From NCBI RefSeq assembly GCF_002270485.1, contig NZ_NQOG01000005.1:1-64000 (forward strand): a stretch of 64,000 nt of DNA, in the 5' to 3' direction. This stretch comes from Anaerostipes hominis (ex Lee et al. 2021). Lineage in GTDB: Bacteria > Bacillota > Clostridia > Lachnospirales > Lachnospiraceae. The position numbers and the translations under genes were made by a program. The notes under the pieces are model-generated. The model saw nothing but the letters and a program-made list of their open reading frames with translations, searched no databases and was not told where the DNA came from. This document shows positions 1 through 64,000 of the stretch, piece after piece; the first letter of the stretch is position 1; the number at the start of each line of letters is the position of its first letter.

Positions 1-2
1 TC

Positions 3-437
3 ATCCCGCTGGTTGTCTGCCTGATGACAGCCGTTAACTCAGTGATCAAGCTGATCGGAGAGGAGAGGGTGGAACGCTTCGCACAGAAGCTGACCAGATT
101 TGCAGTACTTCGCTATACACTGCTTCCGATCATCGCGGTGCTCTTCTTGGGAAACCCGATGTGCTATACCTTCGGACGTTTCGTAGATGAAAAATATAAA
201 CCTGCTTATTATGACTCCTGTGTAAGTTTTGTACATCCTGTTACCGGACTTTTTCCACATGCAAACCCCGGCGAACTGTTCGTATACACCGGTATCTCAG
301 CCGGTATCACGAAGCTCGGCCTGTCTATCGGAGGACTTGCCGTGAGATACTTTATCGTCGGTGTGATCGTTATTCTGATCCGCGGATTGCTGACAGAGCA
401 GATCTACTTCAGAATGACCGGAAAAGCAAGCAAGTAA
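3..437 (+). CDS. srlA: PTS glucitol/sorbitol-family transporter subunit IIC (5' end outside window)
   Basis: Membrane subunit of a glucitol-family phosphotransferase system that carries a polyol across the membrane for phosphorylation by the IIB subunit. The reading frame is open from the window edge, so the true start lies upstream. The visible residues hold hydrophobic segments (RYTLLPIIAVLFLG and RYFIVGVIVILIRGLL) and the family-like stretch GNPMCYTFGRFVDEKYKPA. It is followed 18 bp later by the IIB/C gene and then the IIA gene, the order known from srlA-srlE-srlB. Family assignment is confident. The substrate is uncertain because the downstream catabolic genes are not the usual sorbitol-6-phosphate dehydrogenase set. 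Confidence 0.85.
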   Translation: MPLVVCLMTAVNSVIKLIGEERVERFAQKLTRFAVLRYTLLPIIAVLFLGNPMCYTFGRFVDEKYKPAYYDSCVSFVHPVTGLFPHANPGELFVYTGISAGITKLGLSIGGLAVRYFIVGVIVILIRGLLTEQIYFRMTGKASK

Positions 438-455
438 CGGAAAGGGGGATCCAGT

Positions 456-1448
456 ATGTATAAAACAATTACAATCAAGGCCGGAGACGGCGGATGGGGT
501 GGACCATTAACAATCACCGCAACTGAAAAATGCCACAAGATCTTAAGTGTAACCGGCGGAGGAATCCACCCGGTAGCTCAGAAGATCGCAGATATGACCG
601 GCGGAGAAGCGTTAGACGGATTTAAGACAACGGCGCCGGACGAAGAAGTGCTGGTAGCGGTAGTAGACTGCGGAGGAACCGCAAGATGCGGCGTTTATCC
701 GAAAAAAGGTATCTTTACCGTCAACCTGATGCCGGTAGGGCAGGCAGGACCGCTCGCACAGTTTATCACTCCCGAGATTTACGTCTCTGCAGTAACAGAG
801 AAAAATATCTTTGAATCTGATTATAAAGGAGACGCAGCTTCGACAAAACCGGCTGCAGCAGATGAACCGAAAAGCAAAGACCGGGCGAAAGAAGAGATCG
901 CCGCTGCAAACAGCGGCAAAAAAGAAGGAATCATCGTCAAGATCGGAAAAGGCGTTGGAAACGTAGTCAGCAAGTTTTTCCAGGCCGGCCGTGAGACCAT
1001 CGAGATGATCATCAAAAACGTGCTTCCATTCATGGCATTTACAAGTACCCTTCTGGGTATCATCAGTGCCAGCGGACTTGGAAATGTCATCGCAAAGACG
1101 ATCTCCCCACTGTGCAGTACCCTGCCTGGAATGCTTGGTATCTCTTTCGTGTGTGCCCTGCCGTTCTTATCCCCGATTTTGGGGCCTGGAGCCGTTATCG
1201 CACAGGTAGTCGGAACTCTTTTGGGAGCACAGTTTGCTCTTGGAAACATCCCGCCGCAGTATGCACTGCCGGCATTGTTTGCTATCGATGCACAGGTTGG
1301 TGCCGACTTCGTACCGGTTGGACTGAGTCTCGGAGAATCAGAACCGCAGACCATTGAGATGGGTGTTCCGGCAGTGCTGTTCTCAAGGATCGTAACCGGA
1401 CCTTTGGCCGTATTGATCGCATTTGCATTCAGTATTGGAATGTATTAA
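456..1448 (+). CDS. srlE: PTS glucitol/sorbitol-family transporter subunit IIB(C)
   Basis: Phosphoryl-transfer and membrane subunit (330 residues) of the same PTS. The N-terminal IIB part contains DCGGTARCGVYPKKG with Cys72 as probable phosphorylated residue. A charged, alanine-rich linker (about residues 125-150) leads to a C-terminal membrane part (about 180-330) with hydrophobic segments such as NVLPFMAFTSTLLGIISASG and the polar signature GADFVPVGLSLGESEPQT. Length and order match SrlE of known glucitol systems. The start follows AAGGGGGATCC in the leader and lies 18 bp after the IIC stop, so the two are probably co-transcribed. Confidence 0.88.
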   Translation: MYKTITIKAGDGGWGGPLTITATEKCHKILSVTGGGIHPVAQKIADMTGGEALDGFKTTAPDEEVLVAVVDCGGTARCGVYPKKGIFTVNLMPVGQAGPLAQFITPEIYVSAVTEKNIFESDYKGDAASTKPAAADEPKSKDRAKEEIAAANSGKKEGIIVKIGKGVGNVVSKFFQAGRETIEMIIKNVLPFMAFTSTLLGIISASGLGNVIAKTISPLCSTLPGMLGISFVCALPFLSPILGPGAVIAQVVGTLLGAQFALGNIPPQYALPALFAIDAQVGADFVPVGLSLGESEPQTIEMGVPAVLFSRIVTGPLAVLIAFAFSIGMY

Positions 1449-1486
1449 GAAATATAGAACCAAAAATGGAGGGTAGAGACGAACAT

Positions 1487-1855
1487 ATGAAATATCAGTC
1501 AACCATCACAGGCTTAGGGCCGGACGCATTAGCGTTTCTCTCGGATGCCGATATGAACTTTATCATTATCTTTAATGAAGATGCTCCGCCGGAACTTGCT
1601 GAACTGTCAGTTTTACATACAAAGGCGGAACTTACAGAAGAACCTGCGGCAGGAGATACCATGACGATCTGCGGCAAAGATTTTAAGATCAGCGCTGTGG
1701 GCAGTGAAGCACCGCATACCTTAAAGGAACTTGGACATTGTACATTAAGCTTTAAGGGCGGAACCGAGGCAGAACGCCCGGGATGCATTATGCTGGAAGG
1801 CAATGCACTGCTGCCGGAGGACTTGAAAGCCGGCGGCACAATTGAAATCAGGTAA
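1487..1855 (+). CDS. srlB: PTS glucitol/sorbitol-family transporter subunit IIA
   Basis: Cytoplasmic IIA protein of about 122 residues that takes phosphate from HPr and passes it to the IIB domain. His44 in SVLHTK is the likely phospho-acceptor. Conserved IIA(Gut)-type stretches LGHCTLSFKGG and PGCIMLEG are visible. I chose the ATG at 1487 because the GGAGGG at 1469-1473 is spaced correctly for it; an in-frame ATG at 1466 would overlap that ribosome site. Third gene of the PTS operon, 38 bp after srlE and 41 bp before the dehydrogenase. Confidence 0.85.
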   Translation: MKYQSTITGLGPDALAFLSDADMNFIIIFNEDAPPELAELSVLHTKAELTEEPAAGDTMTICGKDFKISAVGSEAPHTLKELGHCTLSFKGGTEAERPGCIMLEGNALLPEDLKAGGTIEIR

Positions 1856-1896
1856 CAATCTAACAATCATACATAGAATTTAAGGAGATTGATGTT

Positions 1897-3216
1897 ATGT
1901 TAAACATGGACCAAAAACTTATCAAAAGACAGGAAGATGGACAGATTATTAAAACCGGTATCGTAGGAGCCGGCCAGATGGGACGCGGAATGGTAACCCA
2001 GATGGTTTTGATGAACGGTATGATGCCGGCCATCGTTTCCGACATTAAAGTAGAAAACGCAGTCAATGCATTCAAATATGCAGGTGTAAAAGATGATGAT
2101 ATTGCAGTGGCAAAAACTCTTGCTGATGCAAACGCAGCTATGGAAGCAGGGAAATATGTAGCTTGTGAAGATGCAAACTTCGTATCCCAGGCGAACTTAG
2201 TAGAGTGTGCCATCGACGCAACTGGAGTGCCGGATGTAGGTGCAAAAGTCGCAACTGACGCAATGAAGAACAAAAAGCATGTGGTTATGCTGAACGTTGA
2301 GACTGACGTAGTCATCGGACCTTACTTAAAGAAGATGGCAGAAAAAGAAGGGGTTATCTATACAGGTTCCGCAGGAGATGAGCCGGGAGCTGTCATGGAA
2401 CTTTACAGCTTTGCGAAAGCCATGGGAATGAATGTAGAAGTCATGGGTAAAGGAAAGAACAATAAACTGGACTATGACTGTAACCCGGATACCGTATTAG
2501 AAGAAGCAACCAGAAGAGTCATGAGCCCCAAGATGCTCTGCGCATTCAAAGACGGAACAAAGACGATGGTAGAGATGACCGCAATGTCCAACTACACAGG
2601 ACTGGTACCGGATGTGATCGGAGGACACGGACCACAGACTTCTCCGGGAACCGAAGGCATCAAAGAGTTAAATGATATCCTGAAGCTTAAAAAAGACGGC
2701 GGAATCTTAAACAAACATGGAGTTGTAGAGTATGTAAACGGAGTTGCTCCTGGAGTGTTCGTAACCGTATCCACACCGAACGAAGAGATCGCATACCAGA
2801 TGGCATACCACAGCATGGGACCTGGACCGCTCTGGACCTTATACCGTCCATACCACTTATGTAACTTAGAGACACCGCTTACGGTAGCGAAAGCAGTTAT
2901 CGACGGAGAAGTGACCTGTGTACCGATCGACGGATTAGTATCAGAGTGTATCACAAGAGCGAAGATCGACCTGAAAGCAGGCCAGACTATCGACGGAATC
3001 GGAGGATTCACAACACACGGATCTATCGCGGAAGCAAAAGAATCTGATGCGAAGGGATACGTACCGTTTGGACTTGTGACAAACAAGGCAGTGATGAAGA
3101 GAGATGTGAAGAAGGGTGAACTTTTGACATACGATGATGTGGAATTAGATAAGTCTACGCTGATCTACCAGCTGAGAAAAGAGCAGGACGCAATGTACGG
3201 AAGAAACGTTTTATAG
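1897..3216 (+). CDS. NAD(P)-dependent oxidoreductase with C-terminal SAF domain (homoserine dehydrogenase-like fold)
   Basis: A 439-residue dehydrogenase. A Rossmann nucleotide-binding motif GIVGAGQMGRGM lies at residues 21-32. The middle part carries the substrate/NAD core (GSAGDEPGAVMELY, YHSMGPGPLWTLYRPYHL), and the C-terminal ~90 residues resemble a SAF domain (GLVTNKAVMKRDVKKGELL). Members of this group are often labelled homoserine dehydrogenase-like but are also found in sugar and polyol operons. Here it sits directly behind a glucitol-type PTS, so oxidation of a phosphorylated polyol or derived sugar acid is a reasonable inference. A good ribosome site (AAGGAG) precedes the ATG; an alternative ATG lies at 1906. 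The substrate cannot be read from sequence. Confidence 0.7.
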   Translation: MLNMDQKLIKRQEDGQIIKTGIVGAGQMGRGMVTQMVLMNGMMPAIVSDIKVENAVNAFKYAGVKDDDIAVAKTLADANAAMEAGKYVACEDANFVSQANLVECAIDATGVPDVGAKVATDAMKNKKHVVMLNVETDVVIGPYLKKMAEKEGVIYTGSAGDEPGAVMELYSFAKAMGMNVEVMGKGKNNKLDYDCNPDTVLEEATRRVMSPKMLCAFKDGTKTMVEMTAMSNYTGLVPDVIGGHGPQTSPGTEGIKELNDILKLKKDGGILNKHGVVEYVNGVAPGVFVTVSTPNEEIAYQMAYHSMGPGPLWTLYRPYHLCNLETPLTVAKAVIDGEVTCVPIDGLVSECITRAKIDLKAGQTIDGIGGFTTHGSIAEAKESDAKGYVPFGLVTNKAVMKRDVKKGELLTYDDVELDKSTLIYQLRKEQDAMYGRNVL

Positions 3217-3241
3217 TTTAACAGCTAGGAACAGAAAGAAG

Positions 3242-3289
3242 ATGTCCCGGAGGTCTGTGTTCGTTTGACGGACCTGACCTTTGAGACAT
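3242..3289 (+). other. Intercistronic RNA hairpin between dehydrogenase and aldolase genes
   Basis: ATGTC (3242-3246) pairs with GACAT (3285-3289), and inside it AGGTCTG (3251-3257) pairs with CGGACCT (3269-3275) with one G-U pair. There is no T-tract, so it is not an obvious terminator. Such structures between operon genes can set relative mRNA stability or translation. Function here is inferred. Confidence 0.4.
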
Positions 3290-3313
3290 TCTCAATTAAG
3301 GAGGAAAGAGAAG

Positions 3314-4150
3314 ATGCTTGTAACTTCAAAGGAACTGTTTAAAAAAGCGCAGGAAGGGAAATTCGCGATCCCTGCACCAAACTTTATTGATCTTGAGTCT
3401 CTCCGCTGGCATGTGGAAACAGCCGAAAGACATAATCTCCCGCTGATCCTTGCACTGGCTGAGGCACATATCGGAGAAAACATTACATTAGAAGACGCTG
3501 CTTTGGTAGGAAAGAAATATGCCGAGGAAGCAAAAGTACCGGTTGTACTTCATCTTGATCACGGAACTACACCGGAAGTGATCAAAAAGGCAATCGATCT
3601 TGGATTTTCATCTGTCATGATTGACGCTTCACAGGATACTTTTGAAGAAAATGTAAGAAAAACTAAGGAAATCATTGACTATGCACATCCAAAAGGAGTG
3701 GTAGTTGAAGCAGAGATTGGTCATGTAGGAGCCGGTGAAAACTATGAGAACCATGAGACATCAGATTCTCAGTATACAACGGTAGAAGAGGCAAAGAAGT
3801 TTGCCGAGGAGACAGGCGTGGATTCACTTGCAATCTCCATCGGTACAGCACATGGAATGTACAAAGGCATTCCGGAAATTAATTTTGACAGACTGAAAGA
3901 AATCGCCGCGGCTGTTGACACTCCGCTTGTCCTTCACGGAGGATCTTCTTCAGGAGATGAAAACTTAAACCGCTGTGCAACAAATGGAATTACGAAAATC
4001 AATATCTTCTCTGACCTGTTAGTGGCGGCAAAAGAGGAGATTGACAATAATAAACCGGAAACGTATCTGGATGTAAAGGCATTGTCAAAACAGGGAATGC
4101 AGAAATGTCTGGAACACTATTATGCAGTATTTGAAACAAGGGAAGCTTAA
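3314..4150 (+). CDS. Class II ketose-bisphosphate aldolase (fructose/tagatose-bisphosphate aldolase family)
   Basis: A 278-residue zinc-dependent aldolase of the FbaA/GatY/KbaY family, expected to cleave a ketose 1-phosphate or bisphosphate to dihydroxyacetone phosphate plus an aldehyde. Visible landmarks are the zinc-site segment HLDHG (residues 80-84, His83), EIGHVGAGE, GTAHGMYKG with a second histidine, and LHGGSSSG with a third. The ATG at 3314 follows AAGGAGGAAAGAGAAG at ideal spacing; an upstream in-frame ATG at 3281 lacks one. It lies between a dehydrogenase and a YjbQ gene in a polyol PTS operon, so its substrate is probably the product of that dehydrogenase, not necessarily fructose bisphosphate. 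Confidence 0.85.
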   Translation: MLVTSKELFKKAQEGKFAIPAPNFIDLESLRWHVETAERHNLPLILALAEAHIGENITLEDAALVGKKYAEEAKVPVVLHLDHGTTPEVIKKAIDLGFSSVMIDASQDTFEENVRKTKEIIDYAHPKGVVVEAEIGHVGAGENYENHETSDSQYTTVEEAKKFAEETGVDSLAISIGTAHGMYKGIPEINFDRLKEIAAAVDTPLVLHGGSSSGDENLNRCATNGITKINIFSDLLVAAKEEIDNNKPETYLDVKALSKQGMQKCLEHYYAVFETREA

Positions 4151-4179
4151 TTTCCAAGCTGTAAGGAGGAAAATCAATT

Positions 4180-4701
4180 ATGACCGTATATAAAGAACAA
4201 ATCAGCCTGAACTCTCATGGCACGACACCGACTTACCTGGATATCACCCCTCAGGTAAAGGAAGCAATCAAAAACAGCGGGATCAAGAGCGGAACCTGCA
4301 CCGTCATCTCACCTCATACAACCTGTTCTGTTTTCTTTGAAGAATTTGTACACGATTACAATGAGGCAGGAGATGAGTTCCTTCAGGAAGACTTAAACAA
4401 TGTACTTGAAAAGATTATTCCGAACCAGGATTCTAAAGAGCTCTACATTTATCCGGGAGAAAAACATTATGAGGCCGTGGAGGCATGGCCGAACGCTGCA
4501 GAATATCTTCCGGACGGGGACAGAAAAGCCCTCTGGAACTGTGATGCTCATCTGAAGGCTACTATGCTCGGCTCCAGCCAGGTATTTGACGTAGAAGACG
4601 GAAAATTAGGCGTCGGTTCCACCGGATATGTTTACTTTGTAGACTTTGACCGCACACGTGCCCGCACAAGAAAATGCAAGATCATTGTAATGGGTGAATA
4701 A
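4180..4701 (+). CDS. yjbQ: YjbQ family (UPF0047) protein
   Basis: A 173-residue protein of the YjbQ family. Family landmarks are HTTCSVFFEEF (about residues 46-56, matching the usual HTSAAL segment) and NCDAHLKATMLGSS (matching the DAHLK...MG segment). Some family members have weak thiamin phosphate synthase activity, but the true role is not settled. This copy is longer than the usual ~135 residues. It lies inside the polyol operon, 29 bp after the aldolase and 11 bp before the isomerase gene, so a metabolic or damage-repair role in the pathway is inferred. Its start follows GTAAGGAGG. Confidence 0.75.
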   Translation: MTVYKEQISLNSHGTTPTYLDITPQVKEAIKNSGIKSGTCTVISPHTTCSVFFEEFVHDYNEAGDEFLQEDLNNVLEKIIPNQDSKELYIYPGEKHYEAVEAWPNAAEYLPDGDRKALWNCDAHLKATMLGSSQVFDVEDGKLGVGSTGYVYFVDFDRTRARTRKCKIIVMGE

Positions 4702-4712
4702 GAAGGGATGGC

Positions 4713-5408
4713 ATGAGCATGAAGAAAGAATTGAGAGTACCATTTTTAATTGTCAATCCGAAAGCATATATTTATGGAGAAGAATCCTTAGAGCTTGCAA
4801 AAGTCTGTGACCAGCTTGCTGAGGAATATGACATTGATATTATTTTTACAGGACAGCATGTGGACTTAAAACAGATCGCACAGGAGACGAAGAACCTGAT
4901 CGTTACAACACAGCATATGGACGGATTAGTTCCGGGAAGAGGAATGGGATTCATCCTTCCGGATGCGCTGAAAGCAGCCGGAGTGGACGGTGTGATCTTA
5001 AACCACGCAGAGCATCCGCTTTCTATGTGTGACCTGGATAAGACCATCAAACGTGCAAATGAACTGGATATGATCACGATTGTGTGCTCAGATTCAGTGG
5101 AACAGACAAGGGCGGTTGCAGAGCTTGGACCTGATGTTATGATCTGTGAACCTACCAGCCTGATCGGAACAGGAAGCACAAGTGATGACGCATACATAGA
5201 AGCTACAAATGAAGCAGTGAAGTCAGTAAATCCTGATATCAAGATCATTCAGGCTGCCGGAGTCAGCACAGGGGATGACGTATACAGAGTCGTAGTGGGT
5301 GGAGCTCACGGAAGCGGCGGAACAAGCGGAATCCTGAATGCTCCTAGCAGAAAAGGAAAGATTGAAGAAATGCTTCAGGCGCTTGTAAAGGCGAAAAAAG
5401 AAATCTAA
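4713..5408 (+). CDS. Triose-phosphate isomerase homologue, archaeal-type short form
   Basis: A 231-residue TIM-barrel protein. Catalytic positions of the isomerase family are kept: the Asn-x-Lys motif in VNPKAY near residue 15, the His of LNHAEHPLS, and the Glu of CEPTSLIGTG. The C-terminal phosphate-binding glycine loop is GGAHGSGGTSG. Its length and the NHAEH and EP.LIGTG motifs resemble archaeal TIMs more than the ~250-residue bacterial housekeeping enzyme. In a polyol operon such paralogues may interconvert other short sugar phosphates, for example tetrulose phosphates, as described for TIM-family erythrulose-phosphate isomerases. Last gene of the operon; a terminator follows. Confidence 0.75.
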   Translation: MSMKKELRVPFLIVNPKAYIYGEESLELAKVCDQLAEEYDIDIIFTGQHVDLKQIAQETKNLIVTTQHMDGLVPGRGMGFILPDALKAAGVDGVILNHAEHPLSMCDLDKTIKRANELDMITIVCSDSVEQTRAVAELGPDVMICEPTSLIGTGSTSDDAYIEATNEAVKSVNPDIKIIQAAGVSTGDDVYRVVVGGAHGSGGTSGILNAPSRKGKIEEMLQALVKAKKEI

Positions 5409-5446
5409 GAATCAAATATAATACCATCATGAATAAATCCTCAGAA

Positions 5447-5481
5447 AAGTTCCGTATCCTGAAAAGATACGGGACTTTTTT
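5447..5481 (+). terminator. Intrinsic terminator after the polyol PTS operon
   Basis: AAGTTCCGTATC and GATACGGGACTT form a 12-bp stem with one G-U pair and a seven-base loop, followed by a T-run. It ends the operon that begins before the window. Confidence 0.85.
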
Positions 5482-5495
5482 GAGCATGCAAGGAA

Positions 5496-5524
5496 TTGTT
5501 TTTTTATAAGATTTGCGGTATGAT
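5496..5524 (+). promoter_or_regulatory. Sigma-A type promoter for comF
   Basis: TTGTTT (5496-5501), 17-bp spacer, TATGAT (5519-5524), about 40 bp before the comF start. Confidence 0.55.
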
Positions 5525-5565
5525 CCATATATAAGGAATCGTCCTGCTTTCGGAAAGGATTTTTT

Positions 5566-6270
5566 ATGTTATCTTTATTCCTGTCTTGCTTATTTCCGAG
5601 GCGCTGCCCGATCTGTCAACATATCTTAAAAAACCAGCAAAGTCTTATTTGTCCAAAATGCTGTCAGAGAGTCGTCTTTGTGCAGGAGCCGGCCTGTTTT
5701 TGCTGTGGAAAACCGCTTGAAAAAGACGAAACGGAATACTGCAGTGACTGCAGAAAGCATCCGAAGACATTTCAAAAAGGGATGGCACTGTGCGTATACA
5801 ATGATGAAGTGAGGGATTCCCTTGCGGCGATCAAATATCAAAATCATAAGGAGTATGCAGACTTTTATATTATGGAAATAAAAAAGAGGAAATTAAAGCG
5901 GCTGAGAGATTTGGGAATTGATCTGATACTGCCTGTTCCGCTCCACAAGAGAAAAAAGAGACAGCGGGGATTTAACCAGGCGATGCTGTTTGCAGAAGGC
6001 ATTGGAGAAATGCTCCATGTACCGGTCAGGGACTGCGTGCTGTTTAGAACCAAATATACAAAGCCTCTGAAGTCGTTAAATCCAAGGGAGCGTCTGGTAT
6101 CTATGGAACACAGTTTCTGGGCTTCGGATGAGGTGAAAGGAAAGAGAATCCTCTTGGTAGATGATATTTATACCACAGGGGCCACTGCGGAAAGCTGTAC
6201 GAGAGCTTTGAAAGCGGCAGGTGCAGAAAATGTGTGGGTGTTTTGTGTGGCAATCGGATATGGAATATAA
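5566..6270 (+). CDS. comF: ComF family phosphoribosyltransferase-like protein
   Basis: A 234-residue ComF-family protein. The N-terminal part has paired cysteine motifs of a zinc ribbon (CPICQ, CPKCC, CFCCG, CSDC). The C-terminal part has the PRPP-binding loop LLVDDIYTTGATAE of type I phosphoribosyltransferases. In Bacillus ComF takes part in DNA uptake during competence; in most Firmicutes the role is not tested. GGAAAGGA precedes the ATG. It is monocistronic here: a terminator lies before it and the accessory segment begins after it. Confidence 0.88.
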   Translation: MLSLFLSCLFPRRCPICQHILKNQQSLICPKCCQRVVFVQEPACFCCGKPLEKDETEYCSDCRKHPKTFQKGMALCVYNDEVRDSLAAIKYQNHKEYADFYIMEIKKRKLKRLRDLGIDLILPVPLHKRKKRQRGFNQAMLFAEGIGEMLHVPVRDCVLFRTKYTKPLKSLNPRERLVSMEHSFWASDEVKGKRILLVDDIYTTGATAESCTRALKAAGAENVWVFCVAIGYGI

Positions 6271-6460
6271 AGGGCTAAAGCAGACGATATAAATCCTGAT
6301 TGGATTCTATGATCCAGTCTATGTGAGCCACGCAGATTGCTATTTTTAATATCCTTATAGATACTATATATTTAAGTAGTTTTATGATTTAAAAATCACT
6401 CATTTTACCACAATGGACTTTCACTATAGAATACGGGCATGTCCGTCATACTGAAATAAA

Positions 6461-6490
6461 GCTCGTACAAAACATATAGTCTGTACGAGC
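6461..6490 (-). terminator. Hairpin terminator of the LRR adhesin gene
   Basis: GCTCGTACA (6461-6469) and TGTACGAGC (6482-6490) form a 9-bp stem just past the adhesin stop on the minus strand, followed on that strand by TTTATTT. The rest of 6271-6516 shows no gene. Confidence 0.6.
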
Positions 6491-6516
6491 CGATTAAAGC
6501 CCTCCCACAACGGTTA

Positions 6517-9500
6517 TCAGCTTTTACGTGATTTCCTTACCGCAAATGAGCCAGCAAGCAGACCAAGAGAAACTATCATCAGCGCAAGCCATGCCGTTAT
6601 ATTGGCGGTATCGCCAGTCTCAGGGTTGTCAGATGCTGTCAGCTTATCCGTATTTGCTGGTTTCTTATCTGTATCAGTGCCAGTTGGCTTCTTGTTGGTG
6701 TCCGTTGCTGGCTTTTGTGTTTCTTTTTCCTTGATGGTAACAGTAATCGCCTTTGTGACGGAAGCTCCCTGACTATCTGTTGCCTTGTAAATTACTTTGT
6801 ATGTTCCAGCTTTTGAAGTATCTACGTTATTGCTAATAACCTCAATGCTCTTTGTAATATCTCCGTCCTCTTTGTCTGTAGCCGTAACGTTCGCCTTTGC
6901 GTCGAATTTATCACCAATGGTTAAAACTACATCATTTGCTTTGATGGTAGGAATGCCATTCCATTTTGCATATAAAGTAATATCTTGCGTAATCGGTGTC
7001 TTAAAATCAAATACCTTTGTACATTCTTTATTCGTATACCACCCAACAAAGCGATAACCTTCTCGAGTTGTTTCAGGTTCACTAATTTCCTTGTTGTATT
7101 CAGCATTTGTTTCGTTTACTTTAGAACCGCCATTTGTATCAAAGATTACCTGATGAATCGGGCATACTATACTTTCCCCATTAACAACCTCATAATGATC
7201 GTTATCATCTGGTGTAAATGTCCATTTATAGGCAGTTCCAGCCTGTACCGTTTGAGTTCCATTTTCCCACGTAAATGTTCCAGTGACTGTTTTTCCAATC
7301 TTATTTTTCATTGTTCCACTGAGTTGAACATCTGACAATGTCTTTCCACTTTCAATGAAATTAAATGTAGGATATCCTTTTGGACTACCCTTAATAATTC
7401 TATAACGACGTGATACATAACAATAAGTCTTTGTATAGTTATTATATCCATTCACAACGAATGAGTAGACACCTAATTCTTTTGGAGCGATTGCTTTTAA
7501 AGCATCTGTAGTCAGTTCCGTATTTTTAACTTTAGTTAAGTGTGTACCACTAAAGGCTGTTCCCTCCTCAACTGCATGAAAATGAGCAGTAAATTGTGTG
7601 ATCGTGTTAGTAGTGGTTTCACCCTTGGTATATAAGGTAGTTAAATCTCTCGTAGTAGGAACAATGCCTTCACCAGTATATTCATACTCTTGACGCTCAT
7701 CAAAGGTGTCTAATGGGTTCTCATCTCCCTCAAGATACATATCTACCTCAACCATACCCTTTTCATAACAAGTGACATATAATATAATTGTATCTTCTGG
7801 TTTCCAATTCGTACCAACAGTAGTGAAACGATAGTTTGGATTCTTTAGTTGCATTTTTACACGAATACTATGAGGATTCCCCTTTTCATCAACAGTTGGA
7901 TGAGTTGGTAAAGTATCAGTAGTAATTTGGTTATCACTAACATCATTTACATAGGTATATTCCACATCGCCGTCTGCTCCCATACCAGGTTTAAGTGTAA
8001 TCTTTGACTTAGAAGTATCTGCTTCATAAGTACCAGATTCTCCATGTTTCTCTTTTACCGGATAGAATCCTAAAATATCACTAATCTTAGGTGCTGTCCC
8101 ATCTTCATTTAATGAATATACAATATATGGCCGACCGTCTTCTGTTTCATCTGGTGAACCATAGATAATTCTCATAGGAGTTACTTCTATATTGACCGTT
8201 AGGGTTCCAGTACTGCCATGGTCATCTGTAGCAGTGGCAGTGATGGTAGTTTTACCAACCTTATTTGCCTTTAGCTTTTTACCCTCAATAGAGACAATGG
8301 TTCTATCGCTGGATTCCCAGTTGGAAAGAGTGACATCAGCAATGGTCGGAAGCGCCTTAGTAGAGCCATACTCCATGGAAACATCATCCGTTTTCAGTTC
8401 GATCCACTTGGCGTAGTAGGTTTCGCCTGTTGTTGGCATGGTAACTTTATCGCCCCAATCGTTGTTTGTGCCGTCTTTGGTGTACCAGCCCTTAAAGATG
8501 CTACCCGATTTAGAAGGGACGGCCAGCTTTCCTTGTTCAAATACTGTATCGTCAGCAAAAGTACCGCCATTGGTAACCGCAAGAGCAGTTTTAGTTGTAT
8601 CAAAGCCATTTGATGTCGAATCTAAATTACCAGAATTCTGTAGCATTAATGCAATTAAAGATTTATTGCCCAAATAAATCACGCTGTTCGACGACATTCC
8701 TTTAAATATCTGATTATTGGCATTTATTCCTTGAGGAATATTCTTTACTGACGACGGGATGTAGGCAGCTACCAGTGAAGAAGCTCCGTAAAACGCTTTA
8801 GAACCGAATGTAGTGAGTTGATTGGGCAGTATCACTTTTTCTAAACTTGAACATCCTTCAAATGCTGAGTTCTCAATTTGAATAACAGAATCAGGAATAA
8901 AAAGAGAAGACAGTTTCGAACAGTTTTTAAATGTATCTTTGTTTATTTTTATAAAGTTTGAATTATCAGGAAGCGCAATCTTTGTAAGGTCGCTGCAGTT
9001 CATAAAAGCCTGAGCTCCTATCGTTGTTATCGTATTTGGCAACTGTATTTCTTTTAACGACTTACACTCCTGAAATGCTGAAGTCCCGATTTCAGTAATA
9101 GCTCCCTTGAAAACTATCTCCTCAATATTTGTTTTGCCAAAGGCATAGGTGGGAATCGAAGTAACCCTACTCGGAACAGAAAGACTTCCTGACAAAGAAC
9201 TATTATAAAAAGCTTGTTCTTCAATAGTTTCTAAATTTTCAGGAAGATTAATTGAAGCAATAGCAGAGCCATAAAAAGAATCCTTACCTATCCTAAGAAG
9301 TGAAGAAGGCAAACTTACTAGTTTCAGATTTTTATAGTTTTTGAAAGACTTCGCTCCTACAGATGTAACTCCACTTTCAATTACAACTTTTTCAATTTGG
9401 TTAGAATAGGCATCCCACTCTGGTGCACCGCTGTTGATATTATTAGGATATCCAGTATACGCATCTCCCATAGGACCAGAACCAGAAATAATAAGAGTAT

Positions 9501-9888
9501 ACATGTTTTCGCTTGAAGTAGATGAGTCAAGTCTCCACGTCACAGTATTCGTATATCCATTTATAGAATATGGTCCACAATTTCCGCGTATAGTATCATT
9601 GGACTGTGGTGTAATCTCTGCTTCTGGTTCAGTTTCCGCAATACTACGGTTCATTATTTCAGAACTGCTCTCTGTTTTTGTGTTCACATCATCTTCGCCC
9701 GTTGTGTCTGTATTTTTGGTATCGTCCGTTGTTGCACCAGTCGTATCATCTGTCGTAGAGTCAGCTACATTTTCCTGCGCTATGGTATCATCATTTTCCT
9801 GTGCGAAAGCAAGATTAGACTGTACACCAAATAACATACATAAGACAAGCACACAGGCAAGTATGCTTTTTAATTTTTTTAGCTTCAT
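6517..9888 (-). CDS. Cell-wall-anchored leucine-rich repeat (BspA-like) adhesin with InlB B-repeats
   Basis: A 1123-residue secreted surface protein. Order of parts: signal peptide (about 1-29, hydrophobic core LACVLVLCMLFGV); a Thr/Asp-rich segment to ~95; BspA-type leucine-rich repeats (about 150-400, for example LPNTITTIGAQAFMNCSDL); a Listeria-Bacteroides (InlB B) repeat ending GETYYAKW; a bacterial Ig-like domain; a long central region; a second B-repeat (GYRFVGWYTNKECTKVFDF...YAKW); an Ig-like DUF5011-type domain (DKEDGDITKSIEV); a Lys/Thr/Asp linker; and a sorting signal NPETGD, a hydrophobic span and RKSRKS. A sortase should anchor it to peptidoglycan, but none is encoded here. AAAAGGAGATAAATAAG precedes the ATG. 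It is AT-richer than flanking genes and next to a recombinase, which suggests acquisition. Confidence 0.85.
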   Translation of the reverse strand: MKLKKLKSILACVLVLCMLFGVQSNLAFAQENDDTIAQENVADSTTDDTTGATTDDTKNTDTTGEDDVNTKTESSSEIMNRSIAETEPEAEITPQSNDTIRGNCGPYSINGYTNTVTWRLDSSTSSENMYTLIISGSGPMGDAYTGYPNNINSGAPEWDAYSNQIEKVVIESGVTSVGAKSFKNYKNLKLVSLPSSLLRIGKDSFYGSAIASINLPENLETIEEQAFYNSSLSGSLSVPSRVTSIPTYAFGKTNIEEIVFKGAITEIGTSAFQECKSLKEIQLPNTITTIGAQAFMNCSDLTKIALPDNSNFIKINKDTFKNCSKLSSLFIPDSVIQIENSAFEGCSSLEKVILPNQLTTFGSKAFYGASSLVAAYIPSSVKNIPQGINANNQIFKGMSSNSVIYLGNKSLIALMLQNSGNLDSTSNGFDTTKTALAVTNGGTFADDTVFEQGKLAVPSKSGSIFKGWYTKDGTNNDWGDKVTMPTTGETYYAKWIELKTDDVSMEYGSTKALPTIADVTLSNWESSDRTIVSIEGKKLKANKVGKTTITATATDDHGSTGTLTVNIEVTPMRIIYGSPDETEDGRPYIVYSLNEDGTAPKISDILGFYPVKEKHGESGTYEADTSKSKITLKPGMGADGDVEYTYVNDVSDNQITTDTLPTHPTVDEKGNPHSIRVKMQLKNPNYRFTTVGTNWKPEDTIILYVTCYEKGMVEVDMYLEGDENPLDTFDERQEYEYTGEGIVPTTRDLTTLYTKGETTTNTITQFTAHFHAVEEGTAFSGTHLTKVKNTELTTDALKAIAPKELGVYSFVVNGYNNYTKTYCYVSRRYRIIKGSPKGYPTFNFIESGKTLSDVQLSGTMKNKIGKTVTGTFTWENGTQTVQAGTAYKWTFTPDDNDHYEVVNGESIVCPIHQVIFDTNGGSKVNETNAEYNKEISEPETTREGYRFVGWYTNKECTKVFDFKTPITQDITLYAKWNGIPTIKANDVVLTIGDKFDAKANVTATDKEDGDITKSIEVISNNVDTSKAGTYKVIYKATDSQGASVTKAITVTIKEKETQKPATDTNKKPTGTDTDKKPANTDKLTASDNPETGDTANITAWLALMIVSLGLLAGSFAVRKSRKS

Positions 9889-10241
9889 CTTATTTATCTC
9901 CTTTTTTATTTTTCATATTTGTGGAGGTCTTGAACCAGACAGGGCAAATCCTGCATCTCCATGAGCCGTTGTTTCTCTGGTTCGCTCTCCCGATTTCTCA
10001 TTATGAAAAATCTTCGTTTTGCCGTTATCTCGTTTTCCCCCCTCCCCTCAATGTAGATTTATGATATTCACATCAGGATAAATGGATTGAATGATTTGAA
10101 GTACACACGGCACAAAAAGCAGACTTTTTGTGCCGTGTGTGTTATCATTTAGTACAGGATAATTTTGGATAAAAATAGCGGTTTTAAACTTAAATCAGTA
10201 CAAAAAAACAAAGTTTAGAAGTGGTGTAGAAAGTCTACTTT
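9889..10241. other. Gene-free spacer between adhesin and recombinase genes
   Basis: Holds the adhesin ribosome site and two inverted repeats: GAACCAGA (9932-9939) with TCTGGTTC (9976-9983), and the long palindrome described separately. On the minus strand a frame is open from about 10062 to a stop at 9906, but no start with a ribosome site is visible. I cannot assign it; it may be the tail of a lost mobile-element gene. Confidence 0.4.
10103..10140. repeat. Perfect 17-bp palindromic hairpin
   Basis: ACACACGGCACAAAAAG (10103-10119), loop CAGA, then the exact reverse complement (10124-10140). No T-tract follows on either strand, so it is not a standard terminator, although it lies where the recombinase transcript would end. 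It could also be a recombination or protein-binding site. Confidence 0.7.
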
Positions 10242-10847
10242 TTATGCCTTTTGTTGTTGGTAACGGGCTATCCACCTCGCAAACGTAGTGTGATGAGTGT
10301 TTAGTCGTCGTCCACCCTCACGCATACTGATTTCCCCAGTTTCCCACAGTTGATAAATTTCTTCAAATTGCTCTGGGAAATCATGCTTTGGTCGTCCAAA
10401 TTGTACGCCTTTTTCCTTTGCGATACGTATTCCTTCCGCTTGCCTTTGCTTCGTATTCTCTCTTTCTATCTGGGCGACATAGGAAAGTATCTGCAATACC
10501 AAATCTGCTATGAATTTTCCTGTAACGCCATTCACTTGATTTCTGGTATCAAGCAGAGGGAAATCCAATACAATCAGTTCAATGTCTTTTACTCTTGTTA
10601 GATAACGCCATTGCTCCAGTATTTCATCATAATCACGTCCCAGACGGTCTATGGACTTAATATAAAGCTCGTCGCCTGCTTTCAGTTTCCTCACCAGCCT
10701 TTGATAATTCTTGCGTATAAAATCCTTTCCTGATTGTTTATCAATATACATCTGCTTCTTTGTCAGTCCAATTTCCTGCATGGCTTCCACCTGCCTTGCG
10801 ATATTCTGGTCTTTGCTTGAAACTCGGATATATGCGTATTTCGCCAT
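10242..10847 (-). CDS. Serine recombinase (resolvase/invertase family)
   Basis: A 201-residue small serine recombinase. The N-terminal catalytic domain starts AKYAYIRVSSKDQNIARQ with the nucleophilic serine near residue 10 and keeps the arginine-rich core segment SIDRLGRDYDEI. GKFIADLVLQILSYVAQIERENTKQRQAEGI-type helix E and a C-terminal helix-turn-helix (EGGRRLNTHHTTFARWI) follow. Such enzymes resolve cointegrates or invert DNA. The ATG at 10847 was chosen because AAGGAGGAATT lies just before it; a longer frame to 10877 lacks one. It lies next to the adhesin gene and two decayed genes, consistent with a mobile or invertible accessory segment. No transposase accompanies it. Confidence 0.85.
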   Translation of the reverse strand: MAKYAYIRVSSKDQNIARQVEAMQEIGLTKKQMYIDKQSGKDFIRKNYQRLVRKLKAGDELYIKSIDRLGRDYDEILEQWRYLTRVKDIELIVLDFPLLDTRNQVNGVTGKFIADLVLQILSYVAQIERENTKQRQAEGIRIAKEKGVQFGRPKHDFPEQFEEIYQLWETGEISMREGGRRLNTHHTTFARWIARYQQQKA

Positions 10848-10932
10848 AATAAATTCCTCCTTTGTTATTATCCACAAAGGAGATTATAATCAAGGTAGTA
10901 GGATAAAAGATGAATAAATAGCAGGGGAGAGC

Positions 10933-11340
10933 GTGCAGACTTACAAAAAATGCACGCTGTTAAAAATCTATCCTACAATCTTCCAGTTACTATCCTTAGA
11001 TAAAGACGCATATCCAGTTACAGGCTTTATCTGGGTACATTGGATTGGTGCAAATTTGACAAGGCATGAATTGAAAGAAAATGAAAGTCAAACGGCAGTT
11101 GACTTTATTCAAAGTGCAAATAGTTGGATAAGTGTACAGGGAAATCAACAATCAATAGAGTTATCAAGTTGTTATGGTGGTATGACACCACCTGATAAGT
11201 CACATACATATGAGTTGCATATTTATGCGTTAGATAAAATCCTTGATTTGAAGAACGGTTTCTTTCTCAATGAGCTGTATGAAAGTATGGAAGGACACAT
11301 ACTAGATGAAGCAATTCTAAAAGGAATATATGAAAAGTAA
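10933..11340 (+). pseudogene. YbhB/YbcL (PEBP, Raf-kinase-inhibitor-like) protein, N-terminally truncated
   Basis: About 135 codons. The body matches Gram-positive YbhB/YbcL proteins: DKDAYPVTGFIWVHW, NSWISVQG, YGGMTPPDKSHTYELHIYALD and the C-terminal MEGHILDEAILKGIY. Full-length members have some 30-40 more N-terminal residues with the P-L-S-W segment before the DxDA motif. Here the first ~20 residues (MQTYKKCTLLKIYPTIFQLL) do not fit, and no good ribosome site precedes the first start codon. I infer a 5' or internal deletion next to the recombinase. A shortened but expressed protein cannot be excluded. Confidence 0.65.
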
Positions 11341-11346
11341 AATATT

Positions 11347-11840
11347 ATGATTGGATTAAGAGCTATCAAAACAGTAATTTCTGTATTCCTGTGTTTTGTG
11401 ATAGACGGTTTAAGGGGGGATAGTGTTTCATTTTATGCTGTCATTGCTTCAATATTATGTATGCAATCAGATATGGAAAGTACCCTTATTGTAGCCAAAA
11501 TCGAGAAATCGCTACAATTATCGGAGGAATAGAGGGAATGTGCTTTTTGATAGTAGAAAGAATGTTCAGACCTATAAGTTCCGAAATTATAAGAGAATTA
11601 ATTTTGTCTATTACCCTTATGCCAATTATCTATTTATCAGTGGTCTTAAAGCAACAGAAAGGAACTTTTTTAATGTGTGTCGTATTTTTGTGTGTTACAG
11701 TAACTCACAATACCGATACAAGTCCCCTAGCATTTGCTATAAATAGAATTGTTGATACATCACTTGGGATAAGTGTTTTTCTATACGGTAAAATGTTTGA
11801 AAATATAATAATTATGCGGATAATCGAAAATAAGATATAA
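11347..11840 (+). pseudogene. FUSC/aromatic acid exporter family membrane protein, frameshifted
   Basis: Two adjacent frames form one protein. The first (from 11347, MIGLRAIKTVISVFLCF...FYAVIASILCMQSD) ends early. The second continues with NREIATIIGGIEGMCFLI, RMFRPISSEIIRELIL and TDTSPLAFAINRIVDTSLGI to a stop at 11840. The frames join at the A-run of GTAGCCAAAATCG (11491-11502); one extra A would restore the reading. These are features of the FUSC/ArAE N-terminal membrane domain. The gene also stops soon after the membrane domain. It lies 6 bp after the truncated PEBP gene, in the same decaying segment. Confidence 0.7.
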
Positions 11841-11892
11841 AATTTCATTTAATACAATTTAATGTTTTGAAACCTTTCCATAAATCTCAAGG

Positions 11893-11921
11893 TAGAAATC
11901 TGCCTGGTTCCCTGATATAAT
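11893..11921 (+). promoter_or_regulatory. Putative promoter of mutY
   Basis: TAGAAA (11893-11898), 17-bp spacer, TATAAT (11916-11921), 48 bp before the mutY start. Confidence 0.5.
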
Positions 11922-11968
11922 AAAACGTCAGGATTGCTGACCATTTTATTGCTAGAAGGGACTTTGTA

Positions 11969-13021
11969 ATGGAATTGACAAAAGAAATCGGAGAAGCACT
12001 GCTTTTCTGGTATGACCATAATGCAAGAATCCTGCCCTGGCGGGCGGACAAGAATCCATACCGCATCTGGGTTTCTGAGATTATGCTCCAGCAGACCAGA
12101 GTGGAGGCAGTGAAGCCCTATTTTGACCACTTTATGGAGGAACTGCCGGAGGTAAAGGATCTGGCAGAAGTGGATGAAGAAAAACTTATGAAACTGTGGG
12201 AGGGGCTGGGCTATTATAACCGGGCCAGAAACTTAAAAACCGCGGCTCAAACCATCGTAAAACAGTATGATGGAAAACTTCCGGATGACTATGATAAACT
12301 GCTTTCGTTAAAAGGGATCGGTATGTACACGGCGGGAGCCATCGCCTCTATCGCTTATGACATCAGAGTTCCGGCCGTTGACGGAAATGTGCTGCGTGTT
12401 ATGGCAAGGCTGCTGGGAGATGATTCCGATATCCTGAAAGAAAAAACGAAAAAAGAGATGGCAGAGAAAGTCATGGAGATCATGCCGGATCAAAGGGCCG
12501 GAGATTTTAATCAGGCGCTGATCGAACTGGGGGCCATTGTCTGTGTGCCTAACGGAGAGCCGAAATGTTGTGACTGTCCATGGGACACAGTTTGTACCGC
12601 ATACAGAGAGGATCTGATCGACAAGCTGCCGGTGAAGAAGCCGAAAAAGAAACGGATGATAGAAAAGAGGACCGTGTTCGTCATCGAGACGGACGGCATG
12701 GTAGCTCTTCATAAAAGAGAAGAGAAAGGTCTTTTGGCGGGACTGTGGGAATTTCCCAATATACTCGGGAAGTGCAGTCAGGATCTGGTGAAAGAAACAT
12801 TGGACGGCTGGGGCATGACTGACTGTGCTTATGAATTTACGCATGAGGGGAAACATATTTTCAGCCACATTGAATGGCAGATGAGAGGAGTTTTGGTTTC
12901 TCTGAAAGAACCGGTGGAGTCAGAGGAACTTACATGGGTCAGCAAGAAGGATTTAGAAGAGGAATATGCCATTCCATCGGCATTTGAAATGTTTAGGGAG
13001 TCTTTACAATCTGCCTATTAA
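11969..13021 (+). CDS. mutY: A/G-specific adenine glycosylase
   Basis: A 350-residue MutY that removes adenine mispaired with 8-oxoguanine, protecting against G-to-T mutations. Catalytic Glu37 lies in WVSEIMLQQTRVEAV. The helix-hairpin-helix is LKGIGMYTAGAI, followed by the catalytic-Asp segment AVDGNVLRVMARL. A four-cysteine iron-sulfur motif is CVPNGEPKCCDCPWDTVC. The C-terminal ~120 residues form the NUDIX-like domain that recognises 8-oxoG (LHKREEKGLLAGLWEFPN). Length matches the family. It borders the accessory segment on the chromosomal-backbone side. Confidence 0.93.
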   Translation: MELTKEIGEALLFWYDHNARILPWRADKNPYRIWVSEIMLQQTRVEAVKPYFDHFMEELPEVKDLAEVDEEKLMKLWEGLGYYNRARNLKTAAQTIVKQYDGKLPDDYDKLLSLKGIGMYTAGAIASIAYDIRVPAVDGNVLRVMARLLGDDSDILKEKTKKEMAEKVMEIMPDQRAGDFNQALIELGAIVCVPNGEPKCCDCPWDTVCTAYREDLIDKLPVKKPKKKRMIEKRTVFVIETDGMVALHKREEKGLLAGLWEFPNILGKCSQDLVKETLDGWGMTDCAYEFTHEGKHIFSHIEWQMRGVLVSLKEPVESEELTWVSKKDLEEEYAIPSAFEMFRESLQSAY

Positions 13022-13071
13022 AGGGTACAATTACAGAAGCTATATATTATTTTAAAGTAAGGAGAGCAGCA

Positions 13072-13887
13072 ATGAAAAAATTAATAGCAGTTGCGCTGTC
13101 TGCAGTTGTCTGTTTTGGAGTGCTGGCCGGGTGCGGCAGCTCCAAAAATGAGGACAAGACAATCGTAGTCGGTGCGAGTCCATCACCACACGCAGACATC
13201 TTGAAGGTTGCAGCAAAGGAACTGGAAAAGGACGGCTACAAGCTGGAGATCAAAGAGTATTCAGACTATGTACAGCCGAATAACGCATTGGGATCAGGAG
13301 ATCTTGACGCCAACTACTTCCAGCACATCACCTATCTGAAGAATTTTGCAAAGGAACACAAGCTGGATTTGGTTTCCGCTGGAATGATCCACTATGAACC
13401 GTTCGGTATTTTCCCGGGGAAAGCAAAATCACTGAAAGATGTGAAAAAGGGTGCAGTGATCGCAGTTCCTAATGATACTACAAATGAGGCAAGAGCATTA
13501 TTACTTTTGGAAGCACAGGGTCTGATCAAGCTCAAAGACGGAGCAGCCCTTACGGCAACCAAAAAAGATATTGTGAAAAATCCGAAAAATATTGAGATCA
13601 AAGAACTGGAAGCAGCACAGCTGCCGCGTTCTTTAAAGGATGTGGATTTTGCAGTCATCAACGGAAACTATGCTTTACAGGCCGGTATGACAGTAAATAA
13701 GGATGCCTTGGCAGTGGAAGACGAAGAGTCTGTGGGCGGAGCAAAGACCTACGGAAATGTCGTTGCAGTGAAGAAAGGCAATGAAGACAAAGACTCTATC
13801 AAGGCTCTGATCAAAGCACTAAAGAGCGACGCAGTAAAGAAGTATATGGAGAAAGAATACAAAGGTGCAGTCGTACCATTGTTCTAG
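13072..13887 (+). CDS. MetQ/NlpA family substrate-binding lipoprotein
   Basis: A 271-residue ABC-transporter binding lipoprotein. Lipobox LAGC lies at about residues 18-21 after a short signal peptide. The mature part fits the NlpA/MetQ family: IVVGASPSPHADIL, SDYVQPNNALGSGDLDANYFQH, PNDTTNEARALLLLE and AVINGNYALQAGM. MetQ proteins bind methionine or related compounds for MetNI. No metN or metI lies beside it; the next genes encode a different binding protein, permease and ATPase. It may use a MetNI encoded elsewhere. AAGGAGAGCAGCA precedes the ATG. Confidence 0.85.
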   Translation: MKKLIAVALSAVVCFGVLAGCGSSKNEDKTIVVGASPSPHADILKVAAKELEKDGYKLEIKEYSDYVQPNNALGSGDLDANYFQHITYLKNFAKEHKLDLVSAGMIHYEPFGIFPGKAKSLKDVKKGAVIAVPNDTTNEARALLLLEAQGLIKLKDGAALTATKKDIVKNPKNIEIKELEAAQLPRSLKDVDFAVINGNYALQAGMTVNKDALAVEDEESVGGAKTYGNVVAVKKGNEDKDSIKALIKALKSDAVKKYMEKEYKGAVVPLF

Positions 13888-13926
13888 AACCATTGCGATT
13901 AAATCAAGTTTAAGAAGGAGAAGATC

Positions 13927-14724
13927 ATGAGAAAAATTTTAACCGTAGCACTGGCTGGTGTATTGGCAGCAACAATGCTGTTTGCAGGATGCAGCAAAAA
14001 AGAAGAGAGCAAAATACCGGAAAAGATCATTGTAGGAACCAATGCGGAATTCCCTCCGTTTGAGTACGTTGACGACAATAAAAAGGTTGACGGCTTCGAC
14101 ATTGCGCTTATGAAAGAAATTGCGAAGCGCATGGATAAGAAGATCGAGATACAGAATATGGAATTCAAATCTTTGATCGGTTCTATGGAGTCCAAGACCA
14201 TCAACGTAGTTGCAGCGGGAATGACAAAAACAGAGGAACGCCAGAATGCAGTAGATTTCTCAGACAGTTACTATACATCCAATCAGGCTATCATCGTAAA
14301 AAAAGACAGCAAGATTACAAAACTGTCTCAGCTGGACGGAAAGAAAATCGGTGTTCAGGAAGGAACTACAGGAGACCTTATTTCATCCGGAGATAAATTC
14401 GGTGAGCCGGGAAAAGAAAAAGTTATTGTAAAGAAGGCAAAGGTAAAAAGATTTAAAAAAGGTGTAGATGCAGTCATGGATCTGAAAAACGGATCAGTGG
14501 ATGCAGTTGTCATCGATGAAAAGCCTGCTCAGGAATTTGTAAAGAACAACAGCAAGAAGCTGAAATTAGTCATTGACTCTGCGGGAGCAGAATACTACTG
14601 CCTGGCACTTCCGAAAGGAAACGAAGAGTTTAAGAAAGAGATCAACAAACAGTTAAAGGCAATCAAGGAAGATGGAACTTACGATAAGCTCAAAGCAAAA
14701 TACATCGATAATTCCGATAAGTAG
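13927..14724 (+). CDS. Amino acid ABC transporter substrate-binding lipoprotein (SBP family 3)
   Basis: A 265-residue polar-amino-acid binding lipoprotein. Lipobox FAGC is near residue 20. The family 3 signature GTNAEFPPFEYVDDNKKVDGFDIALMK-type segment starts near residue 38, and AAGMTKTEERQNAVDFSDSY and LDGKKIGVQEGTTGD follow. It captures an amino acid outside the membrane for the permease and ATPase encoded next. It forms a tight operon: 25 bp to the permease gene. Which amino acid is bound cannot be read from sequence. Confidence 0.9.
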   Translation: MRKILTVALAGVLAATMLFAGCSKKEESKIPEKIIVGTNAEFPPFEYVDDNKKVDGFDIALMKEIAKRMDKKIEIQNMEFKSLIGSMESKTINVVAAGMTKTEERQNAVDFSDSYYTSNQAIIVKKDSKITKLSQLDGKKIGVQEGTTGDLISSGDKFGEPGKEKVIVKKAKVKRFKKGVDAVMDLKNGSVDAVVIDEKPAQEFVKNNSKKLKLVIDSAGAEYYCLALPKGNEEFKKEINKQLKAIKEDGTYDKLKAKYIDNSDK

Positions 14725-14749
14725 TTTACAGGAAAGGTAAGATATTGAC

Positions 14750-15427
14750 ATGTTAGATTCATATTATCGGGCTTTTATAGCAGAGCAGCGGTACCTGATG
14801 TACCTGGACGGACTAAAAATGACTCTGCTGGTATCTCTGCTGGCGATTATCCTGGGTGTAGCGCTGGGAACCATTCTTGCACTGATGCGCATGACAGCAG
14901 AGCGGAGAGGGAAAAGTACATTATTATCTAAAATAGCATATGTATATATTGATATTATCAGAGGAACCCCTACGGTTACGCAGCTGCTGATCATGTATTT
15001 TGTAGTTCTGAAAGGGGTAGACGGACTGATCGTCGGTACGGTGACGTTCGGGCTGAACAGTGCAGCGTATGTCGCAGAAATCATCAGGGCAGGAATCCTT
15101 GCAGTAGATCATGGACAGATGGAAGGCGGACGCTCTCTGGGCCTGTCTTATGGACAAACAATGAAAGATATCATCCTTCCGCAGGCGGTAAAAAATATTC
15201 TTCCCGCATTGGGAAATGAGTTTATTGTCCTGATCAAGGAAACAGCTATATTGGGATACGTATCCATCGTTGACCTGACGAAGGTTGCGGATTTTGTTAC
15301 TTCACGAACATATGAAGCGTTTGCTCCTCTGATCGGAACAGCCATTATTTATTATCTGGTTGTAAAGGTTCTCACTCTTGTATTAGGGGTTGTGGAAAGG
15401 AGGCTGAGACAGAGTGATAAACGTTAA
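14750..15427 (+). CDS. Amino acid ABC transporter permease (HisM/GlnP type)
   Basis: A 225-residue membrane subunit. It has several hydrophobic spans (for example [20 protein letters not shown]) and the cytoplasmic EAA-loop segment [19 protein letters not shown], which contacts the ATPase. Typical family text also includes [14 protein letters not shown] and [22 protein letters not shown]. It overlaps the ATPase gene by 14 bp, so the two are translationally coupled. Confidence 0.92.
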
Positions 15428-16136
15428 AGATTTACACAAATATTTCGGCTCTCTGGAAGTCCTGAAAGGCATCAACTGCCACATTGAGAAGGGAGAATGT
15501 GTCTGTATCATAGGTGCGTCCGGCTCCGGAAAGAGTACATTCTTACGGTGTCTCAACCTTTTAGAGACACCTACAAAAGGTGACATTACCATTGACGGTA
15601 TGAACATCATGGAGAAGGGGGTTGATGTGGATGAACTCCGCCGGAAGGTAGGCATGGTGTTTCAGCATTTTAACCTTTTTCCTCACCTGTCTATTCTTGA
15701 TAATGTGACGTTAGCCCCGATTCGTCACAAGATGATGACGCCAGACGAGGCTAAGAAGAAGGCCATGGAGCTGCTAAACCGCGTAGGCGTCGGCGACAAG
15801 GCGGACAACTATCCGGTGCAGCTGTCTGGAGGACAGAAACAGCGTGTGGCCATCGCCAGATCACTGGCTCTGTCACCGGATATCATGCTGTTTGATGAGC
15901 CTACTTCAGCCCTTGACCCTGAAATGGTCGGAGAAGTTCTTGAGGTTATGAAACAGCTTGCAAAGGAAGGGATGACCATGGCGGTTGTCACCCATGAGAT
16001 GGGGTTTGCAAGAGAGGTGGCTGACAGAGTCCTGTTTATGGACGGCGGAGTCATTCTGGAAGCCGGGACACCGGAACAGATTTTTGACTATCCGAAAGAA
16101 GACAGGACGAAAGAATTTTTGAGTAAGGTATTATGA
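15414..16136 (+). CDS. glnQ: Amino acid ABC transporter ATP-binding protein (GlnQ type)
   Basis: A 240-residue ATPase of the polar amino acid importer family. Walker A is GASGSGKST (about residues 36-44), the Q-loop lies in FQHFNLF, the signature is [16 protein letters not shown] and Walker B is [14 protein letters not shown], followed by the switch His in VVTHEM. The start is GTG at 15414 with GAAAGGAGG 12 bp upstream, inside the end of the permease gene. Last gene of the transporter operon; a terminator lies at 16325. Confidence 0.92.
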
Positions 16137-16392
16137 CATGTTCCACACGATTTCCGTTCGGTTCTTAGAATGCCTCACTCCAATCGTGTAGAAAATGGAC
16201 ATATTATCTGCTGGAGCAGGCTGCTTAGAAATCAAAGGTGCCACCTGCGATAGTTTTTCTAATACTAAGCTGATCTTTATACGGCAAAAGTGTTTTAAGG
16301 CAGAAAGATTAAGACGTTATTTATAAAAAACATGTTGCAAATTTCGGAGCAACATGTTTTTTCTTTAGAAAATTATTTCTGGCTGCTGGAGC
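16137..16392. other. Spacer after the amino acid ABC operon
   Basis: About 190 bp before the terminator shows no ORF with a ribosome site, no RNA signature and no convincing repeat. The rest is the terminator and the lead-in to the RhuM remnant. Confidence 0.4.
16325..16363 (+). terminator. Intrinsic terminator after the amino acid ABC operon
   Basis: AAAAACATGTTGC (16326-16338) pairs with GCAACATGTTTTT (from 16349) around a ten-base loop, followed by more T residues. Confidence 0.75.
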
Positions 16393-16593
16393 TATTTACA
16401 AAATAAACTTCATTTTGCTGCACATGGGCATACTGCTGCAGAAGTGATTTATGAACGTGCCGATGCAAACAAGCCGTTTATGGGTTTAACCTCATTTTCC
16501 GGAGAGATACCAATTAAAAAAGATATTGGTATTGCTAAGAATTACCTGAGACAAGACGAACTGAAAGTACTTAAAAATCCAGAGAATAAATGA
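16393..16593 (+). pseudogene. RhuM family protein, C-terminal remnant
   Basis: An open stretch of 66 codons without a start codon and ribosome site matches the C-terminal part of RhuM-family proteins: NKLHFAAHGHTAAEVIYERA, KPFMGLTSFSGEIPIKKDI and IAKNYLRQDELKVLKN. Full RhuM proteins are about 330 residues. The upstream sequence gives no continuing homology, so only the tail remains. RhuM genes are typical of genomic islands and phage-like regions, which implies past mobile DNA here. Confidence 0.75.
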
Positions 16594-16596
16594 AAT

Positions 16597-16635
16597 AAAA
16601 TACCGGAAACCAGTCACAGTTCCCGGTATTTTTTA
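16597..16635. terminator. Bidirectional terminator downstream of gdhA
   Basis: AAATACCGGAAAC and GTTCCCGGTATTT form a stem with one mismatch; T-runs follow on the plus strand and on the minus strand. It lies 23 bp past the gdhA stop. Confidence 0.75.
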
Positions 16636-16657
16636 GTTGCATTAAATTGTATGTATT

Positions 16658-18097
<1,440 letters not shown>

Positions 18098-18139
18098 TTA
18101 ATGTGTTGAAGTAAGAACGGGAAATGCATGAGGAAAAGA

Positions 18140-18168
18140 TTTCATGTTTTTTCGGGGTATGATATAAT
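18140..18168 (+). promoter_or_regulatory. Putative extended -10 promoter of the glycosyltransferase operon
   Basis: TGATATAAT gives an extended -10 ending at 18168; a weak -35 TTTCAT (18140-18145) lies 17 bp upstream. The gene starts at 18229. Confidence 0.55.
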
Positions 18169-18228
18169 GAGCGCAGAACGCCGACGGGGAACTGCTGGGG
18201 ATGCGGCGGTATAAAGAAAGGAAACATA

Positions 18229-18969
18229 ATGAAAAATTCAGTTGTCATTGCTTATTATAATGGGAAAGAATATATAAAGGAACAGGCGGAATCGATCTTA
18301 GGACAGCTTGGAGCAGAAGATGAGCTGATCATTTCCGTGGATTCCGATCAGGACGGTTCCGGGGAACTGCTCAGGGAGATGGCTGAAAATGACGGCCGTT
18401 TAAAACTGATCAGAGGCCCGGGCCAGGGAGTGGTAAAAAATTTTCAGAACGGTCTGCTTCACTGCACGGGAGATCTGGTTTTTTTGGCCGACCAGGATGA
18501 TGTCTGGCTGCCCCAAAAGGTTGAGAAAGTGACAGCCTGCTTTAAAGACCCGGATGTCACGGTGGCAGTCCACAATGCGCAGATTTCTAATGAGGGATTA
18601 AAACCTCTGGATGAGACGACATTTCAGTGGAGGGACAGCGGTCCGGGATTTTGGAAGAACATAAAAAAGAATTCCTATATAGGATGCTGTATGGCATTTC
18701 GGCGGGATATCTTAAACCGCATTCTTCCTGTTCCGGATTCCATTTGGATTCATGACCAGTGGATCGGGCTTCTCGCTGAACAGCTTGGGAACCCGGTATT
18801 TTTAGAAGACGTTCTTTTACTGTACCGCAGGCACGGCGGAAATGTTACCGAACTTACACACGGCAGTGTCATATCCATGTTAAAAAAGCGATATGATATG
18901 ATTATGGGAATTAACCGTCGGATCAGGAGGTGGAAGAGAGAAGATGCCAAAAAGAAGAAATTTTTATAG
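18229..18969 (+). CDS. Glycosyltransferase family 2
   Basis: A 246-residue GT-A fold glycosyltransferase with nucleotide-sugar binding start SVVIAYYNGKEYIKEQAESI and the metal-binding DxD region LADQDDVWLPQK, typical of rhamnosyltransferase-like family 2 enzymes. WIHDQWIGLLAEQLG is the usual acceptor-side segment. It probably adds a sugar to a cell-surface glycan or lipid carrier. It overlaps the YfhO-like gene by 26 bp, so the two likely act together in envelope glycosylation. Acceptor and sugar are unknown. Confidence 0.85.
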   Translation: MKNSVVIAYYNGKEYIKEQAESILGQLGAEDELIISVDSDQDGSGELLREMAENDGRLKLIRGPGQGVVKNFQNGLLHCTGDLVFLADQDDVWLPQKVEKVTACFKDPDVTVAVHNAQISNEGLKPLDETTFQWRDSGPGFWKNIKKNSYIGCCMAFRRDILNRILPVPDSIWIHDQWIGLLAEQLGNPVFLEDVLLLYRRHGGNVTELTHGSVISMLKKRYDMIMGINRRIRRWKREDAKKKKFL

Positions 18970-21502
18970 ACGGAATAAATATTTAATATGGGCATTCCTT
19001 GCGCCGTTTTTCATCCTCGAAGGAATTGCAGTCATAATGAAAGTAGAACCCTTTGGGAACAACTCCTTTCTGATCGTGGATGCACTGCATCAGTATCTTC
19101 CATTTTTTGCGGATTATCATGAGAAGCTCAGGTCTTTGGACAGCCTGTTTTATTCTTTTCATGGCGGCCTCGGCTTCAACTTTTTGGGGCTGTGGGCGTA
19201 TTATCTTTCCAGTCCGCTGAACCTTATTATTGTACTTTTTCCGAAAGAAATGCTGAACATGGTTCTCAGTCATCTCTATATTATAAAGATTGCCCTGTGC
19301 GGGCTGAGTGCGGCATATTATTTCAGATCCAGAGATAAAAAAAGGCAGGATATGAGCATCACTGCATTTGGAATTTGTTATGCCCTGAGCAGTTATATCG
19401 TGGGGTACAGCTGGAATATCATGTGGCTGGAAGTCATGATGATGCTTCCGCTGATCCTTGCGGGCATAGACCGGCTGATAAAGAAGCGGGACGGAAGGCT
19501 TTACTGTGCTGCCCTGTTTTTCTCCCTGCTCTGTAATTTTTACATGTCTTTCATGACATGTCTGTTTCTCATACTGTGGTATTTAATGTATGACCATAAA
19601 AAAGTGAAAGACTTTTTTGTAAACGGTCTGAAATTTGCAGGATATTCTGTTTTGTCGGCAATGATGGCGGGGGCCGTCCTGCTTCCGGCATATTTGGGAA
19701 TAATGAAAACCTCATCTGCAAAATGGGATTTTCCTAAAGAACTTTGGTATGGGAATTTTGCGGATCTCTACTGCCGGCATTTCCTGGGGACTGCGCCGAT
19801 TACCAACTCTGTCAACGACGGGGAGATTAATCTCTACTGCGGGATATTGACACTGATCTTCGTGCTGTTCTATTTCATGGCCTCACGGATTTCTTGGAAG
19901 ACAAAAATAAAACGTGCAATGCTTCTGATACTTTTGTTTTTCAGCTTTAATATGCCGTTCCTTGGCTATATATGGCACGGATTTCACAATCAGTACGGAA
20001 TACCAAACCGGTTTGCATATTTATATATTTTTCTTCTGCTCATTATGGCCTATGACGGACTACTGGTCATCAAGAGGGAAGGAAGAGAACAGGCATGGAA
20101 GCTCTGTATTGCCTGCGGCATCTTCTGTATGTCAGTTGGGATCTCAGGCCTCCTGAATACAAAAGCCTTTGACCGCAAAGTTTTGGCACTGACAACGGCA
20201 GCGATTTTCGTGTATCTCCTGGTATTTGCTGTGTACGACAGAAAAACGCTGTCCAGAAAAGGGATGATTGCCATATGCTCGGTTCTGCTGGCCATAGAAA
20301 CAGCCGGGATGGCAGTCTACGGCTTTTCTGAGAACGGCCAGGTGCTGGTCACTGAATATTTCGGGGATACAAAAGATATCCAGAAGGTAAAGGACAAATA
20401 CAAAACAGGTCCGGACCGGCGAATGGAACTGGTCAAGGGCAAAATGCTCGATGAGAGCATCTGGCATACATTAAACGGAGTCACCATGTTTGGGTCCACG
20501 GCCCTCGGCAGTGTAGTGGATATCATGGACGACCTGGGATTTTATACGGGAATCAATGAGTACCTGTATGAGGGGGCAACCCCTTTTACCAATAATCTTC
20601 TCGGAGTGAAGTATAATTTGTTAAGGACATCGGATACGAATACCACAGAATTTCAATATCTGGACCGCATCGGCAATGTAAATGTATATGAGAACCCATA
20701 TTCTACGGCGGTTGGATACGGTATGAAAGAGTCAGCGTACAAATGGAAGTATGACGACGTTAATCCGTTCCTCGTACAGAACAGACTGTCCGGTGATGCG
20801 TTCGGGGGAAATGATATTTTTCACATGATCAAGACAGAACAGCCAAAAACCAACGCCTGCAAGATTACTCAGAGCAATGATGGGGAGTATGTCTTTGAAA
20901 ATACCGCAAGTCTTTCCGACAACATGGTATTTGAGATCCCGGTCACAGAAGACGGAAAGCTTTATTTTCATTTCGACGGAAGCCAGGTGGAAGATACCGC
21001 CATTTACCGCAACAATGAGATATATATAAGCGGCAGGCTGAATGCACAGTGCATTTATCTGGGAGATTTAAAAAAGGGTGATCGTATCACTGTGAACATG
21101 AAACTGAAAGAAGATGACCTTATGTCGGGCGTGGTGAGAGTCACTCTGGCATCTTTAGACGAGGATTCCATGAAAGACCTGTACGGGAAAATGCAGGAAC
21201 AGGCATTTCATCTGAGAGAGTCTTCAAGCGGCATGCTGAAAGGCTCTGTAAATATGTCAGAGGCAGGACCGGTATTTTTCTCAATCCCGTATGATAAGGG
21301 CTGGAAGGTTCTTGTGGACGGAAAAGAGACAGATGCAAAGTCAATCGGAAATGCATTTCTATGTGTGGATGTGTCTGGAGGAAAGCATGAGATTGAGCTT
21401 AAATACTGTCCTGAAGGATTTAAAGAAGGGGTCATTTTAACAGCCCTGGGATGGATTGTGTTTGCAGTGATCTGCATCAGGAAACGAAAAAAATCCGCCT
21501 AG
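18944..21502 (+). CDS. YfhO family multi-membrane-spanning protein
   Basis: An 852-residue membrane protein. The N-terminal ~480 residues have about a dozen hydrophobic spans. Family text includes NSFLIVDALHQYLPFFADYHEKL after the first span, GLGFNFLGLWAYYLSSPLN and ICYALSSYIVGYSWNIMWLE. The rest is an extracytoplasmic domain (about 490-820), then a last span and a KKRKKS-like basic tail. YfhO proteins are GT-C-like and contribute to glycosylation of lipoteichoic acid or other envelope polymers. It follows a family 2 glycosyltransferase with an overlap of 26 bp, which fits transfer of a lipid-linked sugar outside the membrane. Confidence 0.85.
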   Translation: MPKRRNFYRRNKYLIWAFLAPFFILEGIAVIMKVEPFGNNSFLIVDALHQYLPFFADYHEKLRSLDSLFYSFHGGLGFNFLGLWAYYLSSPLNLIIVLFPKEMLNMVLSHLYIIKIALCGLSAAYYFRSRDKKRQDMSITAFGICYALSSYIVGYSWNIMWLEVMMMLPLILAGIDRLIKKRDGRLYCAALFFSLLCNFYMSFMTCLFLILWYLMYDHKKVKDFFVNGLKFAGYSVLSAMMAGAVLLPAYLGIMKTSSAKWDFPKELWYGNFADLYCRHFLGTAPITNSVNDGEINLYCGILTLIFVLFYFMASRISWKTKIKRAMLLILLFFSFNMPFLGYIWHGFHNQYGIPNRFAYLYIFLLLIMAYDGLLVIKREGREQAWKLCIACGIFCMSVGISGLLNTKAFDRKVLALTTAAIFVYLLVFAVYDRKTLSRKGMIAICSVLLAIETAGMAVYGFSENGQVLVTEYFGDTKDIQKVKDKYKTGPDRRMELVKGKMLDESIWHTLNGVTMFGSTALGSVVDIMDDLGFYTGINEYLYEGATPFTNNLLGVKYNLLRTSDTNTTEFQYLDRIGNVNVYENPYSTAVGYGMKESAYKWKYDDVNPFLVQNRLSGDAFGGNDIFHMIKTEQPKTNACKITQSNDGEYVFENTASLSDNMVFEIPVTEDGKLYFHFDGSQVEDTAIYRNNEIYISGRLNAQCIYLGDLKKGDRITVNMKLKEDDLMSGVVRVTLASLDEDSMKDLYGKMQEQAFHLRESSSGMLKGSVNMSEAGPVFFSIPYDKGWKVLVDGKETDAKSIGNAFLCVDVSGGKHEIELKYCPEGFKEGVILTALGWIVFAVICIRKRKKSA

Positions 21503-21512
21503 ACGGAGAGGA

Positions 21513-21538
21513 GGCCGGGAACCGTAAAGCTCCCGGCC
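21513..21538 (+). terminator. GC-rich hairpin after the yfhO-like gene
   Basis: GGCCGGGA and TCCCGGCC form an 8-bp stem with a ten-base loop. There is no close T-run, so it is a weak terminator candidate. The following 200 bp, up to the DUF1002 gene, is AT-rich and otherwise empty. Confidence 0.45.
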
Positions 21539-21746
21539 GGTTATGAAAAAATTTTAAAAGCCTAGCAATCAAATTTGTTTAATTACTATGATTTTAGTAT
21601 AAGCGGAAAATGTGAGCGGAATTTGATAAGATTATGAACAAACTGTGAACAAAAGTGTAAGAAAAAAATAAGCTTTTTATTGCTATTTATAAGGGACCGA
21701 TATGTTAAACTAAACAGGTAAGAATAATTTACGGAGGAAAATTAAG

Positions 21747-22622
21747 ATGGGAAAAAGAAAAGTTTTATTCAGGGCGGCAGCTCTGGCTTTGGCTGCGGTC
21801 ATGACATTTTCATGGGGGCCGTCTAAGTTTGTTAAAGCGGACAGTATAGACAGCGATCAGTATCTGGCATTAGGGGCAGATCTCAGTTCAAAAGAAAAAC
21901 AGACAGTACTGGAACTGCTCGGTGTGAGCGACACAAGCAGTTATACGTTGATTACAGTTACAAATAAAGAGGAACATGAATATCTGGGCGATTATCTTTC
22001 AAGCAAGGTCATAGGCAGCAGGGCGTTATCGTCTGTCACAGTCAAAAAGACCGACGGCGGAAGCGGTGTCAATGTTACCACAGAAAATATTACATACTGT
22101 ACGGAAGGGATGTATAAGAATGCCCTTGTCACTGCGGGGATTAAAGACGCAGAGGTGAAGGTGGCCGGGCCGTTTAAAATATCCGGAACAGCGGCACTGG
22201 TGGGCGTCATGAAGTCCTATGAGGAAATGACCGGAAAAAAGATTCCCGAAAAGAGCAAGGATGCTGCAACTGACGAATTGATCACAACAGGTGAGGTATC
22301 TGAGAGCATCGGAAAAGAAGATGCGGAAAAACTGATCGCCGATGTAAAACAGAAGGTTGCTGAGGACAGTTTAAAGACTCCGGCAGAAATCGGAAAAGCC
22401 ATCGATGAGTCTGCAAAGGATTTGGAAATCAATCTTTCCGATGCAGACCGCCAGAAGATTCAGGAGCTGATGGATAAGATATCAGACCTTAATTTAAATG
22501 TGGATCAGCTGAAGGAACAGGCAAAAGATATTTATAACAAACTCAACGACAGCGGATTTTTTGATAAGGTGAAAAGCTGGTTTTCAGGATTCGTAGATAC
22601 CATTAAAGGAATTTTCAGCTAA
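21747..22622 (+). CDS. DUF1002 domain secreted protein
   Basis: A 291-residue exported protein. A signal peptide (AAALALAAVMTFSWGPS-like core, cleavage near KADS at about residue 29) leads into DUF1002: YLALGADLSSKEKQTVLELL, YTLITVTNKEEHEYLGDYL, YCTEGMYKNALVTAGIKDAEV and GPFKISGTAALVGVMKSYEEMTG. The C-terminal third is charged and helical and ends in an amphipathic segment (KSWFSGFVDTIKGIFS). The family is common in Firmicutes and its function is not established. ACGGAGGAAAATTAAG precedes the ATG. Confidence 0.85.
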   Translation: MGKRKVLFRAAALALAAVMTFSWGPSKFVKADSIDSDQYLALGADLSSKEKQTVLELLGVSDTSSYTLITVTNKEEHEYLGDYLSSKVIGSRALSSVTVKKTDGGSGVNVTTENITYCTEGMYKNALVTAGIKDAEVKVAGPFKISGTAALVGVMKSYEEMTGKKIPEKSKDAATDELITTGEVSESIGKEDAEKLIADVKQKVAEDSLKTPAEIGKAIDESAKDLEINLSDADRQKIQELMDKISDLNLNVDQLKEQAKDIYNKLNDSGFFDKVKSWFSGFVDTIKGIFS

Positions 22623-22641
22623 TCATAGAAAAGTGGATTAA

Positions 22642-22685
22642 CCCTCTTTATGTCTACATATATTGGACATAAGGAGGGATTTTTT
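22642..22685 (+). terminator. Terminator hairpin whose 3' arm is the ribosome site of the next gene
   Basis: CCCTCTTTATGTC (22642-22654) pairs with GACATAAGGAGGG (22666-22678) over 13 bp with one G-U pair. ATTTTTT follows and the ATG of the BofA-like gene comes immediately at 22686. The AAGGAGGG ribosome site is inside the stem, so the structure can both end transcription from the DUF1002 gene and hide the ribosome site. Confidence 0.8.
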
Positions 22686-22952
22686 ATGGATCAGAATCAG
22701 ATGCTTTTATACATAATGGTGGTGGGCTGCGGCCTCTGTGTGCTTTACGGAATCTTAAAGAGGCCGTCCTACCTCCTGGTCTTGCTGGCGAGAGGAGGGT
22801 TCTGCTCGGCTCTTGTATTTTTTATCCACATCTATTGTCAGAAAAATGGAATTCATGCACCTGTGGATTTAAACATAGCTTCCATCGGAACAGGAGCACT
22901 CCTGGGCCTGCCCGGCGTCGTGGTGCTTTATGTGCTGGGATGCATCGTGTGA
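22686..22952 (+). CDS. BofA-like (pro-sigma-K processing inhibitor family) membrane protein
   Basis: An 88-residue protein with about three hydrophobic spans and the family-like ending NIASIGTGALLGLPGVVVLYVLGCIV, matching the SGILGIPG segment of BofA. In Bacillus BofA inhibits the SpoIVFB protease that processes pro-sigma-K; many anaerobes carry BofA-like proteins of unknown role. The start at 22686 follows AAGGAGGG. Its stop codon overlaps the first base of the dispersed palindromic repeat. Confidence 0.7.
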   Translation: MDQNQMLLYIMVVGCGLCVLYGILKRPSYLLVLLARGGFCSALVFFIHIYCQKNGIHAPVDLNIASIGTGALLGLPGVVVLYVLGCIV

Positions 22953-23016
22953 GTTTTTTACCACTATTTTCGTCACGCTTTGAAATGCGTTCCTCCAATA
23001 GTGATAAAAAACTATT
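22951..23016. repeat. 66-bp dispersed palindromic element, copy 1
   Basis: Outer arms AGTTTTTTACCACTATT and AATAGTGATAAAAAACT (one mismatch) flank an inner stem ACGC/GCGT. A second copy lies inverted at 56209-56274 with 60 of 66 bases identical. It lies between the BofA-like gene and the PTS activator gene, where it could end transcription. Confidence 0.85.
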
Positions 23017-23110
23017 AATCTAAGTTATATTCTATTTATTAAAAACTGCACGTTTCAGTGCAGTTTTTTGGTGTTCAGACATCTGCAGTCCATCTTGAAA
23101 ATATTTGGTT

Positions 23111-23139
23111 TTGCACGGCCTTTCATACAATCTTATAAT
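23111..23139 (+). promoter_or_regulatory. Sigma-A promoter of the ascorbate-family PTS operon
   Basis: TTGCAC (23111-23116), 17-bp spacer, TATAAT (23134-23139), about 20 bp before the GTG start of the activator gene. Confidence 0.75.
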
Positions 23140-23160
23140 GGTTTTAAGGAGGGAGAAAGG

Positions 23161-25236
23161 GTGAATAATCGATTAAAAACTATTTTCTTGTTCTTAATAC
23201 AAAATGACGATCAATACATCACGGTGAAAGATCTTTCGCGGAGATTTTCCATCAGTATGAGGACCGCTTACAATGACTTGAATCAGATCAGCGACTTTCT
23301 TTGTGAAAACGGTTTTATTAATCTGGACAGAGAAAAAAGCAAAGGAATTATACTGCGTTTGGACAATCAAGAAAAAAGGAGACTTCAGAAAATGATCTGG
23401 AGCGGGGAGGACCAAAATATTTCTCCCAGGGAGCGGAGCATTAAGATCACTCGTTACCTTTTAGAATCTCTTGATTATATTACCATCGATGAGATTTCCA
23501 ATCACTTTCAATATTCAAGGAATACGATCGTCAATGACTTGAAAAAAGTAAAGAGCTGGATGGGCAGACATGAGCTTAAACTGGTAACTTATCCATACAG
23601 GGGGATCTGCATTGAAGGGGAAGAACATTCCGTAAGAGCTGCGTGGACTGCGTGCCTTACAGAAGAAAGACAGGGGAAAAATCTGATCAATGAGCTGAAT
23701 TTATGGGGCACCATCATAGGAAAAGACGAAGCGGTAAAGCTGATCCAAACCGTCTCTGACCTGGAAGAAGAACTTCACACAAGGCTGTCCGATGAAGCTT
23801 ACGGCCGGATTGTCTTTTCTCTCGGATTTTCTGTATATAGGATTCGAAATGGCAGAGAAATAGAGGAAGACTTCCTCTATCCAGGCCTGGAGGAATCAAA
23901 TGAATTTCAGATCATTGCAAGAAGGGGAAGGGGACTTGAGAAAAAATTCGGTGTTTATTTTTCAGAAAAGGAAAAGGCATATCTTTCATCACTTTTTATA
24001 GCAAGCAGCCTGCAGGATGAAAAGAATTTCGGCAAGATTGTGAACCAGTGGCTGCCTCTTCAGATCATAGTCAGAAAATTGATCAAAGCCATGGAAGCAG
24101 AACTTGATGCAGAACTGATGCAGGACCGGCAGCTGTTTTATGGGCTGCTGGCACATTTGAGGCCTGCGTATTACAGAATCCTCTGCGGCATGCCTGTTGA
24201 CAATCCGATGTATGAGTATGTCATGGAAAATTTTAGATTCATTCATGAAAAAGTAATGGACCAGATTTGTCTGGCAGAGCAGGACCTGGGAATTTTATTT
24301 CCCGAAGAAGAGGTCTCGTTTCTGACGATCTGTTTTGCGGCAGCACTGGAGAGGCAGAAGAAGAAAAAGAAAAGGCTTCCCCGGGTTATGGTGGTATGCA
24401 GTACGGGGACAAGCACATCACAGATGCTTTTATCCCAGCTGAAAAGCAGATTTCAAATTTCCCTGCTGGGGGCTTTTCCGGCCAGAAAGGTGGATGACAT
24501 TTTAAGGAGTCAGAAAGTCGATCTGATCATTTCTACGGTGGAATTAATCCGGGACAATGTAAAAATTATAAAAGTCAGTCCGGTTCTGAGTAAAAATGAC
24601 ATGGACCGGCTGAGCGAACAGCTCGGTTCCATCGACACAAAAATCAGCGTACATGAAATTTTGGAAATTATGAAACGTCATGGAATGATCAGGGATGAAG
24701 CAGGACTGAAAAGAGAACTGGAACAGTATTTTAAATCCGAAACCACAGAGTTAATTACGGAAGGAAAGGACAGAGATCCAATGTTGATAGAAGTGTTAAA
24801 CGAAGACTTGATTGAAACAAATGCAGAAATAAAAACCAGAGATGAAGCGGTGAGGGAGAGCGGACGGCTATTATGCAGCCAGGGGTTTGCAGAGGAGAGC
24901 TATATAGATGCGATGATCCAAAATGTGAAGGAAAACGGTACCTATATCGTGATTGCACCCGGAATCGCCATGCCTCACGCAAGGCCTGAATGCGGTGCAA
25001 AAAAGATCGGGATCAGCCTTATGACATTGAAAGAGCCGGTCGTATTCGGCCATAAGGTCAATGATCCTGTGAGAATTGTCATAGGCCTTTGCGCAGTCGA
25101 TCACCAGACACATCTGACAGCACTCTCGGAGCTGGTAGAGATATTAAATGACAGGGAGAAAATAGAGTTGATCTTAAAGGCCGGATCGCCCAAAGAGATT
25201 ATGGATGTTGTAAAGAAAGGAGCAGCCTTATGTTAA
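23161..25236 (+). CDS. MtlR/LicR-type PTS-regulated transcriptional activator with EIIB and EIIA domains
   Basis: A 691-residue regulator. Order: DNA-binding helix-turn-helix segments (DLSRRFSISMRTAYNDLNQI and EISNHFQYSRNTIVNDLKKV), two PTS regulation domains (about 190-400), a GatB-like EIIB domain with the cysteine P-loop VCSTGTSTSQML (about 420), and a C-terminal EIIA(Fru/Mtl)-type domain with the phospho-His in GIAMPHARPE. PTS phosphorylation of these domains sets activity according to substrate and carbon status. I chose the GTG at 23161 because AAGGAGGGAG lies just before it and the promoter lies within the longer frame from 23068. It overlaps the IIB gene by 7 bp. No separate EIIA gene is in the operon. 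Confidence 0.85.
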   Translation: MNNRLKTIFLFLIQNDDQYITVKDLSRRFSISMRTAYNDLNQISDFLCENGFINLDREKSKGIILRLDNQEKRRLQKMIWSGEDQNISPRERSIKITRYLLESLDYITIDEISNHFQYSRNTIVNDLKKVKSWMGRHELKLVTYPYRGICIEGEEHSVRAAWTACLTEERQGKNLINELNLWGTIIGKDEAVKLIQTVSDLEEELHTRLSDEAYGRIVFSLGFSVYRIRNGREIEEDFLYPGLEESNEFQIIARRGRGLEKKFGVYFSEKEKAYLSSLFIASSLQDEKNFGKIVNQWLPLQIIVRKLIKAMEAELDAELMQDRQLFYGLLAHLRPAYYRILCGMPVDNPMYEYVMENFRFIHEKVMDQICLAEQDLGILFPEEEVSFLTICFAAALERQKKKKKRLPRVMVVCSTGTSTSQMLLSQLKSRFQISLLGAFPARKVDDILRSQKVDLIISTVELIRDNVKIIKVSPVLSKNDMDRLSEQLGSIDTKISVHEILEIMKRHGMIRDEAGLKRELEQYFKSETTELITEGKDRDPMLIEVLNEDLIETNAEIKTRDEAVRESGRLLCSQGFAEESYIDAMIQNVKENGTYIVIAPGIAMPHARPECGAKKIGISLMTLKEPVVFGHKVNDPVRIVIGLCAVDHQTHLTALSELVEILNDREKIELILKAGSPKEIMDVVKKGAALC

Positions 25237-25505
25237 ATATAGTGACAGTGTGCGGAGCAGGAGTCGGAAGCAGCATGATGATGCGTCTGTATGCGCAGCA
25301 GAGTCTGTCGGAAGAAGGGATTGAAGCAAATGTGGAGGCGGCAGACATCGGTTCTGTCAATCCCGATACCTTTGACATTGTGATCACCACATCTGATTTT
25401 GCAGACCTTCTTCATGCTTCCAGAGCGAAAATCGTGAGGATCGATAATATGATGGACAAGTCTTATCTGAAAGAACAGCTTTTAAGAACAATAAAAGAAA
25501 TATAG
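25230..25505 (+). CDS. PTS subunit IIB, ascorbate (SgaB/UlaB) family
   Basis: A 91-residue IIB protein with the phospho-cysteine loop VCGAGVGSSMMMR (Cys9 region) at the N-terminus and the AADIGSVNPDTFDIVITTSDF segment typical of the UlaB family. It passes phosphate to the sugar carried by the IIC protein encoded next. It overlaps the activator gene and lies 25 bp before the IIC gene. Confidence 0.87.
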   Translation: MLNIVTVCGAGVGSSMMMRLYAQQSLSEEGIEANVEAADIGSVNPDTFDIVITTSDFADLLHASRAKIVRIDNMMDKSYLKEQLLRTIKEI

Positions 25506-25530
25506 ACAGTGATTAGAGAAAGGATAAAAT

Positions 25531-26811
25531 ATGGATATATTAATGTACCTGATCAACAACGTCTTTAATCAGGCGGTGTTTGTCATAGGAATGGTCGTTT
25601 TTCTGGGAATGCTCGTACAAAAAACGGAGATGTCTAAAATCGTTGCAAGCACCGTTAAGACAATGATTGGATTTTTGCTGATCAATACAGGAGGACAGAC
25701 GCTTGGGGCTGCACTGCTTCCTCTTCAGCCCATGCTCATAAGAGTCTTCCGTCTCCAGGTAAAAGTACAGGATCTGGGAGCCGCACAGGCAGAAAGCCTT
25801 GGGGACATAGGCAGTGAGATGGCCCTGATCTTTGCCCTTGGATTTCTGATGAATATTTTGCTGGCGAGAATTACGAAATTTAAGTATGTACATCTTTCTG
25901 CCCATGTCTCATTTTTCTTTTCCGGGCTGATTGCGGCGGCATTAAAATTTGGGACAAATTTAAGCTTTATACCATTAGTTCTCATAGGAGCCGTCCTGTT
26001 AGGGTGCTATATGACCTTTACATGTGCCTACGTGGCACCTCTGATGAAAAATATCAAGGGAGGGGAAGGATTTACCCTGGCACATTCCAGTTCCTGCGGT
26101 ATCTGGCTGGCTGCAAAGATCGGCAGACTTGTGGGAAACAAAGAAAAGGATCTGGAGGATATTAAAATACCGAAGAAATTAAATTTCCTGAGAGAAATGA
26201 CGATTGCACTTACTGTCGTAATGACCTTGATGTTTTTCGTAATCTCTCTGATCAGCGGTCCGGGATGGGTTGTGCAGCAGGTCAGTCAAGGCAGAGATAT
26301 CATCAGTTTTTCCCTGCTGAACGGTTTACAGTTTGGACTCTGGATTACGGTGATCATCACCGGTGTGAGAATGCTTTTGTCAGAAATCATCCCTGCATTC
26401 CATGGAATTGCAGATAAGGTAATTCCGAACGCAGTTCCCGGACTGGATGTGCCGCTGCTGTTTCCCAATTATCCAACTTCCGTTATTTTTGGATTTTTGG
26501 TGAGCCTGGCCGCAGGATTTATCGGCATGGGGATTTTAGGAGCAGTCAATTATCCGGTCGTTGTGTTTCCGGCTCTGATCCCTACATTCTTTACAGGGGC
26601 GGTTACGGCTATTTTTGGAAACTCCACAGGCGGGATCCGGGGTGCGTTTGCAGGTTCATTTTTGAACGGATTGATTCTGATCATAGGCCAGGCACTCCTG
26701 CTTCCAATGATCGGAACTTATGCTCCGATCATGAGAATATTAAGTGAGACTGACTATTGTTTATACGGACCGCTTTTAGGAGGACTTTTAAAACTTCTGG
26801 GAGGCATTTAG
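25531..26811 (+). CDS. PTS subunit IIC, ascorbate (UlaA/SgaT) family
   Basis: A 426-residue membrane permease of the ascorbate-type PTS family. About ten hydrophobic spans are visible. Family-typical text includes FVIGMVVFLGMLVQKTEMSK near the start, FLLINTGGQTLGAALLPL, and NYPTSVIFGFLVSLAAGFIG. The length is slightly below that of E. coli UlaA (465). The operon has none of the known ascorbate catabolic genes (lactonase, decarboxylase, epimerases) in view, so ascorbate is only one possible substrate. Confidence 0.85.
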   Translation: MDILMYLINNVFNQAVFVIGMVVFLGMLVQKTEMSKIVASTVKTMIGFLLINTGGQTLGAALLPLQPMLIRVFRLQVKVQDLGAAQAESLGDIGSEMALIFALGFLMNILLARITKFKYVHLSAHVSFFFSGLIAAALKFGTNLSFIPLVLIGAVLLGCYMTFTCAYVAPLMKNIKGGEGFTLAHSSSCGIWLAAKIGRLVGNKEKDLEDIKIPKKLNFLREMTIALTVVMTLMFFVISLISGPGWVVQQVSQGRDIISFSLLNGLQFGLWITVIITGVRMLLSEIIPAFHGIADKVIPNAVPGLDVPLLFPNYPTSVIFGFLVSLAAGFIGMGILGAVNYPVVVFPALIPTFFTGAVTAIFGNSTGGIRGAFAGSFLNGLILIIGQALLLPMIGTYAPIMRILSETDYCLYGPLLGGLLKLLGGI

Positions 26812-27528
26812 ATGAAAGATCTTGTATTGTATATGACCATTGGCTATCCTGATGAAAATACTTTTTTTCAAATGCTGGATATGCTGGATGAGGAAAAAGT
26901 TCCTGTTTTGGAGCTGGGAATTCCGGTCGGGAATCCGTTTCTGGACGGTGATCTGATCAGGCAAAGCCACAAGCAGGTGCTCGATTCAGGAATTGGCAGG
27001 GAAAAGATCGTAAGGTGGCTGCAGAAAATACGGAGAGAGTATAAATTCCGTATCATACTAATGACGTATAAGGAGGGTATGGAAAAGTTTTGTTTATCTG
27101 AACTGGACAGAAAATTATACGACGGCATTTTATGTGTGGATGAAGTGATAAGGGCAGATAGCGGGATGAAACCGGTTCAGATATATAATGAAACTATGAC
27201 GGAAGTTCAAATGCTCGGACTACTGGCTGAGAATGCAAACTTTGCATATGTCATGAGCGGAAATGGGAAGACCGGATCTTTTTCGCGCCCGCCGGACGGA
27301 TATATACGGACTGTTCATTTTTTAAAAAAAAATACAGCCCTGCCTGTCTATGTGGGATTTGGCATAAAGACGCTAAAAGACGTGAAGGCTGTGTGCAGCC
27401 ATGGGGCAGACGGGGTGATCATCGGATCTCATTTTATGAGAATCATGAGAGAAAAAGGATGCCTGGAATGTAAAGAATATATAAAAATAATAAACAATTA
27501 TTTACAAAAAACTGCTTTACAATCATAA
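26812..27528 (+). CDS. Tryptophan synthase alpha-chain-like (TrpA) TIM-barrel enzyme in a PTS operon
   Basis: A 238-residue TrpA-family protein, shorter than true TrpA (~260-270). The two catalytic acids are kept at the right spacing: Glu34 in ELGIP and Asp45 in LDG, matching Glu49 and Asp60 of TrpA. Phosphate-site motifs are also visible: VYVGFGIK and VIIGSHFMR. TrpA cleaves indole-3-glycerol phosphate by a retro-aldol step. No trpB or other trp gene is here, and the ATG directly follows the IIC stop. I infer a retro-aldol or aldol-type reaction on the sugar phosphate brought in by the PTS, but this is unproven. Confidence 0.75.
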   Translation: MKDLVLYMTIGYPDENTFFQMLDMLDEEKVPVLELGIPVGNPFLDGDLIRQSHKQVLDSGIGREKIVRWLQKIRREYKFRIILMTYKEGMEKFCLSELDRKLYDGILCVDEVIRADSGMKPVQIYNETMTEVQMLGLLAENANFAYVMSGNGKTGSFSRPPDGYIRTVHFLKKNTALPVYVGFGIKTLKDVKAVCSHGADGVIIGSHFMRIMREKGCLECKEYIKIINNYLQKTALQS

Positions 27529-27544
27529 AGAATAATTGTAAAAT
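27516..27544 (+). promoter_or_regulatory. Putative promoter of the Tad pilus operon overlapping an inverted repeat
   Basis: TTTACA (27516-27521), 17-bp spacer, TAAAAT (27539-27544), 22 bp before the peptidase start. The arms TTTACAAT (27516-27523) and ATTGTAAA (27535-27542) form an 8-bp inverted repeat over the promoter, a possible operator. Confidence 0.55.
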
Positions 27545-27565
27545 AATACCATAGGAGGGAGGCCT

Positions 27566-28063
27566 ATGGTATTATTATTTTATCTCACAGCCGCGGTTAT
27601 ATGGGATTTCACCACATTCCGGATACCGAATTATTTTATTTTGTTTGGACTGATTCTTGGAGCTTTGCTCCTGCCGTTTCGCGGCTATGGCATACAGGAA
27701 GTCCTGCTGGGGTGTCTGTGCCCTGCTGTTTTTTTATATCCGCTGTTTTGCATGGGTGTCCTTGGTGCGGGAGATATCAAGCTCTTTGCTGTCACAGGAC
27801 TGTTCCTCGGCGGATTAAACATATATCTTGTGGCGGTATCATTTGCAGCCGGAGGTGTTCTTTCTCTGTTTCAGATGTTATCTGACAGAAGTCTGATTCC
27901 GCGTCTTGTCTGTTTCTATTTCTATCTGCTCCGCTGTATCCATGAAAGAAAGTTTATGACGTATCCATCTTATTCCCCTCAGAAAGAGAAAAATCAAATT
28001 CATTTTACCACGGCAGTGATGATCGGGTATCTGATGCTGTGTGCATGGAAGGAGTGCCTATGA
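27566..28063 (+). CDS. Prepilin peptidase, A24 family (TadV/CpaA)
   Basis: A 165-residue membrane aspartyl protease that cleaves the leader of type IVb prepilins. The first catalytic Asp lies in WDFTTFRIPNYF and the second in the GxGD motif GVLGAGDIKLFAV. Several hydrophobic spans are visible. It lacks the N-terminal methylase domain of larger PilD enzymes, as in other TadV proteins. It starts the Tad operon behind GGAGGGAGGCCT and overlaps the next gene by 4 bp (ATGA). Confidence 0.88.
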   Translation: MVLLFYLTAAVIWDFTTFRIPNYFILFGLILGALLLPFRGYGIQEVLLGCLCPAVFLYPLFCMGVLGAGDIKLFAVTGLFLGGLNIYLVAVSFAAGGVLSLFQMLSDRSLIPRLVCFYFYLLRCIHERKFMTYPSYSPQKEKNQIHFTTAVMIGYLMLCAWKECL

Positions 28064-28917
28064 GCCATATTTTTATCGGCATCTATGATGAAGACGCTGT
28101 TTATGGAAAACGGCTGATGGAGTATATCAACCGGCAGAAAGAGTATCCTCTCACAGCGGCGGCGTTTGCTTCTTTAGAAGCACTCACAGAATTTACCGGC
28201 AGTCAGGATGTGAAAGGTTTAATTCTTGAGGAGGGAACACAGATCGATAGTAAAGTACCGGTTTATTACTTAAAGAAAGATTCCACACAGGAGGCATGCC
28301 GGTATGGAAGTGCAAAGGAGATCGTGAAGGAGGCCTATGCAGCTTTCAGGCCGAAAGGTCTGAGTTCAGGCGGTGTCACGGGTGTCTACTCTCCTTCCGA
28401 TAATCTGAAGCGGACCGGATTTGCACTTGAGACCGCCGAAAAACTCAATGCATTGTTTTTAGGCATGGAGTCCTTTGGTTATGCCGTTTATAACAGGAGC
28501 ATGGAGGACCTTTTGTTTGCGGTAAAGGCCAGGAGAGAGGGCATCATTGATTATGCATACAGTCTGACCGCCGGCACTGACGGAGTCCAAAGGATAGACT
28601 CTGCCCGATGTTTTCTGGACTATAAGGACATGTCCGGGGAAGATTACCGATGGTTTTTTCAGCAGCTGGGGGAAGCAGGCATATCCGCCGTATTAGATAT
28701 GAGTACCGCCTGTATTTATGATTTTGAACTGTTCTCATTGTGTGACTGTCTGTATCTTCCTGTTTGGGAAGAAGATATAGAGGATTCCCGGTTTTTGGGG
28801 TTTAAAGAGCTTTCAAAACAGCACCCTGTACTTTCAACACTGCACTGGAAGGAGGTATATTTATCAAAGACACAGAACCGAGCAGACAGGACGAGATGTC
28901 CTGCAGAGAAATATTAA
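28060..28917 (+). CDS. TadZ/CpaE-like pilus localisation protein with degenerate P-loop
   Basis: A 285-residue soluble protein. The N-terminal ~95 residues resemble a receiver-like fold (IFIGIYDEDAVYGKRLMEYIN); the rest resembles the MinD-like ATPase part of TadZ. The position of the Walker A reads GVYSPSDNLKRTGFAL, lacking the usual GKT, so ATP binding is doubtful. TadZ proteins place the Tad machine in the cell. Position between the peptidase gene and the tadA ATPase gene, and ATGA overlap with the former, support the call. The 3' end overlaps tadA by 22 bp. Confidence 0.6.
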   Translation: MSHIFIGIYDEDAVYGKRLMEYINRQKEYPLTAAAFASLEALTEFTGSQDVKGLILEEGTQIDSKVPVYYLKKDSTQEACRYGSAKEIVKEAYAAFRPKGLSSGGVTGVYSPSDNLKRTGFALETAEKLNALFLGMESFGYAVYNRSMEDLLFAVKARREGIIDYAYSLTAGTDGVQRIDSARCFLDYKDMSGEDYRWFFQQLGEAGISAVLDMSTACIYDFELFSLCDCLYLPVWEEDIEDSRFLGFKELSKQHPVLSTLHWKEVYLSKTQNRADRTRCPAEKY

Positions 28918-30128
28918 AAGAAAGAGTTCTTCAGAGGGCTGACCTCATCTGCGATATAAGCGACAGACAGCTCCTGGAACTGATAGAAGAAGAACTGCAG
29001 CGGATGTCGGAAGAAGGGTATCTGCCGCTGAAGTACAAGTTCGAACTGCTGAAAGAGGTTTATAACTCTCTGCGCAGACTTGATATTCTCCAGGAGCTGC
29101 TGGACGATACTTCGATCACGGAGATCATGATCAACGGATATGAAAATGTATTTGTTGAGATCGGCGGAAAGCTCAGGAGATGTCATAAGAAGTTTTCTTC
29201 CGAAGAGAAGCTGTATCAGGTGATCCAGCAGATCGTGGCAGGGGCCAACCGTATCGTCAATGAGACGAATCCCATAGTGGATGCCAGGCTCCCCGACGGT
29301 TCAAGGGTGAATGTAATGCTGCCGCCGGTCTCCTTAAACGGTGCCGCTATGACGATCAGAAAGTTTGCGGGGGAACCTATGACGATGGAATGGCTGAGGG
29401 GAAAAGGAGCCTTTACGCATTTTACGGAGCAGTTTCTTGAGATACTTGTGAAGGCCAGATATAACATTTTTATTTCAGGAGGCACCGGAAGCGGAAAGAC
29501 AACATTGCTGAACGGAATGTCAAACTGTATTCCAAAAGATGAACGGATCATCACGATAGAGGACTCGGCCGAACTTAAACTCAATGGTATTGAAAACCTG
29601 GTTCGTCTGGAGATGAGAAATGCTAATATTGCCGGGGAGAACCAGATTACGATTGCACAGCTGATTAAGGCAGCGCTCAGGTCAAGACCCGACCGGATCA
29701 TCGTGGGGGAAGTGCGCGGTGAGGAAGCTTTGTCGATGCTGAATGCCATGAACACTGGACATGACGGCTCCATTTCGACGGGACACTCAAACGGCCCGGA
29801 AGATATGCTCAGGCGCCTGGAAACAATGGTTCTCATGGGAGTAGATATGCCGGTCTCAGCCATAAGGGGACAGATCGCATCTGCCATTGATATTATCATT
29901 CATCTCGGCAGAGTCAGAGACGGCAGCAGAAAGCTGATGGAGATCGATGAGATTCTTGGAATTCACAACGGTCAGGTGAAGCTTGCAAAACTGTTTACGT
30001 ATGATCAGGAAAAAGGGCTCTGTTTTGCCGGATCACTTAACAATACGAAAAAACTTAGGGAGTATGGTCAGTATGAGGCTTATAAAGAACTATTATCTCA
30101 GCAGAATCAAGGAGGTAAACATCCTTGA
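28896..30128 (+). CDS. tadA: Tad pilus assembly ATPase TadA/CpaF
   Basis: A 410-residue secretion ATPase (VirB11/GspE superfamily) that powers pilus assembly. After an N-terminal helical domain come the family segment DDTSITEIMINGYENVFVE, Walker A SGGTGSGKTTLLN, the Asp-box IITIEDSAELKL, Walker B region IIVGEVRGEEAL and the His-box TGHDGSISTGHSN. It lies in order after tadZ-like and before tadB. Confidence 0.92.
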   Translation: MSCREILKERVLQRADLICDISDRQLLELIEEELQRMSEEGYLPLKYKFELLKEVYNSLRRLDILQELLDDTSITEIMINGYENVFVEIGGKLRRCHKKFSSEEKLYQVIQQIVAGANRIVNETNPIVDARLPDGSRVNVMLPPVSLNGAAMTIRKFAGEPMTMEWLRGKGAFTHFTEQFLEILVKARYNIFISGGTGSGKTTLLNGMSNCIPKDERIITIEDSAELKLNGIENLVRLEMRNANIAGENQITIAQLIKAALRSRPDRIIVGEVRGEEALSMLNAMNTGHDGSISTGHSNGPEDMLRRLETMVLMGVDMPVSAIRGQIASAIDIIIHLGRVRDGSRKLMEIDEILGIHNGQVKLAKLFTYDQEKGLCFAGSLNNTKKLREYGQYEAYKELLSQQNQGGKHP

Positions 30129-30852
30129 AGTGTTTGATATACGAAAGGCTGCGTTCAAAGCGGCACAGGGAATGATTTTGTTTTTTATAGTATGCTATCT
30201 CTTTTATGACCGGATCTGGCTCGGGCTCCTCTATGCCGTGTTTTGCTTCCCATATATGCTGTACCAGGCCAGAGAGGAGAGAAAGCTGCGGATCAGACAG
30301 GCCAGGCTGGAATTCAAAGAGATGCTGCTCTCCGTCTATAACAGTCTGAGCGCGGGATACTCCCTGGAAAACGCTGTGAGGGCCGCAAGAGATGATTTGA
30401 AAACAGTCAATGGAGATAAGAAAAGTGTGCTGGAACAGGAACTCTCTCTGGTGTGCGCGGGACTGGAGGTGAATCAGCCTATCGAAGTGTTGATGGACAA
30501 GATGGCTTTAAGGCTTGGTGTGGATGAAGCAGTGCAGTTTGCACAGGTGCTGTGGATAATTAAGAGAAACGGAGGGAATCTGATCCAGATCATTAAAAAG
30601 TCGGTGGAGCATATGAACCAGAAGATACAGGTGAAAGAAGAAATCCTTACGATGGTGTCTTCCAAAAGGATGGAACAGAAAATCATGTCTGTGATGCCGT
30701 TTTTTGTCCTTTTGTATGTGCGTCTCATGAACCCGGGATATTTTCAGGTTCTGTATGACTCGCCGGGAGGCGTGATATTGTCGACGGTTTGTCTGATTGT
30801 TTTAGTCACTGCAGGAATGTGGGCAAAAAGGATTGTGGAAATCGAGGTGTAA
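30073..30852 (+). CDS. tadB: Tad pilus assembly membrane protein TadB
   Basis: About 259 residues of the T2SSF/TadB family, an inner platform for pilus assembly. Hydrophobic spans near the N-terminus (MILFFIVCYLFYDRIWLGLLY) and C-terminus (MPFFVLLYVRLMN, GVILSTVCLIVLVTAGMW) flank the F domain (LLSVYNSLSAGYSLENAVRAA). The start is uncertain: ATG 30073 overlaps tadA by 56 bp with a weak site, while a strong AAGGAGG at 30109 points to a start nearer 30130 (GTG). Confidence 0.82.
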   Translation: MRLIKNYYLSRIKEVNILEVFDIRKAAFKAAQGMILFFIVCYLFYDRIWLGLLYAVFCFPYMLYQAREERKLRIRQARLEFKEMLLSVYNSLSAGYSLENAVRAARDDLKTVNGDKKSVLEQELSLVCAGLEVNQPIEVLMDKMALRLGVDEAVQFAQVLWIIKRNGGNLIQIIKKSVEHMNQKIQVKEEILTMVSSKRMEQKIMSVMPFFVLLYVRLMNPGYFQVLYDSPGGVILSTVCLIVLVTAGMWAKRIVEIEV

Positions 30853-30854
30853 CA

Positions 30855-32156
30855 TTGATAGAAAAATGGGTCCGTCATCTGCCGGAAACAGCTGTCAGGA
30901 ACAGGAGGGAGTGCATCCGCAGCTACTTCTGCGGCAGCAGGGAGGAACAGGAGAAAGAGGTTTGGCGTTCACTTTTCGAACAGTGGAGGAGGGTATTTCT
31001 CGCAGCCTTTATATTTGTTGGGGTCATCTTTTTAGCGGCAGGGGCAGAATGGCTGGGAAGAAAAGATATTGTCATCCACAGGGATAAAGACGGAGAAGAA
31101 CTGAACCAGGAACTAAATATTGATACAGGCAAAGAAAAAGAGTCCTATGATCTGACCATTCATCCGAAGGCATATACCAAAAAAGAAGAAAGGGAAGCCT
31201 TTCAGAAGGCAAAAAGCTATCTGGAAAAACATATGAAAGGTGACAATCCGTCTTTAAATGAAGTGAAAAGCCCGCTTGATTTCCCAGGGCAGATTCCGGG
31301 AAGTCAGATAAAAGTCAGCTGGGATACAGGGGATCTGAGTCTGATCGATGAGGCAGGCAATGTATTTAACGGAGATTTAAAAAATCCTGTGATCATAAAA
31401 GTGAGAGCGTCTCTCTCATACGGAGAGCGCAGAGAAATAATCATGACACCGGTCCGCCTGGTTCCCGGACAGGCCGGCAAAAAGGGATCAAAAATTGCCG
31501 GAATTAAAAAGGAATTAGAACAAATTGAAAAAGAAAATGCAGGGAAAGAAACATTTCGTATTCCGTCAAGTATAAACGGCAGTGAGATTACAGAGGCGGA
31601 CAAGGGGAAAAGCCGTCTCCCGATACTGGCTGCAATGGGTATCCTCTGTCTCGGGCTCCTGTGGTACACAGAGGAAGAAAGACAGAAGCAGAAGAAGGCT
31701 AATTCAATGAAAGAGACGATGGAGGAGTATCCTATGATTATCAGCCGGTTTGTTTTGCTCCTGGGAGCCGGAATGACGGTTCAGGGAGCAGTCCATTCCA
31801 TCGGATCTTCTTATGACGGGGATCACCCCAAGTTTGTTTACCGGCAGTTTCAGGAGGCAGATAGAAAGATCGCTCTCGGGATGTCCCAGACGCAGGCTCT
31901 CAGTGAACTTGGAAGCAGCATTCAGCTGCCATGCTATAAAAAGCTGTCGGTCCTGCTTTCCCAGAGTCTGCTCAGAGGAACAAGGGATCTTTTAAGCAGA
32001 CTTGAGGAGGAAGAGACAGCGGCGTTTTCAGAGCGGAAGGAAACGGCCCGGCGAAAAGGGGAGGAGGCCAGCACTAAGCTGCTGATGCCGATGATCCTTA
32101 TGCTGATCGTTATTCTCACCCTGCTGATGGTGCCTGCATTTTTATCATTTTCGTAG
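30855..32156 (+). CDS. tadC: TadC-like pilus assembly membrane protein with large inserted domain
   Basis: About 433 residues if the TTG at 30855 is the start (GAGGTG lies just upstream, 2 bp after the tadB stop). One span at about 46-67 is followed by ~185 hydrophilic residues rich in Lys/Glu, then a second span (LPILAAMGILCLGLLWY, about 254-272), the T2SSF-type segment FVLLLGAGMTVQGAVHSIGSSYD, and a C-terminal span (about 409-432). Usual TadC proteins are ~300 residues, so the inserted domain is unusual. By topology it should lie outside the membrane. Confidence 0.7.
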   Translation: MIEKWVRHLPETAVRNRRECIRSYFCGSREEQEKEVWRSLFEQWRRVFLAAFIFVGVIFLAAGAEWLGRKDIVIHRDKDGEELNQELNIDTGKEKESYDLTIHPKAYTKKEEREAFQKAKSYLEKHMKGDNPSLNEVKSPLDFPGQIPGSQIKVSWDTGDLSLIDEAGNVFNGDLKNPVIIKVRASLSYGERREIIMTPVRLVPGQAGKKGSKIAGIKKELEQIEKENAGKETFRIPSSINGSEITEADKGKSRLPILAAMGILCLGLLWYTEEERQKQKKANSMKETMEEYPMIISRFVLLLGAGMTVQGAVHSIGSSYDGDHPKFVYRQFQEADRKIALGMSQTQALSELGSSIQLPCYKKLSVLLSQSLLRGTRDLLSRLEEEETAAFSERKETARRKGEEASTKLLMPMILMLIVILTLLMVPAFLSFS

Positions 32157-32171
32157 AAAGGAGAGTTTGCT

Positions 32172-32333
32172 ATGAAGGAGTTTATGAAAGATGAAAGAGG
32201 AATGGGTGTGGTAGAAGTGATTTTGATCATCGTCGTTCTCATAGGGCTTGTCATTATTTTTCAAACTCAGATCAAGAAAGTGGTACAGAACATTTTCAAA
32301 ACGATCACATCCAAGACGGGTCAGGTTCAATGA
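32172..32333 (+). CDS. Flp-type IVb pilin (major pilin candidate)
   Basis: A 53-residue protein. A short charged leader MKEFMKDERG is followed by MGVVEVILIIVVLIGLVIIF, giving a prepilin cleavage site after the glycine and the conserved Glu five residues later. The tail QTQIKKVVQNIFKTITSKTG is typical of small Flp pilins. The start follows AAGGAGAGTTTGCT. Its stop overlaps the next gene start (ATGA). It should be cut by the prepilin peptidase encoded at 27566. Confidence 0.87.
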   Translation: MKEFMKDERGMGVVEVILIIVVLIGLVIIFQTQIKKVVQNIFKTITSKTGQVQ

Positions 32334-33790
32334 AAACAAATACGAGGGGGAGTGTGACTGTATATGCAAGTCTTATGTTTCTCGTAGTTTTACTGCTGCT
32401 TAGCATGTGTCTGGAAGGAGCTTATCTCTATCTGGGAAAAGGGAAGGCCCAGGGAGCTTACATGGCGGCCCTCGCAGGTGCCAGAGGAAATTATCAAAAA
32501 GAGCTGGAGCAGCAATATCATCTGTTCGGATTGGATGTGCGGTATGGAAAACAGCTGGACGAGAAACTTGCGGAGGCATTGAAATACAATCTGACAGAGA
32601 GCAGGGATCCGTTTTCTTTTTATCCTGGCTCTGTGAGAACCTCTCATAAAGTTTCGCTGGCAGACAGAAGAGGTGAGATCCTGAGAGAACAGATCGCAGA
32701 ATTCATGAAATACGACCTTGGGAAAGACGGCATCAGGCTGTTGACGGATAACGTGTTTAAGATGCCGAAAGAAGACGATGCCTCCCGGGCAAGAGAAGTC
32801 ATCAATGAGGCAGACAGAGAAGCCAAAGAGGAGGAAGAAGCGGAGGAGACAGGAAAAAAGACGGAAACAAAAACGCCGGTGAGATCAAAAGATCCGAGGA
32901 AAGGGCTGGTCAAGATTTTGCGGGAGGGCACGGTGACTGTTGTACTGGGAAAAGAGGCGGAAGTATCCGAACAAAATGTACCGATCGTCTACGGACACAG
33001 GGACACGAAGAAGGAAAAGAATCCTGATTTCTATCAGGCGGAATCAGTAAGTCAGTCATTAAAAGGCCGGGGACAGTATGCATCTTCACCGGGGATAAAA
33101 ACAGAACTTATGGGGACAGCCTACGGGGTAAAATATTTCAGGAACTATACATCAAAAGAAAAGAAGAAGGGCCTGCAGTATGAAACAGAATATCTGATTG
33201 CCGGAAAGGAGTCGGAAAAAGAAAATCTTGGTTCGGTGTTTTCTAAGATTCTCTTGATGAGATTCCTGCCAAACTTGATCTATGTTCAGGGAGATACTGT
33301 AAAACAGGGGCAGGCAGAGGCACTTGCGGTCTCGATCCTCGGAATTACCGGGCTCGTACCTGTTGTCAAGCTGGCAAAGCATCTGCTTCTGGCAGCGCTG
33401 GCCTATGGAGAATCAATTCTTGATCTGAGGAATCTTTCGGAAGGAAAACAGGTGCCTCTGTGGAAATCCAAAGACACATGGCAGATGGAATTTGCGGGTC
33501 TTTCCTCACTTACCGGCAGAAGAAAGTCTGTAAAGAAAGGACTGTCTTATAAAGATTATCTTCAGGTATTATTATTCCTCCAGACTGAAAAACAGGAAAA
33601 ATATCTGCGGATGATGGATGTGATCGAGGACAATATAAAGAGGAAAGTCCCCGGGTTCTCTCTGAAGGATTGTTACGTTTCCTTTGAAGCAGAGACAAAC
33701 ATGAGTCTGAATCCGTTCAGATTCGGGGGAATCAATCTTCCGGTCATGGGACGGTATCAATGGCCAATGAAAGAAATATCACAATATTAA
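32330..33790 (+). CDS. DUF5702 domain pilus-locus protein
   Basis: A 486-residue protein starting with a pseudopilin-like membrane segment (RGSVTVYASLMFLVVLLLLSMCLEGAY) and continuing with a long hydrophilic region. DUF5702 proteins sit in Tad loci of Clostridia and probably form minor surface components. A Glu/Lys-rich stretch is near residues 155-185. It overlaps the Flp pilin gene by 4 bp, so translation is coupled. Function is inferred from context only. Confidence 0.75.
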   Translation: MKTNTRGSVTVYASLMFLVVLLLLSMCLEGAYLYLGKGKAQGAYMAALAGARGNYQKELEQQYHLFGLDVRYGKQLDEKLAEALKYNLTESRDPFSFYPGSVRTSHKVSLADRRGEILREQIAEFMKYDLGKDGIRLLTDNVFKMPKEDDASRAREVINEADREAKEEEEAEETGKKTETKTPVRSKDPRKGLVKILREGTVTVVLGKEAEVSEQNVPIVYGHRDTKKEKNPDFYQAESVSQSLKGRGQYASSPGIKTELMGTAYGVKYFRNYTSKEKKKGLQYETEYLIAGKESEKENLGSVFSKILLMRFLPNLIYVQGDTVKQGQAEALAVSILGITGLVPVVKLAKHLLLAALAYGESILDLRNLSEGKQVPLWKSKDTWQMEFAGLSSLTGRRKSVKKGLSYKDYLQVLLFLQTEKQEKYLRMMDVIEDNIKRKVPGFSLKDCYVSFEAETNMSLNPFRFGGINLPVMGRYQWPMKEISQY

Positions 33791-33817
33791 TGTCTAAACG
33801 GGAGGAGGGGAGCAGAG

Positions 33818-34669
33818 ATGTTCTTGGATTGTAAAAGAAAACATTTCTCCAAGCCAACAGCCAACAATTTAAAAATATCAATTGAATACAGACGATCCAA
33901 AGGGACATCTCTGCTCTCCTCCTCCGGTGGGAGCATGACGCTGGAAGCCAGCCTTCTGATCCCGGTTTTTGTATTTTTATTCCTGGCGCTGGCCTCGGTC
34001 GGGGAAAACCTGTGGATTCACGGTCAGGTATATCACGGAGTTACAGAGGCTGCAAAGGAGGAAGCGGTATATGAGTATATGCTGGCCAAAAAGAACATCT
34101 CTTCAATGAGGACCGTGCTGCTGAAACAGAAGTTTCTGACTGCTGTGGATCAAAAAAGGCTGAATAGCTCCTCACTTGCGGGAGGTGCACAGGGTATTTT
34201 GTTTACAGACTCGCGGTTTCAGGAAGACCGCGAAATCTATGAGATCAGGGCGCGCTACCGAATTGTGTACCGTCTTCCTTTTCTTCCGCCGTTTACAGGA
34301 GACTATGAGCAGAAGATCAGACAAAAAGCTATGACCGGATATGCTGAGGGACAGAGAGGAGCTGGCAGCGGGGAAGTATATATAACGCCCTATGAGAGTG
34401 TATACCACAAAGACATAAACTGTACGCATCTTTCACTGTCCATTGTTTCTGATTCGGATGTGCAGAAGTACAGAGACGGAAAGACCAGATACCGGGAATG
34501 TGAACGCTGCACAAAATACCATAAAGGGGATATATCCATTTTATTTATTGCGAAAGAGGGAGACGCTTATCACACGGACTTAGGATGCAGCGGCTTAAAA
34601 AGAACAGTCAGTAAGAAAAAGAAAAGTGAGGCAGAGGGGATGAAGCCATGCGAAAGATGCGGGAAATAG
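33818..34669 (+). CDS. TadE-like pseudopilin fused to two Cys-rich metal-site-like repeats
   Basis: A 283-residue protein. A 38-residue N-terminal part precedes the pseudopilin motif GGSMTLEASLLIPVFVFLF. A middle extracytoplasmic domain follows. The C-terminal ~95 residues hold two related units: VYHKDINCTHL...YRECERC and AYHTDLGCSGL...MKPCERC. This Y-H-x5-C...C-x2-C pattern resembles the Ada-like/nuclease-associated cysteine motif found at the ends of some exported proteins. TadE proteins are minor pilins; the added motif suggests metal or nucleic acid binding, which is inference. GGGAGGAGGGGAGC precedes the ATG; it overlaps the next gene by 22 bp. Confidence 0.72.
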   Translation: MFLDCKRKHFSKPTANNLKISIEYRRSKGTSLLSSSGGSMTLEASLLIPVFVFLFLALASVGENLWIHGQVYHGVTEAAKEEAVYEYMLAKKNISSMRTVLLKQKFLTAVDQKRLNSSSLAGGAQGILFTDSRFQEDREIYEIRARYRIVYRLPFLPPFTGDYEQKIRQKAMTGYAEGQRGAGSGEVYITPYESVYHKDINCTHLSLSIVSDSDVQKYRDGKTRYRECERCTKYHKGDISILFIAKEGDAYHTDLGCSGLKRTVSKKKKSEAEGMKPCERCGK

Positions 34670-35055
34670 ATGGATATATGACATTAGAGGCGAGCCTTAT
34701 CGTACCTGTTATCTGTTTTTTACTTGTACTTCTGTTTTCGTTTTTCTTTTATATTATGGATCTGGGTATTGTATCTGGTACTGTAAAAGAAGCAGGATTG
34801 TATTCGGAGAAGCAAAAATATGGAACAGATTTGAGGCGGGATCTGGAAAGAAAGATCATGATGGGGCGGATCAGTTCATTCAGCGTATCTGAGACAAAGG
34901 AAAAGAGAAAGATCAAAGTACAGGCTGAAATTGGAGTGCCGGTGGCGGGAAGTGTGGAATTCTTTGGGCTGCGACTGTTTAAGATTACGGAACAGCAGGA
35001 ATTTATGCTTCCAAAAGAGACAGAAAAGATCAGGAGGTGGAGCTTGATTGAATGA
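34648..35055 (+). CDS. TadE/TadF-like pseudopilin
   Basis: A 135-residue minor pilin candidate: short leader MRKMREIDG, then YMTLEASLIVPVICFLLVLLFSFFF with the conserved Glu after the cleavage site, followed by a small extracytoplasmic domain. It shares TLEASL-V/I-P with the preceding protein. It overlaps the neighbours on both sides (22 bp and 8 bp), so it is part of the same operon. Confidence 0.75.
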   Translation: MRKMREIDGYMTLEASLIVPVICFLLVLLFSFFFYIMDLGIVSGTVKEAGLYSEKQKYGTDLRRDLERKIMMGRISSFSVSETKEKRKIKVQAEIGVPVAGSVEFFGLRLFKITEQQEFMLPKETEKIRRWSLIE

Positions 35056-36202
35056 ACAGTGGGTCCGGGAAGGGTTTGATCATTACTATGTTGTGCCTAA
35101 AACAGGCGGGGAAGTTTATGAAGAGCAGGTCCTTCTGTCAAATATGATCGCGGGGATCCTTCCCTGTGAACTTCGGAGGACGGAAAATGAAGAGGCATAT
35201 TATTTTCATCTTGTTTCATCTGATTTATATATTGACCAGATTGGAAAGCTGGATGCGGGAAAATTTTTTATGGATCTGATCACGACGATAGAAGAAGCGG
35301 AGGATCACCTGCTGAATCCGGATCAATTTATTCTGACACCGAGGCATGTGTATGTTTTCGGCGGGAAGCCGGCTCTCTGCTATGTGCCGGGAAACGGATC
35401 AGACATCACAGAGCAGCTCATGGAGTTTGTACAGTCCTGTATTGATCAGCTGGATTATGGAAGCCGGAGCCAGGTCACTTTTTTTTACGAACTGCATAAC
35501 AGGCTGAGAAAATCCCCAGTCTCCCTGGAAGGGCTGAAACAATTTATGAATCCTGAACCGGTATTGATTGAGCGGGCAAAGGAGTTTCCGGGAACAGAAG
35601 AATTCATAAAAGATGAACCTTTTGAGAGCAAGAAAGATAAAAGAGGCAGGATGCAGGTCTGTTCTGCCATGCTGTATATTCCGCTTCTTTTCTCTGCCGC
35701 ATATTTTGCGGTCAGAGCATGGAATGAGGGAATGACCTATTCGAATCTCAGAGGGATTGTGATCGCAGGGTTTCTGATTATGCTAAACACAGGATGCCTG
35801 TGGGCAGAAGTAAAAAACAGCAGAAAAATCAGAGTGAAGCCGAAAGAAGATGAGAAACAGCCTGCGGATGAGACCGTGATGATGTGTGATGAAACCGTGC
35901 TTTTAGTCCGGGATAAAGGACCTGTTTTAAAGCCTTCGGGAGAGGAACATACGGAAATAGAATTAAACAGCGCTGAGTTCACTGCAGGGAGGCAGGAAGA
36001 AGCAGTTGATCTCTATCTGCCCCAGCCCGGAGTAAGCCGGAGGCACTTTCAGATATTGACAGAGAATGGGGGATACATACTCAGGGATCTGGGATCGAGA
36101 AACGGAACATTTTTGAATGGTGAAAGAGTGTGGAAGGAAACGGAACTAAAGAGCGGAGATGTGATAAAAGCAGGTACAGAACAATTTGAATTTATGATAT
36201 AA
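35048..36202 (+). CDS. DUF6382 and FHA domain protein
   Basis: A 384-residue protein. The N-terminal ~170 residues match the DUF6382 type (REGFDHYYVVPKTGGEVYEEQ), two hydrophobic spans lie near 205-260, and a C-terminal forkhead-associated domain has the phosphothreonine-binding pattern GVSRRHFQI and DLGSRNGTFLNGERV. FHA proteins with this layout are common at the end of clostridial Tad loci and may link pilus function to Ser/Thr phosphorylation. No kinase is in the window. It overlaps the pseudopilin gene by 8 bp. Confidence 0.78.
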   Translation: MNEQWVREGFDHYYVVPKTGGEVYEEQVLLSNMIAGILPCELRRTENEEAYYFHLVSSDLYIDQIGKLDAGKFFMDLITTIEEAEDHLLNPDQFILTPRHVYVFGGKPALCYVPGNGSDITEQLMEFVQSCIDQLDYGSRSQVTFFYELHNRLRKSPVSLEGLKQFMNPEPVLIERAKEFPGTEEFIKDEPFESKKDKRGRMQVCSAMLYIPLLFSAAYFAVRAWNEGMTYSNLRGIVIAGFLIMLNTGCLWAEVKNSRKIRVKPKEDEKQPADETVMMCDETVLLVRDKGPVLKPSGEEHTEIELNSAEFTAGRQEEAVDLYLPQPGVSRRHFQILTENGGYILRDLGSRNGTFLNGERVWKETELKSGDVIKAGTEQFEFMI

Positions 36203-36242
36203 TTCCAATAAAGTTGAAAAGGCTTCTATTGGAGGAAATGTC

Positions 36243-37172
36243 ATGTATCAGAGAATATTAAACTTGCTAAATATCAGAGGATATCAAAAAGAAATGACTC
36301 CTTTGGGCCCATGTTATGTAAAAGAAGAGCTTAGTAGAAAAAAAGGAGTGTTTATTGCTTACGAGCATAAACCGGACGGAAGCCTTTATACTGCAGAGGA
36401 AACGGGCTCATTGAATGAGGAACTGAAGCAGTATATTGGGCCGAAGGCATCGATTCTTGTATTGATTCTTTCAGAACAGGGCGGATCCATATGGACGGAC
36501 CCTGACAGGTCTTTTGAAGAATTATATGATCCTGTCTGCATGATACTTTCAGCTTCAGACAGCAAGGGCCGGTTATCGGCTCCGTCAGAGGAGTTCCGTT
36601 TCAGAAAACTGAAAGATTACCGGGCTACGGCTGTTATATTGATGATCAATATTTTCATGTATCTGTGGTCGGCGGCCAGCACAGAGATCCTTAATTGGGG
36701 AGCGCTTACATGGATGCATGCATTCAAACAGGGGGAGCTTTACCGTTTGGTTACCAGCAACTTTCTGCACAATGGATTTGATCATCTGTTTAACAATATG
36801 ATCGTCTTTGTTTTGATTGGAAGCAGACTGGAACGGAGCTTCGGCAGGGCCAGATATGTGGTTTTATACATGGGAGCCGGGTTATGCGGAAGCATCGCCT
36901 CCGCTGTATACTATATGAATATAGGAGAAATGGTGGCATCTGTCGGGGCATCGGGAGCTATTTTCGGACTCATTGGTGCGATGCTTTGGATCTTGATCAA
37001 AAACCGGGGTTATCAAAAAGAATTTTACGGAGGAGGAGTCGCACTTATGATCGCGGGAAGCCTGTATCACGGCTTCTCTACCATGGGAGTTGACAATGCA
37101 GCCCATATTGGGGGCTGCATCGGGGGATTCCTTTTGGCTATCTTGCTGTATCGGCGAGACAGGGGAAAATAA
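36243..37172 (+). CDS. Rhomboid family intramembrane serine protease
   Basis: A 309-residue protein with a ~130-residue cytoplasmic N-terminal part and a rhomboid core. HNGFDHLFNNMIVFVLIG holds the HxxxN region, GASGAIFG has the catalytic serine near residue 237, and AHIGGCIGGF the catalytic histidine near residue 287. It cleaves membrane-embedded segments of unknown substrates. ATTGGAGGAAATGTC precedes the ATG. Its last 35 bp overlap the convergent histidine kinase gene. Confidence 0.9.
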   Translation: MYQRILNLLNIRGYQKEMTPLGPCYVKEELSRKKGVFIAYEHKPDGSLYTAEETGSLNEELKQYIGPKASILVLILSEQGGSIWTDPDRSFEELYDPVCMILSASDSKGRLSAPSEEFRFRKLKDYRATAVILMINIFMYLWSAASTEILNWGALTWMHAFKQGELYRLVTSNFLHNGFDHLFNNMIVFVLIGSRLERSFGRARYVVLYMGAGLCGSIASAVYYMNIGEMVASVGASGAIFGLIGAMLWILIKNRGYQKEFYGGGVALMIAGSLYHGFSTMGVDNAAHIGGCIGGFLLAILLYRRDRGK

Positions 37173-37824
37173 GGGTGAAGGTGGTGCCCTGATTTAAGGC
37201 CGAATCCATATGGATAGAGATGTCCAATTCCCTGGCAATCTCACTGACTACGGATAGGCCAATGCCGTTTCCTTTGGGCACAAAAGAGACGCCGCGGTAA
37301 AAGGCGCGGGACTGCTGTTCTTTTGTCATGCCGATTCCGGTGTCAGAAAGACTGCAGACAATATAATCGCCTTCCCGGCTTAAATGGACAGAAATCAGAG
37401 GCTCTCTTGAGGCCTCTTTTTTTCTGCTGATTGCGTTGACACCATTAGAGATTAAGTTGTTGAAGATTTGAAGGAATTTAGTCTTGGCGCCCTTGACATA
37501 ATAGGGGGAGAAATCCTCTGTCTGGACAGAAAAGCGGATTTTACACTCGTTTAGCCTGGAATTCCATGAACACCTGATCTCTTCCAGGAGGGCTTTTAAG
37601 TCCACGGGCTCCAGTGCGGCTGAGGCATCGGATACAGGGGAGAGCATTTGGCGGACCATGTCAAAGACAGAGGAAAAATCAGCTTTCATTCCGGACCAGT
37701 AAATGTCCTTTAAGAGCTCCGGGTGTGTCTGCTCTATGTACTGAAGCTGGCTGTAAATTAAAGTCAGAGAGTTTTTTAATTCATGAGAAAATGTTGTCAA
37801 TTCATTTTGATTCTTCATATTCAC
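37138..37824 (-). CDS. Soluble sensor histidine kinase without receiver partner
   Basis: A 228-residue kinase with no membrane span and no sensor domain. The phospho-acceptor His14 is in TFSHELKNSLTLI at the extreme N-terminus. The ATP-binding domain has the N-box NNLISNGVNAI, G1 box SDTGIGM, and G2 box GNGIGLSVV. No response regulator gene lies next to it, so it is an orphan, in size like small cytoplasmic phosphorelay kinases. Tail-to-tail overlap of 35 bp with the rhomboid gene is unusual. Confidence 0.82.
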   Translation of the reverse strand: MNMKNQNELTTFSHELKNSLTLIYSQLQYIEQTHPELLKDIYWSGMKADFSSVFDMVRQMLSPVSDASAALEPVDLKALLEEIRCSWNSRLNECKIRFSVQTEDFSPYYVKGAKTKFLQIFNNLISNGVNAISRKKEASREPLISVHLSREGDYIVCSLSDTGIGMTKEQQSRAFYRGVSFVPKGNGIGLSVVSEIARELDISIHMDSALNQGTTFTLIFPCLADTAR

Positions 37825-37984
37825 GCTTCTTTCTATTACAAATTTTATACATCGGCAACTATAAGTTTATATGGGAGATCGTGTAAAAGGCAACGGTAAA
37901 CAGGGGCAAAAGTTCGACGATTTTTTTCCTTTTCCATTTTCAGAGGTTATGATACAATAAGGAAATGATGCAGGAGGAAAGAAT

Positions 37985-39583
37985 ATGTCATATATGGCTT
38001 TATACCGAAAGTTCCGGCCGTCGGCCTTTGATGAGGTCAAGGGGCAGGATCATATCGTCACGACGCTGAAGAACCAGCTGGAAGCCGGGCGTATCGGCCA
38101 TGCCTATCTGTTCTGCGGAACCAGGGGGACCGGAAAGACGTCGGTTGCAAAGCTGCTTGCAAAAGCAGTAAACTGTGAGCACCCGGAGGACGGAAATCCG
38201 TGCGGGGTCTGCGAAAGCTGCAGGGAAATCCAGGAAGGCAGTTCTATGAATGTGATGGAGATTGACGCGGCGTCAAACAACGGTGTTGACAATATCCGCG
38301 ATATCAAAGAACAGGTGCAGTATTCTCCGGCTTCAGGAAAATATAAAGTGTTTATTATCGACGAGGTGCATATGCTTTCCATGGGGGCATTTAATGCCCT
38401 GTTAAAGACTTTGGAAGAGCCGCCGGAATATGTGATCTTTATTCTGGCTACTACAGAGGTACACAAGATACCCATAACGATCCTTTCCCGATGCCAGAGA
38501 TATGATTTTCACCGGATCACAGCAGATATTATTGCTGACCGGCTCATGGAACTGATGTTGGAAGAACACGTGGAGGCGGAAGAAAAAGCGCTGAGATATG
38601 TGGCCAGGATGGCGGACGGTTCCATGCGTGATGCGCTGAGTCTTTTGGACCAATGTATTGCATTTTATCTTGGGAAAAAACTGACCTATGAAAATGTGCT
38701 TGAAGTTTTAGGGACAGTAGATATCAGTGTATATGAAAGACTTCTGGACAGCATTCTTGTAAATGACGTGACGGAAGTCATCGGGATCGTCGGAAAGGTT
38801 GTGGAGCAGGGAAGAGAACTTTCCCAGTTCATCACAGATTTCATCTGGTATTTGAGAAATCTTCTGCTGGCAGGCAAAGGTGATGCGTCCATGGAGGCTC
38901 TGGAAGTTTCTGCGGAGCAGCTCAGCCTGATGCAGAAAAAAGCAGCACAGGTGGAAGAAGAGACTGTGATCCGGTATATCCGCATACTGTCGGATCTGCT
39001 GAACCAGATCCGGTTTGCCACATCAAAAAGAGTGCTGGCCGAGGTGGCATTAATCAAGATGTGCCGGCCGCAGATGGAGACCGACCTCTCCAGTGTGCTC
39101 GAGCGAATGCGCATGCTGGAAGATTCGCTTGAACAGATAAAATCCCGGGGAATCTCCCTGGCACCTGAGACTGCCTCAGAAGAACCCGTTCAGCAGCCTG
39201 AGGAGCCGGCAAAGACGCCGGAGCAAATACTGGAAGAGAGGCTTCCGAAAGCCAGAGCCCAGGAACTCAAGGAGATCATTAAGCACTGGAAGCAGGTGAA
39301 GCTTGCACAGCCGCCGATGATAAAGAATCTCCTTTCGAAGGGAATCCTGACTGCGGATGAATCGACAGAAGTTCTGAGACTTATGTTCAAACCGGAAGGC
39401 AGCATGAACATGGGGAAGGATTACTTTCAGAGACATCCCGAAAAGATAGAGGCACTGGAAGCAGAACTGGCGAAGAGATCAGGGTTCCAGGTAAAGATAG
39501 AGATCGGTGAACTGGAGTCTGAGAAAAACGAAGACACCATTAATCTGGATTGTATCCACATGGATGTGACAATAGAAGAGTAA
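37985..39583 (+). CDS. dnaX: DNA polymerase III subunits gamma/tau
   Basis: A 532-residue clamp-loader ATPase. Walker A is [12 protein letters not shown] (about 44-55); a four-cysteine zinc module follows ([16 protein letters not shown]); Walker B is [10 protein letters not shown]; and the sensor and SRC motif [10 protein letters not shown] complete the AAA+ core. The C-terminal ~170 residues are the tau-specific variable region. First gene of the dnaX-ybaB-recR block conserved in Firmicutes. CAGGAGGAAAGAAT precedes the ATG. Confidence 0.95.
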
Positions 39584-39612
39584 AAAGAATTTTATTTCAG
39601 GAGGTATTTAAA

Positions 39613-39966
39613 ATGGCAAAAAGAGGCGGATTTCCGGGTATGGGCGGAAATATGAACAACTTGATGAAACAGGCGCAGAAGATGCAGAAGCAGATGGAAG
39701 AAACCACAAAACAATTAGAAGAGACTGAATATGAAGCCACAGCCGGAGGCGGAGTTGTAAAGGTTGTTGTTTCAGGCAAAAAGGAAGTGGTATCCGTAAG
39801 TCTGGATGAGGAAGTGGTTGATCCGGATGATATTGAGATGCTGGAGGACCTGATCGTGGCAGCCGCCAATGAAGCGCTTCGCAAGATGGAAGAAGATTCA
39901 CAGAGCAAAATGGGGAAAATCACCGGAGGTCTCGGAGGAGGCATGGGAGGCGGATTTCCTTTCTAA
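39613..39966 (+). CDS. YbaB/EbfC family nucleoid-associated protein
   Basis: A 117-residue DNA-binding protein of the YbaB/EbfC family. Typical features are the N-terminal [18 protein letters not shown] helix, the [17 protein letters not shown] core, and a Gly/Met-rich tail. Start at 39613 is set by CAGGAGGT. It lies 29 bp after dnaX and 15 bp before recR, the usual arrangement. Confidence 0.93.
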
Positions 39967-39981
39967 GGATGGATAGCGGAT

Positions 39982-40578
39982 ATGGATTATTACAGCAGCC
40001 AGATCACGAAGTTGATTGAAGAATTGGGGAAGCTTCCCGGAATCGGCCCCAAGTCGGCCGGGAGGCTTGCTTTCCACATTATAAATATGCCGCTTGACCA
40101 GGTGAAGCATTTGTCTGAGAGCATCCTGGATGCAAAGGAAAATGTCCACTACTGCAGAGAGTGCTGTACCCTGACGGATCAGGACATCTGTCCGATCTGT
40201 TCCAGCAGCAAGCGTGATCACAGTACTATTATGGTGGTGGAGAGTACCAGGGATCTGATGGCCTATGAGAAAACAGGAAAATACGAGGGCATTTACCATG
40301 TCCTGCACGGAGCAATATCTCCGATGCTTGGAATCGGACCTTCAGATATCCGGCTGAAAGAATTGATGGCCAGACTTCAGGGGGATGTGAAAGAGCTGAT
40401 CATTGCTACCAACTCAAGCCTGGAAGGAGAGACCACGGCAATGTATATAAGCAAGCTTGTGAAGCCGACAGGCATCAAAGTCAGCAAAATTGCCAGCGGA
40501 GTTCCGGTGGGCGGAGATTTGGAATATATTGATGAGGTTACCCTTCTTCGGGCACTGGAGGGAAGAACTGAATTATGA
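39982..40578 (+). CDS. recR: Recombination mediator protein RecR
   Basis: A 198-residue RecR that helps load RecA at gaps. It has the helix-hairpin-helix [13 protein letters not shown], a four-cysteine zinc finger ([16 protein letters not shown]), the Toprim segment [16 protein letters not shown], and the C-terminal Walker-B-like [16 protein letters not shown]. Normal length. A terminator follows. Confidence 0.95.
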
Positions 40579-40582
40579 AATG

Positions 40583-40614
40583 AAAAAGAGCAGCCGGGCA
40601 GGCTGCTCTTTTTC
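40583..40614 (+). terminator. Intrinsic terminator of the dnaX-ybaB-recR operon
   Basis: AAAAAGAGCAGCC and GGCTGCTCTTTTT form a 13-bp stem with loop GGGCA, ending in a T-run. Confidence 0.9.
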
Positions 40615-40840
40615 TGTAAGTAACTTTAAAACAATAAGGAGAGGATTTTCATCCTCAAGAGGGGTAGGATTTGAAAGTATTTAAAAATGTTTAACTACTT
40701 TACATTTCTTATTCTACTGGATAATTGTGACCAAACCGTGAAGAAACTGTGGATAAATTAAAAAAAGAGGTTAAATTATCAGAATCTTTTGAAAAAAATA
40801 ATGAGAAAACAAAAAAACACTGTATACATATTGAAATTGC

Positions 40841-40869
40841 TTGACAATATAAAACCCATTTTTTATAAT
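40841..40869 (+). promoter_or_regulatory. Perfect consensus sigma-A promoter of the candidate ncRNA
   Basis: TTGACA (40841-40846), 17-bp spacer, TATAAT (40864-40869). This is the only fully consensus promoter I found in the window, and no ORF of useful size follows it on the plus strand before 41400. The stretch 40615-40840 before it is AT-rich and appears empty. Confidence 0.85.
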
Positions 40870-40875
40870 AATAAC

Positions 40876-41300
40876 ATAAAGAGGAACAAGGGAACGGATA
40901 CCTAGAAAGAATCGATGGGAGGCGATATTGTTTGGATATTATGTCGAAAGACATAGAAGACATTCTATATACAGAGAGTAATAAATTTCATACAGTGAGC
41001 CTTCAGAATATAGAATAAATATGTCCAGTATAGATTTTATACACAGGTCGGAGAGACAGGACAGGTAGAACGTCATACGAAGAATCAGACGTATATAGAA
41101 GAGAACGGAAATAAAAGAAATGAAAGATCAAGAAGTTTGATGTTTGAGTCGCAGAGACTCAGAGTTCGGATTGATTGAGAGATTGAAGGGAATACAGAAG
41201 TTGTGTATGGCATGTATGAAATAGGGCGGATCGAAGAGAAGCCTCCGATCAATAACAATTAAATAATCTAAAAGGTGAGTCGCAGAGACTCACCTTTTTT
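40876..41300 (+). ncRNA. Candidate structured non-coding RNA, about 425 nt, unidentified
   Basis: The stretch runs from a consensus promoter to an intrinsic terminator and has no reading frame with a ribosome site. It is purine-rich. Local structure is visible: TATGTC-GAAA-GACATA (40940-40955) is a GNRA-loop hairpin, TGAGTCGCAGAGACTCA (41145-41161) is a hairpin repeated exactly in the terminator (41276-41292), and ATTGATTG (about 41171) can pair at long range with the CGATCAAT near 41247-41254. I looked for signatures of RNase P, tmRNA, SRP RNA and 6S RNA and did not see them. The neighbours are recR upstream and a HIT-protein gene with its own promoter downstream. Known large clostridial RNA classes could not be checked here. 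Confidence 0.65.
41271..41300 (+). terminator. Terminator of the candidate ncRNA
   Basis: AAAGGTGAGTC and GACTCACCTTT form an 11-bp perfect stem with loop GCAGA, followed by T residues. Confidence 0.9.
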
Positions 41301-41348
41301 AGTTAAGCGAATATTATAGTAATAATTTCACACTTCATTTTTGGATTC

Positions 41349-41377
41349 TTGAAAAAGGCCTATAAATAAGATACAAT
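41349..41377 (+). promoter_or_regulatory. Sigma-A promoter of the HIT-protein gene
   Basis: TTGAAA (41349-41354), 17-bp spacer, TACAAT (41372-41377), 24 bp before the start. Confidence 0.65.
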
Positions 41378-41400
41378 ACTTACCAAAGGAGATGAAGATC

Positions 41401-41817
41401 ATGAAAAAACAGGATTGTATATTTTGCAGGATAATCAGCGGAGAGATTCCGTCAACAACCATTTATGAAAATTCAAAATTTAAGGTGATCATGGATATCG
41501 CTCCGGCCAACAAGGGGCATGTACTCATATTGCCGAAAGAACACTATGATAATATTTACGATATAGATACGGCCACAGCCGGAGAACTGTTTGAACTTGC
41601 AGCTATGACTGCGAGGGCTTTAAAGTCGGTTCTTGGCTGCGACGGAATGAACATTTTACAAAACAATGGAACTGTGGCTGGTCAGACTGTCTTCCATTTT
41701 CATATGCATATCATCCCGAGATTCGAGGATGATACCGTGAATATAGGATGGAAAGAACTGAGCTATGAAGACGGAGAGATGGAACAGCTCAGGGAAGCCA
41801 TACGGAAGGAAATGTAA
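41401..41817 (+). CDS. HIT family nucleotide hydrolase (Hint-like)
   Basis: A 138-residue histidine-triad protein. DCIFCRIISGEIPS at the N-terminus and the triad VFHFHMHIIPRF at the C-terminal side are diagnostic. Such proteins hydrolyse purine nucleoside phosphoramidates. I chose the ATG at 41401 over 41392, because the AAAGGAG ribosome site ends at the base just before 41392. The flavin reductase gene follows 4 bp later. Confidence 0.92.
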   Translation: MKKQDCIFCRIISGEIPSTTIYENSKFKVIMDIAPANKGHVLILPKEHYDNIYDIDTATAGELFELAAMTARALKSVLGCDGMNILQNNGTVAGQTVFHFHMHIIPRFEDDTVNIGWKELSYEDGEMEQLREAIRKEM

Positions 41818-41821
41818 GGGC

Positions 41822-42421
41822 ATGTCAAAGATATCCTGGAAACCGGGCAATATGATATATCCCCTGCCGGCAGTGATGGTAAGCTGCGGCGCAGAGGGCG
41901 AGCCTGACAATATCATTACTGTGGCATGGACGGGTACGATCTGTACAAATCCGCCGATGACCTATATTTCACTGAGACCCCAGAGACATTCCTACCATAT
42001 GATTGAAAAGAGCGGTGAGTTTGTCATCAACCTTACCACGGCAGAACTTGCCAAAGCGACAGACTTCTGCGGCGTGCGCTCCGGAAGGGACCTGGATAAG
42101 TTTAAAGAGACGGGACTCACGAGGGAACACGGTACACTCTCATATGCGCCGTATATCAAGGAGAGCCCCGTGAACATCGAATGCCGGGTAGAAAAGATCA
42201 ATCCTTTGGGCTCCCACCATATGTTTACGGCCAGAGTTGTAAACATTCTCGCAGATGATACTTATATGGAAGAAAACGGACGGTTTGCCCTCGAAAAGAC
42301 CAATCCTCTGATCTATTCACATGGAGGATATTTTGAGACGGGCAGACAGATCGGAAGTTTTGGATACTCCGTAAAGAAGAAAAAAAGGAAGAAAAGAAAT
42401 GACAAGCCAAAAAGGAAATAA
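41822..42421 (+). CDS. Flavin reductase family protein (flavoredoxin type)
   Basis: A 199-residue FMN-binding split-barrel protein of the flavin reductase/flavoredoxin family. Typical text includes PLPAVMVSCG, NIITVAWTGTICTNPPMTYISLRP, SGEFVINLTT and DFCGVRSGRDLDKF. The C-terminus is strongly basic (KKKKRKKRNDKPKRK). The start at 41822 follows the HIT stop by 4 bp with GTAAGG upstream. Its end overlaps the next gene by 23 bp. Confidence 0.85.
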   Translation: MSKISWKPGNMIYPLPAVMVSCGAEGEPDNIITVAWTGTICTNPPMTYISLRPQRHSYHMIEKSGEFVINLTTAELAKATDFCGVRSGRDLDKFKETGLTREHGTLSYAPYIKESPVNIECRVEKINPLGSHHMFTARVVNILADDTYMEENGRFALEKTNPLIYSHGGYFETGRQIGSFGYSVKKKKRKKRNDKPKRK

Positions 42422-42908
42422 CTATATTTTAATCGGGATGCCCGGGGCCGGCAAGAGCACCATCGGAGTTCTGCTCGCCAAGGCATTGGGAGCCGAGTTT
42501 ATCGATACGGATCTGGTGATCCAGCAGAAGACCGGAAAGCTTTTAAGAGATATTATCAGCCAGGAAGGAAACGAAGCATTTAAAAAGATCGAGGAGGAGG
42601 TCAACGCATCTGTCGAAGCAGAAAACTCTGTGATTGCACCGGGGGGAAGCGCCATTTACAGCCCCAAAGCGATGGAACATTTTAAAAATATTGGTACAGT
42701 CATCTATCTGAAGCTCGATTATGAGACGGTTGCCCAACGCCTCGGGGACCTTGCGGCAAGGGGTGTGGTGCTGGATAACGGGCAGACACTCAGTGACTTA
42801 TACCATGAAAGAATACCTCTCTATGAAAAATATGCAGACATCACGGTAGATGCCGATGATTTAAAGATCGGGGAAGCCTTAGAAAAAGTGTTGGAAAACT
42901 TAATGTAG
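42399..42908 (+). CDS. Shikimate kinase-like protein
   Basis: A 169-residue P-loop kinase of the AroK family. Walker A is GMPGAGKSTIG (about 13-23) and the DTD motif FIDTDLVIQ follows. It differs from standard shikimate kinases: the FRxxE motif reads FKKIE, the GGG motif reads APGGSAI, and the lid lacks the usual RPLL text (RGVVLDNGQTL). Shikimate kinase is the best label, but a related small-molecule kinase is possible. No other aro genes are beside it. Confidence 0.65.
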   Translation: MTSQKGNNYILIGMPGAGKSTIGVLLAKALGAEFIDTDLVIQQKTGKLLRDIISQEGNEAFKKIEEEVNASVEAENSVIAPGGSAIYSPKAMEHFKNIGTVIYLKLDYETVAQRLGDLAARGVVLDNGQTLSDLYHERIPLYEKYADITVDADDLKIGEALEKVLENLM

Positions 42909-42919
42909 TGTGATATACT
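42891..42919 (+). promoter_or_regulatory. Putative promoter of murA within the end of the kinase gene
   Basis: TTGGAA (42891-42896), 17-bp spacer, TATACT (42914-42919). It would give a ~165-nt untranslated leader. Confidence 0.6.
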
Positions 42920-42945
42920 GATAAATATGCGAGTAAGCGGCATGG

Positions 42946-42988
42946 AACTTTTGGACTTATGAAGGCTTTGATTGCCTGTCCAAGGGTT
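42946..42988 (+). promoter_or_regulatory. Structured 5' leader of murA
   Basis: AACTTTTGGAC (42946-42956) pairs with GTCCAAGGGTT (42978-42988) with two G-U pairs, and GGC...GCC forms an inner hairpin. It lies just after the predicted transcript start and ~100 nt before murA. No terminator follows. It does not match a riboswitch I know. Confidence 0.45.
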
Positions 42989-43090
42989 ATGTATGAAAAA
43001 GATACGCTTATTTTTCAGAAGAATGGATAGAGTATTGATAGAGAATGAATGATTCGATTGATTGAATAGAGTTTTATATAGAGGTGTATG

Positions 43091-44386
43091 ATGGAACAAT
43101 ATATCATTAAAGGCGGAAACCCACTGGTAGGGGAAGTTGTCATTGGAGGTGCGAAGAATGCTGCACTGCCCATTTTAGCAGCAGCAGTTATGACAGACGG
43201 GACGTGTACTATTGAGAATATGCCCGATGTCAGGGATACAAATGTTCTGCTCCAGGCCATGGAAGGCATTGGAGCCACAGTTAATAGATTAGGGAAACAT
43301 GAAGTAGTTATCAGCGGAAGCGGAATGAATGTGGACTGCGATGTGGATAACGAGTATATCCGGAAGATCAGGGCTTCTTATTATCTGATCGGGGCTCTTC
43401 TCGGGAAGTATAAAAGGGCCAGAGTAGCCCTGCCGGGCGGATGTGAGATCGGAAGCCGTCCGATTGACCAGCATATTAAAGGATTTAAGGCGCTGGGAGC
43501 CACGATTGAGATTGAAAACGGCATGATCACAGCGACTGCCGATGAGTTGATCGGCTGTCACATTTATATGGATGTGGTATCTGTCGGTGCGACTATTAAC
43601 GTCATGATGGCAGCGGCTTTGGCAAAGGGAAATACAACCATTGAAAATGTGGCAAAAGAACCGCATGTAGTTGATGTAGCCAATTTTTTGAACAGCATGG
43701 GAGCCAGCATACGCGGAGCCGGCACTGATGTGATCAAGATCAAAGGCGTAGAAAAGCTTGGAAATTGTGAATACTCCATTATCCCGGACCAGATTGAGGC
43801 GGGGACATTCATGACTGCGGCCGTGGCTACAAAGGGTGATATTACGATCAAAAATGTTATTCCAAAGCATCTGGAAGCCATCAGCGCGAAGCTGGAGGAG
43901 ATCGGTGCGCAGGTAGATGAGTTTGACGATGCGGTCAGAGTTGTAGCGACAAAAAGGCTCGATTCCACCCAGATCAAAACTCTCCCGTATCCAGGGTTTC
44001 CGACGGATATGCAGCCTCAGATGGCAGTGTCACTGGCTCTGTCCAACGGAACTAGCATCGTTTCAGAGAGCATTTTTGAAAACCGTTTCCGGTATGTAGA
44101 TGAACTGACAAAGATGGGTGCCCGTATCCAGGTGGACGGCAGAACGGCCATCATTACCGGAGTCAAATTGTTTACCGGGGCAGATGTCTCAGCACCCGAT
44201 CTGCGTGCAGGGGCAGCGCTGGTCATTGCAGGCCTTGCGGCCGACGGTTATACTACGGTCAGCGATATCGGATATATCTACCGGGGCTATGAAGGTTTTG
44301 AAAAGAAAATTCAAAATCTTGGCGGAGATATCCAGCTGGTAAACAGCGAGAAAGAAATCGCCAGATTTAAACTTCGTATTGTATAG
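43091..44386 (+). CDS. murA: UDP-N-acetylglucosamine 1-carboxyvinyltransferase
   Basis: A 431-residue MurA catalysing the first committed step of peptidoglycan synthesis: enolpyruvyl transfer from PEP to UDP-GlcNAc. GGAKNAALPILAA is at the N-terminus, and the active-site cysteine lies in PGGCEIGSRPID. Having Cys and not Asp at this place predicts fosfomycin sensitivity of the enzyme. FPTDMQPQM and ENRFRYVDEL are further family segments. ATG at 43091 is better spaced from GAGGTG than the ATG at 43088. Confidence 0.94.
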   Translation: MEQYIIKGGNPLVGEVVIGGAKNAALPILAAAVMTDGTCTIENMPDVRDTNVLLQAMEGIGATVNRLGKHEVVISGSGMNVDCDVDNEYIRKIRASYYLIGALLGKYKRARVALPGGCEIGSRPIDQHIKGFKALGATIEIENGMITATADELIGCHIYMDVVSVGATINVMMAAALAKGNTTIENVAKEPHVVDVANFLNSMGASIRGAGTDVIKIKGVEKLGNCEYSIIPDQIEAGTFMTAAVATKGDITIKNVIPKHLEAISAKLEEIGAQVDEFDDAVRVVATKRLDSTQIKTLPYPGFPTDMQPQMAVSLALSNGTSIVSESIFENRFRYVDELTKMGARIQVDGRTAIITGVKLFTGADVSAPDLRAGAALVIAGLAADGYTTVSDIGYIYRGYEGFEKKIQNLGGDIQLVNSEKEIARFKLRIV

Positions 44387-44404
44387 ATAAAGGGGGAATT
44401 GCCG

Positions 44405-45043
44405 ATGCGACAATACCTGAAGAATGAAGTTTTTAAAATATCCAAGTGGATAGAATTTTATTTATCTGCGCTGATTGCCATAGCGGTTATCGGCGGCGGG
44501 ATCTGGATGATCAAAGATCTGATCACTATTTTATCATCCAATCCGGATTCCAATGCTGTCTATCAGTTTGTACTCAATGCATTTAATCTTGTGATCTGCG
44601 TGGAATTCATCAAGATGCTTTGCAAGCATACTGCGTCAACACTGGTAGAAGTGCTGATGTTTGCGATTGCAAGACAGATGATTGCGCAGCATACCAGTCC
44701 GGTGGAAAATCTGCTCTGTATTTTTTCAATCGCGGTCCTCTTTATTATAAGAAAGTATTTTCTGGACCGTTTTGAGGACATTGACAAGACAGTATTTCTG
44801 CCAAACCAGAAGATTGCCAAAGTAAATGAGCTGGTCCATGTGAACATTCCGGAGGAATACAAAGGAGAGTCCATAGGGGAAGCAGTACTCAAGGGCATCG
44901 ATCTGGAAAAGGAAGAAGTAAAGTGCGGGCATTGTTATTATTTTCCGGGCGGGGCAATCCGCGTATCTAAAGTTGCCGCAGGGCAGGTGAAGGAAGTGGA
45001 AGTCATCCGCAGCAGGAATGTAAATATCATGCCGAATTTATGA
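44405..45043 (+). CDS. PsiE-like membrane protein with C-terminal TrkA-C-like domain
   Basis: A 212-residue protein. Four hydrophobic spans fill residues ~15-115 (for example [17 protein letters not shown] and [19 protein letters not shown]), as in phosphate-starvation-inducible PsiE-like proteins. The C-terminal ~80 residues ([16 protein letters not shown]...[20 protein letters not shown]) resemble a ligand-binding TrkA-C domain. Role is not established. The ATG at 44405 follows AGGGGGAATT; a TTG at 44399 is less likely. A terminator lies 14 bp after the stop. Confidence 0.65.
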
Positions 45044-45056
45044 TTTTAGATTGAAG

Positions 45057-45082
45057 CAGGTCCGATCAGTTCGGGCCTTTTT
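45057..45082 (+). terminator. Intrinsic terminator before metK
   Basis: AGGTCCGA and TTCGGGCCT form a stem with one G-U pair around TCAG, followed by TTTT. No SAM riboswitch precedes metK; the gap is too short. Confidence 0.75.
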
Positions 45083-45125
45083 CGATATATATAGTTGCTG
45101 TTCAGCAGAGCGAAAGGAGCACATA

Positions 45126-46316
45126 ATGGAAAAAATATTATTTACATCAGAATCCGTGACTGAAGGACATCCGGACAAAGTCTGTGACCAGATTTCAGAT
45201 GCTATTTTAGATGAACTGTTAAAACAAGACCCGATGAGCAGGGTAGCATGTGAGACTTGTACCACAACGGGACTCGTTATGGTCATGGGCGAGATCACAA
45301 CCAATGCCTATGTGGATATCCAGAAAATAGTAAGACAGACTTTGACGGATATCGGATATACGAGAGCCAAATATGGATTTGACGCGAGTACCTGCGGTGT
45401 CATCACGGCCATCGATGAACAGTCCAAAGATATTGCCCTTGGTGTGGACAAGGCCCTGGAGGCAAAGGAATCCGATATGTCCGATGAGGAACTGGATGCC
45501 ATCGGAGCAGGTGACCAGGGCATGATGTTTGGATTTGCTACAAATGAGACGGAGGAATATATGCCCTATCCGATCTCTCTTGCTCATAAGCTGTCCAAGA
45601 GACTTACGCAGGTACGTAAAGACGGGGTTCTTCCTTATCTAAGGCCGGACGGAAAGACACAGGTCAGTGTGGAATATGATGAAAACGGAAATCCTTTCCG
45701 TCTGGAAGCTGTAGTCTTATCTGCACAGCATGATCCGGAAGTGGATCAGGAGCAGATTCACGAAGATGTGAAAAGAGAGATCTTTGATAAGGTTCTTCCG
45801 AAAGAAATGGTGGATGATCAAACAAAATTTTTCATCAATCCGACAGGACGTTTTGTCATCGGGGGGCCGCAGGGTGACGCGGGACTCACGGGAAGAAAAA
45901 TCATCGTAGATACCTACGGCGGATATGCACGGCACGGCGGCGGAGCTTTTTCAGGCAAGGACTGTACCAAGGTAGACCGTTCGGCTGCTTACGCTGCGCG
46001 CTATGTGGCAAAGAATATCGTAGCTTCCGGACTGGCTGACAAATGTGAGATCCAGCTGTCTTATGCGATCGGTGTTGCACATCCGACTTCCATCAATGTG
46101 GATACGTTCGGCACCGGAAAAATATCCAGCGAAGATCTCGTGGAACTGATCAGGAAAAACTTTGATCTGAGACCGGCAGGCATCATCAAGATGCTGGATC
46201 TGAGAAGGCCGATCTACCGTCAGACGTCCAACTACGGACATTTCGGAAGAAATGACCTGGATCTGCCGTGGGAACGCCTGGATAAGGCAGAGATGCTGAG
46301 AGAACAGGCCAAATAA
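45126..46316 (+). CDS. metK: S-adenosylmethionine synthetase
   Basis: A 396-residue MetK making SAM from methionine and ATP. Signatures are [20 protein letters not shown] at the N-terminus, [12 protein letters not shown] in the middle and the phosphate loop [17 protein letters not shown]. Start 45126 follows GAAAGGAGCACATA. Next is the adenine deaminase gene, 9 bp after the stop. Confidence 0.95.
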
Positions 46317-46325
46317 GAGGATAGG

Positions 46326-47996
46326 ATGATGTCATACGACCTTGTGTTTAAAAACGGAACCATTGTAGATGTAAAGACAAAGACAAGTTACAGGGCAGAC
46401 CTGGCTGTGTCAGGGGGAGTGATCGCAGAGATCGGCAGTCTTGACGGAGAAAGAGTAGTGGACTGCAGCGGAAAGGTGCTCTGTCCGGGATTCATAGACG
46501 CCCATGTCCATATTGAGTCCAGCATGGCATCGCCGGCTTCATTTGCAGATGCAGTGCTGCCCCATGGGACTACGACGGTAATCGCCGATCCTCATGAGAT
46601 GGTCAATGTCAGGGGAAATGAAGCTATGAAATATCTTCTGGATGCATCAGAGGATCTGCCGGTTTCCGTCTATGTGATGCTCCCGTCCTCCATTCCTTCT
46701 ACACCATTTGAAACTAATGGGGCGGATTTCACGTCTAAAGATATAGAGGCGTGGATTGAACATCCGAGAGTGCTCGGCCTGGGAGAGGTCATGTGTTATC
46801 CGGATGTTCTTGCAGGAAGAAAGGAGATTATGGATAAGATCGCTCTCTGCAGGGGAAAAGTGATCGATGGACATGCTCCCGGACTCTCAGGAACCGATTT
46901 GTATCAATATATACAGGCTGGGGTCATGACGGACCATGAGTGTACCTCCTTTGAAGAGGCAGAAGAAAAGCGGAGAGCCGGCATGAAGATTCTCATCCGG
47001 GAAGGAAGTGCGGCAAGAAATGTGGAGGCGATCGTTTCAGGAATCGTGAAGAAGGGCCTTGACACGGAAGGATTTCTTTTCTGTACAGATGATAAACATC
47101 TGGATACAATCGAGCACGAAGGTCATATCAGTTATAATATAAAGAAAAGCATCCGGCTGGGACTGAAACCGGAGGAAGCAGTGGCCATGGGCACCTGGAA
47201 TACGGCGCGGACATATGGCCTTGCCAGCGTCGGATGCCTGGAAAAGGGATTTGATGCAGACATCGCAGTCTTAGATTCTCTGGAGAATATGAATGTTCTT
47301 GAAGTCTATAAAAAGGGTCTTCCTTCCGGATGGTGGTTGGAACACAGGGCGGAACATGAAACGAATTACAGGGGAATGCTGCACACAGTGAATCTGAAAC
47401 CGTTTACTGAGGAACAGCTGAAACTGCACACAGAAGGAAAAGTGCCGGTGATCGGGCTGGTGCCCGGACAGATCACGACAAGGTACCTAAAAGAAGAGGT
47501 GCCTGCTAAAAATGGTCTTTTTTGTCCCGATTCCACATACTCAAAGCTGTGTGTGTTTGAGCGGCACAGAGGTACAGGGAATATTAAGGCCGCTCCGCTG
47601 AAAGGGTATGGGATCACAAATGGAGCAGTTGCTACATCTGTTGCCCATGACTCACACAATATTATCGCAGCGGGAGATAATGACAGAGACATTATGAAAG
47701 CTGTGGAGATCATACAAGAGATGCAGGGAGGCTATGCTCTGGTGCAGGGCGGGGAAGATATTCTGAGACTTCCGCTTCCGATTGCCGGACTCATGAGTAC
47801 GCGGCCTGCAAAAGAGATACAGAACCGGCTGGATGCCATGGTACGGAGAGCCAGGGAAATGGGCATATCAGAGGACTGTGATCCTTTTATAACATTGTCA
47901 TTTATGGCGCTGCCGGTGATACCGGAACTACGCCTGACAGATAAAGGACTGGTGGATGTAAAAAACTTTCAGATGATAAAGGAAAAAGGTGAGTAG
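46326..47996 (+). CDS. ade: Adenine deaminase
   Basis: A 556-residue amidohydrolase converting adenine to hypoxanthine. The metal-binding motif is PGFIDAHVHIESSM, followed by TTTVIADPHEMVNVRG, IDGHAPGLSG, DHECTS and FCTDDKHLD, all typical of bacterial Ade. It probably recycles adenine freed by SAM-dependent metabolism, which fits its position after metK. The start may be 46326 or 46329 (tandem ATG). Confidence 0.93.
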   Translation: MMSYDLVFKNGTIVDVKTKTSYRADLAVSGGVIAEIGSLDGERVVDCSGKVLCPGFIDAHVHIESSMASPASFADAVLPHGTTTVIADPHEMVNVRGNEAMKYLLDASEDLPVSVYVMLPSSIPSTPFETNGADFTSKDIEAWIEHPRVLGLGEVMCYPDVLAGRKEIMDKIALCRGKVIDGHAPGLSGTDLYQYIQAGVMTDHECTSFEEAEEKRRAGMKILIREGSAARNVEAIVSGIVKKGLDTEGFLFCTDDKHLDTIEHEGHISYNIKKSIRLGLKPEEAVAMGTWNTARTYGLASVGCLEKGFDADIAVLDSLENMNVLEVYKKGLPSGWWLEHRAEHETNYRGMLHTVNLKPFTEEQLKLHTEGKVPVIGLVPGQITTRYLKEEVPAKNGLFCPDSTYSKLCVFERHRGTGNIKAAPLKGYGITNGAVATSVAHDSHNIIAAGDNDRDIMKAVEIIQEMQGGYALVQGGEDILRLPLPIAGLMSTRPAKEIQNRLDAMVRRAREMGISEDCDPFITLSFMALPVIPELRLTDKGLVDVKNFQMIKEKGE

Positions 47997-47997
47997 A

Positions 47998-48861
47998 ATG
48001 AGCAGAAGAAGGAGAACAAGAAGGAAATGGAACAAAGCCGGTATTGCCGGATGGATTCTTTTACTGGCTGTAGTCATAGCCGGGAGTATCTGGTTTGTCC
48101 GTTCCGGAAAGACAAAATACACAAGTGTAAATGACGGGATTGGAGAAATGACCGCGAAGGCCAATGAAGGTGTCATGGACAAAGGAACAGGAGACGAATT
48201 AAAGGAGTCGCTCTATGTTCCGAGAAAAATTGATAAAACGAAGAAGCTGATCGCATTTTCTTTTGATGACGGTCCGGCCAGAGAGAATACGGACAGGATT
48301 GTCAAGGCTTTAGACAAAAATGATGCGAGAGCAACATTTTTTATGCTGGGACAGAATGCCAACCTGTATCCGGAACTGGTAAAGGAAGTCATGGATTCAG
48401 GAAATGAAGTGGCAGGACATTCATGGAATCATCCTCAGCTCACAAAGATCGGGACTTCCGGAGTCCGGCTGCAGATGCAGAAGATGAACGCTGCCATCTC
48501 CAAGGTGACAGGAGCAGATGTGGGACAGCTTAGACCTCCTTACGGTGCTATCAATGACACGGTGAAAGCCAATGTTGATGCTCCTCTGATTTTATGGAGC
48601 ATCGATACGCTGGATTGGAAGACACTGAATACAAATGCCACGGTCAACACGATTTTAAAGCAGGCCAAGGACGGAGACATCGTATTGATGCATGATATCC
48701 ATAAACCTTCGGTGGCGGCAGTGGAAAAGGTTCTTCCTCAGCTGAAGGCAAAGGGATTTGAAGTGTGCACGGTATCTGAGCTCCTGGAAGCCAAGGGAAT
48801 AAAGGTCGGCAAGGGCGATGTGGTCATTAGTGCAAACCAGATCAACAGGTATGAAAAATAG
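47998..48861 (+). CDS. Membrane-anchored polysaccharide deacetylase (CE4)
   Basis: A 287-residue protein. A basic N-terminus (SRRRRTRRKWNK) and one span (IAGWILLLAVVIAGSIWFV) anchor it outward. The NodB domain has the catalytic FSFDDGPARENTD, the metal His pair in AGHSWNHPQL, RPPYGA, and the LMHD segment. It probably removes N-acetyl groups from peptidoglycan or another glycan. ATG at 47998 is 2 bp after the ade stop. An imperfect inverted repeat follows the gene. Confidence 0.9.
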   Translation: MSRRRRTRRKWNKAGIAGWILLLAVVIAGSIWFVRSGKTKYTSVNDGIGEMTAKANEGVMDKGTGDELKESLYVPRKIDKTKKLIAFSFDDGPARENTDRIVKALDKNDARATFFMLGQNANLYPELVKEVMDSGNEVAGHSWNHPQLTKIGTSGVRLQMQKMNAAISKVTGADVGQLRPPYGAINDTVKANVDAPLILWSIDTLDWKTLNTNATVNTILKQAKDGDIVLMHDIHKPSVAAVEKVLPQLKAKGFEVCTVSELLEAKGIKVGKGDVVISANQINRYEK

Positions 48862-48873
48862 GTTACATAGAAT

Positions 48874-48907
48874 CAGTGATTCACTCACCCGGGTAAGTGA
48901 TTGACTG
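48874..48907 (+). repeat. Imperfect inverted repeat after the deacetylase gene
   Basis: CAGTGATTCACTCACCC and GGGTAAGTGATTGACTG pair at 13 of 17 positions with no loop. There is no T-run. It may act as a weak terminator. Confidence 0.4.
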
Positions 48908-48981
48908 CAGAACTATTGCTTGAGCAGCAGAAAATTTTTATAATAGACCTATCACAAAAGACAGGTGTAGGTTGTAAGATT

Positions 48982-49014
48982 AAGGCAGGACCTTCTTTAT
49001 GGTTTTGCCTTTTT
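48982..49014 (+). terminator. Hairpin with T-run before the amidase gene
   Basis: AAGGCAGGACC and GGTTTTGCCTT pair with G-U pairs, followed by a T-run. It ends 33 bp before the amidase start, so it is either a terminator of the preceding unit or an attenuator. Confidence 0.6.
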
Positions 49015-49047
49015 CATTGATCCGAAATAAAAAAAGGAGGCAAATGT

Positions 49048-49575
49048 ATGAAAAAAGCAGTAATTTCAGTGGGCCACAGTATTTTGAAAAACGGTATGTG
49101 CACTTCAGCCAGCGGTGTTGTGAATGAATACCAGTATAACAAGGCGCTTGCCCCTCTTTTAAAGGTGTACCTGGAGAAGAACGGGTGGAAAGCAGATGTT
49201 ATTGTATGTCCCGAAAAGAAATTTGCATCTAAGGAAGAGGAAAAATCATATAAACTACCTCTCATCAATCAGGGCGGCTATGATCTGGCTTTGGAACTGC
49301 ATTTAAATGCCAGCGACGGAACAGGACATGGCGCGGAAGTGTACTACAAGACGGAGACAGGAAAAGCGTATGCACAGAGAGTTCAGAAAAAGCTGGCCGG
49401 TGTATTCAGGGACAGGGGAGCGAAAAAAGAGGATCATCTGTATTTTCTGAATGGAACAAAACCGGCGGCTATTCTTGTGGAAAGTTTTTTCTGCGATAAT
49501 AAGGGTGACTGTGAATTGGGAAAAGATATGAAAAAGGTAGCAAAATTGATAGCAGACGGAATTGCAGGAAAATAG
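49048..49575 (+). CDS. N-acetylmuramoyl-L-alanine amidase (Amidase_3 family)
   Basis: A 175-residue zinc amidase that cuts the bond between MurNAc and L-alanine. The zinc ligands are the His in ISVGHSILKNG, the Glu near NEYQYNK and the His in ALELHLNASDG; the catalytic Glu is in AILVESFFCDN. There is no signal peptide or wall-binding domain, so it looks like a minimal endolysin-type catalytic domain, perhaps of phage origin. AAAGGAGGCAAATGT precedes the ATG. Confidence 0.87.
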   Translation: MKKAVISVGHSILKNGMCTSASGVVNEYQYNKALAPLLKVYLEKNGWKADVIVCPEKKFASKEEEKSYKLPLINQGGYDLALELHLNASDGTGHGAEVYYKTETGKAYAQRVQKKLAGVFRDRGAKKEDHLYFLNGTKPAAILVESFFCDNKGDCELGKDMKKVAKLIADGIAGK

Positions 49576-49665
49576 TCTGTGAGGCAGTTCTCTTTTTCGT
49601 GCACAGATTAAGAGGAATATTTTTTCATATGGCTGTATTCTTTTGTTGTAGGAGGGAGTTTAGAG

Positions 49666-50354
49666 ATGGAATGGATGAAGCGGCTGAGCTGAGCACCGGA
49701 AAGGAAAAGATCGTGGATATAGCACTTAAATATGGCTATGATTCACCGACCGCATTTAACCGGGCATTTCAAAGTGTTCATCACACAGCGCCTTCGGCGG
49801 CGAGAAAAAACGGTATCATATTGAAATCCTATCCTCCCATCAGTTTTCAGATCACAATAAAAGGAGATGCAGAGATGAATTACAGAATTGAGACAAAAGA
49901 GAGCTTCCGTATTATAGGGCCGTCTGCGCCGATGCACAAAGATGTGGAAAAAAACTTTCAGATGGTGCCCGGACTGTGGACAAAAGCTGCCGCAGACGGA
50001 TCTGTCCAGAAACTGGTTTCTAAGATTGGAAAAGAACCTCAGGGCATTTTGGGAGTCAGTGCATGTGACGATAAGTCAGAGCAGTGGAAATATCTCATCG
50101 CAGTTTCAAGCGATGATCCCACAGAAGAAGGCTGGGATGAATATATGGTTCCGGCTGCCACCTGGGCAATCTTTGAAGGAGAAGGTACCATGCCGGAATC
50201 GATCCAGCAGCTGGAAAAGAGGATCGGGACGGAATGGCTGCCGAACTCAGGATATGAGTTTGGGGAAGCGCCGGACATTGAGGTATACTTGAATGCGGAC
50301 CCTGAAAATGCAAAATATGAAGTTTGGGTTCCGGTAAAGAAGAAAAGTGAATAA
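49666..50354 (+). pseudogene. AraC family regulator with GyrI-like domain, internal deletion and frameshift
   Basis: The start of a typical AraC/GyrI regulator is present: after TAGGAGGG an ATG (49666) reads MEWMKRLS and then stops. Another frame continues with ELSTGKEKIVDIALKYGYD, the second half of the AraC helix-turn-helix region, followed by the complete GyrI-like ligand domain (MNYRIETKESFRIIG to KYEVWVPVKKK). About 70 codons carrying the first helix-turn-helix are missing. The short repeat GCTGAGC at the junction suggests deletion between repeats. An in-frame ATG at 49671 could still give an isolated GyrI domain. Confidence 0.75.
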
Positions 50355-50366
50355 ACGGTAAATCAA

Positions 50367-50397
50367 AGATCCGGCAGCTGTAATAACTGCCGGATCT
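50367..50397. terminator. Bidirectional terminator between AraC pseudogene and nrdB
   Basis: AGATCCGGCAG and CTGCCGGATCT form an 11-bp perfect stem with a nine-base loop between two convergent genes; TGCATTTTT follows on the plus strand. Confidence 0.8.
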
Positions 50398-50403
50398 GCA
50401 TTT

Positions 50404-51447
50404 TTACAGATCATCCACTAAGGCACTGCTTTTTGCATACGCAGTGCTTTTTGCCTCGAAAAAATCTGTTTTAATCATGTTGGCATTAGAGAACTGGCTG
50501 ACCCAGGACATGGATTCCGGTTCAGTTTCACTGCCTGGATAGATGGGTTCAAAACCGAGATTTTGGCACCTCAGATTTCCAAGATAACGGATATATTCCT
50601 CCACCATTTCTTTTTTGAGACCCTGGATCTCATCGCCGATCACATAATGACCCCAGCGGATTTCCTGCTCACAGCCCTTTTTAATCATCCGGCGGTAGTC
50701 ATTGATACAGTCAGGATGGAACAGGGAGGGTTCTTCCTTCTTTAATTCCAGCAGAATATTTTTGAACAGCCACAAATGTGTATTTTCATCCCTGTTGATA
50801 TACCGGATTTCCTGTACAGAACCAGGCATACGGTGATTTCTTCCAAGATTATAAAAAAACATAAAACCGCTGTAAAAGTAAATGCCTTCTAAGATGTAGT
50901 TGGCAACGAGTGTTTTTACGAATGTTTCTGTATTTTTATTAGTCTGAAAATCATTATAAAGGTCTCCGATGAATTGATTTCTCTCCAGCAGATGAGGGTC
51001 ATTCTTCCACTGATACAGGATATCGTTTCTTTCCTGGGGCTCACAGATCGTATCCAGCATATAGCTGTAACTCTGACTGTGGACTGCCTCCTGGAATGCC
51101 TGGATCGACAGGCACAGATTGACTTCATTGGCTGTGATATATTCACTGATATTTGGAAGGTTTGCCGTCTGAATGCTGTCCAGGAAGATAAGAAAAGAAA
51201 GGATCTTATCATATGCCCGGCGTTCAGGCTCGGAAAGCTGCTTATAATCTTTGATGTCCGTCCCCAGATTGATCTCTTCGGGTATCCAGAAATTATTCAT
51301 AGCCTGGCGGTACCAGCCGCTGACCCAGGGGTATTTCATATTGTTAAAATCATTCAGGTTTGTTGTATTTCCGTTGATCATCCTGCGCTTTCGGACATCC
51401 GTGTCACCGTAAGGATTAAACAGAGGTTTTTTTGTAAGTTCTGTCAT
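50404..51447 (-). CDS. nrdB: Ribonucleoside-diphosphate reductase subunit beta (class I)
   Basis: A 347-residue diiron/radical subunit. Metal-ligand positions are present: Asp in IFLDSIQTANL, Glu and His in QEAVHSQSYSYM with the radical Tyr nearby, Glu in YILEGIYFYSG, and Glu/His in NRDENTHLWLF. It makes the radical needed by NrdA. It lies 21 bp after nrdA on the minus strand, so they form one operon. Class I enzymes need oxygen or a suitable oxidant, which is of note in a probable anaerobe. Confidence 0.92.
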   Translation of the reverse strand: MTELTKKPLFNPYGDTDVRKRRMINGNTTNLNDFNNMKYPWVSGWYRQAMNNFWIPEEINLGTDIKDYKQLSEPERRAYDKILSFLIFLDSIQTANLPNISEYITANEVNLCLSIQAFQEAVHSQSYSYMLDTICEPQERNDILYQWKNDPHLLERNQFIGDLYNDFQTNKNTETFVKTLVANYILEGIYFYSGFMFFYNLGRNHRMPGSVQEIRYINRDENTHLWLFKNILLELKKEEPSLFHPDCINDYRRMIKKGCEQEIRWGHYVIGDEIQGLKKEMVEEYIRYLGNLRCQNLGFEPIYPGSETEPESMSWVSQFSNANMIKTDFFEAKSTAYAKSSALVDDL

Positions 51448-51468
51448 TGATTCTCTCTCTTTCTGTAG

Positions 51469-53760
51469 TTAAGAAGAACAAACTTCGCAATCTTCAACTT
51501 CAAGGCTTTTGGACCGCATGTAATAAATTGTTTTGACTCCCTGTTCCCATGCCAGGATATAGAGGTCCAGGACTTTTCGGAACGTGTATTCATTGGTGAT
51601 ATACAGATTCATGCTCTGTGCCTGGTCGATGTGTCTCTGACGGACACCGCATGCTCTCACAGACCAGGTCTGGTCAATATAGTGGGCATTTTTATAATAC
51701 CAGAACGTCTCCATGGACAGTTCAGGGGCAACTCTTGGGATCAGCCCATATTTCTTCTCTTCCAGAAAGTACCGGTTCATGACAGGATCCAGGCCTGCCG
51801 TGGTCCCGGCGATAATACTGGTGCTGCTTGTAGGTGCTGCGGCAAGCAGATAGCCGTTGCGCAGCCCGTGTTTTTTGATCCGGTCCTCAAGTACTTTCCA
51901 GCGTCCTTTTGTGAGACCACGCTTTCTGAAATATTCCCCGGTCTGCCAGTCACTGCCCGGGAAATACGGATAATATCCTTTTTCTTGGGAAATTTTTGAA
52001 CTGGCTTCCAGTGCGGCATAATGGATATCGGAAAATACTCTTTCTGCGAATTTTAAATGTTCTTCGCTCTCCCATTGTATTTTATGCTTTGCCAGCATGT
52101 GGTGATAACCGCTGACTCCGAGGCCTACGGGGCGGTATCTTCTGCTGTTGATCTCGGCATAAGGCACAGGAAAAAAGTTCAGGTCGATTACATTGTCCAG
52201 GGCCCTCACTGCACTTTCTGTGACATAGGACAGCTGCTCGTAATCGGTGACACAGAGATTCCCGAGGGAGAGGCTTGCCAGATTGCAGACTACAAAGTCT
52301 CCTGGTTTTGTGACGTTCACAACGACTTCCTCACCACCGATAATTTCAATTCTCTGTTCTGTCTGTACGGAGGCGCTCATATTCTGGGCGATCTCGGTAC
52401 AGAGGTTGCTGCAGTAGATGATACCCTTGTGTGGGTTGGGATTTGCACGGTTGACATGATCCCGGTTGAATGTAAATGGCGTTCCGGTCTCTGCTGCACT
52501 TTTGATAATCATCCTCACGATATCTTTGATGGGGATCACACGCTTACTGATTCTGTCATCCCGGACACAGTCCAGATATTTTTCTGTCCACTCCGTTCCA
52601 TAGCAGTCTTCCAGTGCATAACCTTTGACTGTGAGTATGTCGTGGGGGCACATCAGGTACCAGCTGCCTTCAATATTATCTCTTGCCTGTTCCCAGAAAT
52701 AGTCGGGATAGCAGACTGCAGGGAACACGTCGTGGGCTTTCATTCGTTCATCTCCGTTGTTTGTCCGGAGACTCAGAAATTCGGGAAGGTCTTTGTGCCA
52801 GACGTCCAGGTAAACGGCCACGGCACCCTGCCGCATTCCAAGCTGGTCTACGGCCACAGCCGTATCATTTGCAAGCCGTATCCAGCGGATCACACCTCCC
52901 GCGGCTCCCTCAAATCCCCGGATCGAGCTTCCGCTGGCCCTCACTTTTCCGAAGTAAAGGCCCATGCCTCCTCCAAATTTGCTTACTTTGGAAAAGCTGT
53001 CAATGCTTCGGTATATTCCGTCCAGGCTGTCCGGAACCGTGTCAATGAAACAGGAAGAGAGCTGATGGTAAGGTTTTCTGGCATTGGAAAGAGTCGGAGT
53101 GGCCATGGTGACTTGAAGGAGGCTTAACATATCATAAAAACGTTTGACCCACTGATTTCTGTCTTCTGTTTCCTTCATCGCCAGATGCATGGCGATGCCC
53201 ATGAACATTTCCTGGGGAGTCTCCAGAGGATTCCCCTGCCGGTCCCGGATCACATACCGGCTGAGCAGAAGTTCCAGGCCGGAATAGTGAAACAGGCTGT
53301 TTCGCTCCGGCCGGATCCAGGATGAAAACAAACGGATCTCATCTTTAGAGTAATGTTTCAGGATATAATCTCCATATAAATTCTGCTGACTCAAAAATAT
53401 AATTTTATCACAGAAATTCCGGATATGGTATTCTTCTAAATTGTTTTTAACCACAGATTCGAACTCCAGGATCTTGAGCCTTGCGGCAATATTCTCCCAT
53501 TTGGGAGCCTCCTGGGAAGTGAGCTCGGCGGCCGCCTTTACAAGCAGAAGGAGTTTCTCATGATCCTCCATATTTTCCTTCAGAAAACTCTGAAACTTCT
53601 CGTTCAGGATATTTAAGTCATATTCTTTCTGCAGAAACTCATTTTGTATGGATTTAAGAAGGTTTCCAATCGGAAATTCCTCTGTCCGGAATGCTTCCAG
53701 TATCGTCTGTCTTACAATGACAGCGTTTTCGGAGCCCTGTGCTCTTGTTATGTTTTTCAT
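51469..53760 (-). CDS. nrdA: Ribonucleoside-diphosphate reductase subunit alpha (class I)
   Basis: A 763-residue catalytic subunit reducing ribonucleotides to deoxyribonucleotides. Barrel segments include TPTLSNARKPYHQLSSCFID with an active-site Cys, NLCTEIAQN with Cys and Glu, and AAPTSSTSIIAGTTAGLDPV. The C-terminal redox pair is CEVCSS. The first ~60 residues resemble an ATP-cone-like helical region only weakly. Two NrdR-box-like sites lie upstream. Confidence 0.93.
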   Translation of the reverse strand: MKNITRAQGSENAVIVRQTILEAFRTEEFPIGNLLKSIQNEFLQKEYDLNILNEKFQSFLKENMEDHEKLLLLVKAAAELTSQEAPKWENIAARLKILEFESVVKNNLEEYHIRNFCDKIIFLSQQNLYGDYILKHYSKDEIRLFSSWIRPERNSLFHYSGLELLLSRYVIRDRQGNPLETPQEMFMGIAMHLAMKETEDRNQWVKRFYDMLSLLQVTMATPTLSNARKPYHQLSSCFIDTVPDSLDGIYRSIDSFSKVSKFGGGMGLYFGKVRASGSSIRGFEGAAGGVIRWIRLANDTAVAVDQLGMRQGAVAVYLDVWHKDLPEFLSLRTNNGDERMKAHDVFPAVCYPDYFWEQARDNIEGSWYLMCPHDILTVKGYALEDCYGTEWTEKYLDCVRDDRISKRVIPIKDIVRMIIKSAAETGTPFTFNRDHVNRANPNPHKGIIYCSNLCTEIAQNMSASVQTEQRIEIIGGEEVVVNVTKPGDFVVCNLASLSLGNLCVTDYEQLSYVTESAVRALDNVIDLNFFPVPYAEINSRRYRPVGLGVSGYHHMLAKHKIQWESEEHLKFAERVFSDIHYAALEASSKISQEKGYYPYFPGSDWQTGEYFRKRGLTKGRWKVLEDRIKKHGLRNGYLLAAAPTSSTSIIAGTTAGLDPVMNRYFLEEKKYGLIPRVAPELSMETFWYYKNAHYIDQTWSVRACGVRQRHIDQAQSMNLYITNEYTFRKVLDLYILAWEQGVKTIYYMRSKSLEVEDCEVCSS

Positions 53761-53777
53761 ATGAATTGTTCACCTTT

Positions 53778-53793
53778 CAACTATATGTAGGAT
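53778..53793 (-). promoter_or_regulatory. NrdR-box-like site, proximal
   Basis: The 16-mer here contains CTATATGTAG, matching the core of the NrdR consensus (C-W-ATATAT-W-G). It starts 32 bp before the second site, about three helix turns. Confidence 0.55.
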
Positions 53794-53809
53794 GCTAAAA
53801 ATTATATTA

Positions 53810-53825
53810 ACACAATATATTGATC
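53810..53825 (-). promoter_or_regulatory. NrdR-box-like site overlapping the nrdA promoter
   Basis: ACACAATATATTGATC matches the first 13 positions of the NrdR palindrome. On the minus strand it lies in the spacer of a promoter TTGTCA-17-TAATAT (53832-53804), so NrdR bound here would repress nrdAB. Confidence 0.65.
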
Positions 53826-53832
53826 TTGACAA

Positions 53833-54095
53833 CGCATATCAAGAATAAAACTGATGCAAAGAGACACGGGAATATATTCCTCCTGGGAAATTTCACGGGA
53901 ATTGTGCAGCTTCATTGTTTGATAGCCCCTCTCCCTAAAGCCTTTGTATATATTGATTACATTTTCAAGGTCTGTTAGGATGGATTTGTTGAAAATAACA
54001 ACACAGTAAAGATCAGAAGATTCCGTCTGATGTGTTGTGCTCAATACCCAGGCGCCGGGCTTTGAGTCCAGTTGACGAAGAAAGGATGAAAAATT
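53833..54095. other. Spacer between nrdA and the alpha-glucoside PTS gene
   Basis: About 260 bp without a supported gene. A minus-strand frame is open across it, but it starts only at a TTG without ribosome site. ATCAGA and TCTGAT (about 54018-54037) form a short inverted repeat that could be an operator for the PTS operon. Confidence 0.4.
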
Positions 54096-55652
54096 ATGAT
54101 GCAGAAAATTCAAAAATTCGGCGGGGCGATGTTTACTCCGGTTCTCTTGTTCGCCTTCGCGGGAATTGTCATAGGGATCGGAACCCTGTTTACCACAGAG
54201 ACTATTATGGGCAGTCTTGCTGCTCCGTCCAGCATGTGGTACAAATGCTGGAATGTGATATTACAGGGCGGCTGGACCGTATTTAACCAGCTCCCTCTCC
54301 TGTTTGTTGTCGGACTTCCAATTGGCATGGCGAAAAAACAGAATGCCCGGTGCTGTATGGAAGCTTTGGTTTTATATCTCACATTTCACTATTTCCTGAG
54401 CACGATCCTTTCCCAGTGGGGAGGAGTCTTCGGGGTTGACTTCGCACAGGAAGTCGGCGGCACAAGCGGTCTCACAATGATCGCAAATATAAAAACCCTG
54501 GATATGGGTATGATGGGCGCACTCGCTATCGCGGGAATCGTCATTTACTTACATAACCGTTTCTTTGACACGGAACTTCCGGAATGGCTGGGTACGTTCA
54601 GCGGCTCCACCTTCGTATTCATGGTCGGATTTTTCGTGATGATTCCGGTGGCAGTCCTCGCAGCATTATTATGGCCCAAAATCCAGATTGGTATGTTTGC
54701 ATTCCAGGGATTTGTCAAAGGAGCGGGAGCTCTCGGAATATGGGTCTTCGTCTTTTTAGAGAGAGCCCTGATTCCTTTTGGCCTGCACCATATCTTATAT
54801 TCACCGTTTTATTACGACAATGTGGTGGTACCCGGAGGACTTTATGCCTACTGGGCAACCAAGCTGCCTGAGATCGCAGCGTCCGGTGCATCTTTAAAAT
54901 CGTTGGTTCCTATGGCCGGATTCACATCCACTGGGTTCTCAAAAATCTTCGGATGTCCGGGGATCGCACTGGCTTTTTACTCAACTGCGAAGAAAGAGAA
55001 GAAAAAGAAGATCCTGGGTCTGCTAATTCCGATCACACTGACCGCGATTTTCTGCGGCGTGACAGAGCCGATCGAGTTTACCTTCCTGTTCGTGGCGCCT
55101 GTACTCTTTGTAGTCCACGCACTGCTGGCGGCCACCTTATCCACTACCATGTATCTGGCAGGAATCGTAGGAATCCACTCCGGCGGAGCGATCGAAATGG
55201 CTTCTTTAAACTGGATTCCTCTGATGGGAAATCACTGGAAACAGTATCTGCTCCTGCTGGTCATCGGCCTTGTATTTACCGGAATTTATTTTGTGGTATT
55301 TAAATTTCTGATTCAGAAATTTGATTTCAAGACACCGGGTCGGGAAGATGATGATGAGATTAAATTTGGTTCCAAGAAAGAGTTCAGGGAGAAGAAAGGT
55401 TCTAAGCAGGACCAGAAAATAGAGTTTGCGCAGCTGATCCTTGAAGGCCTGGGAGGAAAGGATAACATAGAAGATGTGACAAACTGTGCAACCAGGCTCA
55501 GGGTCAATGTAAAAGATGAAAAGCTTTGTAAGGACGACCCTTATTTTAAATCCATAGGAGCCCATGGCTGCTCAGTAAATGGAAAGTCATTCCAGGTTAT
55601 TATCGGCCTGAAAGTAGCGGGCGTCCGGGACGATTTTGAGAGTTTACTGTAG
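54096..55652 (+). CDS. PTS alpha-glucoside-family transporter subunit IICB
   Basis: A 518-residue permease. The IIC part (about 1-420) has about ten hydrophobic spans and glucose-superfamily text (FNQLPLLFVVGLPIGMAKK, GVTEPIEFTFLFVAP, GIHSGGAIEMASLNW). A charged linker leads to the C-terminal IIB domain with the phospho-cysteine in VTNCATRLRVNVKD. With the GH4 enzyme and EIIA encoded downstream it makes a complete uptake and hydrolysis system for an alpha-glucoside such as maltose, trehalulose or similar. Confidence 0.87.
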   Translation: MMQKIQKFGGAMFTPVLLFAFAGIVIGIGTLFTTETIMGSLAAPSSMWYKCWNVILQGGWTVFNQLPLLFVVGLPIGMAKKQNARCCMEALVLYLTFHYFLSTILSQWGGVFGVDFAQEVGGTSGLTMIANIKTLDMGMMGALAIAGIVIYLHNRFFDTELPEWLGTFSGSTFVFMVGFFVMIPVAVLAALLWPKIQIGMFAFQGFVKGAGALGIWVFVFLERALIPFGLHHILYSPFYYDNVVVPGGLYAYWATKLPEIAASGASLKSLVPMAGFTSTGFSKIFGCPGIALAFYSTAKKEKKKKILGLLIPITLTAIFCGVTEPIEFTFLFVAPVLFVVHALLAATLSTTMYLAGIVGIHSGGAIEMASLNWIPLMGNHWKQYLLLLVIGLVFTGIYFVVFKFLIQKFDFKTPGREDDDEIKFGSKKEFREKKGSKQDQKIEFAQLILEGLGGKDNIEDVTNCATRLRVNVKDEKLCKDDPYFKSIGAHGCSVNGKSFQVIIGLKVAGVRDDFESLL

Positions 55653-55684
55653 TAGGTTGAATTAAGAAAGCAGGGAAAAAGATG

Positions 55685-56164
55685 ATGAATGTAAAAAGCA
55701 GCAGATTAGACAGGTATTACAATATCGCCAGGGTCCTCCTTTGCCTGACACCGTTCGTGTGCCTTGCGTACCTTTCCATGGGAGCGGCCAGAGTGGGAGG
55801 CTCAGTCTCAGCCGCGATCGGGGAGGACCCTAAGCTTGCGGTGATGTTTCTGGTGTCTATGATCAATCCGTTTATCGCATACCTCATGACGTTTATGCAG
55901 AAGAAATTACACATGGATGCTGCCTATGCAGTTGTCAATCTCACCCTGCTCATTGCGGCAGAAATCATGCTTCAGAACATCTGGTATATCCTGCTCCTTG
56001 GGTTTATACTGTATAAGACAACCCGGGAGAGCGGACTGACCGTCAGGGAGAGCTTTAAAAAAGTTTGGAGGAATCAGTTTCTGAGTGTTATTTCAGGGAG
56101 CCTTGTCGTGATCGCGCTGTGCTCTGTCTGCCTGTTTGCAACCATAAGAATTGCGCTGCATTAA
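55685..56164 (+). CDS. Small membrane protein in the alpha-glucoside PTS operon
   Basis: About 159 residues with four probable membrane spans (VLLCLTPFVCLAYLSMGA, MFLVSMINPFIAYLMTFM, AVVNLTLLIAAEIML-IWYILLLGFIL, LSVISGSLVVIALCSVCLF). I do not recognise a named family. It follows the IICB gene by 32 bp in the same direction, so it is probably co-transcribed; an accessory role in transport is only inferred. Confidence 0.65.
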   Translation: MNVKSSRLDRYYNIARVLLCLTPFVCLAYLSMGAARVGGSVSAAIGEDPKLAVMFLVSMINPFIAYLMTFMQKKLHMDAAYAVVNLTLLIAAEIMLQNIWYILLLGFILYKTTRESGLTVRESFKKVWRNQFLSVISGSLVVIALCSVCLFATIRIALH

Positions 56165-56208
56165 GCAGAAAATGGACGTAATTTCTACCGGATAAGTATC
56201 CATCTAAC

Positions 56209-56274
56209 AATAGTTTTTTACCACTATTGTAGGAGCGCATTTTAAAGCGCGACGGAAATAGTGGTAAAAAACTC
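56209..56274. repeat. 66-bp dispersed palindromic element, copy 2
   Basis: Inverted relative to copy 1 at 22951-23016. Outer arms AGTTTTTTACCACTATT and AATAGTGGTAAAAAACT match perfectly over 17 bp; the inner stem is GCGC/GCGC. It lies between two convergent genes, a place suited to a bidirectional terminator. Confidence 0.85.
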
Positions 56275-56292
56275 ATTGAATGAAATATCTGT

Positions 56293-56532
56293 TTACATAT
56301 CTCCGATAGAGAAGTTCACCAGGCGAAAATAGTCTTTTACATCCGGAATCGTCAGACGGAGGCACAGAGGGCCGCCGTTTTTTCTGTATTCCTGATATAA
56401 ACCTTTCTGGATCATGCGGCTGTTCCATATATCCAGAGGCTTACCGCCGTCAGTCCAAAGAATCACCGGCCCGCTGCAATGGTCTGCAAGGCACAGAAAT
56501 TCATCCAGGTTAAAAATATAAAGTTTTATCAT
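56293..56532 (-). CDS. Small conserved-looking hypothetical protein
   Basis: A 79-residue protein, MIKLYIFNLDEFLCLADHC at the start and a C-terminal IPDVKDYFRLVNFSIGD segment. It reads as a compact alpha/beta protein with no signal peptide. GAAAGGAGGGCAGATCA gives it a strong ribosome site. I know similar small proteins near carbohydrate genes in Lachnospiraceae but no function. It could be mistaken for a shadow, but no gene overlaps it. Confidence 0.6.
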   Translation of the reverse strand: MIKLYIFNLDEFLCLADHCSGPVILWTDGGKPLDIWNSRMIQKGLYQEYRKNGGPLCLRLTIPDVKDYFRLVNFSIGDM

Positions 56533-56601
56533 TGATCTGCCCTCCTTTCATAGATTACAGTTTTTAGGAGAGAAAGAATCGGGGCCCTGTTTCTGTTCTG
56601 C

Positions 56602-56639
56602 TTATCTGTAATATCATTATAACGAAAAAATACAGATAA
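56602..56639 (-). promoter_or_regulatory. Inverted repeat flanking a -10 box, possible operator
   Basis: TTATCTGTA (56602-56610) and TACAGATAA (56631-56639) are perfect 9-bp inverted arms. On the minus strand a TATAAT (56621-56616) lies between them, about 85 bp before the small gene at 56532. A repressor site or a hairpin are both possible. Confidence 0.5.
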
Positions 56640-56649
56640 AAATATAAGA

Positions 56650-58507
<1,858 letters not shown>

Positions 58508-58526
58508 GTCAAATGGGAGGTATGGG

Positions 58527-59012
58527 ATGTTCGGATTTTTAAAGGGAAAAAGTAAAAAAGAGAAGATATTTTATTCCATGGTAACAGGAAAGAGTATTGA
58601 TCTTTCTGAGGTAGATGATGAAATGTTTGCAGGAAGGGTTCTGGGTGACGGGATTGCTGTCTGGCCGGAGGAGGATGTGTTTTCGGCTCCCTGCACCGGT
58701 ACAGTGACTACGGTGACGGATACAAAGCATGCCATCGGTCTTGAGAACGGTGACGGTGTTCAGGTGCTCATTCATATCGGACTGGACACGGTAAAACTTG
58801 ATGGAAAGGGCTTTGAAACTTATGTGGAGCCAGGACAGAAGGTAAAAGTCGGTGATCCCCTTGTAAAGGTGGACCGTCAGATGCTCAGGGAAGAAAAAAT
58901 TCCGGACGTCTCCATGCTGGTTTTCATAGAACCAAACGGACATAAACTGACTAAATTTTATACACGACAGACAGTGGAGGCGGGAACAAGTCCTCTGGTG
59001 GAATACGAGTAG
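58527..59012 (+). CDS. PTS glucose-family subunit IIA
   Basis: A 161-residue IIA(Glc)-type protein. FSAPCTGTVTTVTDTKHAIGL and the phospho-His segment VQVLIHIGLDTVKL are diagnostic. It supplies phosphate to the IICB permease at 54096, which lacks its own IIA domain. It follows the GH4 gene by 19 bp. Confidence 0.9.
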   Translation: MFGFLKGKSKKEKIFYSMVTGKSIDLSEVDDEMFAGRVLGDGIAVWPEEDVFSAPCTGTVTTVTDTKHAIGLENGDGVQVLIHIGLDTVKLDGKGFETYVEPGQKVKVGDPLVKVDRQMLREEKIPDVSMLVFIEPNGHKLTKFYTRQTVEAGTSPLVEYE

Positions 59013-59028
59013 GAAATTTCTCCATTAT

Positions 59029-59066
59029 TGCAAGGCAGGTATCATGAGGATATCTGCCTTCTTGCA
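59029..59066 (+). terminator. Hairpin after the IIA gene
   Basis: AAGGCAGGTATC and GATATCTGCCTT form a 12-bp stem with one G-U pair; TGCAA/TTGCA can extend it past a bulge. No strong T-run is present. Confidence 0.55.
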
Positions 59067-59070
59067 TCAA

Positions 59071-59099
59071 TGGACAAAATGTGGGAAATAGAGTAAAAT
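59071..59099 (+). promoter_or_regulatory. Putative promoter of the RpiR regulator pair
   Basis: TGGACA (59071-59076), 17-bp spacer, TAAAAT (59094-59099), 58 bp before the first regulator. Confidence 0.6.
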
Positions 59100-59156
59100 T
59101 AGGGTAAGATTCAGGAACCAGAAGGCGGCGGAAGCATTTATGAGGTAGATGTCTTT

Positions 59157-59942
59157 ATGAAATTAGATGAACTGGTGAACAAGCATTACGGACAGCTCAA
59201 TGAAAATGATTTATACATATGGAATTACATATTTTCACACAGGAAAGAGTGTGAAAAGCTTACCATAGACCAGCTGGCTTTTAAGTGCAGTGTGTCGAGG
59301 ACAACCGTTCTGCGGTTTGCCCAGAAACTGTCCTTAAAAGGTTATGGTGAACTAAAGGTCTTTTTAAAGCTTGATAATCAGGAGGCAAAGGAAAACATCG
59401 GGCATGTGGACATGGTCTGTGAGTCTTACCGCCGGGTGATCGACAGCATGAAAGAAAAGGACTGTACAGATATCTTTAGGAAGTTTGATCAGGCAAAGAA
59501 TATCTACGTGTATGGGATCGGCATGATCCAGTCTTCCATTAAAAAAGAGTTAAAGCGGACCTTCATGATGAGCGGGAGGCTGATCTATGATCTGAGCGGA
59601 TATGAGGAAGCGGAAAGGCTTCTCAGCATTGTCACGGAGGATGACTTGTTTATCATCATATCTGTTTCAGGAGAGAATGAATTTATCAATAACTTTACTA
59701 AAAATCTAAAGATCCGGGGCGTCTCTGTGCTGTCCATCACGAAGCTTCGGGAAAATACGCTGGCACATATGGCGGACTATGCTCTCTACGTTACTGAGAC
59801 GGTGTTTTCCCAGCCGTTCAGTCACATAGAGTATGATTCTCTCACATCATATTTCATTTTGATTGAGATTTTATTTTTAAAGTACATGGAATATAAGACA
59901 AAAAAAGAGGAGATAGCGGATGAGGCTGGAAACCCTGATTGA
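59157..59942 (+). CDS. MurR/RpiR family transcriptional regulator 1
   Basis: A 261-residue sugar-phosphate-responsive regulator. The N-terminal helix-turn-helix is LTIDQLAFKCSVSRTTVLRFAQKLSLKGY; the C-terminal SIS domain has YVYGIGMIQSSIKKELKR and the DLFIIISVSGENEF loop. It likely controls the adjacent alpha-glucoside genes. It overlaps the second, related regulator gene by 23 bp. Confidence 0.87.
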   Translation: MKLDELVNKHYGQLNENDLYIWNYIFSHRKECEKLTIDQLAFKCSVSRTTVLRFAQKLSLKGYGELKVFLKLDNQEAKENIGHVDMVCESYRRVIDSMKEKDCTDIFRKFDQAKNIYVYGIGMIQSSIKKELKRTFMMSGRLIYDLSGYEEAERLLSIVTEDDLFIIISVSGENEFINNFTKNLKIRGVSVLSITKLRENTLAHMADYALYVTETVFSQPFSHIEYDSLTSYFILIEILFLKYMEYKTKKEEIADEAGNPD

Positions 59943-60678
59943 AGAAAATTATGATAAACTGAATGAAAATGATTTGAGTGTCTGGAACTATATTCTGCGG
60001 CATAAGAAGGAGTGTCAGACCATGTCGATCCAGGAGCTGGCAAAACAGTGCCATGTGTCCCACACAACAGTCTCAAGATTTACTCATAAACTGGGGATGG
60101 AAGGCTACGGGGAACTGAAGATTTTTTTGAAATGGGACAGCCGGGAGGAGGAATCCTTCGATGTGAGGGAGATCGAGCGGGTCTACCAGGACTACATAAA
60201 GACTCTGGATATGATGAAGGACAGGGACTGTTCTGATGTCTCAGAGATGCTTTCCAAGGCCGGAAGCATATATGTATACGGAACAGGAGCGGTCCAGAAA
60301 AATGCTGCAAGAGAGTTAAAGAAGAACCTGCTTTTCCTGGACTATTTATGTAATTTGATTGAAGGACGAGATGAAATAAAGATGGTGCTGGAAATCGTAA
60401 AAGAGGGAGATGTATTTTTTCTGTTTTCTCTTTCCGGTGAAAATGCCTTTGTCAATGAGCTGACAGGCAGGCTGAAAGCAAAGGGTGTCAAAATCATCTC
60501 TGTGACAAAAGTGGGGAATAATGAGCTGTCGCGGCTCAGTGATATCAGCCTTCAGTTCTATGCTCATCCGGTGCTGAAGGGAAGGTGTAATTCCGATGTA
60601 TATATGACGGCTCAGTTTTTTGTGGTCAATGAGTTTTTACTTTTAAAGGGATTGGAGTATGGAAGAAGTGAAGAGTGA
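59920..60678 (+). CDS. MurR/RpiR family transcriptional regulator 2
   Basis: A 252-residue paralogue of the preceding gene with the same layout: helix-turn-helix MSIQELAKQCHVSHTTVSRFTHKLGMEGYGELK and SIS domain YVYGTGAVQKNAARELKKN. Shared words such as EENYDKLNENDL/NKHYGQLNENDL and HKKECQ/HRKECE show that the pair arose by duplication. The overlap of 23 bp means joint expression; the two may form a heteromer or divide two sugar signals. Confidence 0.87.
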   Translation: MRLETLIEENYDKLNENDLSVWNYILRHKKECQTMSIQELAKQCHVSHTTVSRFTHKLGMEGYGELKIFLKWDSREEESFDVREIERVYQDYIKTLDMMKDRDCSDVSEMLSKAGSIYVYGTGAVQKNAARELKKNLLFLDYLCNLIEGRDEIKMVLEIVKEGDVFFLFSLSGENAFVNELTGRLKAKGVKIISVTKVGNNELSRLSDISLQFYAHPVLKGRCNSDVYMTAQFFVVNEFLLLKGLEYGRSEE

Positions 60679-60751
60679 ATTCTAAAAGGTACAATAGACG
60701 GTCTTTCTCTTTTCTGTTAAAATAAAAAGAAAAATCAGGTGGTGACAGATC

Positions 60752-61522
60752 ATGTTTGTAGAAGAAAGACAGCAAAAGATTCTTGAACTTTTGCATGAAA
60801 ATCAGAAAGTAAAAGTAAAAGAGCTGAGCCGGATGTTTGAGGTTACAGAAGACTGTATCCGGAAAGATCTGGCCAGTATGGAAGGCCGCGGCCTTTTAAA
60901 GCGTGCCTATGGAGGTGCTGTTTTGACGGAAGGCATGCACCCGGGGCACAGCAATGCGGTTTCTTCAAGGAAGGAAACGAACCTGAAAGAAAAACAGAGG
61001 ATTGCAAAAAAAGCGGTAAAGCTGATCAGCGACGGGGATGTGGTTTTTTTGGACACATCCACAACGAACCTGGAGGTTGCGCGGGAAATCATCCGTTCTA
61101 AACGGAAAGTGACGGTCGTAAGCTGTATGCTGGATATCGCAAATCTGTTCGCAGCAGATGTAAACACTGGATTTATACTTTTAGGAGGAGAGTTCAACCG
61201 TTCTCAGATTGGGTTCCTGGGTTCGCTGACCCTTTCTATGATGGAGAACTTCAGATTTGATCTCTGCTTTATGGGTGTTGTCGGGGCGGATATAAAAGGA
61301 AATGAAGTCACTACCTATGTTCCGGAGGACGGAGCCATGAAGCGGAAGGCCATTGATAAAAGCCGCAGAAGATATCTGGTGATGGAGACAAAAAAGTTTG
61401 ATTTCCAGGCAAATTATGTCTTCACAGATTTCACACAGGTAGATGGGGTGATCTGTGAGAAGGAGCCTCAGGAAGAGATAAGAGAAGTGCTGAGAGAATA
61501 TGGAACAGAGATCATAGCATGA
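60752..61522 (+). CDS. DeoR/GlpR family transcriptional regulator
   Basis: A 256-residue regulator. The helix-turn-helix KVKVKELSRMFEVTEDCIRKDLASMEGRGLLKRAYGGAV is followed by the sugar-phosphate domain with DGDVVFLDTSTTNLEVA and FDLCFMGVVGAD. It sits directly after the RpiR pair with its own ribosome site and may control sugar genes outside the window. Its usual D-tract VSE-T-RRD reads VTEDCIRKD. Confidence 0.88.
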   Translation: MFVEERQQKILELLHENQKVKVKELSRMFEVTEDCIRKDLASMEGRGLLKRAYGGAVLTEGMHPGHSNAVSSRKETNLKEKQRIAKKAVKLISDGDVVFLDTSTTNLEVAREIIRSKRKVTVVSCMLDIANLFAADVNTGFILLGGEFNRSQIGFLGSLTLSMMENFRFDLCFMGVVGADIKGNEVTTYVPEDGAMKRKAIDKSRRRYLVMETKKFDFQANYVFTDFTQVDGVICEKEPQEEIREVLREYGTEIIA

Positions 61523-61583
61523 CAGTTCCTGTATGATCTCCGCTCGATTTTTGAAATGTATGGATAGCAATACAAGGTTAAAA

Positions 61584-63113
61584 TTATTTTTGGATTTGTA
61601 TCATTCTGTCCACCCAGCCGCGGTAAAAATTCTCTTCATGAGATACAACCAGTACGGTTCCTGTAAAATTTTTCAATGCATTTTTCAATGCTTCTTTAGC
61701 CGCTGCATCCAGGTGATTTGTGGGTTCATCCATAATTAAAAAATTACATGGTTTTAGTGTCAGCAGGCATAACTTTACCTTACACTGTTCACCTCCGCTC
61801 AATGATCCAATCTCCTGTCCGGCATGACGGCTGGAAATTCCGCACTGCGCAAGATGCTGCCGTACTTTTTTGATTGGGAGAGAGGGATAACAGTCAGACA
61901 CGATCTGTAGCGGCGTCTTGGTTATATCATCCCATATTAGATCCTGTTCAAAGTATCCGATGGTGACCTGCTCTGAAAATGAGAAACTGCCGTCTAAGGC
62001 AGGAATCTGATTCGTCAGAGTTTTCAAAAGGGTGGATTTGCCGATTCCGTTGAAACCTGTGATCACAATTTTCTGTCCTCCTTTTGCTGAAAATTGAAGG
62101 CCGGAGAGAAGCGGATATTGATACCCCACAGACAAATGTCTCACGGACAGGTGGTCAGCATTTGTCACCGGAAGCTGTGAAAAATTAAAACACGGTCGGT
62201 TCTCAGTTACGTCTGGATTTTCCATGCGTTCCATCCTGTTCAGCTGCTTCTTGCGTCCTCTGGCCATTTTTGACTTTCGCCCGGCCATGTTTTTTCTGAT
62301 AAATTCTTCTGTTTCTTTGATCTTTTTCTGCTGGAAAGAATACCGTCGGATATATTCTTCCTGAAGAAACGTTTTCTTTTTTAAAAAATCAGAGTAGGTG
62401 CCGTAATATTTTGTAAGTCTGCCGTTATGAATATCGCATACGCGGTTGACGCTCTGTTCTAAAAATTCATTGTCGTGGGAGACAACCAGAAAAGCGCTCG
62501 GAAGCCCTGAAAGGTAGTCTGCCAGCCAGGAGACGTGCTCCTTATCCAGAAAGTTTGTAGGTTCATCCAGCAGCAGGACAGAAGGCTGTTCCAGCAAAAG
62601 TTTAGCGAGGATGACTCTGGCTCTCTGACCTCCGCTGATTTTTTCTACCGGGCATTCAAGACCGATAGTGAGGAGTCCCAGTCCGGCAGCTGCCTGTTCA
62701 ATCCTGGTGTCAATCTGATAAAAGTCATGGAGCTCTAATTGTTCCTGGAGCCGTGCGGCGGCAGGGAGGGCTTTTTCATCTCCGGCCGCTGCTTTTGAAT
62801 ACAGCAGATTCATTTGCTCCTCTTTTATAAAGAGAGACTGAAAAGCAGATTTTAAGAAATCTGAGATCGTTATATTTTCTTTCATCTGTGCGTATTGATC
62901 CAGGCATCCGAAAGAAGCTGCAGGATGTCTGAAGATCTGTCCGCTGTCGGGAGTAATCTGCCCGGTGCAGATTTTGATAAACGTACTTTTTCCTGCACCA
63001 TTTGGACCGACAATTCCTATATGTTCTCCTTTATTGAGCTGGAATTTTGTTTCTTTAAAAAGCTGTTTATCACCGAATGAATGTGATAAATCTTTAATAT
63101 CTAATAAACTCAT
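61584..63113 (-). CDS. ABC-F family ATPase (ribosome-associated)
   Basis: A 509-residue protein with two ABC domains and no membrane part. The first Walker A is GPNGAGKSTF and signature ISGGQRARVILAK; the second is GFNGIGKSTLLK and signature LSGGEQCKVKLCL. They are joined by a basic linker (KNMAGRKSKMARGRKKQLNRMERM) that reaches the ribosome in this family. ABC-F proteins either regulate translation or protect ribosomes from antibiotics; which applies is not clear. The upstream attenuator-like leader favours an antibiotic-inducible protection factor. Confidence 0.88.
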   Translation of the reverse strand: MSLLDIKDLSHSFGDKQLFKETKFQLNKGEHIGIVGPNGAGKSTFIKICTGQITPDSGQIFRHPAASFGCLDQYAQMKENITISDFLKSAFQSLFIKEEQMNLLYSKAAAGDEKALPAAARLQEQLELHDFYQIDTRIEQAAAGLGLLTIGLECPVEKISGGQRARVILAKLLLEQPSVLLLDEPTNFLDKEHVSWLADYLSGLPSAFLVVSHDNEFLEQSVNRVCDIHNGRLTKYYGTYSDFLKKKTFLQEEYIRRYSFQQKKIKETEEFIRKNMAGRKSKMARGRKKQLNRMERMENPDVTENRPCFNFSQLPVTNADHLSVRHLSVGYQYPLLSGLQFSAKGGQKIVITGFNGIGKSTLLKTLTNQIPALDGSFSFSEQVTIGYFEQDLIWDDITKTPLQIVSDCYPSLPIKKVRQHLAQCGISSRHAGQEIGSLSGGEQCKVKLCLLTLKPCNFLIMDEPTNHLDAAAKEALKNALKNFTGTVLVVSHEENFYRGWVDRMIQIQK

Positions 63114-63134
63114 GATGATCTGATCCTTTCATAT

Positions 63135-63241
63135 AAAAAAGACAGAAGACAAAATACATTTCTGTATCTGCCTTCTGCCGTATTGTCAGTATGTTATAGA
63201 ACAACAGAAGGCCGCGGACAAAACATTGTCCGCAGCCTTTT
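63135..63241 (-). promoter_or_regulatory. Terminator/antiterminator leader of the ABC-F gene
   Basis: On the minus strand hairpin A (AAGGCTGCGGACAA with TTGTCCGCGGCCTT, 63241-63208) is followed by an intrinsic terminator (GGCAGAAGGCA with TGTCTTCTGTC, 63179-63141, then TTTTTT) just 22 bp before the ABC-F start. GCCTTCTG from the 3' side of hairpin A can instead pair with CAGAAGGC of the terminator's first arm, giving mutually exclusive folds. Confidence 0.7.
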
Positions 63242-63329
63242 AGCATGGGATTCTTCGGGAAAACAGGTATCCAAATAAGGACTGCTCATGCAGCCGCAGA
63301 TGATTCTGGATTTGTCTCCCGATGAAATC

Positions 63330-63431
63330 TTAAAGCGGATAAAATCCGCCGTACTCTGCACAATGTTTCATCGGTCTGAATTGTACAGAGTTTACTCGCC
63401 TTCTCGGCTGGTCTGATCTATATAAGCCCAT
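63330..63431 (-). CDS. 33-residue leader ORF upstream of the ABC-F gene
   Basis: Starts at ATG 63431 after AAAAGGAGCAACCAGC and reads MGLYRSDQPRRRVNSVQFRP then MKHCAEYGGFYPL. It is basic and soluble. Position between pflB and the ABC-F gene on the same strand, a strong ribosome site and the terminator/antiterminator after it suggest a leader peptide whose translation senses ribosome-targeting drugs. It could also be an independent small protein. Confidence 0.55.
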   Translation of the reverse strand: MGLYRSDQPRRRVNSVQFRPMKHCAEYGGFYPL

Positions 63432-63483
63432 GCTGGTTGCTCCTTTTGTTTCATAAAATTTTCTGAGTGGTTTTTGAGATTTT

Positions 63484-63541
63484 ATTTTGCACACGCTTGT
63501 AGTGAGGCAATTCAAAGCCGAACAGAAATCGTGTGCAAAAT
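63484..63541. terminator. 12-bp inverted repeat after pflB
   Basis: ATTTTGCACACG (63484-63495) and CGTGTGCAAAAT (63530-63541) are perfect arms separated by 34 bp that contain a smaller GGC/GCC hairpin. It begins 3 bp past the pflB stop. It may be the pflB terminator or an operator for the ABC-F transcript. Confidence 0.5.
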
Positions 63542-63544
63542 GCC

Positions 63545-64000
63545 CTACATTCCCTCGTGGAACGTTCTTCTTACAACTTCTTCCTGCTGTTCTCTGGAAA
63601 GCTTATTAAAGTTTACCGCATATCCGGAAACACGGATCGTCAGTGTCGGATACTTGTCCGGATGTTCCATTGCGTCAATCAATGTCTCGCGGTTGAATAC
63701 GTTGACATTCAGGTGATGAGCGCCCTGTACAAAGTAACCGTCCAGGATATTTGCAAGATTTTCTTCTCTCTGGCCCTGATCTTTTCCTAAGGCCTCCGGT
63801 ACAATGGAGAAGGTGTTGGAAACACCATCCTGGCATACGTCGCGGTAAGGGATCTTGGCTACGGAATTTAGAGAAGCCAGAGCGCCGCTGTTGTCCCGTC
63901 CGTGCATTGGGTTTGCACCAGGAGCAAGAGGCTCTCCTAATTTTCTTCCGTCCGGTGTGGAGCCCGTTTTCTTTCCATACATAACATTGGATGTGATGGT
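63545..64000 (-). CDS. pflB: Pyruvate formate-lyase, C-terminal part (5' end outside window)
   Basis: The last ~151 residues of a glycyl-radical enzyme that splits pyruvate with CoA to acetyl-CoA and formate. [44 protein letters not shown] and the radical glycine loop [10 protein letters not shown] near the C-terminus are PflB hallmarks. The frame is open to the window edge. It supports a fermentative anaerobe. Confidence 0.95.

Follow-up and report, generated by a model that had tools for sequence, protein, structure and literature searches.

A structured RNA candidate of about 425 nucleotides with a probable small open reading frame between recR and a HIT gene in Anaerostipes

Several large structured RNAs of bacteria, namely GOLLD, ROOL, OLE and raiA, have functions that are unknown or partly known, and GOLLD and ROOL are described as encoded by phages and prophages (PMC12286853). 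RNAIII of Staphylococcus aureus is 514 nt long, with a 26-codon ORF near its 5' end and many hairpins; its translation is delayed in a 3'-end-dependent manner, and a contact between the 5' and 3' ends is discussed as a cause (PMC8383071). For VcdRP of Vibrio cholerae, a small protein of 29 residues is described on a regulatory RNA (PMC8672173).

The DNA analyzed here (the window) comprises 64,000 nucleotides of Anaerostipes hominis (contig NZ_NQOG01000005.1, positions 1 to 64,000 of the forward strand), and the interval between recR and a HIT gene on its plus strand contains a candidate for an RNA of about 425 nt. The surrounding ORFs are presumably dnaX, ybaB, recR, HIT and others. Eleven Anaerostipes genomes, including the source genome (G000), were compared by DNA and covariance-model searches, and homologues of the RNA were found in five of them, which form two groups: A. 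caccae-like (G000, G008 and G009) and deep-branching (G006 and G002). The features of the locus, all on the plus strand, are as follows, where "best fold" gives the number of homologues whose best fold contains the helix.

40817–40830, plus: ACACTGTATACATA, including the palindrome TGTATACA, 5' of the -35 box; putative operator
40841–40869, plus: sigma-70-type promoter TTGACA-17-TATAAT, perfect at 12 of 12 positions
40876–41300, plus: candidate RNA, about 425 nt; limits predicted from the -10 box (start) and the terminator (end)
40917–40922, plus: Shine-Dalgarno sequence GGGAGG, recognized by sequence
40918–40923, plus: P1 5' arm GGAGGC; its first five bases are the end of the Shine-Dalgarno sequence
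40932–41018, plus: probable ORF with UUG start, 28 codons and a stop (MDIMSKDIEDILYTESNKFHTVSLQNIE); open in five of five homologues
40940–40955, plus: GNRA hairpin TATGTC-GAAA-GACATA; best fold of five
40985–40993, plus: P2 5' arm ATTTCATAC, within the ORF; from alignment and folds
41000–41005, plus: P3 5' arm CCTTCA, within the ORF; from alignment and folds
41022–41063, plus: P4 (TGTCC:GGACA) with inner hairpin P4.1; best fold of three (P4) and four (P4.1)
41128–41178, plus: P6, a long hairpin with apex GAGUC-GCARA-GACU; apex in best fold of five
41184–41189, plus: P3 3' arm TGAAGG; core in best fold of four, not G009
41192–41208, plus: P7, hairpin ATACA:TGTAT; best fold of two
41214–41222, plus: P2 3' arm GTATGAAAT; best fold of four, not G009
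41241–41246, plus: P1 3' arm GCCTCC; best fold of four, not G002
41270–41300, plus: intrinsic terminator; stem 41270–41298, near-symmetric

The original prediction had described a perfect promoter and a terminator enclosing a non-coding RNA between recR and a HIT gene, and the signals and the position proved correct. The promoter is the only perfect TTGACA/TATAAT pair with a spacer of 16–18 on both strands of the window, where 0.03 are expected, and its hexamers and 17-nt spacing are the same in all five homologues, with differing spacer sequences. The signal search lists the stem at 41270–41298 on the minus strand, and the plus strand runs on from it as CACCTTTTTT; between the two lineages the form of this stem is kept and its sequence is different. 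The RNA lies downstream of recR in all five homologues, followed by HIT in four; in the fifth, G002, the contig ends past the terminator within a group II intron, which is also present upstream of HIT on another contig. In that genome, the intron sits directly behind the RNA terminator (L041 1–90; L056 2053–2128). The high abundance once predicted for the RNA is suggested by the perfect promoter, which only hints at it. Upstream of the -35 box, ACACTGTATACATA is exact in all five RNA-bearing genomes, and the 11 genomes contain one further exact copy, in a genome without the RNA and within a stretch read as coding. This sequence with its palindrome TGTATACA is a possible operator. As a marker of a regulon the palindrome was rejected: one-mismatch copies elsewhere in the genome look coding or unrelated.

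In the other six genomes of the genus, the DNA and model searches found no match to the RNA. The spacing between recR and HIT is 350–481 nt in four of these and 4.1 kb in G007, and the two genes are on separate contigs in G003. The RNA itself varies in length from about 425 nt here to about 500 nt in two relatives. When a tree was built from proteins (RecR, YbaB, a portion of DnaX, and HIT where present), G006 and G002 came out as the earliest-diverging lineage of the genus (84% support); under this tree the RNA would have been present early and lost once, and under another rooting gained once. From the 5' block we built a covariance model (R1), run with strict filters that lose weak matches. 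Among 397 genomes of the family Lachnospiraceae it gave the source genome and four weak matches (E = 0.017–0.435), none of them convincing: alignments show the helices absent or broken in all four, and of two inspected in the DNA, one covers a terminator and a gene start and the other looks coding. Among 392 genomes of the order, a sample largely of the same family, R1 with the same strictness found only the source genome at E ≤ 0.1. A search of the Lachnospiraceae, as had been proposed, thus yielded homologues within Anaerostipes, but no convincing one in the wider family set. Nor was the RNA matched in phage and plasmid records, found in viral contigs by exact pattern search, or reported in the main texts of the open-access literature searched. 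At 19 loci examined for the recR–HIT order in other genera, recR was found in 14 and not in five; none of the 14 had a HIT-like next gene or the small RNA block described below, though one of them offered just 67 bases downstream.

Rfam 15 (4227 families, including ROOL, GOLLD and OLE) gave no match at the RNA at gathering scores over the whole window, the sole match in which lies elsewhere. With E ≤ 10 over 40580–41400 nothing came near a gathering score (the best for the RNA was 19.7 bits against 45), and the G006 version at E ≤ 5 likewise gave nothing near a cut-off. The earlier statement that signatures of RNase P, tmRNA, SRP and 6S RNA are missing holds: the tmRNA and SRP RNA models do not match here, and the 6S RNA (RF00013; C13:43762–43940, 75.3 bits) and RNase P RNA (RF00010; C13:21388–21725, 304 bits) of the source genome are on another contig, and the present RNA is thus not an overlooked 6S or RNase P RNA. 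RNAIII also gave no Rfam match, and no agr context was recognized. Judged by the Rfam scan, the RNA is not ROOL, GOLLD, OLE or raiA, and the match to a known family that could have spoken against its novelty did not appear. In short, an independent, structured and presumably transcribed RNA in no Rfam family is well supported, and the family seems to occur in only some members of Anaerostipes. Elsewhere in the window, the uup RNA (RF03060, 54.8 bits) is recognized at 63353–63400 on the minus strand.

Each of 100 dinucleotide shuffles of the source sequence has a higher folding energy than the sequence itself (z = -5.9, or -4.9 if the terminator is excluded), the G006 version is also lower in energy than all 100 of its shuffles (z = -2.3), and all five homologues accommodate seven helices. 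The structured nature of the RNA in the original prediction is well supported. Confirmed were the GNRA hairpin at 40940–40955, whose loop is GAAA here, GCAA in G009 and GGAA in G006 and G002, and the possibility of long-range pairing; P1, P2 and the core of P3 each occur in four of the five best folds. P1 (GGAGGC:GCCUCC) is predicted to close the molecule and occlude the Shine-Dalgarno sequence; its 3' arm reads ACCTCT in G006 and G002, with one G-U pair and one of the six pairs lost. P2, as RNA AUUUCAUAC:GUAUGAAAU, joins arms whose starts are 228–292 nt apart across the five homologues, and its 3' arm is GTATGAGAT in G002, where pairing is kept through G-U. P3 has the common core CCUUC:GAAGG, immediately 5' of P7. 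In P6 the apex is conserved, and the lower stem, with a lineage-specific sequence, folds in both lineages. P4.1, GTATA:TATAC here, shows two compensatory changes in G006 and G002 (GTGCA:TGCAC), and P7, weak in the A. caccae-like sequences, is ATACU:AGUAU in those two genomes (one compensatory change). Altogether, both partners differ in three pairs (two of P4.1, one of P7) and a single partner in two pairs (one each in P1 and P2); P2 and the P3 core hardly vary. The covariation check thus gave positive but thin results: because the five sequences represent effectively two distant groups, the covariation is good, not strong. The best folds also differ, that of G009 being without P2, P3, P4.1 and P7, that of G002 without P1, and those of G006 and G002 without P4. 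With the 5' block alone, RNAalifold favored a pairing of the Shine-Dalgarno sequence with CCUUC of P3, in competition with P1 and P3, and because of this local alternative a two-state fold is possible. On average the Shine-Dalgarno sequence was unpaired with a probability of 0.38 in G006 and 0.49 in G002, against 0.17 in the A. caccae-like group of three.

A 17-base hairpin sequence was also said to be repeated in the terminator. The pair is exact here (41145–41161 and 41276–41292), but it is not general, being confined to the three A. caccae-like genomes; G006 and G002 have a different terminator stem and the P6 copy alone, which makes the repeat a local addition. In G000 and G008 the apex loop of P6 reads GCAGA, in G009 GCAAA, and the terminator copy has the matching base in each. 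As judged from the sequences, the two copies have changed together, and for this concerted change gene conversion or a shared constraint could account.

The original prediction also held that the stretch contains no ORF, which is probably wrong. By scanning short frames preceded by a Shine-Dalgarno sequence, and choosing the frame after viewing several starts, we found a 28-codon UUG frame behind a strong Shine-Dalgarno sequence (40932–41018). The arrangement GGGAGG-9 nt-UUG exists in all five homologues. The frame is 28 codons long in the A. caccae-like group and 27 in G006 and G002, owing to one in-frame 3-nt gap, with the stop (TAA or TGA) at the same position in all five. The predicted peptides are MDIMSKDIEDILYTESNKFHTVSLQNIE (G000 and G008), MDIMSQDIEDILYTISNKFHTVSLQNIG (G009), MNMSEDIAHCTVSIHNKFHTIDLQNIR (G006) and MNMSEDIAHCTVSIQNKFHTIDLQNIR (G002), and a Pfam search with two variants gave no match. 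A second frame, with UUG at 40928, was dropped, as its ends are unequal. More ORFs of at least 20 codons are present in the five RNAs; a frame over the P6 apex exists in both lineages but has no start codon in G000, and the remaining ones differ. Whether the 28-codon frame is a gene or a by-product of conserved helices is the point on which the two leading explanations divide. A purely non-coding structured RNA, serving as a regulator or scaffold, would fit the folding energy, the shared helices and the paired changes, and also the codons: substitutions between G000 and G006 by codon position are 12, 9 and 8, without a third-position excess, and the changes between close relatives are solely nonsynonymous (3/3 for G000/G009 and 1/1 for G006/G002). 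Moreover, the conserved end of the peptide overlies the P2 and P3 arms, and the UUG start also speaks against coding. Against the non-coding explanation, the frame, start, Shine-Dalgarno spacing and stop are kept in five genomes at an ORF identity of about 65%. By our reading, the three codons in which G000 and G006 differ synonymously (AAT/AAC, ACA/ACG and CAG/CAA) sit just outside P2 and P3, which favors the ORF. When conserved and variable alignment columns were each permuted among themselves (20,000 rounds), both frames of G000/G006 stayed open in 586 of 20,000 shuffles, and only 40 of 20,000 also reached the observed similarity; for G009/G006 (n = 20,000) 683 were open, 61 of them also as similar. 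We consider translation of the ORF somewhat more likely than not, and give the non-coding explanation roughly one chance in three. Of the original term "non-coding RNA", the independent structured transcript is well supported, but "non-coding" is doubtful because of the conserved 27–28-codon frame with its Shine-Dalgarno sequence.

The explanation we prefer, at about even chances, is an independently transcribed, structured RNA of about 425 nt with a probable ORF of 27–28 codons in its 5' third, probably acting as a dual-function regulator. Comparison of the homologues shows the promoter, the place and the helices to be conserved, and suggests the ORF; transcription, abundance, translation, switching and action in trans are presumed. 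In such a molecule, the strong promoter would provide much RNA, whose 3' segments would pair with upstream sequences: GAAGG with the end of the ORF, GUAUGAAAU with its middle and CCUCY with the Shine-Dalgarno sequence. The closed fold would hide the ribosome-binding site and allow little peptide, and the structured body may act as a regulatory RNA in trans or in the formation of a particle. If the 5'-3' pairing opened, ribosomes would translate the ORF and P2 and P3 would be broken. A bolder version, which we regard as speculative and rather unlikely, is a translation-coupled switch unlike the catalogued families. In one state the RNA would be a closed, structured regulator in which three long-range helices lock the ribosome-binding site and the ORF; in the other it would be an open mRNA, and translation of its 27–28-residue peptide would dismantle the regulator. 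The RNA would have arisen early in, or with, the genus and been lost cleanly in one branch.

A small mRNA with the peptide as its sole product and the structured 3' part as a stabilizing untranslated region would account for the Shine-Dalgarno sequence, start and stop. However, the middle of the peptide is unconserved, yet helices far downstream of it are conserved, and we consider this improbable. A leader or attenuator of the HIT gene is still less credible and indeed very improbable: the RNA shares the strand of HIT, lies directly 5' of it and has a terminator at its end, but HIT has its own promoter-like site (TTGAAA-17-TACAAT, 41349–41377), by eye a similar site precedes it in the RNA-less relatives, and in six of the 11 genomes HIT exists without the RNA.

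Between recR and the RNA, a likely small RNA with its own terminator is found on the minus strand at about 40582–40704. Its 51-nt core is the same in all 11 genomes of the genus, except for one base in G006 and G002, and its predicted parts are a 5' hairpin, a C-rich single strand, a hairpin with a GAAA loop and species-specific terminators. At 40727–40753 of the window, upstream of the -10 box of this small RNA, direct repeats (GTGAC/GTGAA/GTGGA) recur every 11 nt, and similar ones are present in relatives; we take them to resemble a response-regulator site of the Pho or ResD type. The best Rfam match of the small RNA is RsaE/RoxS (23.4 bits against a cut-off of 79), and in 299 family genomes only short weak matches were found outside the genus. 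RoxS is known for C-rich regions and control by ResD (PMC4409812), and a RoxS sponge in Bacillus subtilis (PMC8216469) is a precedent for a sponge. With divergent neighbors and C-rich single-stranded stretches in one of them, the larger RNA could be such a sponge, but this was rejected, as unlikely as the HIT leader, because the predicted pairing is no better than chance (194, 197, 191, 73 and 18 of 200 shuffles were at least as stable in G000, G008, G009, G006 and G002, respectively), the five best duplexes per genome share no seed of at least 8 in the C-rich part, and the small RNA is retained in the six genomes without the RNA.

Large structured RNAs are poorly catalogued in gut commensals. 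If the dual-function reading is true, an RNA family confined to part of a butyrate-producing genus would combine compact, testable helices with a small interwoven ORF, the mutual control of translation and RNA folding would become directly testable, and the case would show how single-genus RNA families evade Rfam-style searches.

Compared with the known systems, the present RNA, as predicted here, shares with RNAIII a stand-alone nature, a similar length, a short 5' ORF, many hairpins and a 5'-3' contact. It differs from RNAIII in lacking a sequence match in Rfam and in its surrounding genes, with no agr among the ORFs of 36000–46000, and by our reading its peptide is acidic, with no obvious likeness to an amphipathic toxin. 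The resemblance, drawn by analogy, is one of layout and not of homology. VcdRP resembles the predicted product here in being a small protein of similar size (27–28 codons in our case). VcdRP and similar dual-function small RNAs differ from the present RNA in length and fold, and no sequence relation is expected. Like GOLLD, ROOL, OLE and raiA, the RNA is predicted to be large and structured; unlike GOLLD and ROOL, it lies between recR and HIT and has no match in phage or plasmid records. As for dual-function RNAs in general, the sequence signals of a promoter and a terminator are present and conserved.
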